Shown here: positions 1 to 42,205 of the stretch, piece after piece
Layout of the letters: the number at the start of each line of letters is the position of its first letter
Position numbering within the stretch: position 1 is the stretch's first letter
DNA from: a virus
Length of the DNA stretch: 42,205 nucleotides
Strand: one strand, 5' to 3'
Virus record (IMG/VR): IMGVR_UViG_3300029923_000043
Location: 1 to 42,205 of that record
Position numbers and translations under genes: made by a program
The notes under the pieces: generated by a model
The model's database searches: none
Told to the model about the DNA's origin: nothing
Seen by the model: the letters and a program-made list of their open reading frames with translations, nothing else

Positions 1-101
1 AAATTATTTTTATCCTCGAAAGTAAATAACATTCCTTTTTCCATTTGATTCATAACTACTTTCTTACCACTTGGAACTTGTATTTCGATTGTTTGTTTCA
101 T
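1..101 (-). CDS. hypothetical protein, N-terminal part (runs off the window)
   Basis: Reading leftward from an ATG at 99-101 gives an open frame to the window edge. The protein begins MKQTIEIQVPSGKKVVMNQM and continues with EKGMLFTFEDK-type sequence. Only 33 residues are visible, with no stop. The start follows an A-rich leader, as at other genes here, and lies downstream of the next minus-strand gene (130-363), so the two are probably cotranscribed. The short beta-rich start with a lysine pair is seen in many small phage proteins, but no function can be assigned. Confidence 0.6.
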   Translation of the reverse strand, partial: MKQTIEIQVPSGKKVVMNQMEKGMLFTFEDKNN

Positions 102-129
102 AATTTTATTTAAATTGTTTTTTTTTTAT

Positions 130-363
130 TTAACAGGCGAAATATTCAAAATCTTCATCTAAACCAGATAAAAAAGTTTGTATTTGACCTTTTAATTCTT
201 GCTTATTTTCACCACATTGGTGCATAATAATTAATTTACCGTGACCACCCTCATATTCTTCAATAGGCTTTCCAGGTATTTGTCCAAGTGGCTCTCCGAT
301 CCAGGTTGAAATTTGTTGTGTTTTAAACCATTTTGTTGGTAATATTTCTTTTTCTTCTTTCAT
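130..363 (-). CDS. small hypothetical protein, 77 aa
   Basis: This is a 77-residue, mixed-charge protein with no membrane segment and no recognised domain. It contains two late cysteines (near residues 50 and 77) and a GEPLGQIPGKP segment. It is the first gene behind a well-formed Bacteroidota-type promoter (384-414), with its ATG about 20 bases from the -7 box, which supports it being real and separately transcribed from the reductase gene to its right. A terminator hairpin (421-468) separates it from that gene. It was not recognised; a small early phage protein is an inference. Confidence 0.65.
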   Translation of the reverse strand: MKEEKEILPTKWFKTQQISTWIGEPLGQIPGKPIEEYEGGHGKLIIMHQCGENKQELKGQIQTFLSGLDEDFEYFAC

Positions 364-383
364 GGTTTTTTATTTAATTTTCA

Positions 384-414
384 CAAATATACGTTTAATT
401 ATTGAATAAAACAA
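384..414 (-). promoter_or_regulatory. Bacteroidota-type promoter (TTG-N20-TATATTTG)
   Basis: On the minus strand, TTG (412-414) and TATATTTG (384-391) are separated by exactly 20 bases, matching the Bacteroidota sigma-factor pattern TTG/TANNTTTG. The predicted start site falls about 10-15 bases before the ATG of the 77-aa gene at 363. Confidence 0.75.
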
Positions 415-420
415 GTTAAA

Positions 421-468
421 TTAAAAAAAATGATTGGGAACCTAAATAACTTTAGAAACCCAACCATT
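421..468 (-). terminator. intrinsic terminator after nrdJ
   Basis: Read leftward, CCCAACCATT (459-468) and AATGATTGGG (429-438) form a 10-bp stem with one A-C mismatch, followed directly by a run of T (A421-430 on the plus strand). It sits 12 bases past the stop codon of the ribonucleotide reductase gene, so it ends the replication operon. Confidence 0.75.
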
Positions 469-480
469 TAATATTATTTA

Positions 481-2739
481 TTACACTCTTTTGATTTCAC
501 AAGCCCCACCAGAACAGGCTTGGGCGGCATAATCAGATACATCTTTAAATGCTGGTTTATTAAGTATCTTATTAAAATCAACCTCGCGCATTTGTCGGTT
601 AATAACCTCCCATTTATGAATTAGGTGAATATCTTTTAAACAATATACCATTTTCTTTAGATCTCCTTTAAAATAGTTTTTAGCAAACTTCTTTGCGCAG
701 CTTAACCAATATTTTTTAAGAAGTACTTCTTCCCTTGTTCCTGTTACTAATAAATCTCTATCAAGGACGCTATCACAAGCAAGCCATAAATTATTTTTAA
801 AGTAATGTAACCCATCTACAATTAACCCAGATGCAAATAAAGAACCTTTACCATATAGAGAAATAATTTCTTCCATAGTATTTACCGTTGTAAAAGGGGC
901 TTGATTAAATTCTCTATCGGCTGTATTTGATATAAATGATACAGCCGTAAAAGCCTTTTTATTATCCCAAATATAATCAATTACTTCTTCAATATTATCA
1001 ATAATAACAGTGCAGCTTACGTTGTGATTAATGTGTGGATATCCACATAGTTCTGGGTTAGTACCGTAAGTTACCCAATTTTCTTGAACTAATTTGATTT
1101 TCTCAAGATGTGCTAAACCAGTCATGTCTTTTTTGTAAAAACCATCTTTTGAATTTTCTATTGGTATAAAAACAACATAATCCGAATTAGTATCAGACCA
1201 CGCCGATTCTTCTAATAAGAAAGGCATATTTTCATTCAACCATTTAGCGGTTTCAGCTTCTTTATTTAGTTGCATTAACCTGAAATATGATTGAGCGTGT
1301 TCTGGGTGAATGCCAGAGGATGTACCTAAAATAACACTACTATTACCACTTGGTTTACAACAAGTTAGCCTTGCAGCTGGGTTAATACCAATTAGTTTTG
1401 CTACTTCTACATTGGTCTTTCTTATGATATCAACTCCTTTTTGTAATAATTCAGCGTTGAATAATTTTGGATTATTCATCCAGCCTGTAATTGACACCCC
1501 CAATAAAGATTCTTTTTGAAATATTTTTTCACTTGTTTCACCTAAATATGAAAACGATGTAAAACCAGCTTGAATTGTTCCCAAAATAGTTGCATCAGCA
1601 CAGGCTTTAAAGAACTTTTCTTTTGTAGTACAAGCTTCGGCTGAAATTTCTGTTAGATTACAACCTTGTATACCTAATAAATGGCTGTTATTTTTAATGA
1701 AATCACCTAATTCTTCGTACTTAATATTTTCTAAGTCCATCGTATCATTCCATAATATTGGAAGTTGTGCAATCTCAAAACAAGGATTAAACATATCAAA
1801 ATATGAATTTGCAAAAACAAAACCAATATCCGAAACACCATCGTTCATTTTGATAATTTCTTCGAATTGAGCTTTTCCAACTTTATCTCTTTTTAATAGA
1901 ATAGAGTTATTGGACCTTGCCCTCTGTGGGTTAGTTTCAAACCAATTCCCCATTTTTGCATTGATCATCTCATCATCATTTTCATCAATAATCATATCCA
2001 TTGCTGATCGCCTAACACCACCACTAAGAACAGCGTTTGATGCAAAACAAAGTATGTCGAATGCTAAAATAGGTCTAACAACATTACCTTCTTTAGATAA
2101 CCAATTTTCAATTAAATTTTCAATTTGTTCTAATGATTTTTTTAATGCTTCAGAACCAGGAGCTTTAAACCCTCCACTAATGAAAGCACCTTTTTTTCTT
2201 ATTTTTGAATAATCGAATTTAATTTCATACCCATAATATTCTGGGAATGGTTGGTTATCTTTGAAATACGAAGACATTAAAACACCAAGAGAATCTGACC
2301 ACCCCTCTATTGAGTCTGGAATAATAAATGTTTTTGTTCCATTATTTCTTTTCTCAATATTAGATATATTTTGAACGAATGGTATTAATAATCCGCCACC
2401 GAACCCACACCCACTAAGTAGTAAATAAAATACCTCTTGGAAAATCTTATTGTAAGCTACATAGCCAGTCGTGCAGTTGTATAATCTACTATTATGTTTC
2501 TCTAATTGTTCACCGCGATATTGTAGGCTTCGTTGTGATGCTAATACCAATTTGTCCTTCATGCTTTGAACAGCTGAGTCAGTATACGGTTTTATCTTAT
2601 CCCCATATTTTTTTAAATGGGTTTCAATAATTGAATCACAAGCCTCTTCCCACGTTTCATATCGACCTAAATCTTCTCTCCATTTCAAGTAATCCGAATG
2701 TAATTTTAAATCCGATAGAAATTTTTTACCTTTTTGCAT
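481..2739 (-). CDS. nrdJ: adenosylcobalamin-dependent ribonucleoside-triphosphate reductase (class II, monomeric)
   Basis: This enzyme reduces ribonucleotides to deoxyribonucleotides in the cytoplasm, supplying phage DNA synthesis with a cobalamin-generated radical. The NPCFEI motif gives Asn318, the probable radical Cys320 and Glu322. An early Cys89 in YNCTTGY fits the active-site disulfide partner. The CKPSGNSS segment followed by GTSSGIHPEHAQSYFR is typical of the monomeric RTPR type, and the C-terminal tail has CSGGAC (Cys742/Cys747), the redox relay pair. The 752-residue length fits the Lactobacillus leichmannii type. The stop of the upstream helicase gene lies 16 bases before the start, so they share an operon, and a terminator follows (421-468). 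No NrdA/NrdB pair is visible in the window. Family assignment is strong; preference for triphosphates is inferred from the subclass. Confidence 0.92.
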   Translation of the reverse strand: MQKGKKFLSDLKLHSDYLKWREDLGRYETWEEACDSIIETHLKKYGDKIKPYTDSAVQSMKDKLVLASQRSLQYRGEQLEKHNSRLYNCTTGYVAYNKIFQEVFYLLLSGCGFGGGLLIPFVQNISNIEKRNNGTKTFIIPDSIEGWSDSLGVLMSSYFKDNQPFPEYYGYEIKFDYSKIRKKGAFISGGFKAPGSEALKKSLEQIENLIENWLSKEGNVVRPILAFDILCFASNAVLSGGVRRSAMDMIIDENDDEMINAKMGNWFETNPQRARSNNSILLKRDKVGKAQFEEIIKMNDGVSDIGFVFANSYFDMFNPCFEIAQLPILWNDTMDLENIKYEELGDFIKNNSHLLGIQGCNLTEISAEACTTKEKFFKACADATILGTIQAGFTSFSYLGETSEKIFQKESLLGVSITGWMNNPKLFNAELLQKGVDIIRKTNVEVAKLIGINPAARLTCCKPSGNSSVILGTSSGIHPEHAQSYFRLMQLNKEAETAKWLNENMPFLLEESAWSDTNSDYVVFIPIENSKDGFYKKDMTGLAHLEKIKLVQENWVTYGTNPELCGYPHINHNVSCTVIIDNIEEVIDYIWDNKKAFTAVSFISNTADREFNQAPFTTVNTMEEIISLYGKGSLFASGLIVDGLHYFKNNLWLACDSVLDRDLLVTGTREEVLLKKYWLSCAKKFAKNYFKGDLKKMVYCLKDIHLIHKWEVINRQMREVDFNKILNKPAFKDVSDYAAQACSGGACEIKRV

Positions 2740-2755
2740 TTTATTTATTTTGTTT

Positions 2756-5275
2756 TTAATTGTTTTGTTCTTCTTTTTCTTTTTTCGCCAATTCTCTTCT
2801 TAATCTTGCGGCTTCCAAAATATCTTTTGTTTTTTCTTGCTTTTTCTCAGCTTCAGAACTATTATAATCTGTCATTCCCTCAAACATTTGGATATTATCA
2901 GTGTTTATCTCACAAGTACCATTATTAAATGAAGCACCTTCCATTACTCTACCAGATTTACCAGATCTATTTTTCAATACAGCAATCGTTGCAATATTAT
3001 TTTCCATATCTTCCATTGAACGGGCAATTGATATTACAATGTGAGCAATTTGAATTTTTTTGAAACTACCACCAGCTTTATCCATTGTCACAATTTCAGC
3101 ATTTAATGAATCTTTCGTTCCTTGGGTTGGAACCCATAAGGCAATATCTAAATCTGATGCTATTGCTTCTAATTGACGCATTGTATGACCCTCTCCTGTC
3201 CACTGGTCCTTGAAATTCTTTGAAGCTACCAAACATTCGAAATAATCCACTATAACCATATCTGGATTAAAACCAGTATTGATAAGTCTCTTAATATATG
3301 TCCTGATTTGAACTGGATTAACTTCCCCTGTATTAAATTTTTTAATTACAAGATTTTCATCGAAAGCATCCGTGTAAGACATAATATCTTTAACCATTTC
3401 AATATTTTCTGGTTTTGATAAATCTCTTGCCTCGACACCCGTAATCTTCCCAATATGTTTTCGTTGAATTTGTTTTTCCTTATCCTCAAAAATTATTTGA
3501 AGTACTTTAAAATTGTTTAAAGCGGCATGATTTGCAAAACTTGTTGTTAATGAGGTATTATGTGTAACAATAAAATCTCGCGTTAAATATAATCCATCTT
3601 CACTTTCCAGCATAATACATTTGGACTCTTCTTGTCTAACTAACTCAACCGACTCAATAAATCTAAGTGTTTTCTTACTTGTTCTATAATTAACTCTATC
3701 TTGTTTTCTTTTTAAATTAAATATTGGGATAGTTGTATCTATTAATGTAATTGTTACTTCATAATGAATACCACAATCTACTCCAATATTATATTTTTTA
3801 TTAAAATAAGAAGCATTTTTTTCTCTAACAATTGCAAATCCACCTAAAGATAATACAAGTGTTTTAACATCTTCGGCTAATTGTTTTGATTTTGTATTAT
3901 AACAAGAACAACCATTTTTTTGACAAGTTCCATCGGTATCCATAAGACCATTTAATAATTCTATCCGATTTTCAATTGAATTATATAAATAATCGTTTGG
4001 TATAAACTTATCTTCACTTTTTTCTTCTAATGTAAAATATTTATATAATTGTTCTTTTAGTAAATAAGATAATTGAATTTTGGTAATATGTGGGTCTCTT
4101 GTTGAATTATTTAATGAAACTACATTTGTTATTTTACAAATTTTATCAATTATTTCTTGGTCAACAGATGTGATGTCCATTCTTGAAAAACAGCCATCTC
4201 CAATAAATGCCCCTATAAAATAAGGTGGTAATGTTTCTGGTATATCTATTGTGTTAAACTGAACCGCTTCTGGCATTGGAACTTTAAAGTTATGTCTTTT
4301 AGGGTGTCCAGCATAGTTTTTAAATAACCCTTTTTCTAAAATTTGTTTCAATGATAATGTTTGATATGTGTGATCTGGTATATAATATTTATCATCACGA
4401 CTTTTACTAACACCACTAACGTATTTTTTACCACACCTTTGATATACTGAATTAACATTCCATAAATGATCTATACCGCATTCTACTGAAACTTTATCAG
4501 AAAAAGTAACTTTATATACGTCTTTAACTCCCTGTGGAAAGGTATTAATTACTTTGACTGGTTTTCCATTTCCACCAATAACAAAATCACCTACTTCAAT
4601 TGAACCCATAGTTCTAAATCCATCTGGAGTACACACTAACTCGCTGATTGGTTGCTCTTTACCAAAAGATGAAGGTCCTATTATAACACCTAATTCACCT
4701 CGCCCAAGCCCACCTTCAAGCGCATCGTCAACGCCTTTAACTCCAGTTGGTACGACTTTTCTATAATCTTCTGAAAGTACTTCACCTAAGTTGTCTCTAA
4801 GGTGAATACCTATTTCTTCTCTGTTGCCAGTCGCTAATGCATTTCTAATTAATTCTTCTAATTCATCATATTTATCAATATCACCATCGCTAATAAATTT
4901 ACCCATTTGATTATAAACTTTGGCCATATTTTGTTGTTTGAAAAATTTATGGGCCTTTGTTTTAATTGAATCAGCACCTTCACAGGTTGTGTTTTTAATC
5001 TTTTTAACAATTTCAACCACAAATTCAATATCCTGATCACTATTTGTTGTTGAACGTAATTCTATTTCTGCCTGTTCATAAGATGGAACATAATCATTTA
5101 TATCGAAAAAATTTTTAAGCGTTCCCATGAACCGTCTAACATTTACATCTGTGAACATATTTGTATCAACCATATCAGAAACATCTCTAAAAAATTTCTT
5201 ATCATCCATAAAATGATGAGCCAATCTATACTGAAATTCTGTGCCTAAATAACCTAAATCGTCTCTCTTTGCCAT
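2756..5275 (-). CDS. replicative DNA helicase (DnaB / T4 gp41-like) interrupted by an in-frame intein
   Basis: This is a hexameric 5'-3' helicase that unwinds DNA at the phage replication fork. The 839-residue precursor consists of an N-extein (1-206), an intein (207-573) and a C-extein (574-839). Joining the exteins restores a Walker A motif, GPSSFGK plus TSLTT, and leaves a helicase of 472 residues, the usual gp41/DnaB size. The C-extein has the Walker B stretch MVIVDYFECL, WVPTQGTKDSL, and an arginine-rich C-terminal core (AVLKNRSGKSGR) as in the RecA-fold DnaB family. The C-terminus is Lys/Glu-rich. The gene is followed 16 bases later by nrdJ. A 13-bp hairpin (5311-5343) lies in the gap upstream. 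The start follows ATAAATAAAAAATGG, the A-rich leader type seen throughout. The assignment is firm; excision of the intein is inferred. Confidence 0.92.
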   Translation of the reverse strand: MAKRDDLGYLGTEFQYRLAHHFMDDKKFFRDVSDMVDTNMFTDVNVRRFMGTLKNFFDINDYVPSYEQAEIELRSTTNSDQDIEFVVEIVKKIKNTTCEGADSIKTKAHKFFKQQNMAKVYNQMGKFISDGDIDKYDELEELIRNALATGNREEIGIHLRDNLGEVLSEDYRKVVPTGVKGVDDALEGGLGRGELGVIIGPSSFGKEQPISELVCTPDGFRTMGSIEVGDFVIGGNGKPVKVINTFPQGVKDVYKVTFSDKVSVECGIDHLWNVNSVYQRCGKKYVSGVSKSRDDKYYIPDHTYQTLSLKQILEKGLFKNYAGHPKRHNFKVPMPEAVQFNTIDIPETLPPYFIGAFIGDGCFSRMDITSVDQEIIDKICKITNVVSLNNSTRDPHITKIQLSYLLKEQLYKYFTLEEKSEDKFIPNDYLYNSIENRIELLNGLMDTDGTCQKNGCSCYNTKSKQLAEDVKTLVLSLGGFAIVREKNASYFNKKYNIGVDCGIHYEVTITLIDTTIPIFNLKRKQDRVNYRTSKKTLRFIESVELVRQEESKCIMLESEDGLYLTRDFIVTHNTSLTTSFANHAALNNFKVLQIIFEDKEKQIQRKHIGKITGVEARDLSKPENIEMVKDIMSYTDAFDENLVIKKFNTGEVNPVQIRTYIKRLINTGFNPDMVIVDYFECLVASKNFKDQWTGEGHTMRQLEAIASDLDIALWVPTQGTKDSLNAEIVTMDKAGGSFKKIQIAHIVISIARSMEDMENNIATIAVLKNRSGKSGRVMEGASFNNGTCEINTDNIQMFEGMTDYNSSEAEKKQEKTKDILEAARLRRELAKKEKEEQNN
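3557..4657 (-). other. intein with LAGLIDADG homing endonuclease, class 3 type, at the helicase P-loop
   Basis: This is a 367-residue protein insertion placed between GK and T of Walker A (helicase residues 207-573). It shows HINT splicing blocks and two LAGLIDADG motifs (FIGDGCF near helicase residue 356 and LNGLMDTDG near 440). It begins with Glu (EQPISELVCTPDG), not Cys, Ser or Ala, so the normal first nucleophile is absent. Instead it has the three residues that define class 3 inteins: Trp66 after His64 in block B (GIDHLW), Cys347 in block F (SKCIML) and Thr365 before the terminal His-Asn (FIVTHN). The +1 extein residue is Thr. Known class 3 inteins splice through the block F Cys. Splicing activity here is inferred, and the endonuclease looks intact. 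Confidence 0.88.
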
Positions 5276-5310
5276 TTTTTATTTATAACTTTTTTATTTT
5301 TTTTGATAAG

Positions 5311-5343
5311 ATTGCCGAAATACTTTTATGGTATTTCGGCAAT
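5311..5343. promoter_or_regulatory. perfect 13-bp hairpin between helicase and upstream gene
   Basis: ATTGCCGAAATAC (5311-5323) pairs perfectly with GTATTTCGGCAAT (5331-5343) around a 7-base loop. No T-run follows on the minus strand, where the next bases are CTTATC and then A-rich sequence, so it is not a classic terminator for the operon. It may be an mRNA-processing or stability element, or a protein site, in the leader of the helicase gene. Its role is unknown. Confidence 0.6.
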
Positions 5344-5379
5344 TAAACTTGTTTTAATAACTAAATTTATATTAGATAT

Positions 5380-6276
5380 TTAACTATTTCCCCATTTTTT
5401 AGCCATTGATTCTGCTGCTAAGTCATCTTCCCAATCTTCGATTGGCGAATAGTTTTGATATACTTTACCGTTACCAGCATCAAATTCCATTGTATAGGCT
5501 TCATATACTACCCTGTCAACTCCGCGATTTTCATCGAAAGATTTACAAATTGGCGTGATTTTATTATCTACGTATTCAAATTTCCCATTTGTAAAGTCGG
5601 TAAATACGATTTCATCTAACATTAACTCTGGTAGACTTTGTTTGTAAATAACCCTTTGTTCGTGTTCTTTTGAATAAAATGACGAGCACACACTACAAAG
5701 GTGTTTCATGATGATAGCGGTCAAATCTGGTCTATCTACTGCTGACCTTTGAGCAATCGATCTTGTGAAATCAAGTGCTTGAATATTTACCGAGTCATAT
5801 TTATATTTTTTATTCGTTAAATCAACTGAATTTCTAACGGTAAAAGGATAATTATCACCAGACCAAATTTTTGTAATCACAGGTTTTAACCCATCAAAAA
5901 AAGTGAACTTAAAGGTAGTTATTTGTGATGCATTAATCGTATTAGTGAATTCTGGAGAAATATCTTTCGATTCTTCTAAGTCACCATGATACACGCCTAA
6001 CTTTCTATTACCTCTTACAGTTTTCTGAATTGTCAATGGCATATTACACCAAGTATAAACTCTTGATTTAGATTTTAAATCCCTATCAATCAATCTAACG
6101 ATATCATCAATAGCCTCCTTTAATTCAATCGATCTTAATGAACTGGCATCGAAATTATTAATGTTAAAATCACGTTTACAAATAATAACCTCGTTGTTAG
6201 TATTTTCCAAGTCGTTTACAGATAATACATATGAAAATCTATAATCTATTTTACTGAAATCTTTTTTTTCTTCCAT
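5380..6276 (-). CDS. hypothetical protein in the recombination/replication operon, 298 aa
   Basis: This 298-residue soluble protein was not recognised. It has no signal peptide or membrane segment, and is rich in Asp, Asn and Ser. One CxxC is present (HLCSVC, about residue 190) with a nearby His (SKEHEQ), but no second pair, so a zinc site is uncertain. The gene starts two bases after the stop of the UvsX-like recombinase and is followed by the helicase, so it is surely in the same operon. In T4-like phages this neighbourhood holds recombination mediators, helicase loaders and primase genes; a helicase-loader or mediator role is only a position-based guess. Confidence 0.7.
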   Translation of the reverse strand: MEEKKDFSKIDYRFSYVLSVNDLENTNNEVIICKRDFNINNFDASSLRSIELKEAIDDIVRLIDRDLKSKSRVYTWCNMPLTIQKTVRGNRKLGVYHGDLEESKDISPEFTNTINASQITTFKFTFFDGLKPVITKIWSGDNYPFTVRNSVDLTNKKYKYDSVNIQALDFTRSIAQRSAVDRPDLTAIIMKHLCSVCSSFYSKEHEQRVIYKQSLPELMLDEIVFTDFTNGKFEYVDNKITPICKSFDENRGVDRVVYEAYTMEFDAGNGKVYQNYSPIEDWEDDLAAESMAKKWGNS

Positions 6277-6278
6277 AT

Positions 6279-7433
6279 TTAATCCTCCTTTTCTACTGAA
6301 AATTCTAATTCGGTATCATCCTTAATTGGCTTACCTGTTAATTCACTCAATTTATTTAATAAAAATTTAGAATACTGTTTCTTATAAGCATCTATTTTTT
6401 CTGGATTCCAAAGTCCGTGTGATAAAGAAGAAATTTTTCCTTCGTATTCAATACCAGTTACGTGATTTTTAGCAACTTTTATTTTAGTTGTGATTCCATA
6501 TCTATACGATTTTTTATCGGAAATTGCACTTAGTTTTTCAACCGCACCAGTTGTTACACCACCTAATTGTATTCTAAGTCTACTAAACCATTTTACACCA
6601 TCTCCACCACTAGTTTTTAATTGAGGAGCACCCATCTGCATACTATCAACCCATACCTTATTTATAAAAAACATAGTGTTTGTATATGAACTACTCTCTT
6701 TCCTTGATAATGGTATCCTATTATTCCCAATAATATTAAAGCTTGATTTAATAGCCCCAGCATCAAACATATTATTACCTGTCTTCGACATTACGGACCT
6801 ATATGATGGTATAGATCCAACGGAATCCCAAATAAAACACATTTCATAATCTATCTCCCCATCTTTATTACCTTGTAAATCTAATAATTCATTAATAGAA
6901 TACGCAATATCTTCAAGAACAGCCACTTTTCGATTTGGCTTTTCAAGCATTTTACTTTGAGCATAATCCATCTTCCCGTATTTTCTATATAAAATCTCCG
7001 CATCATAATATAAGAAAAAACCACTATGATCCACAACTTTACTTTCTACTTCTCCAGTATCTTCATTAACAACATCCCCCATTACATCGTCAAATTCGAC
7101 ACCACACATACGGGCGTGTTCCCACGGAAAATTACTTTCAGTTTCGTAAATTACAGGTAGAATATTCTCTCTCTGACACTGAGCCATTAATTCTAATTTA
7201 AAAGTAGATTTACCAGTATCACTATGCCCCATTATATCACTACAAAACCCTTTTGGAATTCCTGGTAGTTTAACCGCATCATAAAAACCTTCTGGTAATA
7301 CAATCCATTCTAAATCCTTGTCTTTTACACCATTTAAATCGTTCTTAGCTTTAAATGCATTTGCAAAATCTTTTTTATCAACAAATCCACTCGTTGACAC
7401 TTCTTTCTTTTTTACAGGCTGCTTTGTTGCCAT
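6279..7433 (-). CDS. uvsX: RecA-family recombinase (T4 UvsX-like)
   Basis: This ATP-dependent strand-exchange protein coats single-stranded DNA for phage recombination, repair and recombination-primed replication. Walker A is GHSDTGKST (residues 69-77), followed by a Walker B-like CFIWDSVGSIPSY segment. VIYETESNFPWEHARMCGV resembles the Glu-containing catalytic segment of RecA proteins, and LKTSGGDGVKWFSRLRIQL corresponds to the DNA-binding loop L2 region and the following strand. Its 384 residues are close to T4 UvsX. The C-terminus is acidic. The start follows AAATAAAAAATGG. It lies between dUTPase and an unknown protein, in a replication operon with an SSB and a DnaB helicase, as expected. 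UvsX rather than bacterial RecA is favoured by length and neighbours. Confidence 0.88.
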   Translation of the reverse strand: MATKQPVKKKEVSTSGFVDKKDFANAFKAKNDLNGVKDKDLEWIVLPEGFYDAVKLPGIPKGFCSDIMGHSDTGKSTFKLELMAQCQRENILPVIYETESNFPWEHARMCGVEFDDVMGDVVNEDTGEVESKVVDHSGFFLYYDAEILYRKYGKMDYAQSKMLEKPNRKVAVLEDIAYSINELLDLQGNKDGEIDYEMCFIWDSVGSIPSYRSVMSKTGNNMFDAGAIKSSFNIIGNNRIPLSRKESSSYTNTMFFINKVWVDSMQMGAPQLKTSGGDGVKWFSRLRIQLGGVTTGAVEKLSAISDKKSYRYGITTKIKVAKNHVTGIEYEGKISSLSHGLWNPEKIDAYKKQYSKFLLNKLSELTGKPIKDDTELEFSVEKED

Positions 7434-7491
7434 TTTTTATTTGTTTAAATTATTAATATGAAACTATTTTAAACAAAACTATTTTTGAATT

Positions 7492-7950
7492 TTATTTTAA
7501 CCCAGAAGCACCAAAACCAGAAGCACCTCTATCTGTAACTTTATTTATCTCATCAACAATAATAATATCAACATAATTACTATTATAGACTGGACAAACC
7601 ACCAATTGAGCAATCCTATCACCATTTTCAATAATTATATCTTCTTTGGAAAGGTTAATTGCGATAATTTGAACGTGGCCAACATATGGTTCGTCTACAG
7701 TTCCTGGGGTATTAGCAACGCATAGAGCCTGTTTTAAAGCACACCCGCTACGACTCCTTACCTGAGCTTCACATCCACTTGGTAAGTTAATATAAATACC
7801 TGTTGGTATTAATATTCTTTCTAATGATTTTAATATAATTGGCTCGGATAGCCAAGCGCGTAAATCCATACCACTATCACCAACTTTGGCATATACTGGG
7901 TCAGGATTTGGGGAAATATTTTTAATTTCTAATTTAATTTTTTCTTGCAA
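7492..7950 (-). CDS. dut: dUTP diphosphatase (trimeric dUTPase)
   Basis: This enzyme hydrolyses dUTP to dUMP and pyrophosphate, keeping uracil out of phage DNA and feeding dTMP synthesis. All five motifs of the trimeric family are visible: DSGMDLRA (25-32), RSRSG (65-69), GTVDEPYVG (83-91, with catalytic Asp86 and uracil-binding Tyr89), GDRIAQLV (110-117) and RGASGFGASG (141-150). The last is the glycine-rich flexible arm. The 152-residue length is normal. It lies between the SSB gene and uvsX. The gap upstream holds a folded sequence (7984-8025). The protein looks fully active. Confidence 0.96.
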   Translation of the reverse strand: MQEKIKLEIKNISPNPDPVYAKVGDSGMDLRAWLSEPIILKSLERILIPTGIYINLPSGCEAQVRSRSGCALKQALCVANTPGTVDEPYVGHVQIIAINLSKEDIIIENGDRIAQLVVCPVYNSNYVDIIIVDEINKVTDRGASGFGASGLK

Positions 7951-7983
7951 AATAACTTTATTTAATGATTTATGAAACTATGA

Positions 7984-8025
7984 AGCGGTTACGTTCAGAT
8001 AATGACCTGAAGAGGCTTTACCGCT
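7984..8025. promoter_or_regulatory. two-stem hairpin structure between SSB and dut
   Basis: AGCGGT (7984-7989) pairs with ACCGCT (8020-8025), and inside it TTCAG (7994-7998) pairs with CTGAA (8007-8011). It is much more GC-rich than its surroundings. No T-run follows on either strand, so it is unlikely to be a terminator. A regulatory or RNA-processing structure in the SSB-dut intergenic region is inferred. Confidence 0.45.
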
Positions 8026-8046
8026 AATTAATAAATATCTTTTTTC

Positions 8047-9018
8047 TTAAAATGGTAAGTCGTCTGTTTCTGATTCGGAAGAAACTTTTTTTGTAACTAC
8101 CACATCTTCTACATCTTCTTCTTCATCCTCCTCGTTATTTGGTACTTCTTCGGGTTTTAAACTATTTAATGTGGCTTTATCAATCCACTTGTTGGATGGT
8201 TTATCAAACCAAGGTGTTTTTCCATTAATAATTAAACTAAGATAATCATAACTCTTAATTGTATATACCTGATACCACTTTAAATCATTTTCAATAAATG
8301 CTTTACTTTCTGACTCATCTTCGCTAAGTGGTGTCTGAACCATATCAGATGTTAAACCACCGTATTTAGATTTCTTTTCTTTCAGGACATACGTGATTAA
8401 TAAATCCTTTCCAGTTTTTAAATCAAAAATATCGATTTTATATTTAATATTCTGATCTTTAATAGTACCAATGTTATCCAAAACAGCTTCTGATACCTTC
8501 CAAAATTTAGATTCATTTAAGACTTCATTTTTGGTAGTTACCCTTTCAATACCCCTAAAAACAAAATTTGCTTGTGCTTTATTTGCCAATGCGGATTTTT
8601 TAGCACTATCCACTTTTAAGTCATTTTTATAAATAACATCTTTTTCAATTTCATTGATATTATTTGGTTTTACTGGCCTATTCTTTTCTATATTATATTC
8701 AGTCCAATAACCCTCTTCTAAATCACAATAAGGACATTCTTTTTCAGTTCCTTCTGGAACGTTTTTAGTGTGCTTAGCACATACGAATGACTTTTTTGCG
8801 TTGCTGTCCCAATGAAAAAAAACTTCTTCAAAAATTTCGTCTGATTCGTTTGATAGTTGGATTAACCTAAATTGTAACTCTTTTTTCTCACCTTTGGTGA
8901 TTCGGGTGTCTAAATAATTTTTCTCACTATATTTAACCTCTTTTTTTTCATAAGCCTTCGGTTTGGAAGCCTTAATTTCATTTCGTTTTGCATCAAATGC
9001 ATTTACATTTTCACTCAT
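8047..9018 (-). CDS. single-stranded DNA-binding protein (T4 gp32-like, zinc-containing)
   Basis: This protein protects and organises single-stranded DNA at the replication fork and recruits partners through its tail. The N-terminal 50 residues are basic. A zinc-finger-like set follows: Cys80, His83, Cys95 and Cys98 (CAKH and CPYC), as in the gp32 DNA-binding core. The C-terminus is a long acidic stretch (EEDEEEDVEDVV) ending in DDLPF, the partner-binding tip typical of bacterial SSB. Its 323 residues are close to T4 gp32 (301). It is the first gene after a strong promoter (9108-9138) and leads the dut-uvsX operon. The leader contains a terminator-like hairpin (9055-9085), which may matter for control. 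Naming rests on zinc pattern, tail and context rather than alignment. Confidence 0.85.
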   Translation of the reverse strand: MSENVNAFDAKRNEIKASKPKAYEKKEVKYSEKNYLDTRITKGEKKELQFRLIQLSNESDEIFEEVFFHWDSNAKKSFVCAKHTKNVPEGTEKECPYCDLEEGYWTEYNIEKNRPVKPNNINEIEKDVIYKNDLKVDSAKKSALANKAQANFVFRGIERVTTKNEVLNESKFWKVSEAVLDNIGTIKDQNIKYKIDIFDLKTGKDLLITYVLKEKKSKYGGLTSDMVQTPLSEDESESKAFIENDLKWYQVYTIKSYDYLSLIINGKTPWFDKPSNKWIDKATLNSLKPEEVPNNEEDEEEDVEDVVVTKKVSSESETDDLPF

Positions 9019-9051
9019 TTTTATTTAATTTAAATTATTATTTTAAGTTTT

Positions 9052-9085
9052 AAAAACACCGACCATTAATTATGTAATCGGTGTT
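9052..9085 (-). promoter_or_regulatory. terminator-like hairpin in the SSB mRNA leader (possible attenuator)
   Basis: On the minus strand AACACCGA (from 9078-9085) pairs with TCGGTGTT (9055-9062) around a 15-base loop, followed by a short T stretch. It lies between the promoter at 9108-9138 and the SSB start codon at 9018, so it would be transcribed in the leader. Premature termination or a protein-binding site for autoregulation is inferred. Confidence 0.5.
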
Positions 9086-9107
9086 ATTTTTTCTCCTACT
9101 TTCTCAA

Positions 9108-9138
9108 CAAATGTACCAATAAAATACGAGAAAAGCAA
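9108..9138 (-). promoter_or_regulatory. Bacteroidota-type promoter for the SSB-dut-uvsX operon
   Basis: On the minus strand, TTG (9136-9138), 20 bases, then TACATTTG (9108-9115). The surrounding bases (ACTTGCTTTTCTC and GTACATTTG) match the promoter at 11251-11281 almost base for base, pointing to a phage-specific extended consensus. Confidence 0.82.
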
Positions 9139-9171
9139 GTGTGGATTGAATTTATTTTGGTTATATTAAAT

Positions 9172-9912
9172 TTAATATCCCATTACACCTTTAAGTGATT
9201 GGTTTACTTCATTATCTTTAATTCCAAAGCTTTTGTAAACATTCATTGCATTATCATCGAGGTCGGATGGCTTAATTTCAAGGTTTTTATCATCACTCAA
9301 TTCATATTGCCCTTCTTCTTCTTTCTGATTCCAAAAATCCTCTGGAGTTTGATTGAATGGATCACCAAGTGTTTGACGTTTTTGTAATACTTCTTTTGGT
9401 GTTGGATTTCGTTTTTCAATTTCCTGTCTAATAGCTTCGGTGTCGCTGTCAATTTTAGATGTAATACCATCTACTTTATCCGTAATAGAAGCAAGTAACT
9501 CCATCATTTGAGATGTTTGATCTGCTAATGAACTAACCTTATCATCAACTTGTTTTTGATCTTGGGTTAATTGTGTGACATCAACTTCAACTTCTGGTGT
9601 TTCAATAGGTGCCGTATCCATTGGTGGCATTTCCATTGGATCTGGAGCTTGTGGTCCTTCAATTGGCTGTTCTGGTTGTAAATCCATTGATGGGTCTGCT
9701 GGTGCTGATGAAGCTGGGTCAATCATTGCTGGCTCTGTTGGCGTTACTGCATCTTGTGTTTGATCTAGTACAGGAAGATTATTATTAGGGTCTTCATCAT
9801 CTTCATCTAATAACATATCATCTCGATTTGTAATAAATGAATATTCTGTTATCATTCCAAATTTTTTCTTAACGGATTTAAGTTCGTTTTCGTTTAGTTC
9901 TCTATATTTCAT
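9172..9912 (-). CDS. hypothetical proline-rich protein with coiled coil, 246 aa
   Basis: The product has three parts. A charged N-terminus (1-50) ends in an acidic DEDDEDP stretch. A low-complexity Pro/Glu/Asp/Met region runs from about 50 to 110. A predicted coiled coil of about 60 residues follows (TQLTQDQKQVDDKVSSLADQ, continuing MMELLASITDKV). The C-terminus is mixed and ends GVMGY. It has no membrane segment or known enzymatic motif. It is the last gene of the 11226-to-9172 group, whose first promoter is at 11251-11281. A virion-associated or scaffolding role would suit the coiled coil and disorder, but nothing identifies the family. Confidence 0.7.
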   Translation of the reverse strand: MKYRELNENELKSVKKKFGMITEYSFITNRDDMLLDEDDEDPNNNLPVLDQTQDAVTPTEPAMIDPASSAPADPSMDLQPEQPIEGPQAPDPMEMPPMDTAPIETPEVEVDVTQLTQDQKQVDDKVSSLADQTSQMMELLASITDKVDGITSKIDSDTEAIRQEIEKRNPTPKEVLQKRQTLGDPFNQTPEDFWNQKEEEGQYELSDDKNLEIKPSDLDDNAMNVYKSFGIKDNEVNQSLKGVMGY

Positions 9913-9925
9913 AATTTTAACTATA

Positions 9926-10141
9926 TTAATCTTGGAGTAGCTGACGATTATCTTCTGTAATAAATATTTTACTATCTATACGTTCAATTAGACCATCTGT
10001 TTTTTTTAATGTCTTCTTGGTTGGAACGATTTGTTGTTCGTTAGCCACTACTTCTAATGGTTTAATATTATTTGCTGGTACATTTTGAATAAAAGAATCA
10101 AGTCTTTCATGCATTTGTTTGGTTATAATTTTAACTGCCAT
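9926..10141 (-). CDS. small hypothetical protein, 71 aa (start chosen at 10141)
   Basis: This short basic protein begins MAVKIITKQMHERLDSF and has no recognised domain. A longer start at 10162 would add MNIKLYI, but that ATG lies inside a 6-bp hairpin (10158-10163 with 10171-10176), while the start at 10141 follows the A/T-rich leader usual for this genome. It ends 13 bases before the 246-aa gene and is likely coupled to it. A TATTTATA motif lies upstream at 10189-10196. The family is unknown. Confidence 0.6.
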   Translation of the reverse strand: MAVKIITKQMHERLDSFIQNVPANNIKPLEVVANEQQIVPTKKTLKKTDGLIERIDSKIFITEDNRQLLQD

Positions 10142-10205
10142 AATATATAATTTTATATTCATCGAATATAGATGAACTTGTTATTTAATATAAATATATA
10201 AAAAA

Positions 10206-10628
10206 TTAAATAATTGTAGTTTTTATATCAATTTTTTTAATATTTTTGATTGAAAGCTGGCTTTTATTTGATAATATAAGCTTTCCACTATAATCCCCCC
10301 AATTTATTTGATGATTGGAATAAATTGTATTCCCAATATCACAACCTGTTTCACCTTCAATTAATCTATTTAATCCATTAATCGAAAAAATACAACCAGA
10401 CTTAGTGTTAACTATTGTTGCGTTTGTAAAGTGAAATTTTAAATCAATTCGCTTATCATTTTTCAATTTAAATGTAAGTAAATAATCAAATTCGTTATCC
10501 TCAATTTCATATATAAATATAAATTCATTTTTTATATTGAATTTTTTACTTACATAACCGATAAACGACTCAACCTTTAATTTTGGTATAAAGGTTGCTA
10601 TTAACATACATTTTTTATTACTATCCAT
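10206..10628 (-). CDS. hypothetical protein, 140 aa
   Basis: This is an unrecognised 140-residue protein, rich in Ile, Lys and Asn and probably mostly beta-strand. It has no membrane segment or catalytic signature. Its ATG overlaps the end of the upstream 201-aa gene by 8 bases, which implies translational coupling and a shared role. Both belong to the transcript starting at 11251-11281. The pair could be an early host-takeover module, as the promoter type suggests, but this is inference only. Confidence 0.65.
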   Translation of the reverse strand: MDSNKKCMLIATFIPKLKVESFIGYVSKKFNIKNEFIFIYEIEDNEFDYLLTFKLKNDKRIDLKFHFTNATIVNTKSGCIFSINGLNRLIEGETGCDIGNTIYSNHQINWGDYSGKLILSNKSQLSIKNIKKIDIKTTII

Positions 10629-11226
10629 TATTTATTACTTTATATAGGTACGGTATTAATTTATTATTTTTAACTTGAATATTTATACTTATTTCCTTAT
10701 CTAAAAAATCCGAATTAAAGAATAAATTATTTTTGTTATGATATAGTATTCGGTAAATTTTTTTGCGATCTATTTTCAAAAAATCAATAGCATTGAAATC
10801 TACCCCTATTATTTTTGTTTCATCAAATATATATATAAATGAATTATTTTTAATATAAATAGAAAAAATCTTTGTAGAAGTAAGGTTCTTAATAAGTTTT
10901 TTAATAAAACTTTTTTTATCTGTTAATACATTTAAAAAGTGATACTCTATTTTGGTGGATGCATATTCAATACAGTTTTCAATAAATGATTTATAATCTT
11001 CTTCGTAATCTACCCTACGTTCTTTTTTTGAAAATGTCCAATATAACCTATTTTCTATTTTCTTTTCTAATATGGATGGTTTATTCTCTCCATATATCAA
11101 CTTTGTAAACTCCCAACCTATTATTAGTGTTGGGAGTTCTGAGTCTATATTATTTATATCTGTTGTTAAATTAAATAATTGGTTGGTGTTTGATTCAACC
11201 AATGAAACTATATTACCGATGTACAT
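10621..11226 (-). CDS. hypothetical protein, 201 aa
   Basis: This unrecognised protein begins MYIGNIVSLVESN. It is very rich in Ile, Asn and Lys and has a basic centre (KIENRLYWTFSKKERR). It has no transmembrane or signal sequence. It is the first gene after the promoter at 11251-11281, with a leader of about 15 bases, and overlaps the next gene (10206-10628) by 8 bases. Its placement between replication and baseplate genes says little; an early accessory function is plausible from the promoter type. Confidence 0.65.
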   Translation of the reverse strand: MYIGNIVSLVESNTNQLFNLTTDINNIDSELPTLIIGWEFTKLIYGENKPSILEKKIENRLYWTFSKKERRVDYEEDYKSFIENCIEYASTKIEYHFLNVLTDKKSFIKKLIKNLTSTKIFSIYIKNNSFIYIFDETKIIGVDFNAIDFLKIDRKKIYRILYHNKNNLFFNSDFLDKEISINIQVKNNKLIPYLYKVINNG

Positions 11227-11250
11227 TTAAAACTTATTTATGATTCCAAA

Positions 11251-11281
11251 CAAATGTACATATAAAATATGAGAAAAACAA
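11251..11281 (-). promoter_or_regulatory. Bacteroidota-type promoter upstream of the 201-aa gene
   Basis: On the minus strand, TTG (11279-11281), 20 bases, then TACATTTG (11251-11258). The stretch CTTGTTTTTCTCATATTTTA is nearly identical to the promoter at 9108-9138. Transcription would start just before the ATG at 11226. Confidence 0.82.
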
Positions 11282-11300
11282 GTGGTTTCAGGGATTATTA

Positions 11301-14300
11301 TTACCCCCAATATAAATAATCATTAGGATCATTAAATCTTTGATAAAAACTTCGAGAAAAAGCATCTCTATCCGCATTTACACATGATTTACCACAAATC
11401 TCAACTTTATTTGAAAATATCAACGACGCTTCTTCTGGGGTTTTACTTGATTGACTTAAGTTAACGAAATTAGAATAACCATTTGTGTGGTTAATCAAAT
11501 ATGTCATTTGTGATTCTTTTGTATTACCAACCTTTGTTTTTAACCCTTCATATGTTCCACCTTGATTGTATGATGCTAAACTCCATTGGATTAAACCATA
11601 ATACATATTATGGGCTGTTGTCGCTGGATTTGCGTTTAAATTAAAAGTACTCTCTTGGTAAATATTACCCATTACACCAGCCACTTGAAATTTACTTAAC
11701 CCACTATTTTTTAATGTTGTTTTTACATATAATTGTACGTCTTTTGTATTTGTTGGTTTTGTTGTATCTTTAATCGATTGTTCACCTGTTTGAGGCCACA
11801 TAGCTTCAGGTATTTTCGTTAATTCGGTATATTTATTATTATCTGTTTTATAATTAATTGTTTTAACTTCTCCGCGAGATACATACCTACTACTTTCTAT
11901 TTTTGGTATTCTATTATCATCATTTTTATTACCTGTTTGTGATGCTAACCCAATATGTATTAAATAAGATGTACTATTACGAGTTTCTAATATTAATTGG
12001 TCAATAGGTAATCCTTTTGTCATCATTGTTTGAATATATGAAAATAAAGAGTTTTGAGCATCCTTTGATGTATCTGTCGGTATTTGAATATCCACACCTA
12101 AACCCATTAGATGTGCTGATCCATTATTTCCGTTAATTAGTTTATCCCTAAACGCTGATAATATATTAAATGAATTATATCCTAATCCTGTCCATTCAGA
12201 ATAAATTTTTTCAACTACCTGCGATAAATAACTAATCCTATTATAAACTTTTTCCGTTACTTTTTTACCTTTCAATCCTTCTCCACCAAAAACAAAATAA
12301 TCCTTTACAAAGAAATGATTTCCATCAATAAACTTTAATTTGGAGTTTTCAGGTGCTGTTATATCTGTAAATTTATCTTCATCTTTACCCTCTACTGGTA
12401 CGGTAAAATTCCCATAATTTTCTAAATCACCAACTAATTTAAAGGAAATAGCATTTTGTGATATCAATTTTGGATAAGTTTTTGCCATTCTCATACCTGT
12501 GAAACTTGTTGTCATAGTTCCAGGTTTAATTGAATGTTTTATTTTAAAAATCATATATGCACCATTCCACATTGGTATATTATTCAATTGGAAATACATC
12601 ATTGGTTGTATTTGAGGACAACCCATCATCTCAACTTCACAAGAATATGAATATTGACTATATAAACTAAATAAATCTTGTCCGATTGGTTCTACCGTTG
12701 CGTTTTGACTTGCTCTGTCATTTAAATTTTTAAGAATTCTAATAGATGCATCTGTCGTATTCGGATTTGACATATTCAACTGCACATTTTTAAAATATTG
12801 TTGATTCTGTTGACCAAAGTTTACAGCAATTGCTGGTACTTGAGCTTGTTCTTCTTGATTATTATCGTGTGTTTTATAATCACTTGGTAATTCATGTGGT
12901 TTATTAAATGAATACCCATCATTATCAAACATTCCATTTTTTCCTTGATCTAATTTACTTGATGGTCTACCAGCATACATACATAAATACATTGATGTGT
13001 CATAATCAACATCATTAGTCATTAATTTAGATTCAACAAATGGTATTGGTTTAAATATTTTACTAAAATCTTTTGCGTTATCAAATGATTGGTAGCTTGG
13101 CATTGGTAAAAATAACATTTGATTTTGTTGTAAAACATCTGTCATCGCTGAAAATAACGTTTTCTGGGTTGTGTTTGAATCTATTAAATCAAATAATTGT
13201 CTATAATTTATTAACATATCCACACCTATATCATTATGTGCCCTATCAATGAACCTAAAATTTCGGATATAATAATCGCCAACAACATTTGGTAGTGCTT
13301 TAAATTGACTAACTTTTGTGTTAATATCTTTTTTACTTGTTATCCATTGGTATTCAGATGGATCGGAAAATCCACTAACCCACTTATCATTAAGTGTTTT
13401 TATATAAGAATAAACAGCTAATTTCATATCGGGATTATAATCAATCGATGCAATACCTTTTTTATCTGAATTTTTAATATTCGTGATGCCGAGTGCTGTT
13501 TGAACTGATGGGTTTTTAATACTACCTAAATTGTTGTTTATTGTAGACAGCATTGTTTTTTGCATAGTGCTAACATTAATAATATTACCATTCATATTGT
13601 TTCCACTATATGCTAATACGCAGTCTGTTAATAATAAATTAATAATTGTTTTAACTCCAACGGTATCATCTTTATTAATTAAAATTAAAAAATCTAATAC
13701 CTGTAGAGCTTTATATTGACTTGAATGTTCTTTTTCTATCTCTTTTGATCTTTCAATAAAATTATTATTAGAAATATTAATATAATTATATAAATTGCTT
13801 ATATTATTTTCTAAATAAATTTCTGATATATTTTCTACTAAAGATTTCAAGCCCCGTGGCCCAATAACTGTCTTATTTGTGTTAACGTCTTTAGTTTTAA
13901 TTCTTAGTTCAAATTGATTTTTAATTTTTTGCCAATCAATTATTGCCCAATTTGTAAATTCCTTAATTAGAAAATCTTCTTCAGCTACACTAAATATACT
14001 TTTATATTTATCCACTGATTGATTGTTTTCATCTTTAAAAAATAAATTACAATTTTCATAATTAACACTAGTTTGTTCCTCTCCTATTAATGTAAATAAA
14101 TTATTTTTTTTAAAATATTGATTTCTATTTGGTAATTTAATACCTTTTAATCCTTTAAAAGGAAATGAATTATTAAATTGCCAAAGCATTCCACCTATTA
14201 ATAATATAGAAGCTTTTGGTAAACGAGCCATAAATGAAGCTCTATTTAAATAATTACTTGAATTGTAAACCCCATTATTTTTATTTTCTAAAAATAAAGA

Positions 14301-17108
14301 TTCAGTTTCTTTTACATTAATATTCAATGAATTTAAAAATAATATAGCCTTATGAAAATCGGATACTTGTAAGTTTTTATCATTGGATGTATTAAAAGTT
14401 CCAGCTTGATTATAATAGAAAGGATGACCGAAAAGCGAAAACGGAATATCAAAATAATATCCACCAATAAATGGGTATGAATAATTATTAGACACTGAAG
14501 GATCTTTACTTTTTTGATAGTTTTTAAATATATCAGAATTACTATTTAATATTTTTCCTCCTGCTGGTAAATAAATATTATATAAAGTATCAAAATTAAT
14601 ACTTTCTTGATATATAAACTTTGGATTTATTTTAGCTTTATCGTAAACAATAAAGGCATTTGTATTTACTGAATTTTCTTTAGCCTTAACATTATCAAGT
14701 GGATGTCTTTTAGCTTCACATATTTTATTAAATATATTAGTGCCTGAGCTATCACCCCCTATATACTTATAGGAAATTGGGTCATTTTTATCATCAATAA
14801 AATAATAGTTATTCATTATTTTATCAAAATTTTGACCACTGTTTTTAATATTATTAATAATTTTTAAATAATAATCGTTTGTTATTTTATTTGCGTTTTC
14901 TGTACCTTCAACAATAGAAAAATTAGTTTGTTTCTTAAATAATTGTCCATTATAATCTGGATCAAACGAAACCCAATGTTTATTTCTTTTTTCTAATAAA
15001 TCAACTTGTTTACCATAAGAAGTGTAATTAACATTAATATCTTCAAATAATGGTAAAAACTTTGAAACCCATTTATCTGTATTTGCCCATTTATCCCTAA
15101 AAGTATTATTATATTTACTCATATCGGTAACCGTCTTACCATCTAATACTCTTATTTGATTTTGAATTTGTTCTAATTTAAAAGTATTTCCACCAACTTC
15201 CTCAAATATATTTCTTGATTCTGCTAATGCAAAATTTTGATTATAATCCACATGTGTAGCAGCCCCAGATAATAAATTAGATATATAGGTTCTTAAAAAT
15301 AAGCGATCATAAATAGTATTTATATCATTTTCTTTAAAATCTTTATATGGGTTTTCTGTTTTTCCTCCAATTAAATTAATTGTATTATCAAATGCATTCA
15401 TTGGATAATAAAGCTCACCAATCGTAACAGTAGCCTTTGGGTCTATATTATTAGGTTCTTTTATTACTTCATTTACTTTTATTTTATCTAATTCTTTTTG
15501 TATATCTGTCTTAGCATTTATTAACGCATCGATAAGTTCAACTTCTAATAAATTAGGCGCAACTTCTCCAATCCAAGCATCTTCCATTCTACCATCTTTT
15601 CCAAGTTGTGAATACCAAGGAAATGGAGATAAAATTGGTTGCCCTTGTTTATCATATTTAATTTTTAAATCTGTTGAATTTAAACCCATATTTTTATCAA
15701 AATGTCTATCTTCAGGGATTTTATGTTTGCAAATATAAATCAGATTATAAAATGTTTCCATATGAGCAACCAACACCTTAAAATAATTATATATATTTGG
15801 TTTCATTTCATATACCTCAGTAAGACTATTGTTTTTTTCGTTGTTTAATAAATTACTTAGGTCGGCTATTTGTTCGGTTAATTTATTATTTAAATCAACC
15901 ATTGCAACGCCTATTGGTTTAAATATAACTTCAAAATTACCATCGCTCGATTTTTTTGGTTTTAACCAGCTTTTACCACTATATGAATTAAAAACAATCG
16001 ATGTTGGAAATATTTCTTTATATTCAAGTATTTTTTTATCTATATTATCTATTTGTGTATTTAATATATTGTTTAGCGTCCCATCTATTAAGGTAGCTGC
16101 TTTTGAATTTATATTCACTAAATTAAGTTCGTAATCATAAATACCACTATTGTAAGTTGTTTTTATTTCAGATAAATAAGGTTTTAAATAATTATCCTTA
16201 ATATCAAATAGCATATTTCGTTCGTTCTTTTTTTCTTGTAACCCGCTTGAAACTGAATTTTGCGATATTTTTTTTATTTGATAATCACCTTCTTTGACTT
16301 TATTCATCAATGAAACTAATTTGGGTAATGGTGACCCATCCGATGATAAAAATCTACCATTAGCCACCTGAGCATCCCAATAATCAGAACCAGCACCAGC
16401 AAATTTACAATAAGGAGCAGCCATTAAATATGACATTTGTACATCATTTAGCATTGCGTATGTGTAACCAATGAAACTAACAACTATATCAAAATTACCT
16501 GTTGTTGCATTAAAAGTTGCTTTGAAATCAGAACAATGTAGAGGATAAGAAACGGCATCACCATAAAACCCTTTAATCTTTAAGATATATATTGGATATG
16601 GAAAATCAAAAAATGATTTAAATAGACTTTGATTTTTATCACCAACACTTAAATTACTATCCTTTAAAGTATCCACATAATCAGCCGATGACATTAGGGA
16701 CGCACCCCTAACATCTGTAAAATTAATAACAACCGATGCAGCATACCATGAACTAAATTCAATATCAATTGAACTAACACACATTGCCTCATGAATATTT
16801 TCAACATCATTATCCTTATCGCCTAAATTAGCAAAAAAATCAGTTAGTACATTTACGCCACCCAAATTTTCACCTTCTAAAAAATTTATTTTAGTATTCG
16901 GACCAATTAAATTATAAGTTGTTTTTTTATCACTTGAAGTTATATTACTCTGATTTTTAACTGTTACCTGTAAGTCAACCCCAATACAAAGATCTTCTGG
17001 GTTTTGCATTAGATCAGATGGTTTATCACTTATATTTCCATTTATATCTACAATGCTGTTGTTTGGATCGAAATATAAAACTTTTCCAATTGTTGGTGAA
17101 TCTGACAT
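11301..17108 (-). CDS. giant baseplate hub/tail-tip protein with M15-like peptidase and tail lysozyme domains
   Basis: A 1,935-residue virion protein, probably the central hub that breaches the cell wall during infection. The first 250 residues contain a beta-rich part with SSIDIEFSSWYAASVVINFTD and IYILKIKGFYGD, suggesting a gp27/gp44-like hub fold. The middle is long, Asn-rich and unassigned. Near 1663, SAHLMGLGVDIQ followed by LIHIGLA near 1716 matches the zinc-ligand pattern of M15 D-Ala-D-Ala peptidases (HxxGxxxD and HxG). From about 1790 to the end, AGVMGNIYQESTFNLNANP and GLIQWS match the phage tail lysozyme family (catalytic Glu in QES). It precedes unknown small genes and follows the gp53-like gene. 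Domain calls at the C-terminus are good; the hub call is from context and size. Confidence 0.8.
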   Translation of the reverse strand: MSDSPTIGKVLYFDPNNSIVDINGNISDKPSDLMQNPEDLCIGVDLQVTVKNQSNITSSDKKTTYNLIGPNTKINFLEGENLGGVNVLTDFFANLGDKDNDVENIHEAMCVSSIDIEFSSWYAASVVINFTDVRGASLMSSADYVDTLKDSNLSVGDKNQSLFKSFFDFPYPIYILKIKGFYGDAVSYPLHCSDFKATFNATTGNFDIVVSFIGYTYAMLNDVQMSYLMAAPYCKFAGAGSDYWDAQVANGRFLSSDGSPLPKLVSLMNKVKEGDYQIKKISQNSVSSGLQEKKNERNMLFDIKDNYLKPYLSEIKTTYNSGIYDYELNLVNINSKAATLIDGTLNNILNTQIDNIDKKILEYKEIFPTSIVFNSYSGKSWLKPKKSSDGNFEVIFKPIGVAMVDLNNKLTEQIADLSNLLNNEKNNSLTEVYEMKPNIYNYFKVLVAHMETFYNLIYICKHKIPEDRHFDKNMGLNSTDLKIKYDKQGQPILSPFPWYSQLGKDGRMEDAWIGEVAPNLLEVELIDALINAKTDIQKELDKIKVNEVIKEPNNIDPKATVTIGELYYPMNAFDNTINLIGGKTENPYKDFKENDINTIYDRLFLRTYISNLLSGAATHVDYNQNFALAESRNIFEEVGGNTFKLEQIQNQIRVLDGKTVTDMSKYNNTFRDKWANTDKWVSKFLPLFEDINVNYTSYGKQVDLLEKRNKHWVSFDPDYNGQLFKKQTNFSIVEGTENANKITNDYYLKIINNIKNSGQNFDKIMNNYYFIDDKNDPISYKYIGGDSSGTNIFNKICEAKRHPLDNVKAKENSVNTNAFIVYDKAKINPKFIYQESINFDTLYNIYLPAGGKILNSNSDIFKNYQKSKDPSVSNNYSYPFIGGYYFDIPFSLFGHPFYYNQAGTFNTSNDKNLQVSDFHKAILFLNSLNINVKETESLFLENKNNGVYNSSNYLNRASFMARLPKASILLIGGMLWQFNNSFPFKGLKGIKLPNRNQYFKKNNLFTLIGEEQTSVNYENCNLFFKDENNQSVDKYKSIFSVAEEDFLIKEFTNWAIIDWQKIKNQFELRIKTKDVNTNKTVIGPRGLKSLVENISEIYLENNISNLYNYINISNNNFIERSKEIEKEHSSQYKALQVLDFLILINKDDTVGVKTIINLLLTDCVLAYSGNNMNGNIINVSTMQKTMLSTINNNLGSIKNPSVQTALGITNIKNSDKKGIASIDYNPDMKLAVYSYIKTLNDKWVSGFSDPSEYQWITSKKDINTKVSQFKALPNVVGDYYIRNFRFIDRAHNDIGVDMLINYRQLFDLIDSNTTQKTLFSAMTDVLQQNQMLFLPMPSYQSFDNAKDFSKIFKPIPFVESKLMTNDVDYDTSMYLCMYAGRPSSKLDQGKNGMFDNDGYSFNKPHELPSDYKTHDNNQEEQAQVPAIAVNFGQQNQQYFKNVQLNMSNPNTTDASIRILKNLNDRASQNATVEPIGQDLFSLYSQYSYSCEVEMMGCPQIQPMMYFQLNNIPMWNGAYMIFKIKHSIKPGTMTTSFTGMRMAKTYPKLISQNAISFKLVGDLENYGNFTVPVEGKDEDKFTDITAPENSKLKFIDGNHFFVKDYFVFGGEGLKGKKVTEKVYNRISYLSQVVEKIYSEWTGLGYNSFNILSAFRDKLINGNNGSAHLMGLGVDIQIPTDTSKDAQNSLFSYIQTMMTKGLPIDQLILETRNSTSYLIHIGLASQTGNKNDDNRIPKIESSRYVSRGEVKTINYKTDNNKYTELTKIPEAMWPQTGEQSIKDTTKPTNTKDVQLYVKTTLKNSGLSKFQVAGVMGNIYQESTFNLNANPATTAHNMYYGLIQWSLASYNQGGTYEGLKTKVGNTKESQMTYLINHTNGYSNFVNLSQSSKTPEEASLIFSNKVEICGKSCVNADRDAFSRSFYQRFNDPNDYLYWG

Positions 17109-17157
17109 TTATTTGGTTTTAATAATATTATAGTTTATTTTTGTGCTATTTAAAGAA

Positions 17158-17475
17158 TTATACAATTCCATAATATCTAATATATTTATCAATTTCAAAA
17201 TTATATTGAGTAATCGATGTTTCAAGTGGAAATGGAACTACTAATGGAACACCATCTGGAATATTGAATTCTAATCCACCATATTCTGGATTCGCTAACA
17301 TTATTAACCAGCCATAGCTTGCGTCTTGATAGTATTTATAAGAAATTAAATCCATTCGTGATGTACCTAATTTATAATATTCTATTTTATCGGATGTTTT
17401 AAATTTTAATTTAATAAATGGGATGTTTTTTGTCATTCCATTTATTCTAAATTGCTTGTATCTATCTATACTCAT
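17158..17475 (-). CDS. LysM-like baseplate wedge protein (gp53-like)
   Basis: A 105-residue protein with the pattern SRMDLISYKYYQDASYGWLI followed by MLANPEYGG and a PDGVPLVVPFP end. This is the LysM-type fold found in phage baseplate proteins such as T4 gp53 and P2 gpX, which help assemble the baseplate around the hub. Its ATG overlaps the stop of the upstream 1,013-aa baseplate gene by four bases (17472-17475), showing tight translational coupling, and the hub gene follows. The fold is well supported; gp53 rather than gpX is chosen because of the T4-like setting. Confidence 0.68.
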   Translation of the reverse strand: MSIDRYKQFRINGMTKNIPFIKLKFKTSDKIEYYKLGTSRMDLISYKYYQDASYGWLIMLANPEYGGLEFNIPDGVPLVVPFPLETSITQYNFEIDKYIRYYGIV

Positions 17476-20400
17476 ATTTTAATATTATTATTTATACCAG
17501 TTATTATAGAATCTTTCATATCACTTAATAGGGCTGTATTTAGATTTTGATCATCATAAACACCTGGATTATATAATGGGTAATAATTATTTGTTGACTG
17601 TCCAGTTTGTTCATCTGTTATAAATCTATCATTCCTATCATCGTAAACACCAGTATTCGCAAAGAAATTAAATGTAATTGCATTTTGTAATCTTGCAATT
17701 GGGCCTGTTAAATCTGAACCACCAATAAATTTAAATGATAAATTAACGTTTGCTAACATTGGTTGAACACCTATTCCTTCTACATTTAAATCCCAAACAA
17801 GAGGCTCGAAATCAATATTTAAATTATCAAAAATAACCTTTGTATTATAAAAATCACCAATTCTAAGAACACAAATAGGCGGTCTACCAAATGCTAAATT
17901 AGCACCTAATGTAGTATTATTATTAGTATCAGTATTACCTTGTTTCATACATTGTTGTAGAAACGTTAATCTCGAATTAAAACCCTCAGGTGTAGTACTA
18001 TGAAACGCTGGACTAAAATATTTAATTTTTTCACTAAATTTATTTAATATAAAATCACCAGTTCCACCCTTATCACCACCTAATTTTTCAAAAAATTGAG
18101 CTTCATCATTATATAATTTTGAATTACTACCATTAGAAGGATTGCTGGCTGAATATCCGTACATATCCACCTTTTTACGAGTGGTCGTTGATGATTGGGG
18201 TTTAGCTGAAATAATATCTTTTATTGATGAATATGATGTTTTATCTGGTGCATTAAAAACTGTTTCTGAACTCGTTGTTAATCTAACCAAAACAACTCTT
18301 TCTTTTTTCATTTCTAATGAATTAGTATCTTTATTAGTTGTTTTTACTGTTTTAAATACACCCTTAGATGTTATATTTTCCTTTTTTATATTCGGATTAT
18401 ATAAATTAATATATTTTTTTAACCAATTTTCAACCACCTTACCTCTATTTTTTGATAATTCAACGTTTTGACTACTACTTCCTTGATTACTTGCATAACC
18501 ATTTATTTCAATTTTAGTAATTGTCTTTAATACATCTAAAATTGATTGATCAGCACTATTATTATTTGCATCAATATTACCAAACGTAGTAATTAAATCA
18601 TAAAACGAATATGTTTCATTTTCATTTTTTTTAGAATTCAAACCATTAGCATTAATATCTTTATAATTTGTTAATGGTGTTAAACCTTGATTTTCATATG
18701 CCGAGTCAACTTTATAATAATATTTATTATTCTGGCAAGGTGACTCAGTTTCTGAACTTAACCCATACCAATCACCAGTGAAAATTTCATATCCATTTCC
18801 ACCCGACCAATTACACCCATTTCCACTATATAAATAATTCATAACATCTCGTGGATCTGTGTAATCAATACCACTAAAATTATTTGGGAAATATATTTTA
18901 AAAGTAAATGTATTTGTTTTTGTTTCTTTTACTGGAGTTACAGGTATTGGTGTTGTATTTTCTACCTTTATATCATTTTCTAAATCAATAACATCTACAC
19001 CAGCAATAAATCTAAGATAATCATCATCTTTAATATTAATACCGCTTGGGTCTTTTTGTTTATAGTAATTAAGAATACTTGGATGGTCAACAATTAATTT
19101 AAAACTAAGAGTTCCACTTCTTTCATTGTTTAAATATGTATATACTGGCTCTCCTCTACCAATAAAGTTATCAGAATTCCACGATGTACTTGATTGATCC
19201 GTGAATTTAATATCATAAGGTGGAAACCACATAATTCTACCACCATTAGGACCATCCTGTGAACTACCTTGAATCAATGTATCTAAAAATCCTGACTTTT
19301 GTTTCCAAGCTAAATTTTCAATAGATAACATATATTTATGGACGTCTGTCTTTGAATTGAAATCCTTATAAGGTGATATTTTAACAAATCCATCATCTTG
19401 TAAAACACCAAAAGTTTTTAATGCGTTAGCCCCTGGCCTTACACGTTTTAAATCTTTTTCTAATATTTGTGTATTTTCAGTATCGGAATTAAAAGGTCTT
19501 ATTAAATTTTTTATATTATTATATTGGTTATTTGCAGTCCAAATTCTACTATAATTAATGCCATCTTTATTTTTTAATGCTCTACCTTTAGTAATTGTAC
19601 CAATTTCACCATCATTTCTTTCATAATCAGTAACAAGTGTTTTTATCTTTCCACTAATAAACATTTGTTGGGTTTTATATAATAGAGACTGCTTATTTGT
19701 GATAATATTACTCGTATCAATTATCGATCCTGGATGATTTATATTAAAAGCATATTTTCCACTTGAAAAATTAGTCCAAGTATAATCATTTTTATAAATA
19801 TTAAAATCATCACCACCATCTTTTTTTATTTCAGAATAAAGATATATTGGAAAGTATCCACCAATTATATTTGATAATCCACTTGATAAATTCAACTTTT
19901 CAGTATCCAACTTATCAACCGCATCTAAATAACTCAACGGTTGTTTTATCCAACCAAATAAATCCTCATTTTGACGTGTTTTATTGAGAACTGAATTAGC
20001 TAATGTCAAACCAAGAGAACGTAGAGCTATGGTGCCTAATTTGCTTTCTGTGCCTAATGCAACACCTGCGGCCATTCCCGCTAATGTATTACCTATCTCA
20101 TAGCTTGAACTTATATTAAAAGTATTATTTCCAGTAATACTTACTCCTACAGTATCCCCAAATAAATATCCTAAAACTGCATTGGCTGATTGTTGAGCAA
20201 TGCTTTTCGATGTTTTATCTAAATAAGTATTATCCTTGGTATATATGTTTTTTGTTTTTATATATTCAACTACATTAGAATCTAAATTTCTATATTCAGA
20301 ATAAAAATCATTGTTGATTGTATTGTTGGTATGTGTTAATAATCCATCAGGAGCAATATAGCTTTTTAATATAGGAACAGAATTATATATATCAACAGAT

Positions 20401-20513
20401 GTACCTATTGGATTAATTAATGGAACTGTAACCATTGGATATTTACCTATTGTCTGCATAAGTAAATTATCTCTTAATTTTGGTGAAACGCTATTGATAT
20501 CTTTACCTAACAT
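17472..20513 (-). CDS. large baseplate protein with an embedded OmpA-like domain
   Basis: A 1,013-residue structural protein. From about 536 to 755 it contains an OmpA-C-like domain. A first strand TFKIYFPNNFSG is followed after a large insertion by ITKIEINGYASNQGSSSQNV (about 663-682), LSKNRGKVVENWLKKYI and a closing RVVLVRL strand. OmpA-like domains bind peptidoglycan. Residues 110-170 include glycine/alanine-rich, mildly hydrophobic helices. The last 250 residues contain PPICVLRIGDFYNTKVIFDN and PMLANVNLSFKFIGGSDL, which recall LysM/gp53-associated baseplate proteins. It is translationally coupled to the gp53-like gene and lies directly before the 510-base non-coding region. The OmpA-like match is moderate to good; the baseplate role is from context. 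Confidence 0.72.
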   Translation of the reverse strand: MLGKDINSVSPKLRDNLLMQTIGKYPMVTVPLINPIGTSVDIYNSVPILKSYIAPDGLLTHTNNTINNDFYSEYRNLDSNVVEYIKTKNIYTKDNTYLDKTSKSIAQQSANAVLGYLFGDTVGVSITGNNTFNISSSYEIGNTLAGMAAGVALGTESKLGTIALRSLGLTLANSVLNKTRQNEDLFGWIKQPLSYLDAVDKLDTEKLNLSSGLSNIIGGYFPIYLYSEIKKDGGDDFNIYKNDYTWTNFSSGKYAFNINHPGSIIDTSNIITNKQSLLYKTQQMFISGKIKTLVTDYERNDGEIGTITKGRALKNKDGINYSRIWTANNQYNNIKNLIRPFNSDTENTQILEKDLKRVRPGANALKTFGVLQDDGFVKISPYKDFNSKTDVHKYMLSIENLAWKQKSGFLDTLIQGSSQDGPNGGRIMWFPPYDIKFTDQSSTSWNSDNFIGRGEPVYTYLNNERSGTLSFKLIVDHPSILNYYKQKDPSGINIKDDDYLRFIAGVDVIDLENDIKVENTTPIPVTPVKETKTNTFTFKIYFPNNFSGIDYTDPRDVMNYLYSGNGCNWSGGNGYEIFTGDWYGLSSETESPCQNNKYYYKVDSAYENQGLTPLTNYKDINANGLNSKKNENETYSFYDLITTFGNIDANNNSADQSILDVLKTITKIEINGYASNQGSSSQNVELSKNRGKVVENWLKKYINLYNPNIKKENITSKGVFKTVKTTNKDTNSLEMKKERVVLVRLTTSSETVFNAPDKTSYSSIKDIISAKPQSSTTTRKKVDMYGYSASNPSNGSNSKLYNDEAQFFEKLGGDKGGTGDFILNKFSEKIKYFSPAFHSTTPEGFNSRLTFLQQCMKQGNTDTNNNTTLGANLAFGRPPICVLRIGDFYNTKVIFDNLNIDFEPLVWDLNVEGIGVQPMLANVNLSFKFIGGSDLTGPIARLQNAITFNFFANTGVYDDRNDRFITDEQTGQSTNNYYPLYNPGVYDDQNLNTALLSDMKDSIITGINNNIKI

Positions 20514-21030
20514 ATTGATTTTATTTAATTAAAATATTCCTTTGATGATAAATACCTTGAAATAATTTTTTTGTTGGAATTTGAATAACATTTGTAAAAA
20601 CAACAATAAAAATTTAAAAAAAATAAACGAATGGAAATAAGGCTGAAAGCCAAACGTTTTTAACTATTGTAATTTTTAATATTTTTACTATTTAAACATT
20701 TTCAAAAAATTCTAACATATTTTCATAACGTATGTTTTAAACAAATGTTTTTCTTTTAAAATTTTATTTTCTAACATATTTTTTAAAATATGTTTAAACA
20801 ATTGTTTAAAACATATGTTAGAAAAATTTGTTTTTCTTTTTAAAATTTTATTTTTATCAATCGTTTAAATGAAAAATGTTTAAACATATGTTCTTAAGAT
20901 TTTACATTACGGAACAGGCGCGCGCGATTCTACTAATAATATTTTAAATAAACAACTTATTTTGGATAAATATTTTGTTCAATATAGTTAAATGTTCATT
21001 GCCAATGAACACCTTAATTTATTGAACAAT
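20514..21030. repeat. 517-base non-coding region with palindromes and a GC-rich spot
   Basis: This is the only long gap in the window without a gene, lying between two same-strand tail genes. It contains TCTAACATAT twice (20711-20720 and 20770-20779), its inverted form ACATATGTTAGA (20811-20822), further AACATATGTT (20884-20893), and an 18-base perfect palindrome TTTAAACAATTGTTTAAA (20793-20810). An isolated GGCGCGCGCG run at 20918-20927 stands out in AT-rich sequence. A nested inverted repeat ends the region (20975-21029). No ORF or promoter of the TTG-N20-TANNTTTG type is seen. A replication origin, packaging site or regulatory region is possible. Confidence 0.7.
20975..21029. repeat. nested inverted repeat right after the tape measure gene
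   Basis: The outer arms TTGTTCAATA (20975-20984) and TATTGAACAA (21020-21029) are perfect, and inside them TGTTCATTG (20993-21001) pairs with CAATGAACA (21003-21011). The outer arm ends one base from the stop codon of the tape measure gene. There is no strong T-run, so it may be a 3' mRNA-protecting structure or cruciform rather than a simple terminator. Confidence 0.75.
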
Positions 21031-23517
21031 TTAATATGAGTCTGGTCCAAATGATCCATTATAGCCACCACCATTTTCATCTTTATTAAGACTTTGTCCT
21101 ATCTTTCTTGCCAACCCCCTTAAAAAAGCAGGATTTTTCATTAATTCATTTACATCTATTTTAGCTGATGCACCACCAGACATATTTAAAGTAATTGCAC
21201 CACCAATATCAACTTTATGATTTCCATTTCCATTATTATAAGCCCCACTGTTGGAATTATTATTATGAGATGGGGAAACTCCACTAAAAATATGAGAACT
21301 ATCATTACGAGGCATTATAGACTGTTCAATAGCACCGCCAGGTTTCATAGCATATACATCATCTTTAGTATTTAATTTTATAGGTCTTCCACCACCAGAA
21401 GGTATTAATAAATCTTGTGCTGAATCAGGGTGAGTTGCACCATAAATATCCATACCAGCATTTGCTGCATTTATTCCTAACCCAATAGCAGGACCAACAC
21501 CTGGGATAAAATTAGCACCTGCAGCTGCAGCATTCATACCAGCACTACGATAATTACCGTGTATCAGGTCATTAACCGCAAAACCAGCATCAATAGCACC
21601 TCCAACGTATGGAATAGCTCTCAATCCCATTCCTAAACCAGCCTTAGTTAAACTTTTTAGCCCATTTGTTGCCATCACTTTTCCACCAACCTGTCCAATA
21701 TCACCAAGAACTTTTCCTCCCATTGAGGAATTCGCTACATTTGAAATACCTTTAGCCCCATTTTCAACGGTTGGCATTAAAAAATGAAATGCTTGTAATA
21801 TATATTTAGCAACAGTATTAACCGCAGTTAATAATGGACCAACAATAGCAGTTAAAAGAGCTTTTAGTCCATTATCTAATATTTCTTTTATTCCTAATGT
21901 ATTTTCTGCTATATCTCGTATTTGAACTTTATCGGGTTTTATTGATTGTAAATCTTTTGCGTCTAATTTAGTAATTGATTTTTGAGTTCCATTGACATTT
22001 ACAGTATAGCCACCATTTTTATTATCAAATGTAGCGAGAGAAGTTAATAAATCTTTTTGTTCGTCTGTTTTAATATTTGTATTTAAAGAAACATCATGTG
22101 TTATTGCTGTTCGTTGAGCCTTTGTTCTTGCAGCTGTCATCATGTCATCAAAAGAAATACCAGCAGCTTCAGCAGCCGCTTTTATACGTATTTTTTCATA
22201 CCCATTTTCATTTAATTTACCAGTAGTTTTATCAATAGAAATAACACCATCTAACATTTTTGAGTATGTTTGTGTTAAGCCTTCCATATCAGTTATACCC
22301 TGATTCATTAATTTCATTGGATCTGCCATAGATGCGAATCCACCACCAAGAACTTGTAGTGAAGCTGCTGTCTGTAAAGCTCCTTCTGGAGATGAAATTT
22401 TATCAGCAAACGAAGCTACCGATTCCATTTTAATACCCATCTTTGTAGCGTAAACAGACATTTCCTTTACACCATCAATACCATTCTTAAAATTATAAGT
22501 ATTTGCAAGCTTTAAATTCCCTTCAAATTTTTTAGCTGCAATTGTTGATGAAACACCAGATTGTTTTGATAAATCCGATAATTGGTGAAGTGTTTCCATA
22601 CTATCAGCAACACCAGAACCAAATAGGTTCATATCTGCTGCCATTTGACCAGTCGCTTCCACCCCTAAACCTAAAGCCACGGATGTATCAGCCATTGATA
22701 CTAAATTTTCTTTACCTAACATAACAGATCTACCCATCTGATCAGTATAGGATGTTTGCATTTTAACTAAATCAGCCGTACCAATACCAATTAATTGTGT
22801 TTTCCAAGCAATTTCACCAATATTTTTCTTTAATTCACCAGATTCATTTTTAGAAAGTCCATAATTAGCTGACATTTTACTAATTGCACTATCAGCATCT
22901 AACATTATATTCAACGCAGCACCAGCTTGTTTTAATAAATATTTTTCTGTAGCTTTTGTTGTATTATCGAAAGCTTCTTTTCTTTTTCGTCTACTTGTTT
23001 CTCTATCCTCTTCTTTTTTTATAGCTTTTGATTCGTCTATACCAGCATCTTTAATTATTCGTGCTTTTTCTTCTTCTAATTTTATTTCTTTTTCTAATAA
23101 TTTATATTTATCGGCTTCTCTTTTATAATCATCCGAAGCAGTTTTTAACATTTTTCTATGAGCCACTTCTTGTGCTTTTTTCATAGACGTAGTATTGGCA
23201 TTACGAAGCTTTTCTAACTCCTCTTGCTTTTTAATATAAATTAATTTTTGTTTATCTAATTTTTCGTTTTCAGATCCCAATTTTAAATTTGATTGAGAAA
23301 TTTTTTCTATTTTTGATATAATATCTAAATAAGCCTTGTTATCTTTTAGTTTTTTTGTGAGCATTTTACTCATTAGTTGCTCAGAATTAACTTCTGATTT
23401 AGGTGCAGTACCCCCTTTACCACTATTAGAATTAACTTTACCTAATGTATTGTTAATCTTATCAAGTGTATCGATTAATTTATTTATATCTCTTTGGGTT
23501 AATGCTGGATCTGCCAT
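21031..23517 (-). CDS. tail tape measure protein
   Basis: This 828-residue protein sets tail length and is threaded through the tube before DNA passes. Residues 60-200 form long charged coiled coils (EKEIKLEEEKARII type). Residues 200-530 are alpha-helical with many Ala, Met and Ser, including LQVLGGGFASMADPMKLMNQ. A hydrophobic helix lies near 550-580 (LLTAIVGPLLTAVNTVAKYI). Glycine/alanine-rich segments (SMGGKVLGDIGQVGGKV; AAAAGANFIPGVGPAIGLG) follow, as in membrane-active tape measures. It lies downstream of the chaperone pair at 23855-25187, the standard gene order. At this length it would specify a tail somewhat over 100 nm by the usual relation, though the C-terminal part may not contribute. 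Confidence 0.85.
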   Translation of the reverse strand: MADPALTQRDINKLIDTLDKINNTLGKVNSNSGKGGTAPKSEVNSEQLMSKMLTKKLKDNKAYLDIISKIEKISQSNLKLGSENEKLDKQKLIYIKKQEELEKLRNANTTSMKKAQEVAHRKMLKTASDDYKREADKYKLLEKEIKLEEEKARIIKDAGIDESKAIKKEEDRETSRRKRKEAFDNTTKATEKYLLKQAGAALNIMLDADSAISKMSANYGLSKNESGELKKNIGEIAWKTQLIGIGTADLVKMQTSYTDQMGRSVMLGKENLVSMADTSVALGLGVEATGQMAADMNLFGSGVADSMETLHQLSDLSKQSGVSSTIAAKKFEGNLKLANTYNFKNGIDGVKEMSVYATKMGIKMESVASFADKISSPEGALQTAASLQVLGGGFASMADPMKLMNQGITDMEGLTQTYSKMLDGVISIDKTTGKLNENGYEKIRIKAAAEAAGISFDDMMTAARTKAQRTAITHDVSLNTNIKTDEQKDLLTSLATFDNKNGGYTVNVNGTQKSITKLDAKDLQSIKPDKVQIRDIAENTLGIKEILDNGLKALLTAIVGPLLTAVNTVAKYILQAFHFLMPTVENGAKGISNVANSSMGGKVLGDIGQVGGKVMATNGLKSLTKAGLGMGLRAIPYVGGAIDAGFAVNDLIHGNYRSAGMNAAAAGANFIPGVGPAIGLGINAANAGMDIYGATHPDSAQDLLIPSGGGRPIKLNTKDDVYAMKPGGAIEQSIMPRNDSSHIFSGVSPSHNNNSNSGAYNNGNGNHKVDIGGAITLNMSGGASAKIDVNELMKNPAFLRGLARKIGQSLNKDENGGGYNGSFGPDSY

Positions 23518-23580
23518 ATTAAAAGTTGTTTAGTATAAATATATGGTTTTAAAAATTTGATTTAAGAATACTTAAATTAT

Positions 23581-23611
23581 TTGTTTATTTGAAAACATTG
23601 TTTTATTTTTG
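23581..23611 (+). promoter_or_regulatory. Bacteroidota-type promoter for the small membrane gene
   Basis: TTG (23581-23583), 20 bases, then TATTTTTG (23604-23611), pointing rightward. The predicted start is about 35-40 bases before the ATG at 23655. It sits between divergent genes. Confidence 0.75.
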
Positions 23612-23654
23612 TATTTCACTAACACAGAATTAAAACAATTTAAATTAAATTATT

Positions 23655-23813
23655 ATGGAAAAGAGATATTGGATACACGAGCCAGTCAAGGGAACACAGG
23701 AAATTTACGATTCAAATGATTGGTGGGGTGTTACTTTACTTTGGTTTTTTGCTAGAATTATTGGAATAGCTATAATAGTTGGGATATTCTTCCTATTTGC
23801 GTGGATAGCATAA
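23655..23813 (+). CDS. small single-pass membrane protein, 52 aa
   Basis: A 52-codon ORF begins MEKRYWIHEPVKGTQEIYDS. A single hydrophobic segment (residues 34-52, ARIIGIAIIVGIFFLFAWI) follows a tryptophan-rich NDWWGVTLLW stretch. It has its own promoter (23581-23611) and terminator (23816-23855), and is transcribed against the surrounding tail genes, like the larger cassette at 27151-28475. The charged N-terminus is probably cytoplasmic. No family was recognised. Superinfection exclusion or another accessory host-membrane function would suit such a stand-alone gene but is a guess. Confidence 0.75.
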   Translation: MEKRYWIHEPVKGTQEIYDSNDWWGVTLLWFFARIIGIAIIVGIFFLFAWIA

Positions 23814-23815
23814 CG

Positions 23816-23855
23816 ATAAAACGGTAGAACAGTTTAATTAGTCCTACCGTTTTAT
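23816..23855. terminator. bidirectional intrinsic terminator
   Basis: ATAAAACGGTAG (23816-23827) pairs perfectly with CTACCGTTTTAT (23844-23855) over 12 bp, flanked by T-rich sequence rightward and A-rich sequence leftward. It separates the convergent 52-aa gene and the gp51-like gene. Confidence 0.85.
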
Positions 23856-24106
23856 TATTTTTTATTCTTCCTATTTCTTATTGCGGATTCTCGTTCCTCA
23901 GCATCTGTTTTTGTTTTATCATTATGCCTTGCTATTTGGTATTTACGTTCATAAACTGGCATACTTTTTATTAAAGGCATATCAAGACCAATATATGCCT
24001 GACACCCCCAAAACTCATCCCATAATTTTCCTTTAAAATCACTTGTAATTGAGAAAAATAGTTTCGTCGAGCGTAAGAAACGTAGTAAATTCAGAGCCAC
24101 CTCCAA
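23855..24106 (-). CDS. gp51-like tail/baseplate assembly protein, probably made by frameshift
   Basis: This frame overlaps the end of the gp26-like gene by 68 bases. Its only in-frame start upstream of the conserved part is TTG at 24106, with no ribosome-binding signal. The conserved portion reads LWDEFWGCQAYIGLDMPLIK followed by SMPVYERKYQIARHN, the pattern of T4 gp51 and second-half tail chaperones (a hydrophobic helix, then MPxYERK and a basic tail). Position just before the tape measure gene is right for a G/GT-type chaperone pair. The shift from the upstream frame is +1 or -2; a T5 run on the coding strand (24053-24059 with flanks) is a candidate slip site. It could also be translated by reinitiation, or the frame change could be a sequence error. 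Confidence 0.65.
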   Translation of the reverse strand: MEVALNLLRFLRSTKLFFSITSDFKGKLWDEFWGCQAYIGLDMPLIKSMPVYERKYQIARHNDKTKTDAEERESAIRNRKNKK

Positions 24107-25187
24107 GACTCGAATTTGTTGTTTCAGGTCGGGTAATGGTTATTTGATAATTCAAAGAAGGTATATTATCTGTTATAAACCTTCTTAATGCCAACGAATC
24201 ATATACACGTATGTTTTTAATATAATTATGAATATAATTTCTATTTTTTTCACCATTTATTGAAATAACTGATTTTTCAAGTCTAAACGTAATACCCTTT
24301 GCATTTAAATAATCATCTGTATCCTCTATAGAACCAACGTATTCATCGACAAGTTTTAATGCGTTATCTAATTTTGTTTTTGATAATTTATCAATAGATG
24401 TATCTTCACCTATAATTTCAATTAATAAATCCTTAGCACTATTTAATGCGTGTTTTTTTAATTTTTTGTTGGATTTTTGTAATAACTTATTATAATCAAG
24501 TTCATCTTTATGTACCAGAAATCTAAATTCAATTACATCATTTGACTGTGGTAACACAAATTGGAAATAACCATTTTCGTTTGGTGTAAGAGTAAATTCT
24601 TTTGGTTTAATCTGACTTAAATCAATTTCCGTATCAAAACGTTCACCAGTATCTGGATCAACAGTTGAAATTGGATAATTACCATAACTAGTAGATCGAA
24701 GCCATACAATTATAGCATCCCTATCAGCATTACAAAGTAACTCTGGCCTAATATTTTTATCTAAAATTTTTCGGCGTAATAAAACATCGAATAATTGACT
24801 CTCACCATTAATTGTTTCCGTATAAATACCAGGATTAGATATAATATCTTCATCTGATCCAGTTAAATAACTAACAGCTATCTTAGAATTTTTAAAGTTT
24901 TTACCATAGATTAATCCATTACTTGGTAATTTAATTTTATCGTAAGCCACATCATATGATTCTTCACCTTCAAATTCTTCATTTTCATAATTACTAACCT
25001 CTGGTATATAATCATCTTCAATATAATCTTCAACTATTTTTGGGGACAGTTTTTGTTGGTTTGATATTTTAGGTGTTATTTTTTCCAACGCATTTACACC
25101 CTGGCTATTTTTTTCTATCGCCTCACGTAAAGCTTCATTTAAAAATTCACTTTCGGACTCACGCATTTTTTCTTCTTTTGTCATCAT
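24039..25187 (-). CDS. gp26-like baseplate hub assembly protein / tail chaperone
   Basis: The 382-residue protein contains the T4-baseplate (gp26) pattern: IKLPSNGLIYGKNFKNSKIA, LTGSDEDIISNPG, DVLLRRKILDKNI, LLCNADRDAIIVWLRSTSYG and DTEIDLSQIKPKEF, at about residues 80-190. In relatives a CxxC zinc pair often lies between the SYG and DL parts; here it reads DPDTGERFDT, so no zinc is expected. About 90 residues of N-terminal charged, acidic sequence precede this. It overlaps the gp51-like frame at its end and precedes the tape measure, suggesting a chaperone for tape measure and tail initiation. The start could be either of two adjacent ATGs (25187 or 25184). Confidence 0.75.
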   Translation of the reverse strand: MMTKEEKMRESESEFLNEALREAIEKNSQGVNALEKITPKISNQQKLSPKIVEDYIEDDYIPEVSNYENEEFEGEESYDVAYDKIKLPSNGLIYGKNFKNSKIAVSYLTGSDEDIISNPGIYTETINGESQLFDVLLRRKILDKNIRPELLCNADRDAIIVWLRSTSYGNYPISTVDPDTGERFDTEIDLSQIKPKEFTLTPNENGYFQFVLPQSNDVIEFRFLVHKDELDYNKLLQKSNKKLKKHALNSAKDLLIEIIGEDTSIDKLSKTKLDNALKLVDEYVGSIEDTDDYLNAKGITFRLEKSVISINGEKNRNYIHNYIKNIRVYDSLALRRFITDNIPSLNYQITITRPETTNSSLGGGSEFTTFLTLDETIFLNYK

Positions 25188-25246
25188 TAGATATTAGTTA
25201 TTATATTAAATATTTTAGCTTAATTATTTTATGTTTAAATAATTGG

Positions 25247-25729
25247 TTAGGTTTTATTATGGTAAAATTCACCAGTTTTCTTTTTCTCAATAATAATTTG
25301 TTTTTCTTTTTCGGCACCAGTTCTTTTTCGCAGCATCTCCATAACCATTTCTGGTTTTTTATGAATATCATTTTCCCATATTCTTATTAAAACTATTCCA
25401 TTTATAGCCGCCCACCTATTTTTGGCTTCATCAGAACGTTTATTTTTATTTTGCATTCTATTTGGTGGTTTTTTATTTGTTTCAGGATTATTATGATAAT
25501 AATCCCCATCTATTTCAATGAGTATCAAGCATTTAGGTAAATAAAAATCCCAAACACGTTTTAATGATTTGAATTCCTTTTGATATTCATATTCAATTTC
25601 CAATTTATCTAAAAAATTTTCTTTAAAATATATTTCAAGCTTAGATGTTCCATAGCCACATTTATATTCTTTAACCTCTTTCTTTTTTTTAGGTTTAATA
25701 CCTGTATTGTTATTAATAGGTTGTTTCAT
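25247..25729 (-). CDS. EDxHD/DUF559-type endonuclease (Vsr-like fold), likely free-standing homing endonuclease
   Basis: A 160-residue nuclease-like protein. After a lysine-rich start comes TSKLEIYFKENFLDKLEIEY, then VWDFYLPKCLILIEIDGDYY followed by His (the Glu/Asp-xx-His arrangement of the Vsr-like active site), and RSDEAKNRWAAINGIVLIRI ending in WENDI. This order (E, D, EIDGxxH, D/K, RxWExD) is that of DUF559/very-short-patch-repair-like nucleases, which include phage EDxHD homing endonucleases. It lies between the tail tube and gp26-like genes, out of functional register with them. A terminator separates it from the tube gene (25771-25811). DNA nicking or cutting is inferred. Confidence 0.7.
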   Translation of the reverse strand: MKQPINNNTGIKPKKKKEVKEYKCGYGTSKLEIYFKENFLDKLEIEYEYQKEFKSLKRVWDFYLPKCLILIEIDGDYYHNNPETNKKPPNRMQNKNKRSDEAKNRWAAINGIVLIRIWENDIHKKPEMVMEMLRKRTGAEKEKQIIIEKKKTGEFYHNKT

Positions 25730-25770
25730 TTATTATAAATATATTATAATTATTTTTTTATTCATTTAAG

Positions 25771-25811
25771 CAAAAAAATTTGGTTTGACATATTAATATA
25801 TCAAACCAAAT
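25771..25811 (-). terminator. intrinsic terminator after the tail tube gene
   Basis: TTTGGTTTGA (25779-25788) pairs with TCAAACCAAA (25801-25810), plus one more A-T pair, around a 12-base loop. Leftward it is followed by seven T. It lies about 40 bases past the stop of the tube gene, which is typically highly expressed. Confidence 0.85.
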
Positions 25812-25848
25812 AAAAAAAAAGAATATATAAAGAAATTGTATTTAATTT

Positions 25849-26337
25849 TTAAAAAACCAAAATTCCATAATCATACGCTAAACTACAAGTTATCTCATTA
25901 ATTGCATCATCATCATACTTTAATGACCCAAAAGATACGGTAGTTGGAAATGCATTTTTTAATATCCACTTTTGAACCGAAACCCCTGTTGGGTCTAATA
26001 ATTCAATTGAAACATCGCGTTTATATCCAGCAGCGTAACCCTGCCTTCCAGTTACTTCTTCTGATTCTAATCTAACCCATTCCATTATAGCTTGTGCTGT
26101 TGATGGACCTATTAAATTTCTAAAAGTAACATCTATTTTTTCCCAAGTATAACGACCCAATACATAAGTAGATGTATTCATCCAAGGAATTTCGACAGAA
26201 TTTTGATTAATAGATGGCATACCAGAAGAAGAAACAAACCAAGATTGAATACCCATATCAGATGGAAATTTAACAATGAATCTATTATTTTTCAACGGTT
26301 CAAATTTGAGAGGGATTTGGTTTAATAATTCTGACAT
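25849..26337 (-). CDS. tail tube protein (T4 gp19-like)
   Basis: This 162-residue protein polymerises as hexameric rings forming the inner tail tube through which DNA passes. The sequence follows the gp19 family: NNRFIVKFPSDMGIQSWFVS, SGMPSINQNSVEIPWMNTST, VLGRYTWEKIDVTFRNLIGP, QAIMEWVRLESEE and LLDPTGVSVQKWILKNAFPT, ending in a beta-rich LAYDYGILVF. Length matches T4 gp19 (163). It is followed by a strong terminator (25771-25811), consistent with abundant expression, and preceded by a 118-aa protein. Confidence 0.93.
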   Translation of the reverse strand: MSELLNQIPLKFEPLKNNRFIVKFPSDMGIQSWFVSSSGMPSINQNSVEIPWMNTSTYVLGRYTWEKIDVTFRNLIGPSTAQAIMEWVRLESEEVTGRQGYAAGYKRDVSIELLDPTGVSVQKWILKNAFPTTVSFGSLKYDDDAINEITCSLAYDYGILVF

Positions 26338-26353
26338 ATTTTTATTTTTTAAA

Positions 26354-26710
26354 TTAGTTATTTAATTCTGATTTTTCAGCTTTAGGCGTAATTAGTTTAT
26401 CACAAGCATCTAAAATTGTTCTTATTGATTTATAATCATCAGCCTTTTCAGATGGGTCGATTTCACCCATAATTGAAATTGCTGATTTTCTAATTATATT
26501 TATTTTATCAATTATAGAATCAATAGGTTTATTAATACCCTCTGGTTTCATTTCAGGACGCAAATCGGTATTTATTTTAAGTACCTCAGATGGTTTTTCG
26601 TGGGTATCTGTAGGAAATGTAAATGCTTCAGCTAAAATCTTTGATTTATCAAATGTAGTTCTTATTTCATTTAATATTTCGCGAATATCTTGTTCTTCGT
26701 TATTAGTCAT
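26354..26710 (-). CDS. hypothetical protein, 118 aa
   Basis: This acidic, mostly helical 118-residue protein begins MTNNEEQDIREILNEIRTTF. It is soluble, with no membrane or catalytic motif. It lies 16 bases before the tube gene and probably shares its transcript. A TATTTATA motif lies 29 bases before the start (26740-26747). A virion-assembly role near the tube is plausible by position, but the family was not recognised. Confidence 0.65.
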   Translation of the reverse strand: MTNNEEQDIREILNEIRTTFDKSKILAEAFTFPTDTHEKPSEVLKINTDLRPEMKPEGINKPIDSIIDKINIIRKSAISIMGEIDPSEKADDYKSIRTILDACDKLITPKAEKSELNN

Positions 26711-26784
26711 TGGATAGTATATAAATTTCTTATTTAAATATAAATACAGATATTTTTATTTTTTTGGTAATTATCTTTAAAATA

Positions 26785-27042
26785 TTATATTGTATTTTCA
26801 ATTTTATTTTCAACATTTTCAATAATCTTATCACCAAGCTTATTAACTTTATTATCTGTGTACATTTTAACGCCGAATAAAGCGGTACCAGCCAAAACAG
26901 AAATAGTAAAAGGCGCTTCAGATTTTAAAGCTAATGAGACCCAGGTGCCAAGCCCTACAATAATATAAGCTAAAAGTTTACTACTAGTAAAATCTAATGT
27001 AAAACTAATTTTAAACCACTGTTTTAATTTTATTGTATCCAT
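26785..27042 (-). CDS. small membrane protein, 85 aa (holin-like)
   Basis: This 85-residue protein has two hydrophobic segments, LLAYIIVGLGTWVSLAL (24-40) and PFTISVLAGTALFGVKMY (44-61), followed by a charged C-terminal tail (NKVNKLGDKIIENVENKIEN). Size and two-helix layout resemble phage holins, which permit lysis by forming membrane holes. No endolysin gene lies next to it; the lytic domains in the window are in the hub protein. It sits among tail genes and has a TATTTATA motif upstream (27056-27063). Holin is a possibility, not a firm call. Confidence 0.6.
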   Translation of the reverse strand: MDTIKLKQWFKISFTLDFTSSKLLAYIIVGLGTWVSLALKSEAPFTISVLAGTALFGVKMYTDNKVNKLGDKIIENVENKIENTI

Positions 27043-27108
27043 AATATTAATTTTATATAAATAAATATAGTGTTTTTTATTTTTTTAATAAAATAAATTA
27101 AAATAAAG

Positions 27109-27139
27109 TTGTTTTTCTTAAATATTATTCGTACATTTG
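27109..27139 (+). promoter_or_regulatory. Bacteroidota-type promoter for the rightward small-gene cassette
   Basis: TTG (27109-27111), 20 bases, then TACATTTG (27132-27139), with flanking GTTGTTTTTCTT and CGTACATTTGT closely matching the promoters at 9108 and 11251. The ATG of the first cassette gene is 12 bases further on. Confidence 0.85.
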
Positions 27140-27150
27140 TATAAAATAAC

Positions 27151-27546
27151 ATGAAAAACTGTAAATTTTATGAGGAGATTTATTATAAAGATTTAAAGTT
27201 GTATTTATTAATTATAATTAAGGAGATATCAAATAAGATATGTTCCGAAACACTAATTGGTGGTGCAAATACTATTGAAGTCCCACTGAAATACCAGAAT
27301 GAATTTGAAAAATTAGATCATTATAATAATGAAATATTAGACTTAAGATATAGAGTTATTTTTAAAAAAACATTAAAAAATATAATTTATATATATAGAG
27401 ATGATATATTTACTATTAAATACATATCAATTCAAAATAATAACGAGTTTGAATGTGTTGAACTAACAAACATAAAAAATGTACCAAAAAAATTAGTTAA
27501 GGAATATAAAAATAATTTTTGTGGTTATATTAAAATTTTAGAGTAA
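27151..27546 (+). CDS. hypothetical protein, 131 aa (cassette gene 1)
   Basis: The first gene of a rightward cassette inserted in the leftward tail region. The 131-residue product starts MKNCKFYEEIYYKDLKLYLL and is rich in Ile, Lys, Asn and Tyr, with no signal peptide. LYLLIIIKEISNK is hydrophobic but too charged for a membrane helix. It has four or five scattered cysteines and no known domain. It starts 12 bases after a strong promoter (27109-27139), so it is probably expressed early, and is followed one base later by the next gene. Confidence 0.7.
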   Translation: MKNCKFYEEIYYKDLKLYLLIIIKEISNKICSETLIGGANTIEVPLKYQNEFEKLDHYNNEILDLRYRVIFKKTLKNIIYIYRDDIFTIKYISIQNNNEFECVELTNIKNVPKKLVKEYKNNFCGYIKILE

Positions 27547-27547
27547 A

Positions 27548-27775
27548 ATGATAGGGGAAAATTATTTTAACACAGGAGATAGTATTAAAACTATTAACTT
27601 TAAAGAAAACAATCTTAATGAATTAAAAGGTAAAATAATTTCTATTGATAAATTATTTAATCCTACTAAAATGGAAATAGAAGATGTTATTGAAGTCAAA
27701 ATAGATGGTTTTGAAAATACAAGAATAATTAATAAAAATAATATAATAAAATTAATTAAAACATGTCAAAAATAA
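27548..27775 (+). CDS. hypothetical small protein, 75 aa (cassette gene 2)
   Basis: A 75-residue protein with a beta-strand-rich, SH3-like alternation: GDSIKTINF, LKGKIISIDKLF, DVIEVKIDGF and TRIINKNNIIKLI. Such short barrel-like proteins often bind nucleic acid or protein, but no family is recognised. Its start lies one base past the previous stop and its end overlaps the next gene by 13 bases, so the three cassette genes are coupled. Confidence 0.65.
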   Translation: MIGENYFNTGDSIKTINFKENNLNELKGKIISIDKLFNPTKMEIEDVIEVKIDGFENTRIINKNNIIKLIKTCQK

Positions 27776-28131
27776 AATTAAATTTAACAAACGAGCACAT
27801 TTTATTAATAAAAAATTTTAAATTTACTAAGGTCGGCGATTATAAAATCGAATTAGATGTATACAGCCCTTATGGCGGAGATTATTTAATGGAAGATCTT
27901 GCTATTATTTTAGGTAAATGGGATAAATTCACACCAGGAACCGAAACGGATTACAATGGTAAAAAATTTGGATTTGAAGCAGAGACAGAAATGTTATCTT
28001 ACCATATGTATCTTGTTGATAATATTGAATTTATAATGAGTTTATTAGTACAATTTATTGGTGTAGGGTTAAAACCAGGAATTTATTCAACAATAAATTA
28101 CAAAATAGATTGGAAATATTCAGAAAAATAA
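27763..28131 (+). CDS. hypothetical protein, 122 aa (cassette gene 3)
   Basis: A 122-residue soluble protein starting MSKIKLNLTNEHILLIKNFK, with a conserved-looking centre YSPYGGDYLMEDLAIILGKW and Gly/Asp/Tyr-rich middle. It has no membrane segment or catalytic motif known to me. The composition is less biased than that of cassette gene 1, which suggests a folded domain under selection. It overlaps gene 2 by 13 bases and is followed by two tiny membrane-protein genes. The role is unknown. Confidence 0.7.
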   Translation: MSKIKLNLTNEHILLIKNFKFTKVGDYKIELDVYSPYGGDYLMEDLAIILGKWDKFTPGTETDYNGKKFGFEAETEMLSYHMYLVDNIEFIMSLLVQFIGVGLKPGIYSTINYKIDWKYSEK

Positions 28132-28136
28132 ATAAT

Positions 28137-28286
28137 ATGTGGAAATTTATATGGAATATAATATGTGTGTTGGTAATAATTTTATGCTTTAGAGATGCAG
28201 CTATTGCTTACCAAGCAAGTAAATTATGGGAATTCGGGATAGATCTAACGTTAGTGTTATTAATATTTAAAGATTTAGAAATATAA
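28137..28286 (+). CDS. small membrane protein, 49 aa (cassette gene 4)
   Basis: A 49-codon ORF, MWKFIWNIICVLVIILCFRD followed by AAIAYQASKLWEFGIDLTLV and LLIFKDLEI, giving two hydrophobic stretches (residues 4-18 and 36-44). It sits five bases after cassette gene 3 and seven bases before gene 5, in the same direction. Spacing and hydrophobic pattern support it being real. The function is unknown. Confidence 0.65.
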   Translation: MWKFIWNIICVLVIILCFRDAAIAYQASKLWEFGIDLTLVLLIFKDLEI

Positions 28287-28292
28287 ATAACT

Positions 28293-28475
28293 ATGACTCC
28301 ACAGATAATCACTTTAGTACTATGGTTATTTAATTTAATTATAACATCTTTAAGACATGGTAAACCACGACCAGAAATTGGTCAAAAATATAATATTTAC
28401 ACAACAAGTGCCAGTATTATAATCACAGCCGCAATTCTTTATTGGGGTGGATTTTTTAATGTGTTTTTTAGTTAA
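28293..28475 (+). CDS. small membrane protein, 60 aa (cassette gene 5)
   Basis: A 60-residue protein with two membrane segments (residues 4-19, QIITLVLWLFNLIITS, and 41-59, SIIITAAILYWGGFFNVFF) joined by a basic loop containing RHGKPRPEIGQKYN. It ends the cassette and is followed by a strong terminator (28513-28549). With gene 4 it could form a small membrane pair, for instance in exclusion or lysis control, but there is no direct evidence. Confidence 0.7.
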   Translation: MTPQIITLVLWLFNLIITSLRHGKPRPEIGQKYNIYTTSASIIITAAILYWGGFFNVFFS

Positions 28476-28512
28476 CAATAAAACTGTCAACCTCTCTCGA
28501 AGTTCAGAAAAG

Positions 28513-28549
28513 AAAATCCCCGTTAGATTGGTTTCTAACGGGGATTTTT
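28513..28549. terminator. bidirectional intrinsic terminator
   Basis: AAAATCCCCGTTAGA (28513-28527) pairs perfectly with TCTAACGGGGATTTT (28534-28548) around a 6-base loop and is followed by T on the right and, on the other strand, by T on the left. It ends both the rightward cassette and the leftward tail sheath transcript. Confidence 0.92.
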
Positions 28550-28559
28550 GATTTATTTG

Positions 28560-31094
28560 TTAAAGTGATTTAAAATCAAATCCATCATCGGCTATAATAA
28601 AGTCAATATTAATAAATTCAAGAGCTCCAATTGGTTTTACTCCAATCTGAACATTCATTTCATGTTTTAATTTTGCTTCAACAGAGTCATCTATTTTAAT
28701 AAAAGAATCTGAGATTCCACGACCACTTTTAACAGCAGTTAGTATAGGGTTAACTATTTCTAAAAATTTATTTTTAGTTGTATTATCTTCTGGTTCAAAA
28801 ATCAAAGGTAAATTACCTCTACGAATAGATTTACGAAGAAATAACATTAAACGTCTAACACCAACTTTATTTAATTGTGCTTCATTAATTTGTAATGTAT
28901 CTTGTTTAAATACTCTAACACCCTCAACAGAGAAAGTCCTAAGAGCGTTAATTCTACTAGATGATAATTTATTAAGTTCCCCAATTACTAAGTTCTTTTT
29001 AGCCTTAATACAATCAACAATACCACGAGACATACCAGCAGGTGCAATCCAAGCTGCAGCTGTATTATCCGTCATTGCTATATTTCTAACAACATCTTTT
29101 GTTGGTGAAAGATAGATATATTGTGAGTTGTCCTTGTCAAAATATTGAATCCAAGGAAAATAAGTTGCAGCATAACTTGAATCAATTCCAGTATCTGAAA
29201 AAGCATTTACAATATCATTAACGGAATACATTGAAGATTTAGCATCATCAAACGTTCCTATTGGTTTATCAGGGGTTGTTACGATATATATTGAATCTTT
29301 TCTTTCTGTTTCAATCATATCTAAAACTTCATTAACCAATATGCTATTATTAATAGTATCAATACCAGGGGTAGCAAAAACATTAATATCAGCCGCCTCT
29401 GGATTTGAAAATGTTCTAATAGCAGACCAAAATGCATAAAAATCAGAAGTTAATCCGTATGTTTCAGTTATATTAGGGATACCAAGCTTTGAATCTAAAT
29501 CTGAACCACCAAATTTATAGAATTGTTTTCCAGAATATGCATCTACACCAATTTGATTCAAGTGATTTCTATTAAATTGATTATATTGGTAATTATTAGT
29601 AGTTGTTCTATTATCTCGAAAAATATCCCAACCATCAAAACCACCATAAAAATAAGTGGTAAATTTTCTTAAATTTATATCTGAAAGAACTAAATCCTCA
29701 GTTTCACCAGTCTGAATAGTTTGAAAATTAATAGTACCTACACCTGTAACACCTGTAACATTAGAAGCACCACTCTCCAAATGGAAGCCATCTGTTATAT
29801 TTAAACTTACAGGGTCAATACCATTAAATTTGAAAAAATCACTATCGACACCAGTTAAATTACTTAACCCAAAATATTGTTTTTTAATTTTTACCGCATC
29901 ATTAAACAATGTATTATAAATGATTTTAGAACATGTATAATCGCCTATTTTTTTAACTTCATACCCTGTAAATCCCATTGGTACAGATTGTGCAACCAGA
30001 GGATTATCATCAATATCAATAATAATATATTTCGATTTATTTGTAAATACACCATCATTTGTTCCAATTTTAGCACCAATATAATTATTACCGCTTTTAA
30101 TATCCAATGAACAATTACTAAATGTTTCTAAAATATTTGGATTAGCATCGGTATCATTAATTCCACGAACTAAAACATTAAATGTTAGTACATCAACATC
30201 AATATTAGTAATACTAATTTTAAACATATTATTAGCATTTTCACCATCGGAAATAGTGAAGAATCTAAAAAGTGGTATAATTAAACCTCCTTTTAATTCA
30301 GAAACAAACCAAGGTGTTTTTGCACCAGAATATGTACTATGATAGTTATTATGGTCATTATCTTTTAAAGACATCATAATAGTAGTTCCATTATAAAATT
30401 TACCATTATTTGTTACAGGGTCAATCAAACCTTTCAATGCAACTTCAAACATTTCTTCAACAAATATTTTGGCATTACTAGACCCAACAGGTGAATTACC
30501 AAGAACATTCAATATGTAATTTTTTTTATTTGGGTCTAATGATACGTTATATGTTTCCGTTGATCCACTATTAATATAAGCTAATATTTGAAAATCCGTT
30601 GTATTACCAGTAATAGAAACACCCTCTTGTATTGTGATACCTGTAACAGATGGAACTAATTCATCTGCCCCATTATATATCGCTTTTGACCTTAAAGTGG
30701 CAATAACAGTATTAGGACTAATAGGATTAGACGCTGTTTCACCATTTGTGGCATCATCATTATATAAAGTCCAAAGACCACTATATTCAAAACCACTAAG
30801 TCCAAGAACTCTAGTTACGTATAATTGACTTGATTCAGTCAAATATGATTTTGCTATATAAGGTAATTCATAACGAGGATATCCATTACTATATTTTTCA
30901 GTATTCGTACCACCAAAAAAATTATTAAATTCAGTCCAATCTGAGATAGACACAGGTTGAAATGCTGGTCCAATTTGTGTTTCACCAACTAAACCAAGAG
31001 TAGTAATACCCAACGATTTAACTGAATATGGTAAACTCATCTCCCTTGTATAAATATCTGGAGCTGTATTCGTTCCTCTTGCGTTAGTTGCCAT
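28560..31094 (-). CDS. contractile tail sheath protein (T4 gp18-like)
   Basis: This subunit of the contractile sheath surrounds the tail tube; its contraction drives the tube into the host. The 844-residue protein begins with the typical APDIYTREMSLPYSVKSLGI and TTLGLVGETQIGPAFQPVSI then SDWTEFNNFFGG. It has a long variable middle (about 170-450) and the conserved C-terminal part: AWIAPAGMSRGIVDCIKAKK, LNKVGVRRLMLFLRKSIRRG, FEPEDNTTKNKFLEIVNPIL and VKPIGALEFINIDFII. It is longer than T4 gp18 (659), mainly in the exposed middle domains. It is followed by a strong terminator and has a TATTTATA motif upstream (31129-31136). Confidence 0.95.
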   Translation of the reverse strand: MATNARGTNTAPDIYTREMSLPYSVKSLGITTLGLVGETQIGPAFQPVSISDWTEFNNFFGGTNTEKYSNGYPRYELPYIAKSYLTESSQLYVTRVLGLSGFEYSGLWTLYNDDATNGETASNPISPNTVIATLRSKAIYNGADELVPSVTGITIQEGVSITGNTTDFQILAYINSGSTETYNVSLDPNKKNYILNVLGNSPVGSSNAKIFVEEMFEVALKGLIDPVTNNGKFYNGTTIMMSLKDNDHNNYHSTYSGAKTPWFVSELKGGLIIPLFRFFTISDGENANNMFKISITNIDVDVLTFNVLVRGINDTDANPNILETFSNCSLDIKSGNNYIGAKIGTNDGVFTNKSKYIIIDIDDNPLVAQSVPMGFTGYEVKKIGDYTCSKIIYNTLFNDAVKIKKQYFGLSNLTGVDSDFFKFNGIDPVSLNITDGFHLESGASNVTGVTGVGTINFQTIQTGETEDLVLSDINLRKFTTYFYGGFDGWDIFRDNRTTTNNYQYNQFNRNHLNQIGVDAYSGKQFYKFGGSDLDSKLGIPNITETYGLTSDFYAFWSAIRTFSNPEAADINVFATPGIDTINNSILVNEVLDMIETERKDSIYIVTTPDKPIGTFDDAKSSMYSVNDIVNAFSDTGIDSSYAATYFPWIQYFDKDNSQYIYLSPTKDVVRNIAMTDNTAAAWIAPAGMSRGIVDCIKAKKNLVIGELNKLSSSRINALRTFSVEGVRVFKQDTLQINEAQLNKVGVRRLMLFLRKSIRRGNLPLIFEPEDNTTKNKFLEIVNPILTAVKSGRGISDSFIKIDDSVEAKLKHEMNVQIGVKPIGALEFINIDFIIADDGFDFKSL

Positions 31095-31200
31095 TTTTAT
31101 TAATTTATTTTTAAAATATTTATTTTAATATAAATACTTAAAAAATAATAAAAAATAATAAATTACATAATTTATTTTAATAATATTTTAAAACATAAAT

Positions 31201-32217
31201 TTAGTAAGAAGCAGGAATTTTGGTGGAGAATATAATTTTAGAAATCTTAGAATCATCAATCTTATTAATTTTAACTTCTATTTTATCATATTTATTCAGG
31301 TCAAAAATAGGACCAGCAAAAACTCCATTAATTTTAATTGTATAACTCTCTATGTTATTTGTTGTTATATGTTTAACTGTATAATAAGTAGAAGATTTTA
31401 ATCGATTTATATTTTTTGAATTAATTGGAAATTCTACTATTAGATTTTCATTTGAATCACCTATAATATTTTGATATATTTTATTTTCTATTTCAAATCC
31501 AACTAACTTGGCACATATGTTCTCCTCGATTAATAAATCTGATTCATTTATAATATATCCTTTTACTAACAATTGAAAAGTCTGAATAAAAACTTTTCTT
31601 TCATCCAATTCATAATCACTATCATCTGTTATATCTTCAAGTTCAACAGGCATGTAATGACCATTTGGGTATATGTAAGCTTGTTTTGATTTAAACATAT
31701 CGTTAAATTTATTATTAACCGTATTAATCAAGTCAAGCTTATTAGAAATTACCTTAATATTATATATGAAATCAATCGTATATGGCTGGCGCATTTTATA
31801 TGAAATTGTGATATTTTTATTACCATCCCATTTATCAGACGTACCAATAGTATAAAAAGAATTCCCAGGAATATTACAATAATCTTGCTGTTGTGTTCCT
31901 TTCTTCGGGTTATTTTCTCTTGTTATAATAATAAAGTTTGATTGAATATTTTTATTTTCATCTACATATTCCCATGTTTTTGTGAATTCAGAAAAACGTT
32001 GTTGATTCAAATAAAATGATGGAACTTTAACGCCATCATAAGTAACAGCGAGATCATCTGATACAAATCGGATTACATCATCGTGAATTTCATTATGTGT
32101 TACTGGTTTTGGTAAAATATTCCCATTAACAAATAATTTTTGGTTTATTTGATCTATTCTGTCTAACCCTATTTTCGGTTTCAGTAATTCTAACTTATTA
32201 AAGTTTATGTTTCCCAT
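31201..32217 (-). CDS. probable neck/tail-completion protein, 338 aa
   Basis: A soluble 338-residue protein upstream of the sheath gene. Its middle, IDFIYNIKVISNKLDLINTV NN-type helix followed by KQAYIYPNGHYMPVELEDIT and TFQLLVKGYIINESDLLIEE, resembles the layout of T4 gp15-like tail terminator proteins, where an edge-binding fold caps the tube and sheath. The C-terminal 90 residues form a beta-rich extra module. It starts one base from the stop of the 170-aa gene. The gp15 assignment is tentative; a virion structural role is likely by position. Confidence 0.55.
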   Translation of the reverse strand: MGNINFNKLELLKPKIGLDRIDQINQKLFVNGNILPKPVTHNEIHDDVIRFVSDDLAVTYDGVKVPSFYLNQQRFSEFTKTWEYVDENKNIQSNFIIITRENNPKKGTQQQDYCNIPGNSFYTIGTSDKWDGNKNITISYKMRQPYTIDFIYNIKVISNKLDLINTVNNKFNDMFKSKQAYIYPNGHYMPVELEDITDDSDYELDERKVFIQTFQLLVKGYIINESDLLIEENICAKLVGFEIENKIYQNIIGDSNENLIVEFPINSKNINRLKSSTYYTVKHITTNNIESYTIKINGVFAGPIFDLNKYDKIEVKINKIDDSKISKIIFSTKIPASY

Positions 32218-32218
32218 T

Positions 32219-32731
32219 TTATTTACCTAAAAATTCTTTTTTATCGACTGGTGAACAAAGTATTGTTTTATAAAGTAATTGCGTACCAAACAATGTATGA
32301 AAATTATCAAAATCAGTTCTACCATCCTGCGTTACAACAAAATATTCCATTTGATCAGATGTTATTTGAACACCAATGTAATCACCATATTCTATATCAA
32401 CATTTTTATCCTTCAATGTTTTAATATAAATATCTATTTTAAGATTACCAATTTGTTGAAAATGACCTAAATTTTGTGTTCCATCGTGTGATTTATTTTT
32501 TGCTTTATCAATTAAATAACGACATACCAATTCAACAGGTTCCTTATAAACAACCCCCTCAGATGTTGTTTCACCCCACCTACTAGATACAGTTTTAACT
32601 CTATCTATTTTAAACAAAGTAATAGTTTGATTTATATCTTGCTTGAAATAGTTTTCACCCATTTCAGAATCAAATAAAAAATCAGACTCAGAATAAAAAA
32701 GACTATTACGTGTAATTTTTTTATGTTTCAT
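32219..32731 (-). CDS. probable neck or head-tail connector protein, 170 aa
   Basis: A 170-residue soluble protein with an N-terminal TLFKIDRVKTVSSRWGETTS followed by PVELVCRYLID and a beta-rich second half (IGNLKIDIYIKTLKDKNVDI; YGDYIGVQI). The layout fits connector/neck proteins that lie between sheath and fibre genes in T4-like phages (gp13/gp14 region), but no specific match is seen. It lies 7 bases after the subtilase-LRR gene and 1 base before the completion candidate. Confidence 0.5.
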   Translation of the reverse strand: MKHKKITRNSLFYSESDFLFDSEMGENYFKQDINQTITLFKIDRVKTVSSRWGETTSEGVVYKEPVELVCRYLIDKAKNKSHDGTQNLGHFQQIGNLKIDIYIKTLKDKNVDIEYGDYIGVQITSDQMEYFVVTQDGRTDFDNFHTLFGTQLLYKTILCSPVDKKEFLGK

Positions 32732-32738
32732 AATATAT

Positions 32739-35429
32739 TTAAAAACTTATTATCCACCCTTTGGTGTTATGTAACTCGTAATCGGTTTCTATCATCTCTA
32801 CAGATCCAGGATTACCTATAAATTCCAATCTGTTAGGGTAGTCCACATTAGTATTATTTCCTACACTTGCCGTAACCTGTGCAATGATGCTTTCAATTTC
32901 GACCTTAGAAAGCAAGTTGTTTTGCAATCTTAAAGCCGTTAAAGAGCTACATCCTGCTACATCCACCGAAGTAAGTAAATTACTTCTAAAATCAGCAACA
33001 ACTAATTGATTTAATCCACTTAAATCCTGCGTTACTAACTGATTACTCGAAGCAGTAAGATATTGAATAGTCGAATTTGGCTTCTCTAAAGTAGTTAGTA
33101 AATTGAAATCTAAATAAAGCTCTCTAAGGGATGATAATCCGACAAGTGAGAAATCAGTAAGATTATTATTATTAGCGTAAATTTGAGTAAGCAGAGCTGA
33201 GTCAGATAAATCTAAACTAGTTATCTTATTGAATTTACAAACTAGCTGAGATAGTTTAATACATCCACTTAATAGTAGGGATGATATATTCCCATAATCG
33301 CAAAACAGAGTAATTAATTTAGTACATCTATTTGCATTTAAATAAGTAAAATCCTTTAGATTAATAAGTTTCAATGATTCTACATCCGTATTACTTACAT
33401 CCATAGTTTTTAATCCTTTCGAATTATCGACCGATACCTCGGTAATTGCGTTATTCGCAACGTTTAAAGTTTCCAGTTCTTTTAATTCAGATAAATTTAA
33501 AGAGCCTGAAATTCCGAGTGTTTTTGAGTTTACGTCTAATATATTAGGGGTCGCAACAGAACCCTCCTCAAGCTTATACCAATTTAGAGTATTACTTCCT
33601 GAGATGACAAAATCATCTAAATTATAAACCCCTGTTGTCGGAACGCTAACTGCTATTGTTTTAATAGTATCAACAATCTCTGTTCTATAGCTTATATTCA
33701 GTGAGAATGTCCAATCGTTATTATGAAGATATATATCTACACTTGAACCTATGTTGGATAACTTCAAATTAACACTAAGCGTGTAAGTTTTTCCAGCTAT
33801 CAGATTTATAATTCTTGATGCATTAGTAGTTGAATCGCCACTGAATGTTTGATTTATTAAACTATTTGGAACCAAATTCTCTCCTACTGGATATCCTACC
33901 GCCAAACTTTTTGCACTCTTTGGAATACTCAACATCGTACCACCAACCAAAACCTCAGGACTAACTTCTAATCCATATTTAACCGCTCCATCAATAGTTT
34001 TAAATCCAATCGTTTTATCGGCAACAACTTTAAACGGTACAGTATTCTCTGAAATAGAAATCCCGCCTATAATTGTAGGGTTCACAACAGGAAAATTCAG
34101 GAAATCAACATTTGAAAGTTTATCCTCAATCATCCGTTTTGCAACAGGAGAATTTGGAAGCAAATCTTCGTATTGTAATTCGCTTGCAAGTCCTCTGTTT
34201 CCCTCTAAATCATCAGCAAGCATATCACGATAGGCTTGTGATTTATAATTCTCATTTATATACGCAATTGCAGCATCTACATCAATAATCCCGAAACCCA
34301 TGTACTGATTCCAATGGTAGGTATATATCTTTTTATCATCTATTACAGCCATTGTAGTTGTGCTCGCAGTCTTTCTACATGCTAATCTAACTATTGACCA
34401 ATTACAGCCTGTCAAGTCTTTAATCTTTTTCATTTTAGCACCCACTACAGCAGTTGTAGGGCTTTGTTGATTTAATTTCTCATAAAATTCACATCCATAT
34501 CCATGAGTAGAGTTCCATTGAGTAGGGGCTTGTTCTAAGGTAGTTCCTTCCTCTTTACATGCACTAACTAATACTAAGTTATCAAAGAAAAATTCAGGCC
34601 TGTAATTCTCACTTAAATCAGTATCAGGGACAAACCCGTTATTTTTTCTCGCTCCAACTGTTTCACCATTGTACAGATTTCCACCATGTGCACCAACGGT
34701 AAAAAGATTGGCATTAGAACCAGGATTTTCACTATACGAAGCTCCTGTATATGGACGTAAAATAAGCTCACATCCTGTTTTAGTTGCGAGTGTTGGAGTA
34801 AAGTTTGGTGCTACTCCTCCATAATTAGTAAGAACATTTTGTTCGGATTGAATCCTTACTCCTTTAAATTCAGGATATACTGTATCCCACCATGCATGCA
34901 GTGTCCAGTTTGAGTGTGCCGTATCTACAATACTGTTATGGTCTGAAATAACACCATTTCCTAAAACCTGTTTAGTTCCGTCGTACTTGGGATTGGTGTC
35001 ATTATTTGTTTTTATGTTGTACGATAAAGTTGCAATGTCCCAATCATTTGTTTCAGAAAGTAATCCGTCAGAATCTTTAAGCAAAAAACCCACATAAGGT
35101 TGTCCGTTCCATGTTTCAGCTGATGGATAATTAATTACAGGCTCAAGGGTTTTAGTTCCAGTAATAGAATTAACCCTGAGCGTTACATCTGTTACTTCTT
35201 TTCCTGTATTTAATTGTGAAGTATGTGATATCTGAATCCATCCATTTTTATAAACTGTATTTACTTTACGGAGTGTGAGATTGAATTCCGTTACAATAGT
35301 CGTGATTATACCTGGGTGTACGGGGTCAGGACCTACGTGTTTAGGTTCATAAGCGTTCAGCTCATCTCTTTTAACAAGAGATTTGCCATCAATCAGATCA
35401 TCCTCGATATTTATAATTGCTTGTTCCAT
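32739..35429 (-). CDS. large virion protein with subtilase-like domain and C-terminal leucine-rich repeats
   Basis: An 896-residue protein. Residues about 150-420 show a subtilase-like order: NLFTVGAHGGNL (oxyanion Asn-like), FFDNLVLVSACKEEG, TQWNSTHGYGCEFYE, then QQSPTTAVVGAKMKKIKDLT, equivalent to the GTSMAxPxVAG serine helix, and YMGFGIIDVDAAIAYI. The Asp and His of the triad are not clear, so activity is uncertain. Residues about 530-630 form a beta-sandwich-like module. From about 633 to 860, at least eight leucine-rich repeats of 20-22 residues (LKELETLNVANNAITEVSVD type) form a binding arc. It starts two bases from the pentapeptide fibre gene. A receptor-binding or processing fibre/adhesin is inferred. 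Confidence 0.72.
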   Translation of the reverse strand: MEQAIINIEDDLIDGKSLVKRDELNAYEPKHVGPDPVHPGIITTIVTEFNLTLRKVNTVYKNGWIQISHTSQLNTGKEVTDVTLRVNSITGTKTLEPVINYPSAETWNGQPYVGFLLKDSDGLLSETNDWDIATLSYNIKTNNDTNPKYDGTKQVLGNGVISDHNSIVDTAHSNWTLHAWWDTVYPEFKGVRIQSEQNVLTNYGGVAPNFTPTLATKTGCELILRPYTGASYSENPGSNANLFTVGAHGGNLYNGETVGARKNNGFVPDTDLSENYRPEFFFDNLVLVSACKEEGTTLEQAPTQWNSTHGYGCEFYEKLNQQSPTTAVVGAKMKKIKDLTGCNWSIVRLACRKTASTTTMAVIDDKKIYTYHWNQYMGFGIIDVDAAIAYINENYKSQAYRDMLADDLEGNRGLASELQYEDLLPNSPVAKRMIEDKLSNVDFLNFPVVNPTIIGGISISENTVPFKVVADKTIGFKTIDGAVKYGLEVSPEVLVGGTMLSIPKSAKSLAVGYPVGENLVPNSLINQTFSGDSTTNASRIINLIAGKTYTLSVNLKLSNIGSSVDIYLHNNDWTFSLNISYRTEIVDTIKTIAVSVPTTGVYNLDDFVISGSNTLNWYKLEEGSVATPNILDVNSKTLGISGSLNLSELKELETLNVANNAITEVSVDNSKGLKTMDVSNTDVESLKLINLKDFTYLNANRCTKLITLFCDYGNISSLLLSGCIKLSQLVCKFNKITSLDLSDSALLTQIYANNNNLTDFSLVGLSSLRELYLDFNLLTTLEKPNSTIQYLTASSNQLVTQDLSGLNQLVVADFRSNLLTSVDVAGCSSLTALRLQNNLLSKVEIESIIAQVTASVGNNTNVDYPNRLEFIGNPGSVEMIETDYELHNTKGWIISF

Positions 35430-35431
35430 GA

Positions 35432-36952
35432 TTATGCAACGTCTTGTGTCCAGGTTGTACCATTGTATGTGTATGGAAATCCATCAGTCCAAGTTACGTT
35501 AGTAACATTGCTAACTTTCACTGTATTTAAAAGTGCAACATCTATAGAGGAATTTAATCCAATAACACCAGTTAAAATCGCACCATTAAGTTTCGCCCCC
35601 ATTATAACACCTGGCGATAAATGAGCACCAATTAATATAGTTCCAATCAAACTTGCATTTTCTAAGGTACCACCAATTAAATTTATACCAGTTAAATCAG
35701 CACCATCTAAATTAGAGTTGTCTAGTATTAATCCGACTAAATTCTCGCCCATAACATTAACTCCTGCTGCTATTGCTGCAAGTAATGTTTCTTTAGTATA
35801 TTTAAAAGACACTCCTCCAATAGCAGGATAATTTATTAGATTATTATTACCATCAATACAATCTATAATTTTACCATTTCCTGTTGGAGTTATAAATGTT
35901 CCCGACCTAAGTGTACATCCCCTCAATGTTCCTGTTAGTGTACCATAATCTGCTCCAAAAGAATCTTGACTACCTATACAATTTATAGCTAATCCTTGGA
36001 ATGAGCTAGGTCCTATGGAACCAGCACTTTCACAATTTTCAAGAATAAGTTTATCATGTATTGATGATAAATTAACTGCTCCTGCAAAATATATTCCTTT
36101 TACATAAATATCATTAACATTTATATCAACACCCATTAGGTCTATTACTACATCAGAATTACCTGTTAATGACACTAAATTAATAGATTCTGCAGAAAGT
36201 TGTAATGGAATACTCTCCATATTATAAGTACCAGGAGCTACAATAACATTTATATGAGGAAGAGCTTTTGCTTGTGCTTCAGTAATTATTTCAAAGTAAC
36301 CTTCTACATTAGGAGGGTATGTAGAATTAATTAAATCTATTAATACTCTTCTATATTCCTCAGCTCCACCATGAAAAAATGTTTGTCCTTTATAATAATT
36401 TCCAGGTTGACTTATAAGAGTACCTAAATATCTCGGAAGCTTTTTAGCATCATCATAAGCAGCCTGTAATTCTAAACCATTTTCTGTAGGAGTTCCTTTC
36501 CCATACACGACTATATAATTAGTACCCTCTAATTGTTTAGGTATTATAAGATTACTAGCATCTGAAATAGTCCACCAATTTGCACCATCTGATATAAGAA
36601 TTGTCTGTTTTGTAAATTCCCATCCAGCTCCAAATTTATCTATACCATCAATCTTTTGAAATGTATCACCAGCATCTACTGTAGTAGTACTAATAAATAT
36701 TGATTTTACAATATCTGATAATGGTTTAATAATTACTTTTTTACCTTCAATTCCAATAGCATTAGGTAAACCATACATTAGACCATTCGTGGAAAATGTA
36801 ATTATGGTAGTGTCAATTAATGGGTCTTTATATTGAGAGCTGGTTATTACTTCAATACTATTACCAATTCCATCCAGTAACGAAAGAGGTACTAACTTTG
36901 TTTTATCTATATCGTTAATGCTAGTTGCGATAAAATCACTTAATTTTGACAT
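35432..36952 (-). CDS. tail fibre-like protein with beta-helix and pentapeptide repeats
   Basis: A 506-residue protein. The N-terminal 150 residues are beta-rich (a virion-attachment-like part). Residues 210-380 carry repeated short hydrophobic strands with Asn and Gly turns (INLVSLTGNSDVVIDLMGVD; DIYVKGIYFAGAVNLSS), a right-handed beta-helix pattern. Residues about 404-470 contain pentapeptide repeats of the A(D/N)LxG type (NSNLDGADLTGINLIGGTLE). The end, TWTDGFPYTYNGTTWTQDVA, is a typical fibre tip. It lies in a run of exposed virion proteins with the LRR protein. A fibre or fibre-associated role is inferred from these folds. Confidence 0.72.
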   Translation of the reverse strand: MSKLSDFIATSINDIDKTKLVPLSLLDGIGNSIEVITSSQYKDPLIDTTIITFSTNGLMYGLPNAIGIEGKKVIIKPLSDIVKSIFISTTTVDAGDTFQKIDGIDKFGAGWEFTKQTILISDGANWWTISDASNLIIPKQLEGTNYIVVYGKGTPTENGLELQAAYDDAKKLPRYLGTLISQPGNYYKGQTFFHGGAEEYRRVLIDLINSTYPPNVEGYFEIITEAQAKALPHINVIVAPGTYNMESIPLQLSAESINLVSLTGNSDVVIDLMGVDINVNDIYVKGIYFAGAVNLSSIHDKLILENCESAGSIGPSSFQGLAINCIGSQDSFGADYGTLTGTLRGCTLRSGTFITPTGNGKIIDCIDGNNNLINYPAIGGVSFKYTKETLLAAIAAGVNVMGENLVGLILDNSNLDGADLTGINLIGGTLENASLIGTILIGAHLSPGVIMGAKLNGAILTGVIGLNSSIDVALLNTVKVSNVTNVTWTDGFPYTYNGTTWTQDVA

Positions 36953-36978
36953 ATTATTTTTATTTATTATTTTATTTA

Positions 36979-37491
36979 TTATGTTGTAAAAATTAACTCT
37001 CCACTACTGTCAGTAATAACATCATTAGTATTATCTACTAGAACGTTATTTGTTAACATATATGCATTATAAAAATTTGTTAATCTATCTAAATTTAAAT
37101 TAGTTATTGATGGGTCTACCACTGTTGTTGTTATAAAATAAATTACATCTATTTTACTTCCTAGAAGAGGAGCAAATCCAATTGAAAACTTATTTTTAGT
37201 TAGTGAAATAACATCTCTTTTAATACCATTAACATAAACAGTTAAAAAATCTGTATTTATAGGTACACGACTTAGTGTAAATGTATCATTATCGTTATTA
37301 ATAAGTCCAATCGGTACCTCTTTAATAATAGTTGATGCAATTGATTTAGTACTATAAAGTGATTCTAATTTTATTTTTTCAGCCCTTGTAAATGGAAAAA
37401 TATCAGCATCGTGATTAATGGTAGATGGATTTGGTTCTATAATAGAACCATAGTAATCGTTTATTTTTTTTGAAATTTGCGGGATATCCAT
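36979..37491 (-). CDS. tail/fibre structural protein, 170 aa
   Basis: A 170-residue beta-rich protein whose centre, VPIGLINNDNDTFTLSRVPI followed by TVYVNGIKRD, is the small beta-module common in phage fibre and baseplate-attached proteins. The N-terminus mentions INHDADIFPFTRAEKIKLES, often seen in fibre-attachment parts. It is the first gene of the leftward structural block, with a TATTTATA motif at 37511-37518, and the rightward helicase starts on the other side. Structural role likely; exact position in the virion unknown. Confidence 0.6.
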   Translation of the reverse strand: MDIPQISKKINDYYGSIIEPNPSTINHDADIFPFTRAEKIKLESLYSTKSIASTIIKEVPIGLINNDNDTFTLSRVPINTDFLTVYVNGIKRDVISLTKNKFSIGFAPLLGSKIDVIYFITTTVVDPSITNLNLDRLTNFYNAYMLTNNVLVDNTNDVITDSSGELIFTT

Positions 37492-37538
37492 CTAGATATG
37501 TTATTTTTATTATAAATATCAAATAATTAAAAAAAAAC

Positions 37539-37569
37539 TTGTTTATTAAATAAAAAAAAAGTATATTTG
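37539..37569 (+). promoter_or_regulatory. Bacteroidota-type promoter for the helicase-endonuclease pair
   Basis: TTG (37539-37541), 20 bases, then TATATTTG (37562-37569). The ATG of the SNF2 helicase is 24 bases downstream. The region separates two divergent gene blocks. Confidence 0.8.
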
Positions 37570-37593
37570 ATTAAATTAAATAATATACGGTAG

Positions 37594-39510
37594 ATGTCAA
37601 AATTATCAATTAAGAATAATAAATTAGCACTTGATATATTAGAATCATATTCTGATTCAAACCCTTATATCAAAATGATAAAAAATTCAGTTTTAATAAA
37701 AAAAACACAGGTAGCTAGCGATTTTGAATTAAATTATATTTTGAAAAACTACGAGTTTCAATCAATTGAAATTAATAAAATTGTAAAAATAACGGAAGAG
37801 TTTGGTGAAAAAAAAGCTGCCGACTGGAAATATGACCACAAAGTAAATAAATTACAAGTGGTAACCTTACTGGGAGAAACGGATAATCATTATCATTGTA
37901 ATGTTAATTACAAACATAATCAGGTGAAGCCGATTATGTGCTTTATACCTAAGAAAGATTTATTGGATGATTTGTTTATTGAAGATTTTGAAAAATTAGA
38001 AGTTGATTTCAGTGAATTTAATAAAGTACTTGCATTGGAAGATAAGGAACTTTATGAGCACCAAAAAACAGCAGTAAAATTTTTAAGATCAAGAAAACGA
38101 TGTATTTTAGCCGACGATATGGGTTTGGGAAAAAGCTTAAGTAGTATAGTAGCCTCAATATCAGGTGATTTTAAAAAAGTTTTAATTATATGCCCAGCGT
38201 CTTTAAAAGGAGTTAGAGGATGGCAAAAACAATTACAAACGTTTATTTCAGAAGATGATATTTGTGTTATTGATGGTGATAATTGGATTTCAAATAAAAG
38301 ATATACAATTATTAATTATGATATTATTGATAGGCATCATATAGTACCAAAAGAAAATGGTAAAATTTCAAGGAAAAAAACCATTGTTGATATAGCATTA
38401 GCTAAGAGTAATTTTTTAAAAGAAAATTTTGATTTAGTAATCATAGATGAAGTACATAAAATATCAAAGGATACTTCTATTAGATATGAATCAATATATG
38501 ATTATTTAAAACGAAGTAATTTAGAGAATATTTGGTTATTAACTGGAACTATTATAACAAAATCTCCAATTAACTATATGAATATTCTAAAACTTATTTT
38601 TCATCCAGTTACAGACCAATGGCAATCATTTATTGAGAGATATTGTGATGGACATCAAATTTGTAGAAAAGGAGAAAAAGAGCGTCTCACAAATATGTTT
38701 TTAGATTCTAAAAGAAAAAATAGTTGGTTTGATCTTACATTTAAGGAAAAAGATGATTTAGTTGATTATATTGATAAATATGCAAAAAAACTATGGATAA
38801 CTTCTGGTAATTCAAATTTGAAAGAATTATTTGAAAAAACAAAAAATGTATATTTAAGAAGATTAAAAGATATGATCCCAGGAATGATGGGGAAGGAAAT
38901 TCACGAAGTTTATTATGATTTATCACCAGAACAAGAAATTGAATATTCACAACTATGGAATGAATATGAAACAAGTCAGAGAGAGTTAGGTAAAACTGAA
39001 TTCAATCAAGATTTGACTGAGGGTATTTTAATGCGAATGGCTATCTCACGATATATGATTGAAAATACTAAAAAATTAGCAGATTCATTCATTTTAAAAG
39101 GAGAGAAGGTGTTAATTGCCTGTGCATTTAATGATGAAATTTTTGAATTACAAAAATATTTCGGAAAAAAATGTGTGATATATAAAGGAGGTATGACACA
39201 AAAGAAAAAGGATGAAGCAGAACGAAAGTTTATGGAAGACCCTGAAATAATGGTCTTTTTAGGAAATATAGAATCTGCGGGTGTCGGACTGACATTAATT
39301 TCCAGTCATATATGTCTTTTCAACTCATACTCGTGGATTCCAGCTAATAATTCTCAGATACAAGATAGAGTCGTGAGGATTGGTCAAAAGCATTTATGTC
39401 ATATTTATTATCAATTATTTAGAAATACAATATCTGAAGATATGTGGGAAAATGTAATAAAAAAAGAAATAGTAATTAATACAATTGTAAAAAAAGAAGA
39501 AGATAAATAA
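37594..39510 (+). CDS. SNF2/DEAH-type DNA helicase (superfamily 2)
   Basis: An ATP-dependent DNA translocase, possibly a T4 UvsW-like recombination/replication-restart helicase. Motif I is DDMGLGKS (about residues 173-180), motif II DEVH (about 285-288, DEAH type), motif III LTGTI, motif V AGVGLTLISS, motif VI DRVVRIGQ (about 591-598). The Q-motif-like YEHQKTAVKFL lies just upstream of motif I. The 638-residue protein has about 150 extra N-terminal residues. It is transcribed rightward from its own promoter, opposite to the structural block. The structured segment and intein-like endonuclease follow on the same strand. Family assignment is firm; a specific role is inferred. Confidence 0.9.
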   Translation: MSKLSIKNNKLALDILESYSDSNPYIKMIKNSVLIKKTQVASDFELNYILKNYEFQSIEINKIVKITEEFGEKKAADWKYDHKVNKLQVVTLLGETDNHYHCNVNYKHNQVKPIMCFIPKKDLLDDLFIEDFEKLEVDFSEFNKVLALEDKELYEHQKTAVKFLRSRKRCILADDMGLGKSLSSIVASISGDFKKVLIICPASLKGVRGWQKQLQTFISEDDICVIDGDNWISNKRYTIINYDIIDRHHIVPKENGKISRKKTIVDIALAKSNFLKENFDLVIIDEVHKISKDTSIRYESIYDYLKRSNLENIWLLTGTIITKSPINYMNILKLIFHPVTDQWQSFIERYCDGHQICRKGEKERLTNMFLDSKRKNSWFDLTFKEKDDLVDYIDKYAKKLWITSGNSNLKELFEKTKNVYLRRLKDMIPGMMGKEIHEVYYDLSPEQEIEYSQLWNEYETSQRELGKTEFNQDLTEGILMRMAISRYMIENTKKLADSFILKGEKVLIACAFNDEIFELQKYFGKKCVIYKGGMTQKKKDEAERKFMEDPEIMVFLGNIESAGVGLTLISSHICLFNSYSWIPANNSQIQDRVVRIGQKHLCHIYYQLFRNTISEDMWENVIKKEIVINTIVKKEEDK

Positions 39511-39540
39511 AAATTTATTGAAAATAATTAAGTAGAATTG

Positions 39541-39665
39541 GTGAAAAAATAAATATTCACACTATTTATTAATAAACCCAACTACTACTTGGTTATAGAA
39601 ATATAGGAATCTGGTTTAGATATTTAATGAAAGGTAGTAGCTTCATTATTATTCTGGACCAGATT
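39541..39665 (+). ncRNA. structured non-coding segment between helicase and homing endonuclease
   Basis: Several pairings stand out. GTGAA (39541-39545) pairs with TTCAC (39556-39560). CTACTACTT (39582-39590) pairs with AGGTAGTAG (39632-39640, one G-T pair). Inside this, TATA-GAAA-TATA (39594-39605) is a GNRA-capped hairpin, and ATCT (39609-39612) pairs with AGAT (39618-39621). AATCTGG (39608-39614) can instead pair with CCAGATT (39659-39665), which is followed by a T run, giving two alternative folds. It contains no ORF. A regulatory RNA or remnant of an intron-like element is possible; the type was not recognised. Confidence 0.45.
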
Positions 39666-39705
39666 TTTTTGTACGAAAAAATAAAGAGTTAAAAAGAACT
39701 TAAAA

Positions 39706-40842
39706 ATGGAGTTTATTGAAAATAAATTATTTACATTAAATGGAAGAAAAAGAATTGGTGATGTTAATATTGGTGATAAAATAGTTGGTAATAATGGTAG
39801 TTATTGTAACGTAATGGAAGTACATTCAGAAACGAACGTAGAACTTTTTAAAATAACTTTTAATGATGGTTATTCATTAATTGTTGACGGAGAACATTTG
39901 TGTACATTGTATTCAAGTAATAGTGGAGAAAATCATACAAATAGAAAAAATAAAATTTTTTTATTAACCACAAAACAAATGTTGGATAAAGATTTAATAT
40001 TAAAACAGAAGCAACAAAATGGTAATTCTAAAATTAGGGAGTATGAATTTGGTACTTATTTTAAACATAAAGATAAATCCCCAAGATGGCAGATACCGAT
40101 TGTAAAACCAATAGGTTTTAATAATTTTAATAATTTACCTATAGAACCATATTTATTGGGTTTAGGACTTGGAGATGGCCATTTTTCACATAATCAAATA
40201 AAATTTGCTGTCCATAAAGATGATTACGATGAACTATTTGAAGATATAACTATTAATGAACTAAAAACAAATGTTAAGAGACCTAATATTAGATTTGGCG
40301 CTATTTCGGACACGGAAATAAAACTTACTGGAATAGGGTTAAACGAACACAGGTCATGGGATAAATTTATCCCTGATATTTATAAATATTCAAGTATTGA
40401 AAATAGAATCTCAATGCTTCAAGGGTTAATGGACACGGATGGTTATTGTGTTATTAGTCATCGAAAAAATGGGTCGTTTGGCGGTACAGAATATTCAACA
40501 GTATCAGAACAATTAGCTAACGATGTTGCTGAAATTGTGCATAGCTTAGGTGGAATAGTTAGAATGAAATCAAAAATAGGTTCATATACCAAAGATGGAG
40601 TTAAACATTTATGTAGAAGAGCTTACCGTTTAAACATTAAAATGCCAGCTGGAATAAACCCTTTTAGAATAAAAAGAAAAGCTGATATTTATTATACTCC
40701 TGAAAAATATAAAGTTGGCAGATATATTAAAAATATAGAATCAGTCGGATTCGGAGATGTAGTTGGTATTTTAACTGATAGTCCAGATAATTCATATATT
40801 ACTGAATATGGAATATTAACACATGATATTCAAAATAAATAA
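39706..40842 (+). CDS. free-standing intein-like homing endonuclease (HINT fold plus LAGLIDADG), splicing residues lost
   Basis: A 378-residue protein shaped like an intein without exteins. It begins KLFTLNGRKRIGDVNIGDKI and has block B-like VDGEHLCTLY, two LAGLIDADG motifs (LLGLGLGDG near 148-158 and LQGLMDTDG near 238-246), and ends GILTHDIQNK. It resembles the helicase intein throughout (SIENRI, GLMDTDG, SLGG). The key splicing residues have changed: Trp of block B is Cys, the block F Cys is Val, and the terminal Asn is Asp, so it should not splice. DNA cleavage for its own spread is inferred from the endonuclease motifs. It lies downstream of the SNF2 helicase and structured segment and is followed by a terminator (40841-40886). 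Confidence 0.85.
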   Translation: MEFIENKLFTLNGRKRIGDVNIGDKIVGNNGSYCNVMEVHSETNVELFKITFNDGYSLIVDGEHLCTLYSSNSGENHTNRKNKIFLLTTKQMLDKDLILKQKQQNGNSKIREYEFGTYFKHKDKSPRWQIPIVKPIGFNNFNNLPIEPYLLGLGLGDGHFSHNQIKFAVHKDDYDELFEDITINELKTNVKRPNIRFGAISDTEIKLTGIGLNEHRSWDKFIPDIYKYSSIENRISMLQGLMDTDGYCVISHRKNGSFGGTEYSTVSEQLANDVAEIVHSLGGIVRMKSKIGSYTKDGVKHLCRRAYRLNIKMPAGINPFRIKRKADIYYTPEKYKVGRYIKNIESVGFGDVVGILTDSPDNSYITEYGILTHDIQNK

Positions 40843-40886
40843 AAATGGCTACCGAAAATTTTAGATTTCAGTAGCCATTTTTTTAA
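40841..40886. terminator. bidirectional intrinsic terminator
   Basis: AAAAATGGCTAC (40841-40852) pairs with GTAGCCATTTTT (40871-40882), followed by more T rightward; leftward it ends in TTTTT. It ends both the homing endonuclease transcript and the leftward zinc-finger gene at 40883-40990. Confidence 0.9.
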
Positions 40887-40990
40887 TATGTTATTAATTT
40901 AAAATTATTATCATAACATGTTTTACAATAGTGGTTATAATTAACTGTAGTTACAACATTCGTTGATGTACATAAACAACATTTAACCAT
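40883..40990 (-). CDS. tiny zinc-finger protein, 35 aa
   Basis: A 35-codon ORF, MVKCCLCTSTNVVTTVNYNH followed by YCKTCYDNNF. Two CxxC pairs (CCLC and CKTC) with a nearby His form a zinc-ribbon pattern. The ATG lies one base past the stop of the preceding gene (40992-41405), so it is translationally coupled, and a terminator follows. Small zinc-binding proteins are common in large phages; this one's partner is unknown. Confidence 0.65.
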   Translation of the reverse strand: MVKCCLCTSTNVVTTVNYNHYCKTCYDNNFKLITY

Positions 40991-40991
40991 A

Positions 40992-41405
40992 TTATTTATA
41001 TTCTGAATTTAAAGATGCGGGTTTTAAATATTCTGGTTTTCCATCAAACTTAAAAAAAACATACGTTCCATTATTATAAGCAAAAAATTCAATTCTACCC
41101 CCGTATAAACTTTTTAAATGGCGCATATGAGCACTCATTTTAATGGGATCTTTTCCTGGATAAAATTCTACGTTCGGCACACGTCCCATAGATTTCCATT
41201 GCTGCCTTTTTTCTGGACTTGCATAACCCATATCGACTATGTTTAAATCATTAGTCTGTGGTACGGAATTTATACTACTTTCTCCACCAGAATGATTTCC
41301 TAAACTACCTGGCCTTATATCATGATAATTATTATTATATTCTTTCAATAATGCTTCTTTTATCATATTCCGTAAAACACTTTCTTTAACTTTTATTTTT
41401 GTCAT
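40992..41405 (-). CDS. hypothetical protein, 137 aa (start at 41405)
   Basis: The frame can be extended upstream to 41453, but MTKIKVKESVLRNMIKEALL from 41405 is the likely start. That helical K-I-x-x-S-x-L-R-x-x-I-K-E pattern is a common N-terminus in virion-associated proteins of large phages, and the longer form would run through a separate zinc-ribbon gene (41416-41526). The middle is Gly/Ser/Asn-rich. The second half (QQWKSMGRVPNVEFYPGKDP; HMRHLKSLYGGRIEFFAYNN) appears beta-rich. No family was recognised. It is followed one base later by a tiny zinc-finger gene. Confidence 0.7.
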   Translation of the reverse strand: MTKIKVKESVLRNMIKEALLKEYNNNYHDIRPGSLGNHSGGESSINSVPQTNDLNIVDMGYASPEKRQQWKSMGRVPNVEFYPGKDPIKMSAHMRHLKSLYGGRIEFFAYNNGTYVFFKFDGKPEYLKPASLNSEYK

Positions 41406-41415
41406 ATTAACGTTT

Positions 41416-41526
41416 TTAAAAATTATTACAATTAGGACAGTATGGGAGTCCATCTTTCCATATTAAATTATCAGGAGTCCTATTTTTACCCTGACCACAA
41501 CTACATATTACATCGTTACAATTCAT
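41416..41526 (-). CDS. tiny zinc-ribbon protein, 36 aa
   Basis: A 36-codon ORF, MNCNDVICSCGQGKNRTPDN followed by LIWKDGLPYCPNCNNF. Cysteines at 8 and 10 (CSC) and a terminal CPNC pair form a zinc-ribbon pattern. It overlaps the disfavoured upstream extension of the 137-aa gene and lies between similar small genes. The short length lowers certainty, but the cysteine spacing is hard to explain by chance. Confidence 0.6.
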   Translation of the reverse strand: MNCNDVICSCGQGKNRTPDNLIWKDGLPYCPNCNNF

Positions 41527-41554
41527 ATAATTTTAAATAAATAGAGTTTTTAGG

Positions 41555-41647
41555 TTATTTTTCATCGCAAAATTTCGAATAATCGATAACTAAATATATT
41601 ATTATACCAATAATAACTAAAACACCTAAAAGAATATCTAAAAACAT
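41555..41647 (-). CDS. tiny membrane protein, 30 aa
   Basis: A 30-codon ORF, MFLDILLGVLVIIGIIIYLV then IDYSKFCDEK: a single membrane helix with a short charged cytoplasmic-type end. It lies 28 bases before the zinc-ribbon gene on the same strand. Small size means coding status is uncertain; the helix followed by polar residues is typical of real phage micro-proteins. Confidence 0.5.
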   Translation of the reverse strand: MFLDILLGVLVIIGIIIYLVIDYSKFCDEK

Positions 41648-41747
41648 AAGTTAATTTATTTAATGTTGGTTATTTCATTCACTAAAATAAAAAATCGGTC
41701 ATAATGTATGATATATCATTCAAAAACACCATATTTGTACCATTATA

Positions 41748-41897
41748 TTAAACGTTATCAGAATTACCATTACTTTTATTAACCAATTTATCTACAATAT
41801 ATTTTTGACAATCCTGGCAATATCTATATTTACCAATACGTTTAGTTTCAATTATATCAAAATCTCTCAAACAACCAGCACATTGTATTTTAAACAT
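41748..41897 (-). CDS. small zinc-finger protein, 49 aa
   Basis: A 49-codon ORF, MFKIQCAGCLRDFDIIETKR IGKYRYCQDCQ-type sequence, with two CxxC pairs (CAGC and CQDC) 17 residues apart, forming a zinc ribbon, and a short polar tail. It is the first gene after the tRNA terminator on the minus strand. DNA, RNA or protein binding is possible. Confidence 0.7.
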   Translation of the reverse strand: MFKIQCAGCLRDFDIIETKRIGKYRYCQDCQKYIVDKLVNKSNGNSDNV

Positions 41898-41940
41898 ATA
41901 TTCACATTTTTTTTAATTGGTTATTTAGAGTATTTTATAA

Positions 41941-41973
41941 AAAAATCCTGTCAATATAAATACTAACAGGATT
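41941..41973 (-). terminator. intrinsic terminator after the tRNA genes
   Basis: AATCCTGT (41944-41951) pairs with ACAGGATT (41966-41973). Read leftward it is followed by a T run at 41941-41945 and further T. It lies about 70 bases past the tRNA-His gene and so probably ends the tRNA transcript. Confidence 0.75.
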
Positions 41974-42044
41974 AAAAAAACATTTGTTTTTTGAAATTTT
42001 ATTTTGAGATATTGTACAAAAAGTTAATTTAATTTTATTACATG

Positions 42045-42117
42045 GGTGTTGCAGGGACTCGAACCCTATTCTCCAGAATCACAAACTAGCGTACTACTCC
42101 AATTGTACTAACAACAC
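42045..42117 (-). tRNA. tRNA-His (anticodon GTG)
   Basis: Read on the minus strand: acceptor GTGTTGT against GCAACAC, D-stem GTAC/GTAC, anticodon loop TTGTGAT (anticodon GTG, A37), T-loop TTCGAGT with GGG/CCC stem, discriminator C73, as expected for tRNA-His. CCA is not encoded. Oddities: a T-T opposition closes the anticodon loop, the base before G1 is T rather than the usual G-1, and the acceptor/T-stem junction looks one base short. It lies two bases from tRNA-Tyr. It may be functional or beginning to decay. Confidence 0.8.
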
Positions 42118-42119
42118 AG

Positions 42120-42202
42120 TGCCCACAGAAGGATTTGAACCTCCGAACTCGTAAGAGAGCTGATTTACAGTCAGCCGCGTTTGACCACTTCGCTATGTAG
42201 GC
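42120..42202 (-). tRNA. tRNA-Tyr (anticodon GTA)
   Basis: Read on the minus strand: acceptor GCCTACA against TGTGGGC, anticodon arm GCTGA-CTGTAAA-TCAGC with anticodon GTA, a long variable arm (class II, as for Tyr), T-loop TTCAAAT with GGAGG/CCTTC-type stem, discriminator A. CCA is not encoded. The structure is complete and probably functional. Confidence 0.95.
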
Positions 42203-42205
42203 ATA

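Follow-up and report, generated by a model that had tools for sequence, protein, structure and literature searches.

A probable class 3 intein with a LAGLIDADG endonuclease in a phage DnaB-like replicative helicase and a candidate splice-dead, free-standing relative in the same genome

Class 3 inteins are defined by a Trp at position B:12, a Cys at position F:4 and a Thr at position G:5, together designated the WCT set, and by the lack of the N-terminal nucleophile of class 1 inteins (PMC3196547, PMC5050341). A described example is the class 3 intein in the DnaB helicase of mycobacteriophage Bethlehem, which carries the WCT set and has no class 1 nucleophile (Tori et al. 2010, cited in PMC3196547). 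Insertion between the invariant Lys and the Thr of the P-loop is the classic location of P-loop inteins (PMC5050341). Intein-derived endonucleases also occur outside of an interrupted protein, and in the yeast WHO/HO family such an endonuclease lies beside an intact host gene (PMC7282813).

Here we analysed the viral IMG/VR record IMGVR_UViG_3300029923_000043 from position 1 to 42,205; this whole stretch of 42,205 nucleotides is referred to as the window. Its minus strand harbors a continuous reading frame of 839 aa (2756..5275, read from 5275 to 2756) for an intein-containing precursor of a DnaB-like replicative helicase, as documented by orthologues and by the matches of its exteins to the Pfam domain DnaB_C (1.5e-10) and to phrog_19, the DnaB-like replicative helicase (9.7e-47). 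The N-extein (206 aa; 4658..5275, minus strand) ends in GVIIGPSSFGK, the first part of Walker A, and the C-extein (266 aa; 2759..3556, minus strand) begins with the Walker A Thr as its +1 residue (TSLTTSF...). Between GPSSFGK and TSLTT, i.e. between the Lys and the Thr of Walker A, lies an insert of 367 aa or 1101 nt (Glu1 to Asn367; 3557..4657, minus strand). Joining of the exteins generates an intact Walker A, as in the empty orthologues, and the predicted spliced helicase has the 472 aa (206 + 266) that an earlier note on this DNA had proposed. All other numbers of this note were confirmed as well, namely the length and the Walker A position of the insert, Glu1, His64 and Trp66, Cys347, and the terminal Thr365, His366 and Asn367.

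The sequence environment of the site delimits the insert precisely. With the C-extein as query, 31 helicase loci were retrieved from viral contigs, and the 27 loci that span the junction were tabulated. An intein is present in ten of them and missing from the other 17, always at one common codon boundary; the intein-free homologues in related phages that the earlier note had proposed to look for thus exist, and they are empty at the exact codon. In the nearest empty allele (L027), whose exteins are 91% identical to those of the window, the sequence GPSSFGK|TSLTTSF reads through without a gap, and both ends of the intein are therefore fixed by comparison rather than by motif. The insertion is precise, in frame and absent from orthologues, as expected of an intein of any class.

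The splicing residues of the insert occupy class 3 positions. A His at B:10 and a Trp at B:12 lead to the expectation of a His-x-Trp motif, and His64-Leu65-Trp66 in block B (4460..4468, minus strand) fits. Cys347 is located at position 4 of block F (3617..3619, minus strand), and Thr365-His366-Asn367 (3557..3565, minus strand) represent block G with the Thr of the WCT set, the penultimate His and the cyclising Asn. Among 100 non-redundant full-length phage homologues of the helicase intein, His64, Thr365 and His366 are present in all 100, Cys347 and Asn367 in 98 each and Trp66 in 97. The full Trp/Cys/Thr set is found in 97 homologues, and the three departures are a single in-frame intein with Phe in place of Trp (L064) and two copies of a free-standing protein from the window that is described below; the latter two are the only homologues without a Cys at the position of Cys347. 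This retention across homologues shows that the WCT residues do not occupy their positions by chance. At +1, where the window has Thr, 85 of the homologues have Thr as well and 12 have Ser. In L064 (2389-3444) block B reads His-Leu-Phe, and the F:4 Cys and the THN terminus are kept.

Comparisons with solved structures point in the same direction. A sequence-only search of the PDB returned the class 3 inteins MchDnaB1 (6rix/6riy) and M. smegmatis DnaB (6bs8) and the WCT-re-engineered gp41-1 (6riz). In the alignment with MchDnaB1, Trp66 corresponds to B:12 and Cys347 to the catalytic F:4 Cys, and Cys347 and THN pair with their MchDnaB1 equivalents, the score of this C-terminal piece alone being not significant. 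An AlphaFold2 model of the intein, based on 24 aligned sequences, has a mean pLDDT of 89.4 and a pTM of 0.87; with Foldseek, the whole model retrieves the intein-endonuclease PI-SceI, and its Hint part retrieves MchDnaB1, MsmDnaBi1 and gp41-1. The uninterrupted orthologues, the class 3 matches in the PDB and the 729 phage records whose alignment covers 80% or more of the intein (see below) argue that the insert is not a chance pattern. The class 3 assignment of the earlier note thus withstands the alignment with class 3 inteins, as judged by Trp66, Cys347, Thr365-His366-Asn367, a Thr at +1 and the lack of a class 1 nucleophile. We conclude with high confidence that a class 3 intein equipped with a LAGLIDADG homing endonuclease occupies the classic P-loop site in the DnaB-like replicative helicase of this phage.

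The endonuclease domain (PF14528, LAGLIDADG_3, 2.3e-08) contains both LAGLIDADG motifs in intact form, as the earlier note had stated. The predicted catalytic acids are Asp154 in motif 1 (IGAFIGDG; 4196..4198, minus strand), an Asp in 95 of the 100 homologues, and Asp242 in motif 2 (LNGLMDTDG; 3932..3934, minus strand), conserved in 97; the conserved endonuclease-domain lysine Lys217 in KFIP (4007..4009, minus strand) is present in 98. The note had taken the intact endonuclease as a sign that the element is still mobile. Regarding the site as such, this idea is substantiated by the relatives. The inteins of L043, L047 and L053 are 89-95% identical to each other, whereas the exteins of L043 are only 66-68% identical to those of the other two loci. 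For L043 and L053, the intein DNA is 95.1% identical and the extein DNA 70.6%, and their exteins are placed in different clades of the extein tree. Judged by these identities and branching patterns, horizontal transfer into the same helicase site is evident in L043 and L053. The states found at this site comprise a full endonuclease, an Asp to Asn motif mutant (L047), mini-inteins of 221 aa (L044) and 261 aa (L040) and empty alleles, a range that fits what a homing cycle would be expected to give.

For the window copy itself the motifs are intact and there is no direct sign of transfer. The extein tree places it beside an intein-free allele with a support of 100/100, the intein-bearing tips being scattered, and the empty sister thus implies either a gain in the window or a loss in the sister since their split. 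In comparison with the next intein (L029), the intein is 64% and the exteins are 72% identical, which would fit vertical descent or an old transfer. A co-conversion tract was considered as a mark that the window intein had arrived recently, since identity to L027 is lowest in the 22 codons 3' of the site (59%, compared with 84% overall); it was rejected, because this stretch is among the lowest in all pairs.

An intein that splices without homing, with an inactive endonuclease and vertical inheritance, would account for the nearly equal divergence of intein and exteins between the window and L029 and is reminiscent of the broken or deleted endonucleases in relatives at the same site. We consider this alternative rather unlikely, given that Asp154, Lys217 and Asp242 are intact, that the structural model of the endonuclease is of high confidence and that the sister allele is devoid of the intein. 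If the intein homes, its endonuclease, with Asp154 and Asp242 as catalytic residues, would cleave helicase alleles without an intein at their GK|T codons during co-infection, and the allele would receive a copy of the intein in the course of repair.

The first residue of the intein bears on the chemistry of splicing. Residue 1 is Ala in 57, Ser in 15, Glu in 14, Val and Asp in three each and Cys in two of the 100 homologues, the remainder having other residues; at the helicase site itself Glu, Ala, Ser or Val are found. Against this background, Glu1 of the helicase intein is not unusual. Tori and Perler (2011) are said to have described WCT inteins that begin with Ser, so that the missing N-terminal nucleophile would be usual rather than absolute. 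A natural experiment is provided by L043 and L053, whose inteins are 95% identical in both DNA and protein and toggle between Ala1 (L043) and Ser1 (L053) with a constant block F Cys. Because Ala and Ser alternate freely in such closely related inteins and the F:4 Cys does not vary in any in-frame intein compared, residue 1 is unlikely to be an essential nucleophile, which supports, without proving, the role of Cys347 as the initiating one. Three further inteins (L019:2272-3348, L020 and L135) combine the full WCT set with Cys1, and in these the class 1 and class 3 nucleophiles could both exist.

From the conserved residues we infer the following order of steps. Cys347, aided by His64, Trp66 and Thr365, would attack the peptide bond between Lys and Glu1 and form a block F branched intermediate, from which the acyl group would move to the hydroxyl of the +1 Thr. 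Cyclisation of Asn367, aided by His366, would release the intein, and an O-to-N shift would finally restore GK-T in the 472-aa helicase. Alternatively, the element might belong to class 1 or class 2 and have its first residue substituted, with a direct attack on the N-terminal junction by the +1 or another residue and a Cys347 that is present only incidentally; Glu would be permitted as first residue in class 2 inteins, which have no Ser or Cys at this position, and an F:4 Cys is present in some class 1 inteins too (PMC3196547). We regard this as very improbable in the light of the complete and aligned WCT set that is nearly invariant in the 100 homologues, the free variation of residue 1 next to a fixed F:4 Cys and the best PDB matches of the Hint part, which are class 3 inteins, the WCT-engineered gp41-1 or its gp41-1 parent; moreover, class 2 inteins had been known only from KlbA (PMC3196547). 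That the helicase intein is a decayed, non-splicing element comparable to the class 3 pseudogene of Arthrobacter (Arth_1007) is hardly credible, since all its catalytic positions are intact and the Walker A of the replicative helicase would remain broken without splicing, even if a decayed relative in the same genome indicates that decay occurs in this lineage. The class 3 reading therefore stands, and the helicase intein adds a well-bounded case to this class, in which one locus offers both natural empty sites and a series of decay stages.

When the record was searched with the helicase intein, a second match emerged at 39727..40827 on the plus strand, within an ORF (39706..40842, plus strand) that is absent from the earlier note. 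The ORF encodes a free-standing, class 3 intein-like protein of 378 aa with a series of losses predicted to make it splice-dead, namely the replacement of the B:12 Trp by Cys, of the F:4 Cys by Gly and of the terminal Asn by Asp (THN to THD). Its C-terminus reads THD-IQNK-stop and extends four residues past THD. The LAGLIDADG nuclease motifs are kept (GLGLGDG and GLMDTDG), and this combination of lost splicing residues and retained nuclease residues is what would be expected of a WHO-like element. A good structural model comprises Hint and endonuclease parts, and its best fold match is PI-SceI. A second contig contains the gene with two nucleotide differences and a 147-kb contig an identical copy, showing that it did not arise by misassembly of a single record.

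The closest relatives of the free-standing protein are inteins (L057-L063; 49-54% identical) with an intact WCT set, which reside in SNF2-type helicases at DDMGVGK|T. The tree groups the free-standing protein with these SNF2 inteins (100/100), and its Met1 aligns with their residue 1 (MEFIENKLFT versus LEFVDNRVFT). The ORF is located 195 bp downstream of an SNF2-type helicase gene (638 aa; 37594..39510, plus strand), the homologue of the gene that is interrupted in L057-L061; its Walker A is uninterrupted (DDMGLGK|S at 38133/38134), and the protein shares about 31% identity with the exteins of L057-L061. A promoter motif of the Bacteroidota type is located upstream of this helicase gene. Of the positions that do not vary among five relatives, the free-standing protein has changes at 19 of 51 in its Hint parts and at 21 of 122 in its endonuclease part (Fisher p = 0.006). 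In a control with each of the five relatives compared to the other four, the pooled counts are 19 of 274 (Hint) versus 46 of 656 (endonuclease) and show no excess; single cases go both ways, with an excess in the Hint part of L061 and the reverse in L058 and L014.

The best explanation for the ORF at 39706..40842 is descent from an SNF2 class 3 intein that became stand-alone and splice-dead and whose Hint part is less constrained. A more specific scenario, which we advance tentatively and hold to be possible rather than probable, is that of a homing endonuclease with its start codon on the former residue 1, a lost Hint active site and a retained nuclease. It would continue to recognise SNF2 genes at their GK|T/S codons and reside just downstream of the phage's own SNF2 gene, uninterrupted, diverged and presumably immune, and would parallel in a phage what the WHO/HO route represents in yeast. 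As part of the same tentative scenario, the phage may house two class 3 intein descendants in different states, i.e. a spliceable intein in the helicase and a stand-alone, splice-dead one. To our knowledge, the step from intein to stand-alone homing endonuclease is known mainly from yeast HO/WHO, and the protein, if active, would provide a phage example.

Several searches bear on this scenario. SNF2 orthologues with a matching empty or filled site were sought in viral contigs, and only the same species was returned; a search for other free-standing copies returned only in-frame inteins, its DNA pattern requiring an intact block G or a block B-side motif and thus being biased against decayed copies. 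A duplicated 3' fragment of the host gene, as in WHO elements, was looked for in 39511..42205, where no convincing SNF2-like sequence was found. GenBank records annotated as "homing endonuclease" or "hint domain protein" were considered as candidates for further free-standing proteins and proved to be ordinary WCT inteins in larger ORFs.

Matches to the helicase intein are present in 773 phage GenBank records, 729 of which contain one place that covers at least 80% of the intein, and all seven records that were opened, among them those of the Bacteroides and Parabacteroides phages named below, harbor WCT inteins inside larger ORFs. Two sequence features of the window support a Bacteroidota host, which we infer from promoter motifs and scarce Shine-Dalgarno signals. 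The pattern TTG-N17-23-TAnnTTTG occurs upstream of six of the 33 ORFs, those starting at 363, 9018, 11226, 17108, 27151 and 37594, compared with 0.23 expected from mononucleotide shuffles, and only one of the 33 ORFs has a Shine-Dalgarno-like stretch. Neither a relative of the C-extein in cellular genome contigs nor a close named phage was found. The window furthermore encodes a ribonucleotide reductase (481..2739, minus strand; phrog_367, 1.4e-69), whose best phage match is Pseudaeromonas phage KLEP7 (45%), and, close to the tail sheath gene, an 896-aa protein with leucine-rich repeats near the C-terminus (32739..35429, minus strand).

A comparison with described systems places the helicase intein in a familiar context. 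By its description, the Bethlehem intein resides in the same type of host protein and agrees in its WCT set and its missing class 1 nucleophile, and the Bethlehem phage belongs to a different phage group. MchDnaB1 (6rix/6riy) and MsmDnaBi1 (6bs8) align with the window intein in their Hint fold and in the His, Trp, Cys and Thr positions, but their solved chains are mini-inteins of 139-146 aa, whereas the window intein has 367 aa and an endonuclease. Bacteroides phages DAC15 (Crassvirales) and BS-TP3 and Parabacteroides phage PF672P1 carry WCT inteins that follow the GK of a P-loop-like sequence, as in the window, but their host proteins are different ones and their identity to the window intein is only 32-33%. 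The suggestion of the earlier note that the helicase intein deserves documentation as a class 3 element of a Bacteroidota phage is accordingly weakened, since GenBank already contains phages of Bacteroides and Parabacteroides with WCT inteins. PI-SceI, the VMA1 intein, is the top whole-molecule fold match with its Hint domain and two-motif LAGLIDADG endonuclease, but it is not of class 3, and where the two align they are about 16% identical. By these comparisons the helicase intein is of a well-documented type and not new in kind.

The helicase intein itself is low in novelty, and the ORF at 39706..40842 is the part worth following. Less ordinary is that one phage combines a helicase intein with a putatively splice-dead relative that retains its DNA-cutting motifs, beside the type of gene that its relatives invade. 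The free-standing protein differs from WHO/HO in that it has no C-terminal extension able to hold a zinc finger and in that its relatives are class 3 inteins. Like the yeast WHO elements and HO (PMC7282813), it is a stand-alone, intein-derived LAGLIDADG protein that seems to have lost splicing, and like the WHO elements it is located downstream of a host-type gene that was left intact; the yeast WHO/HO family represents its nearest published analogy.
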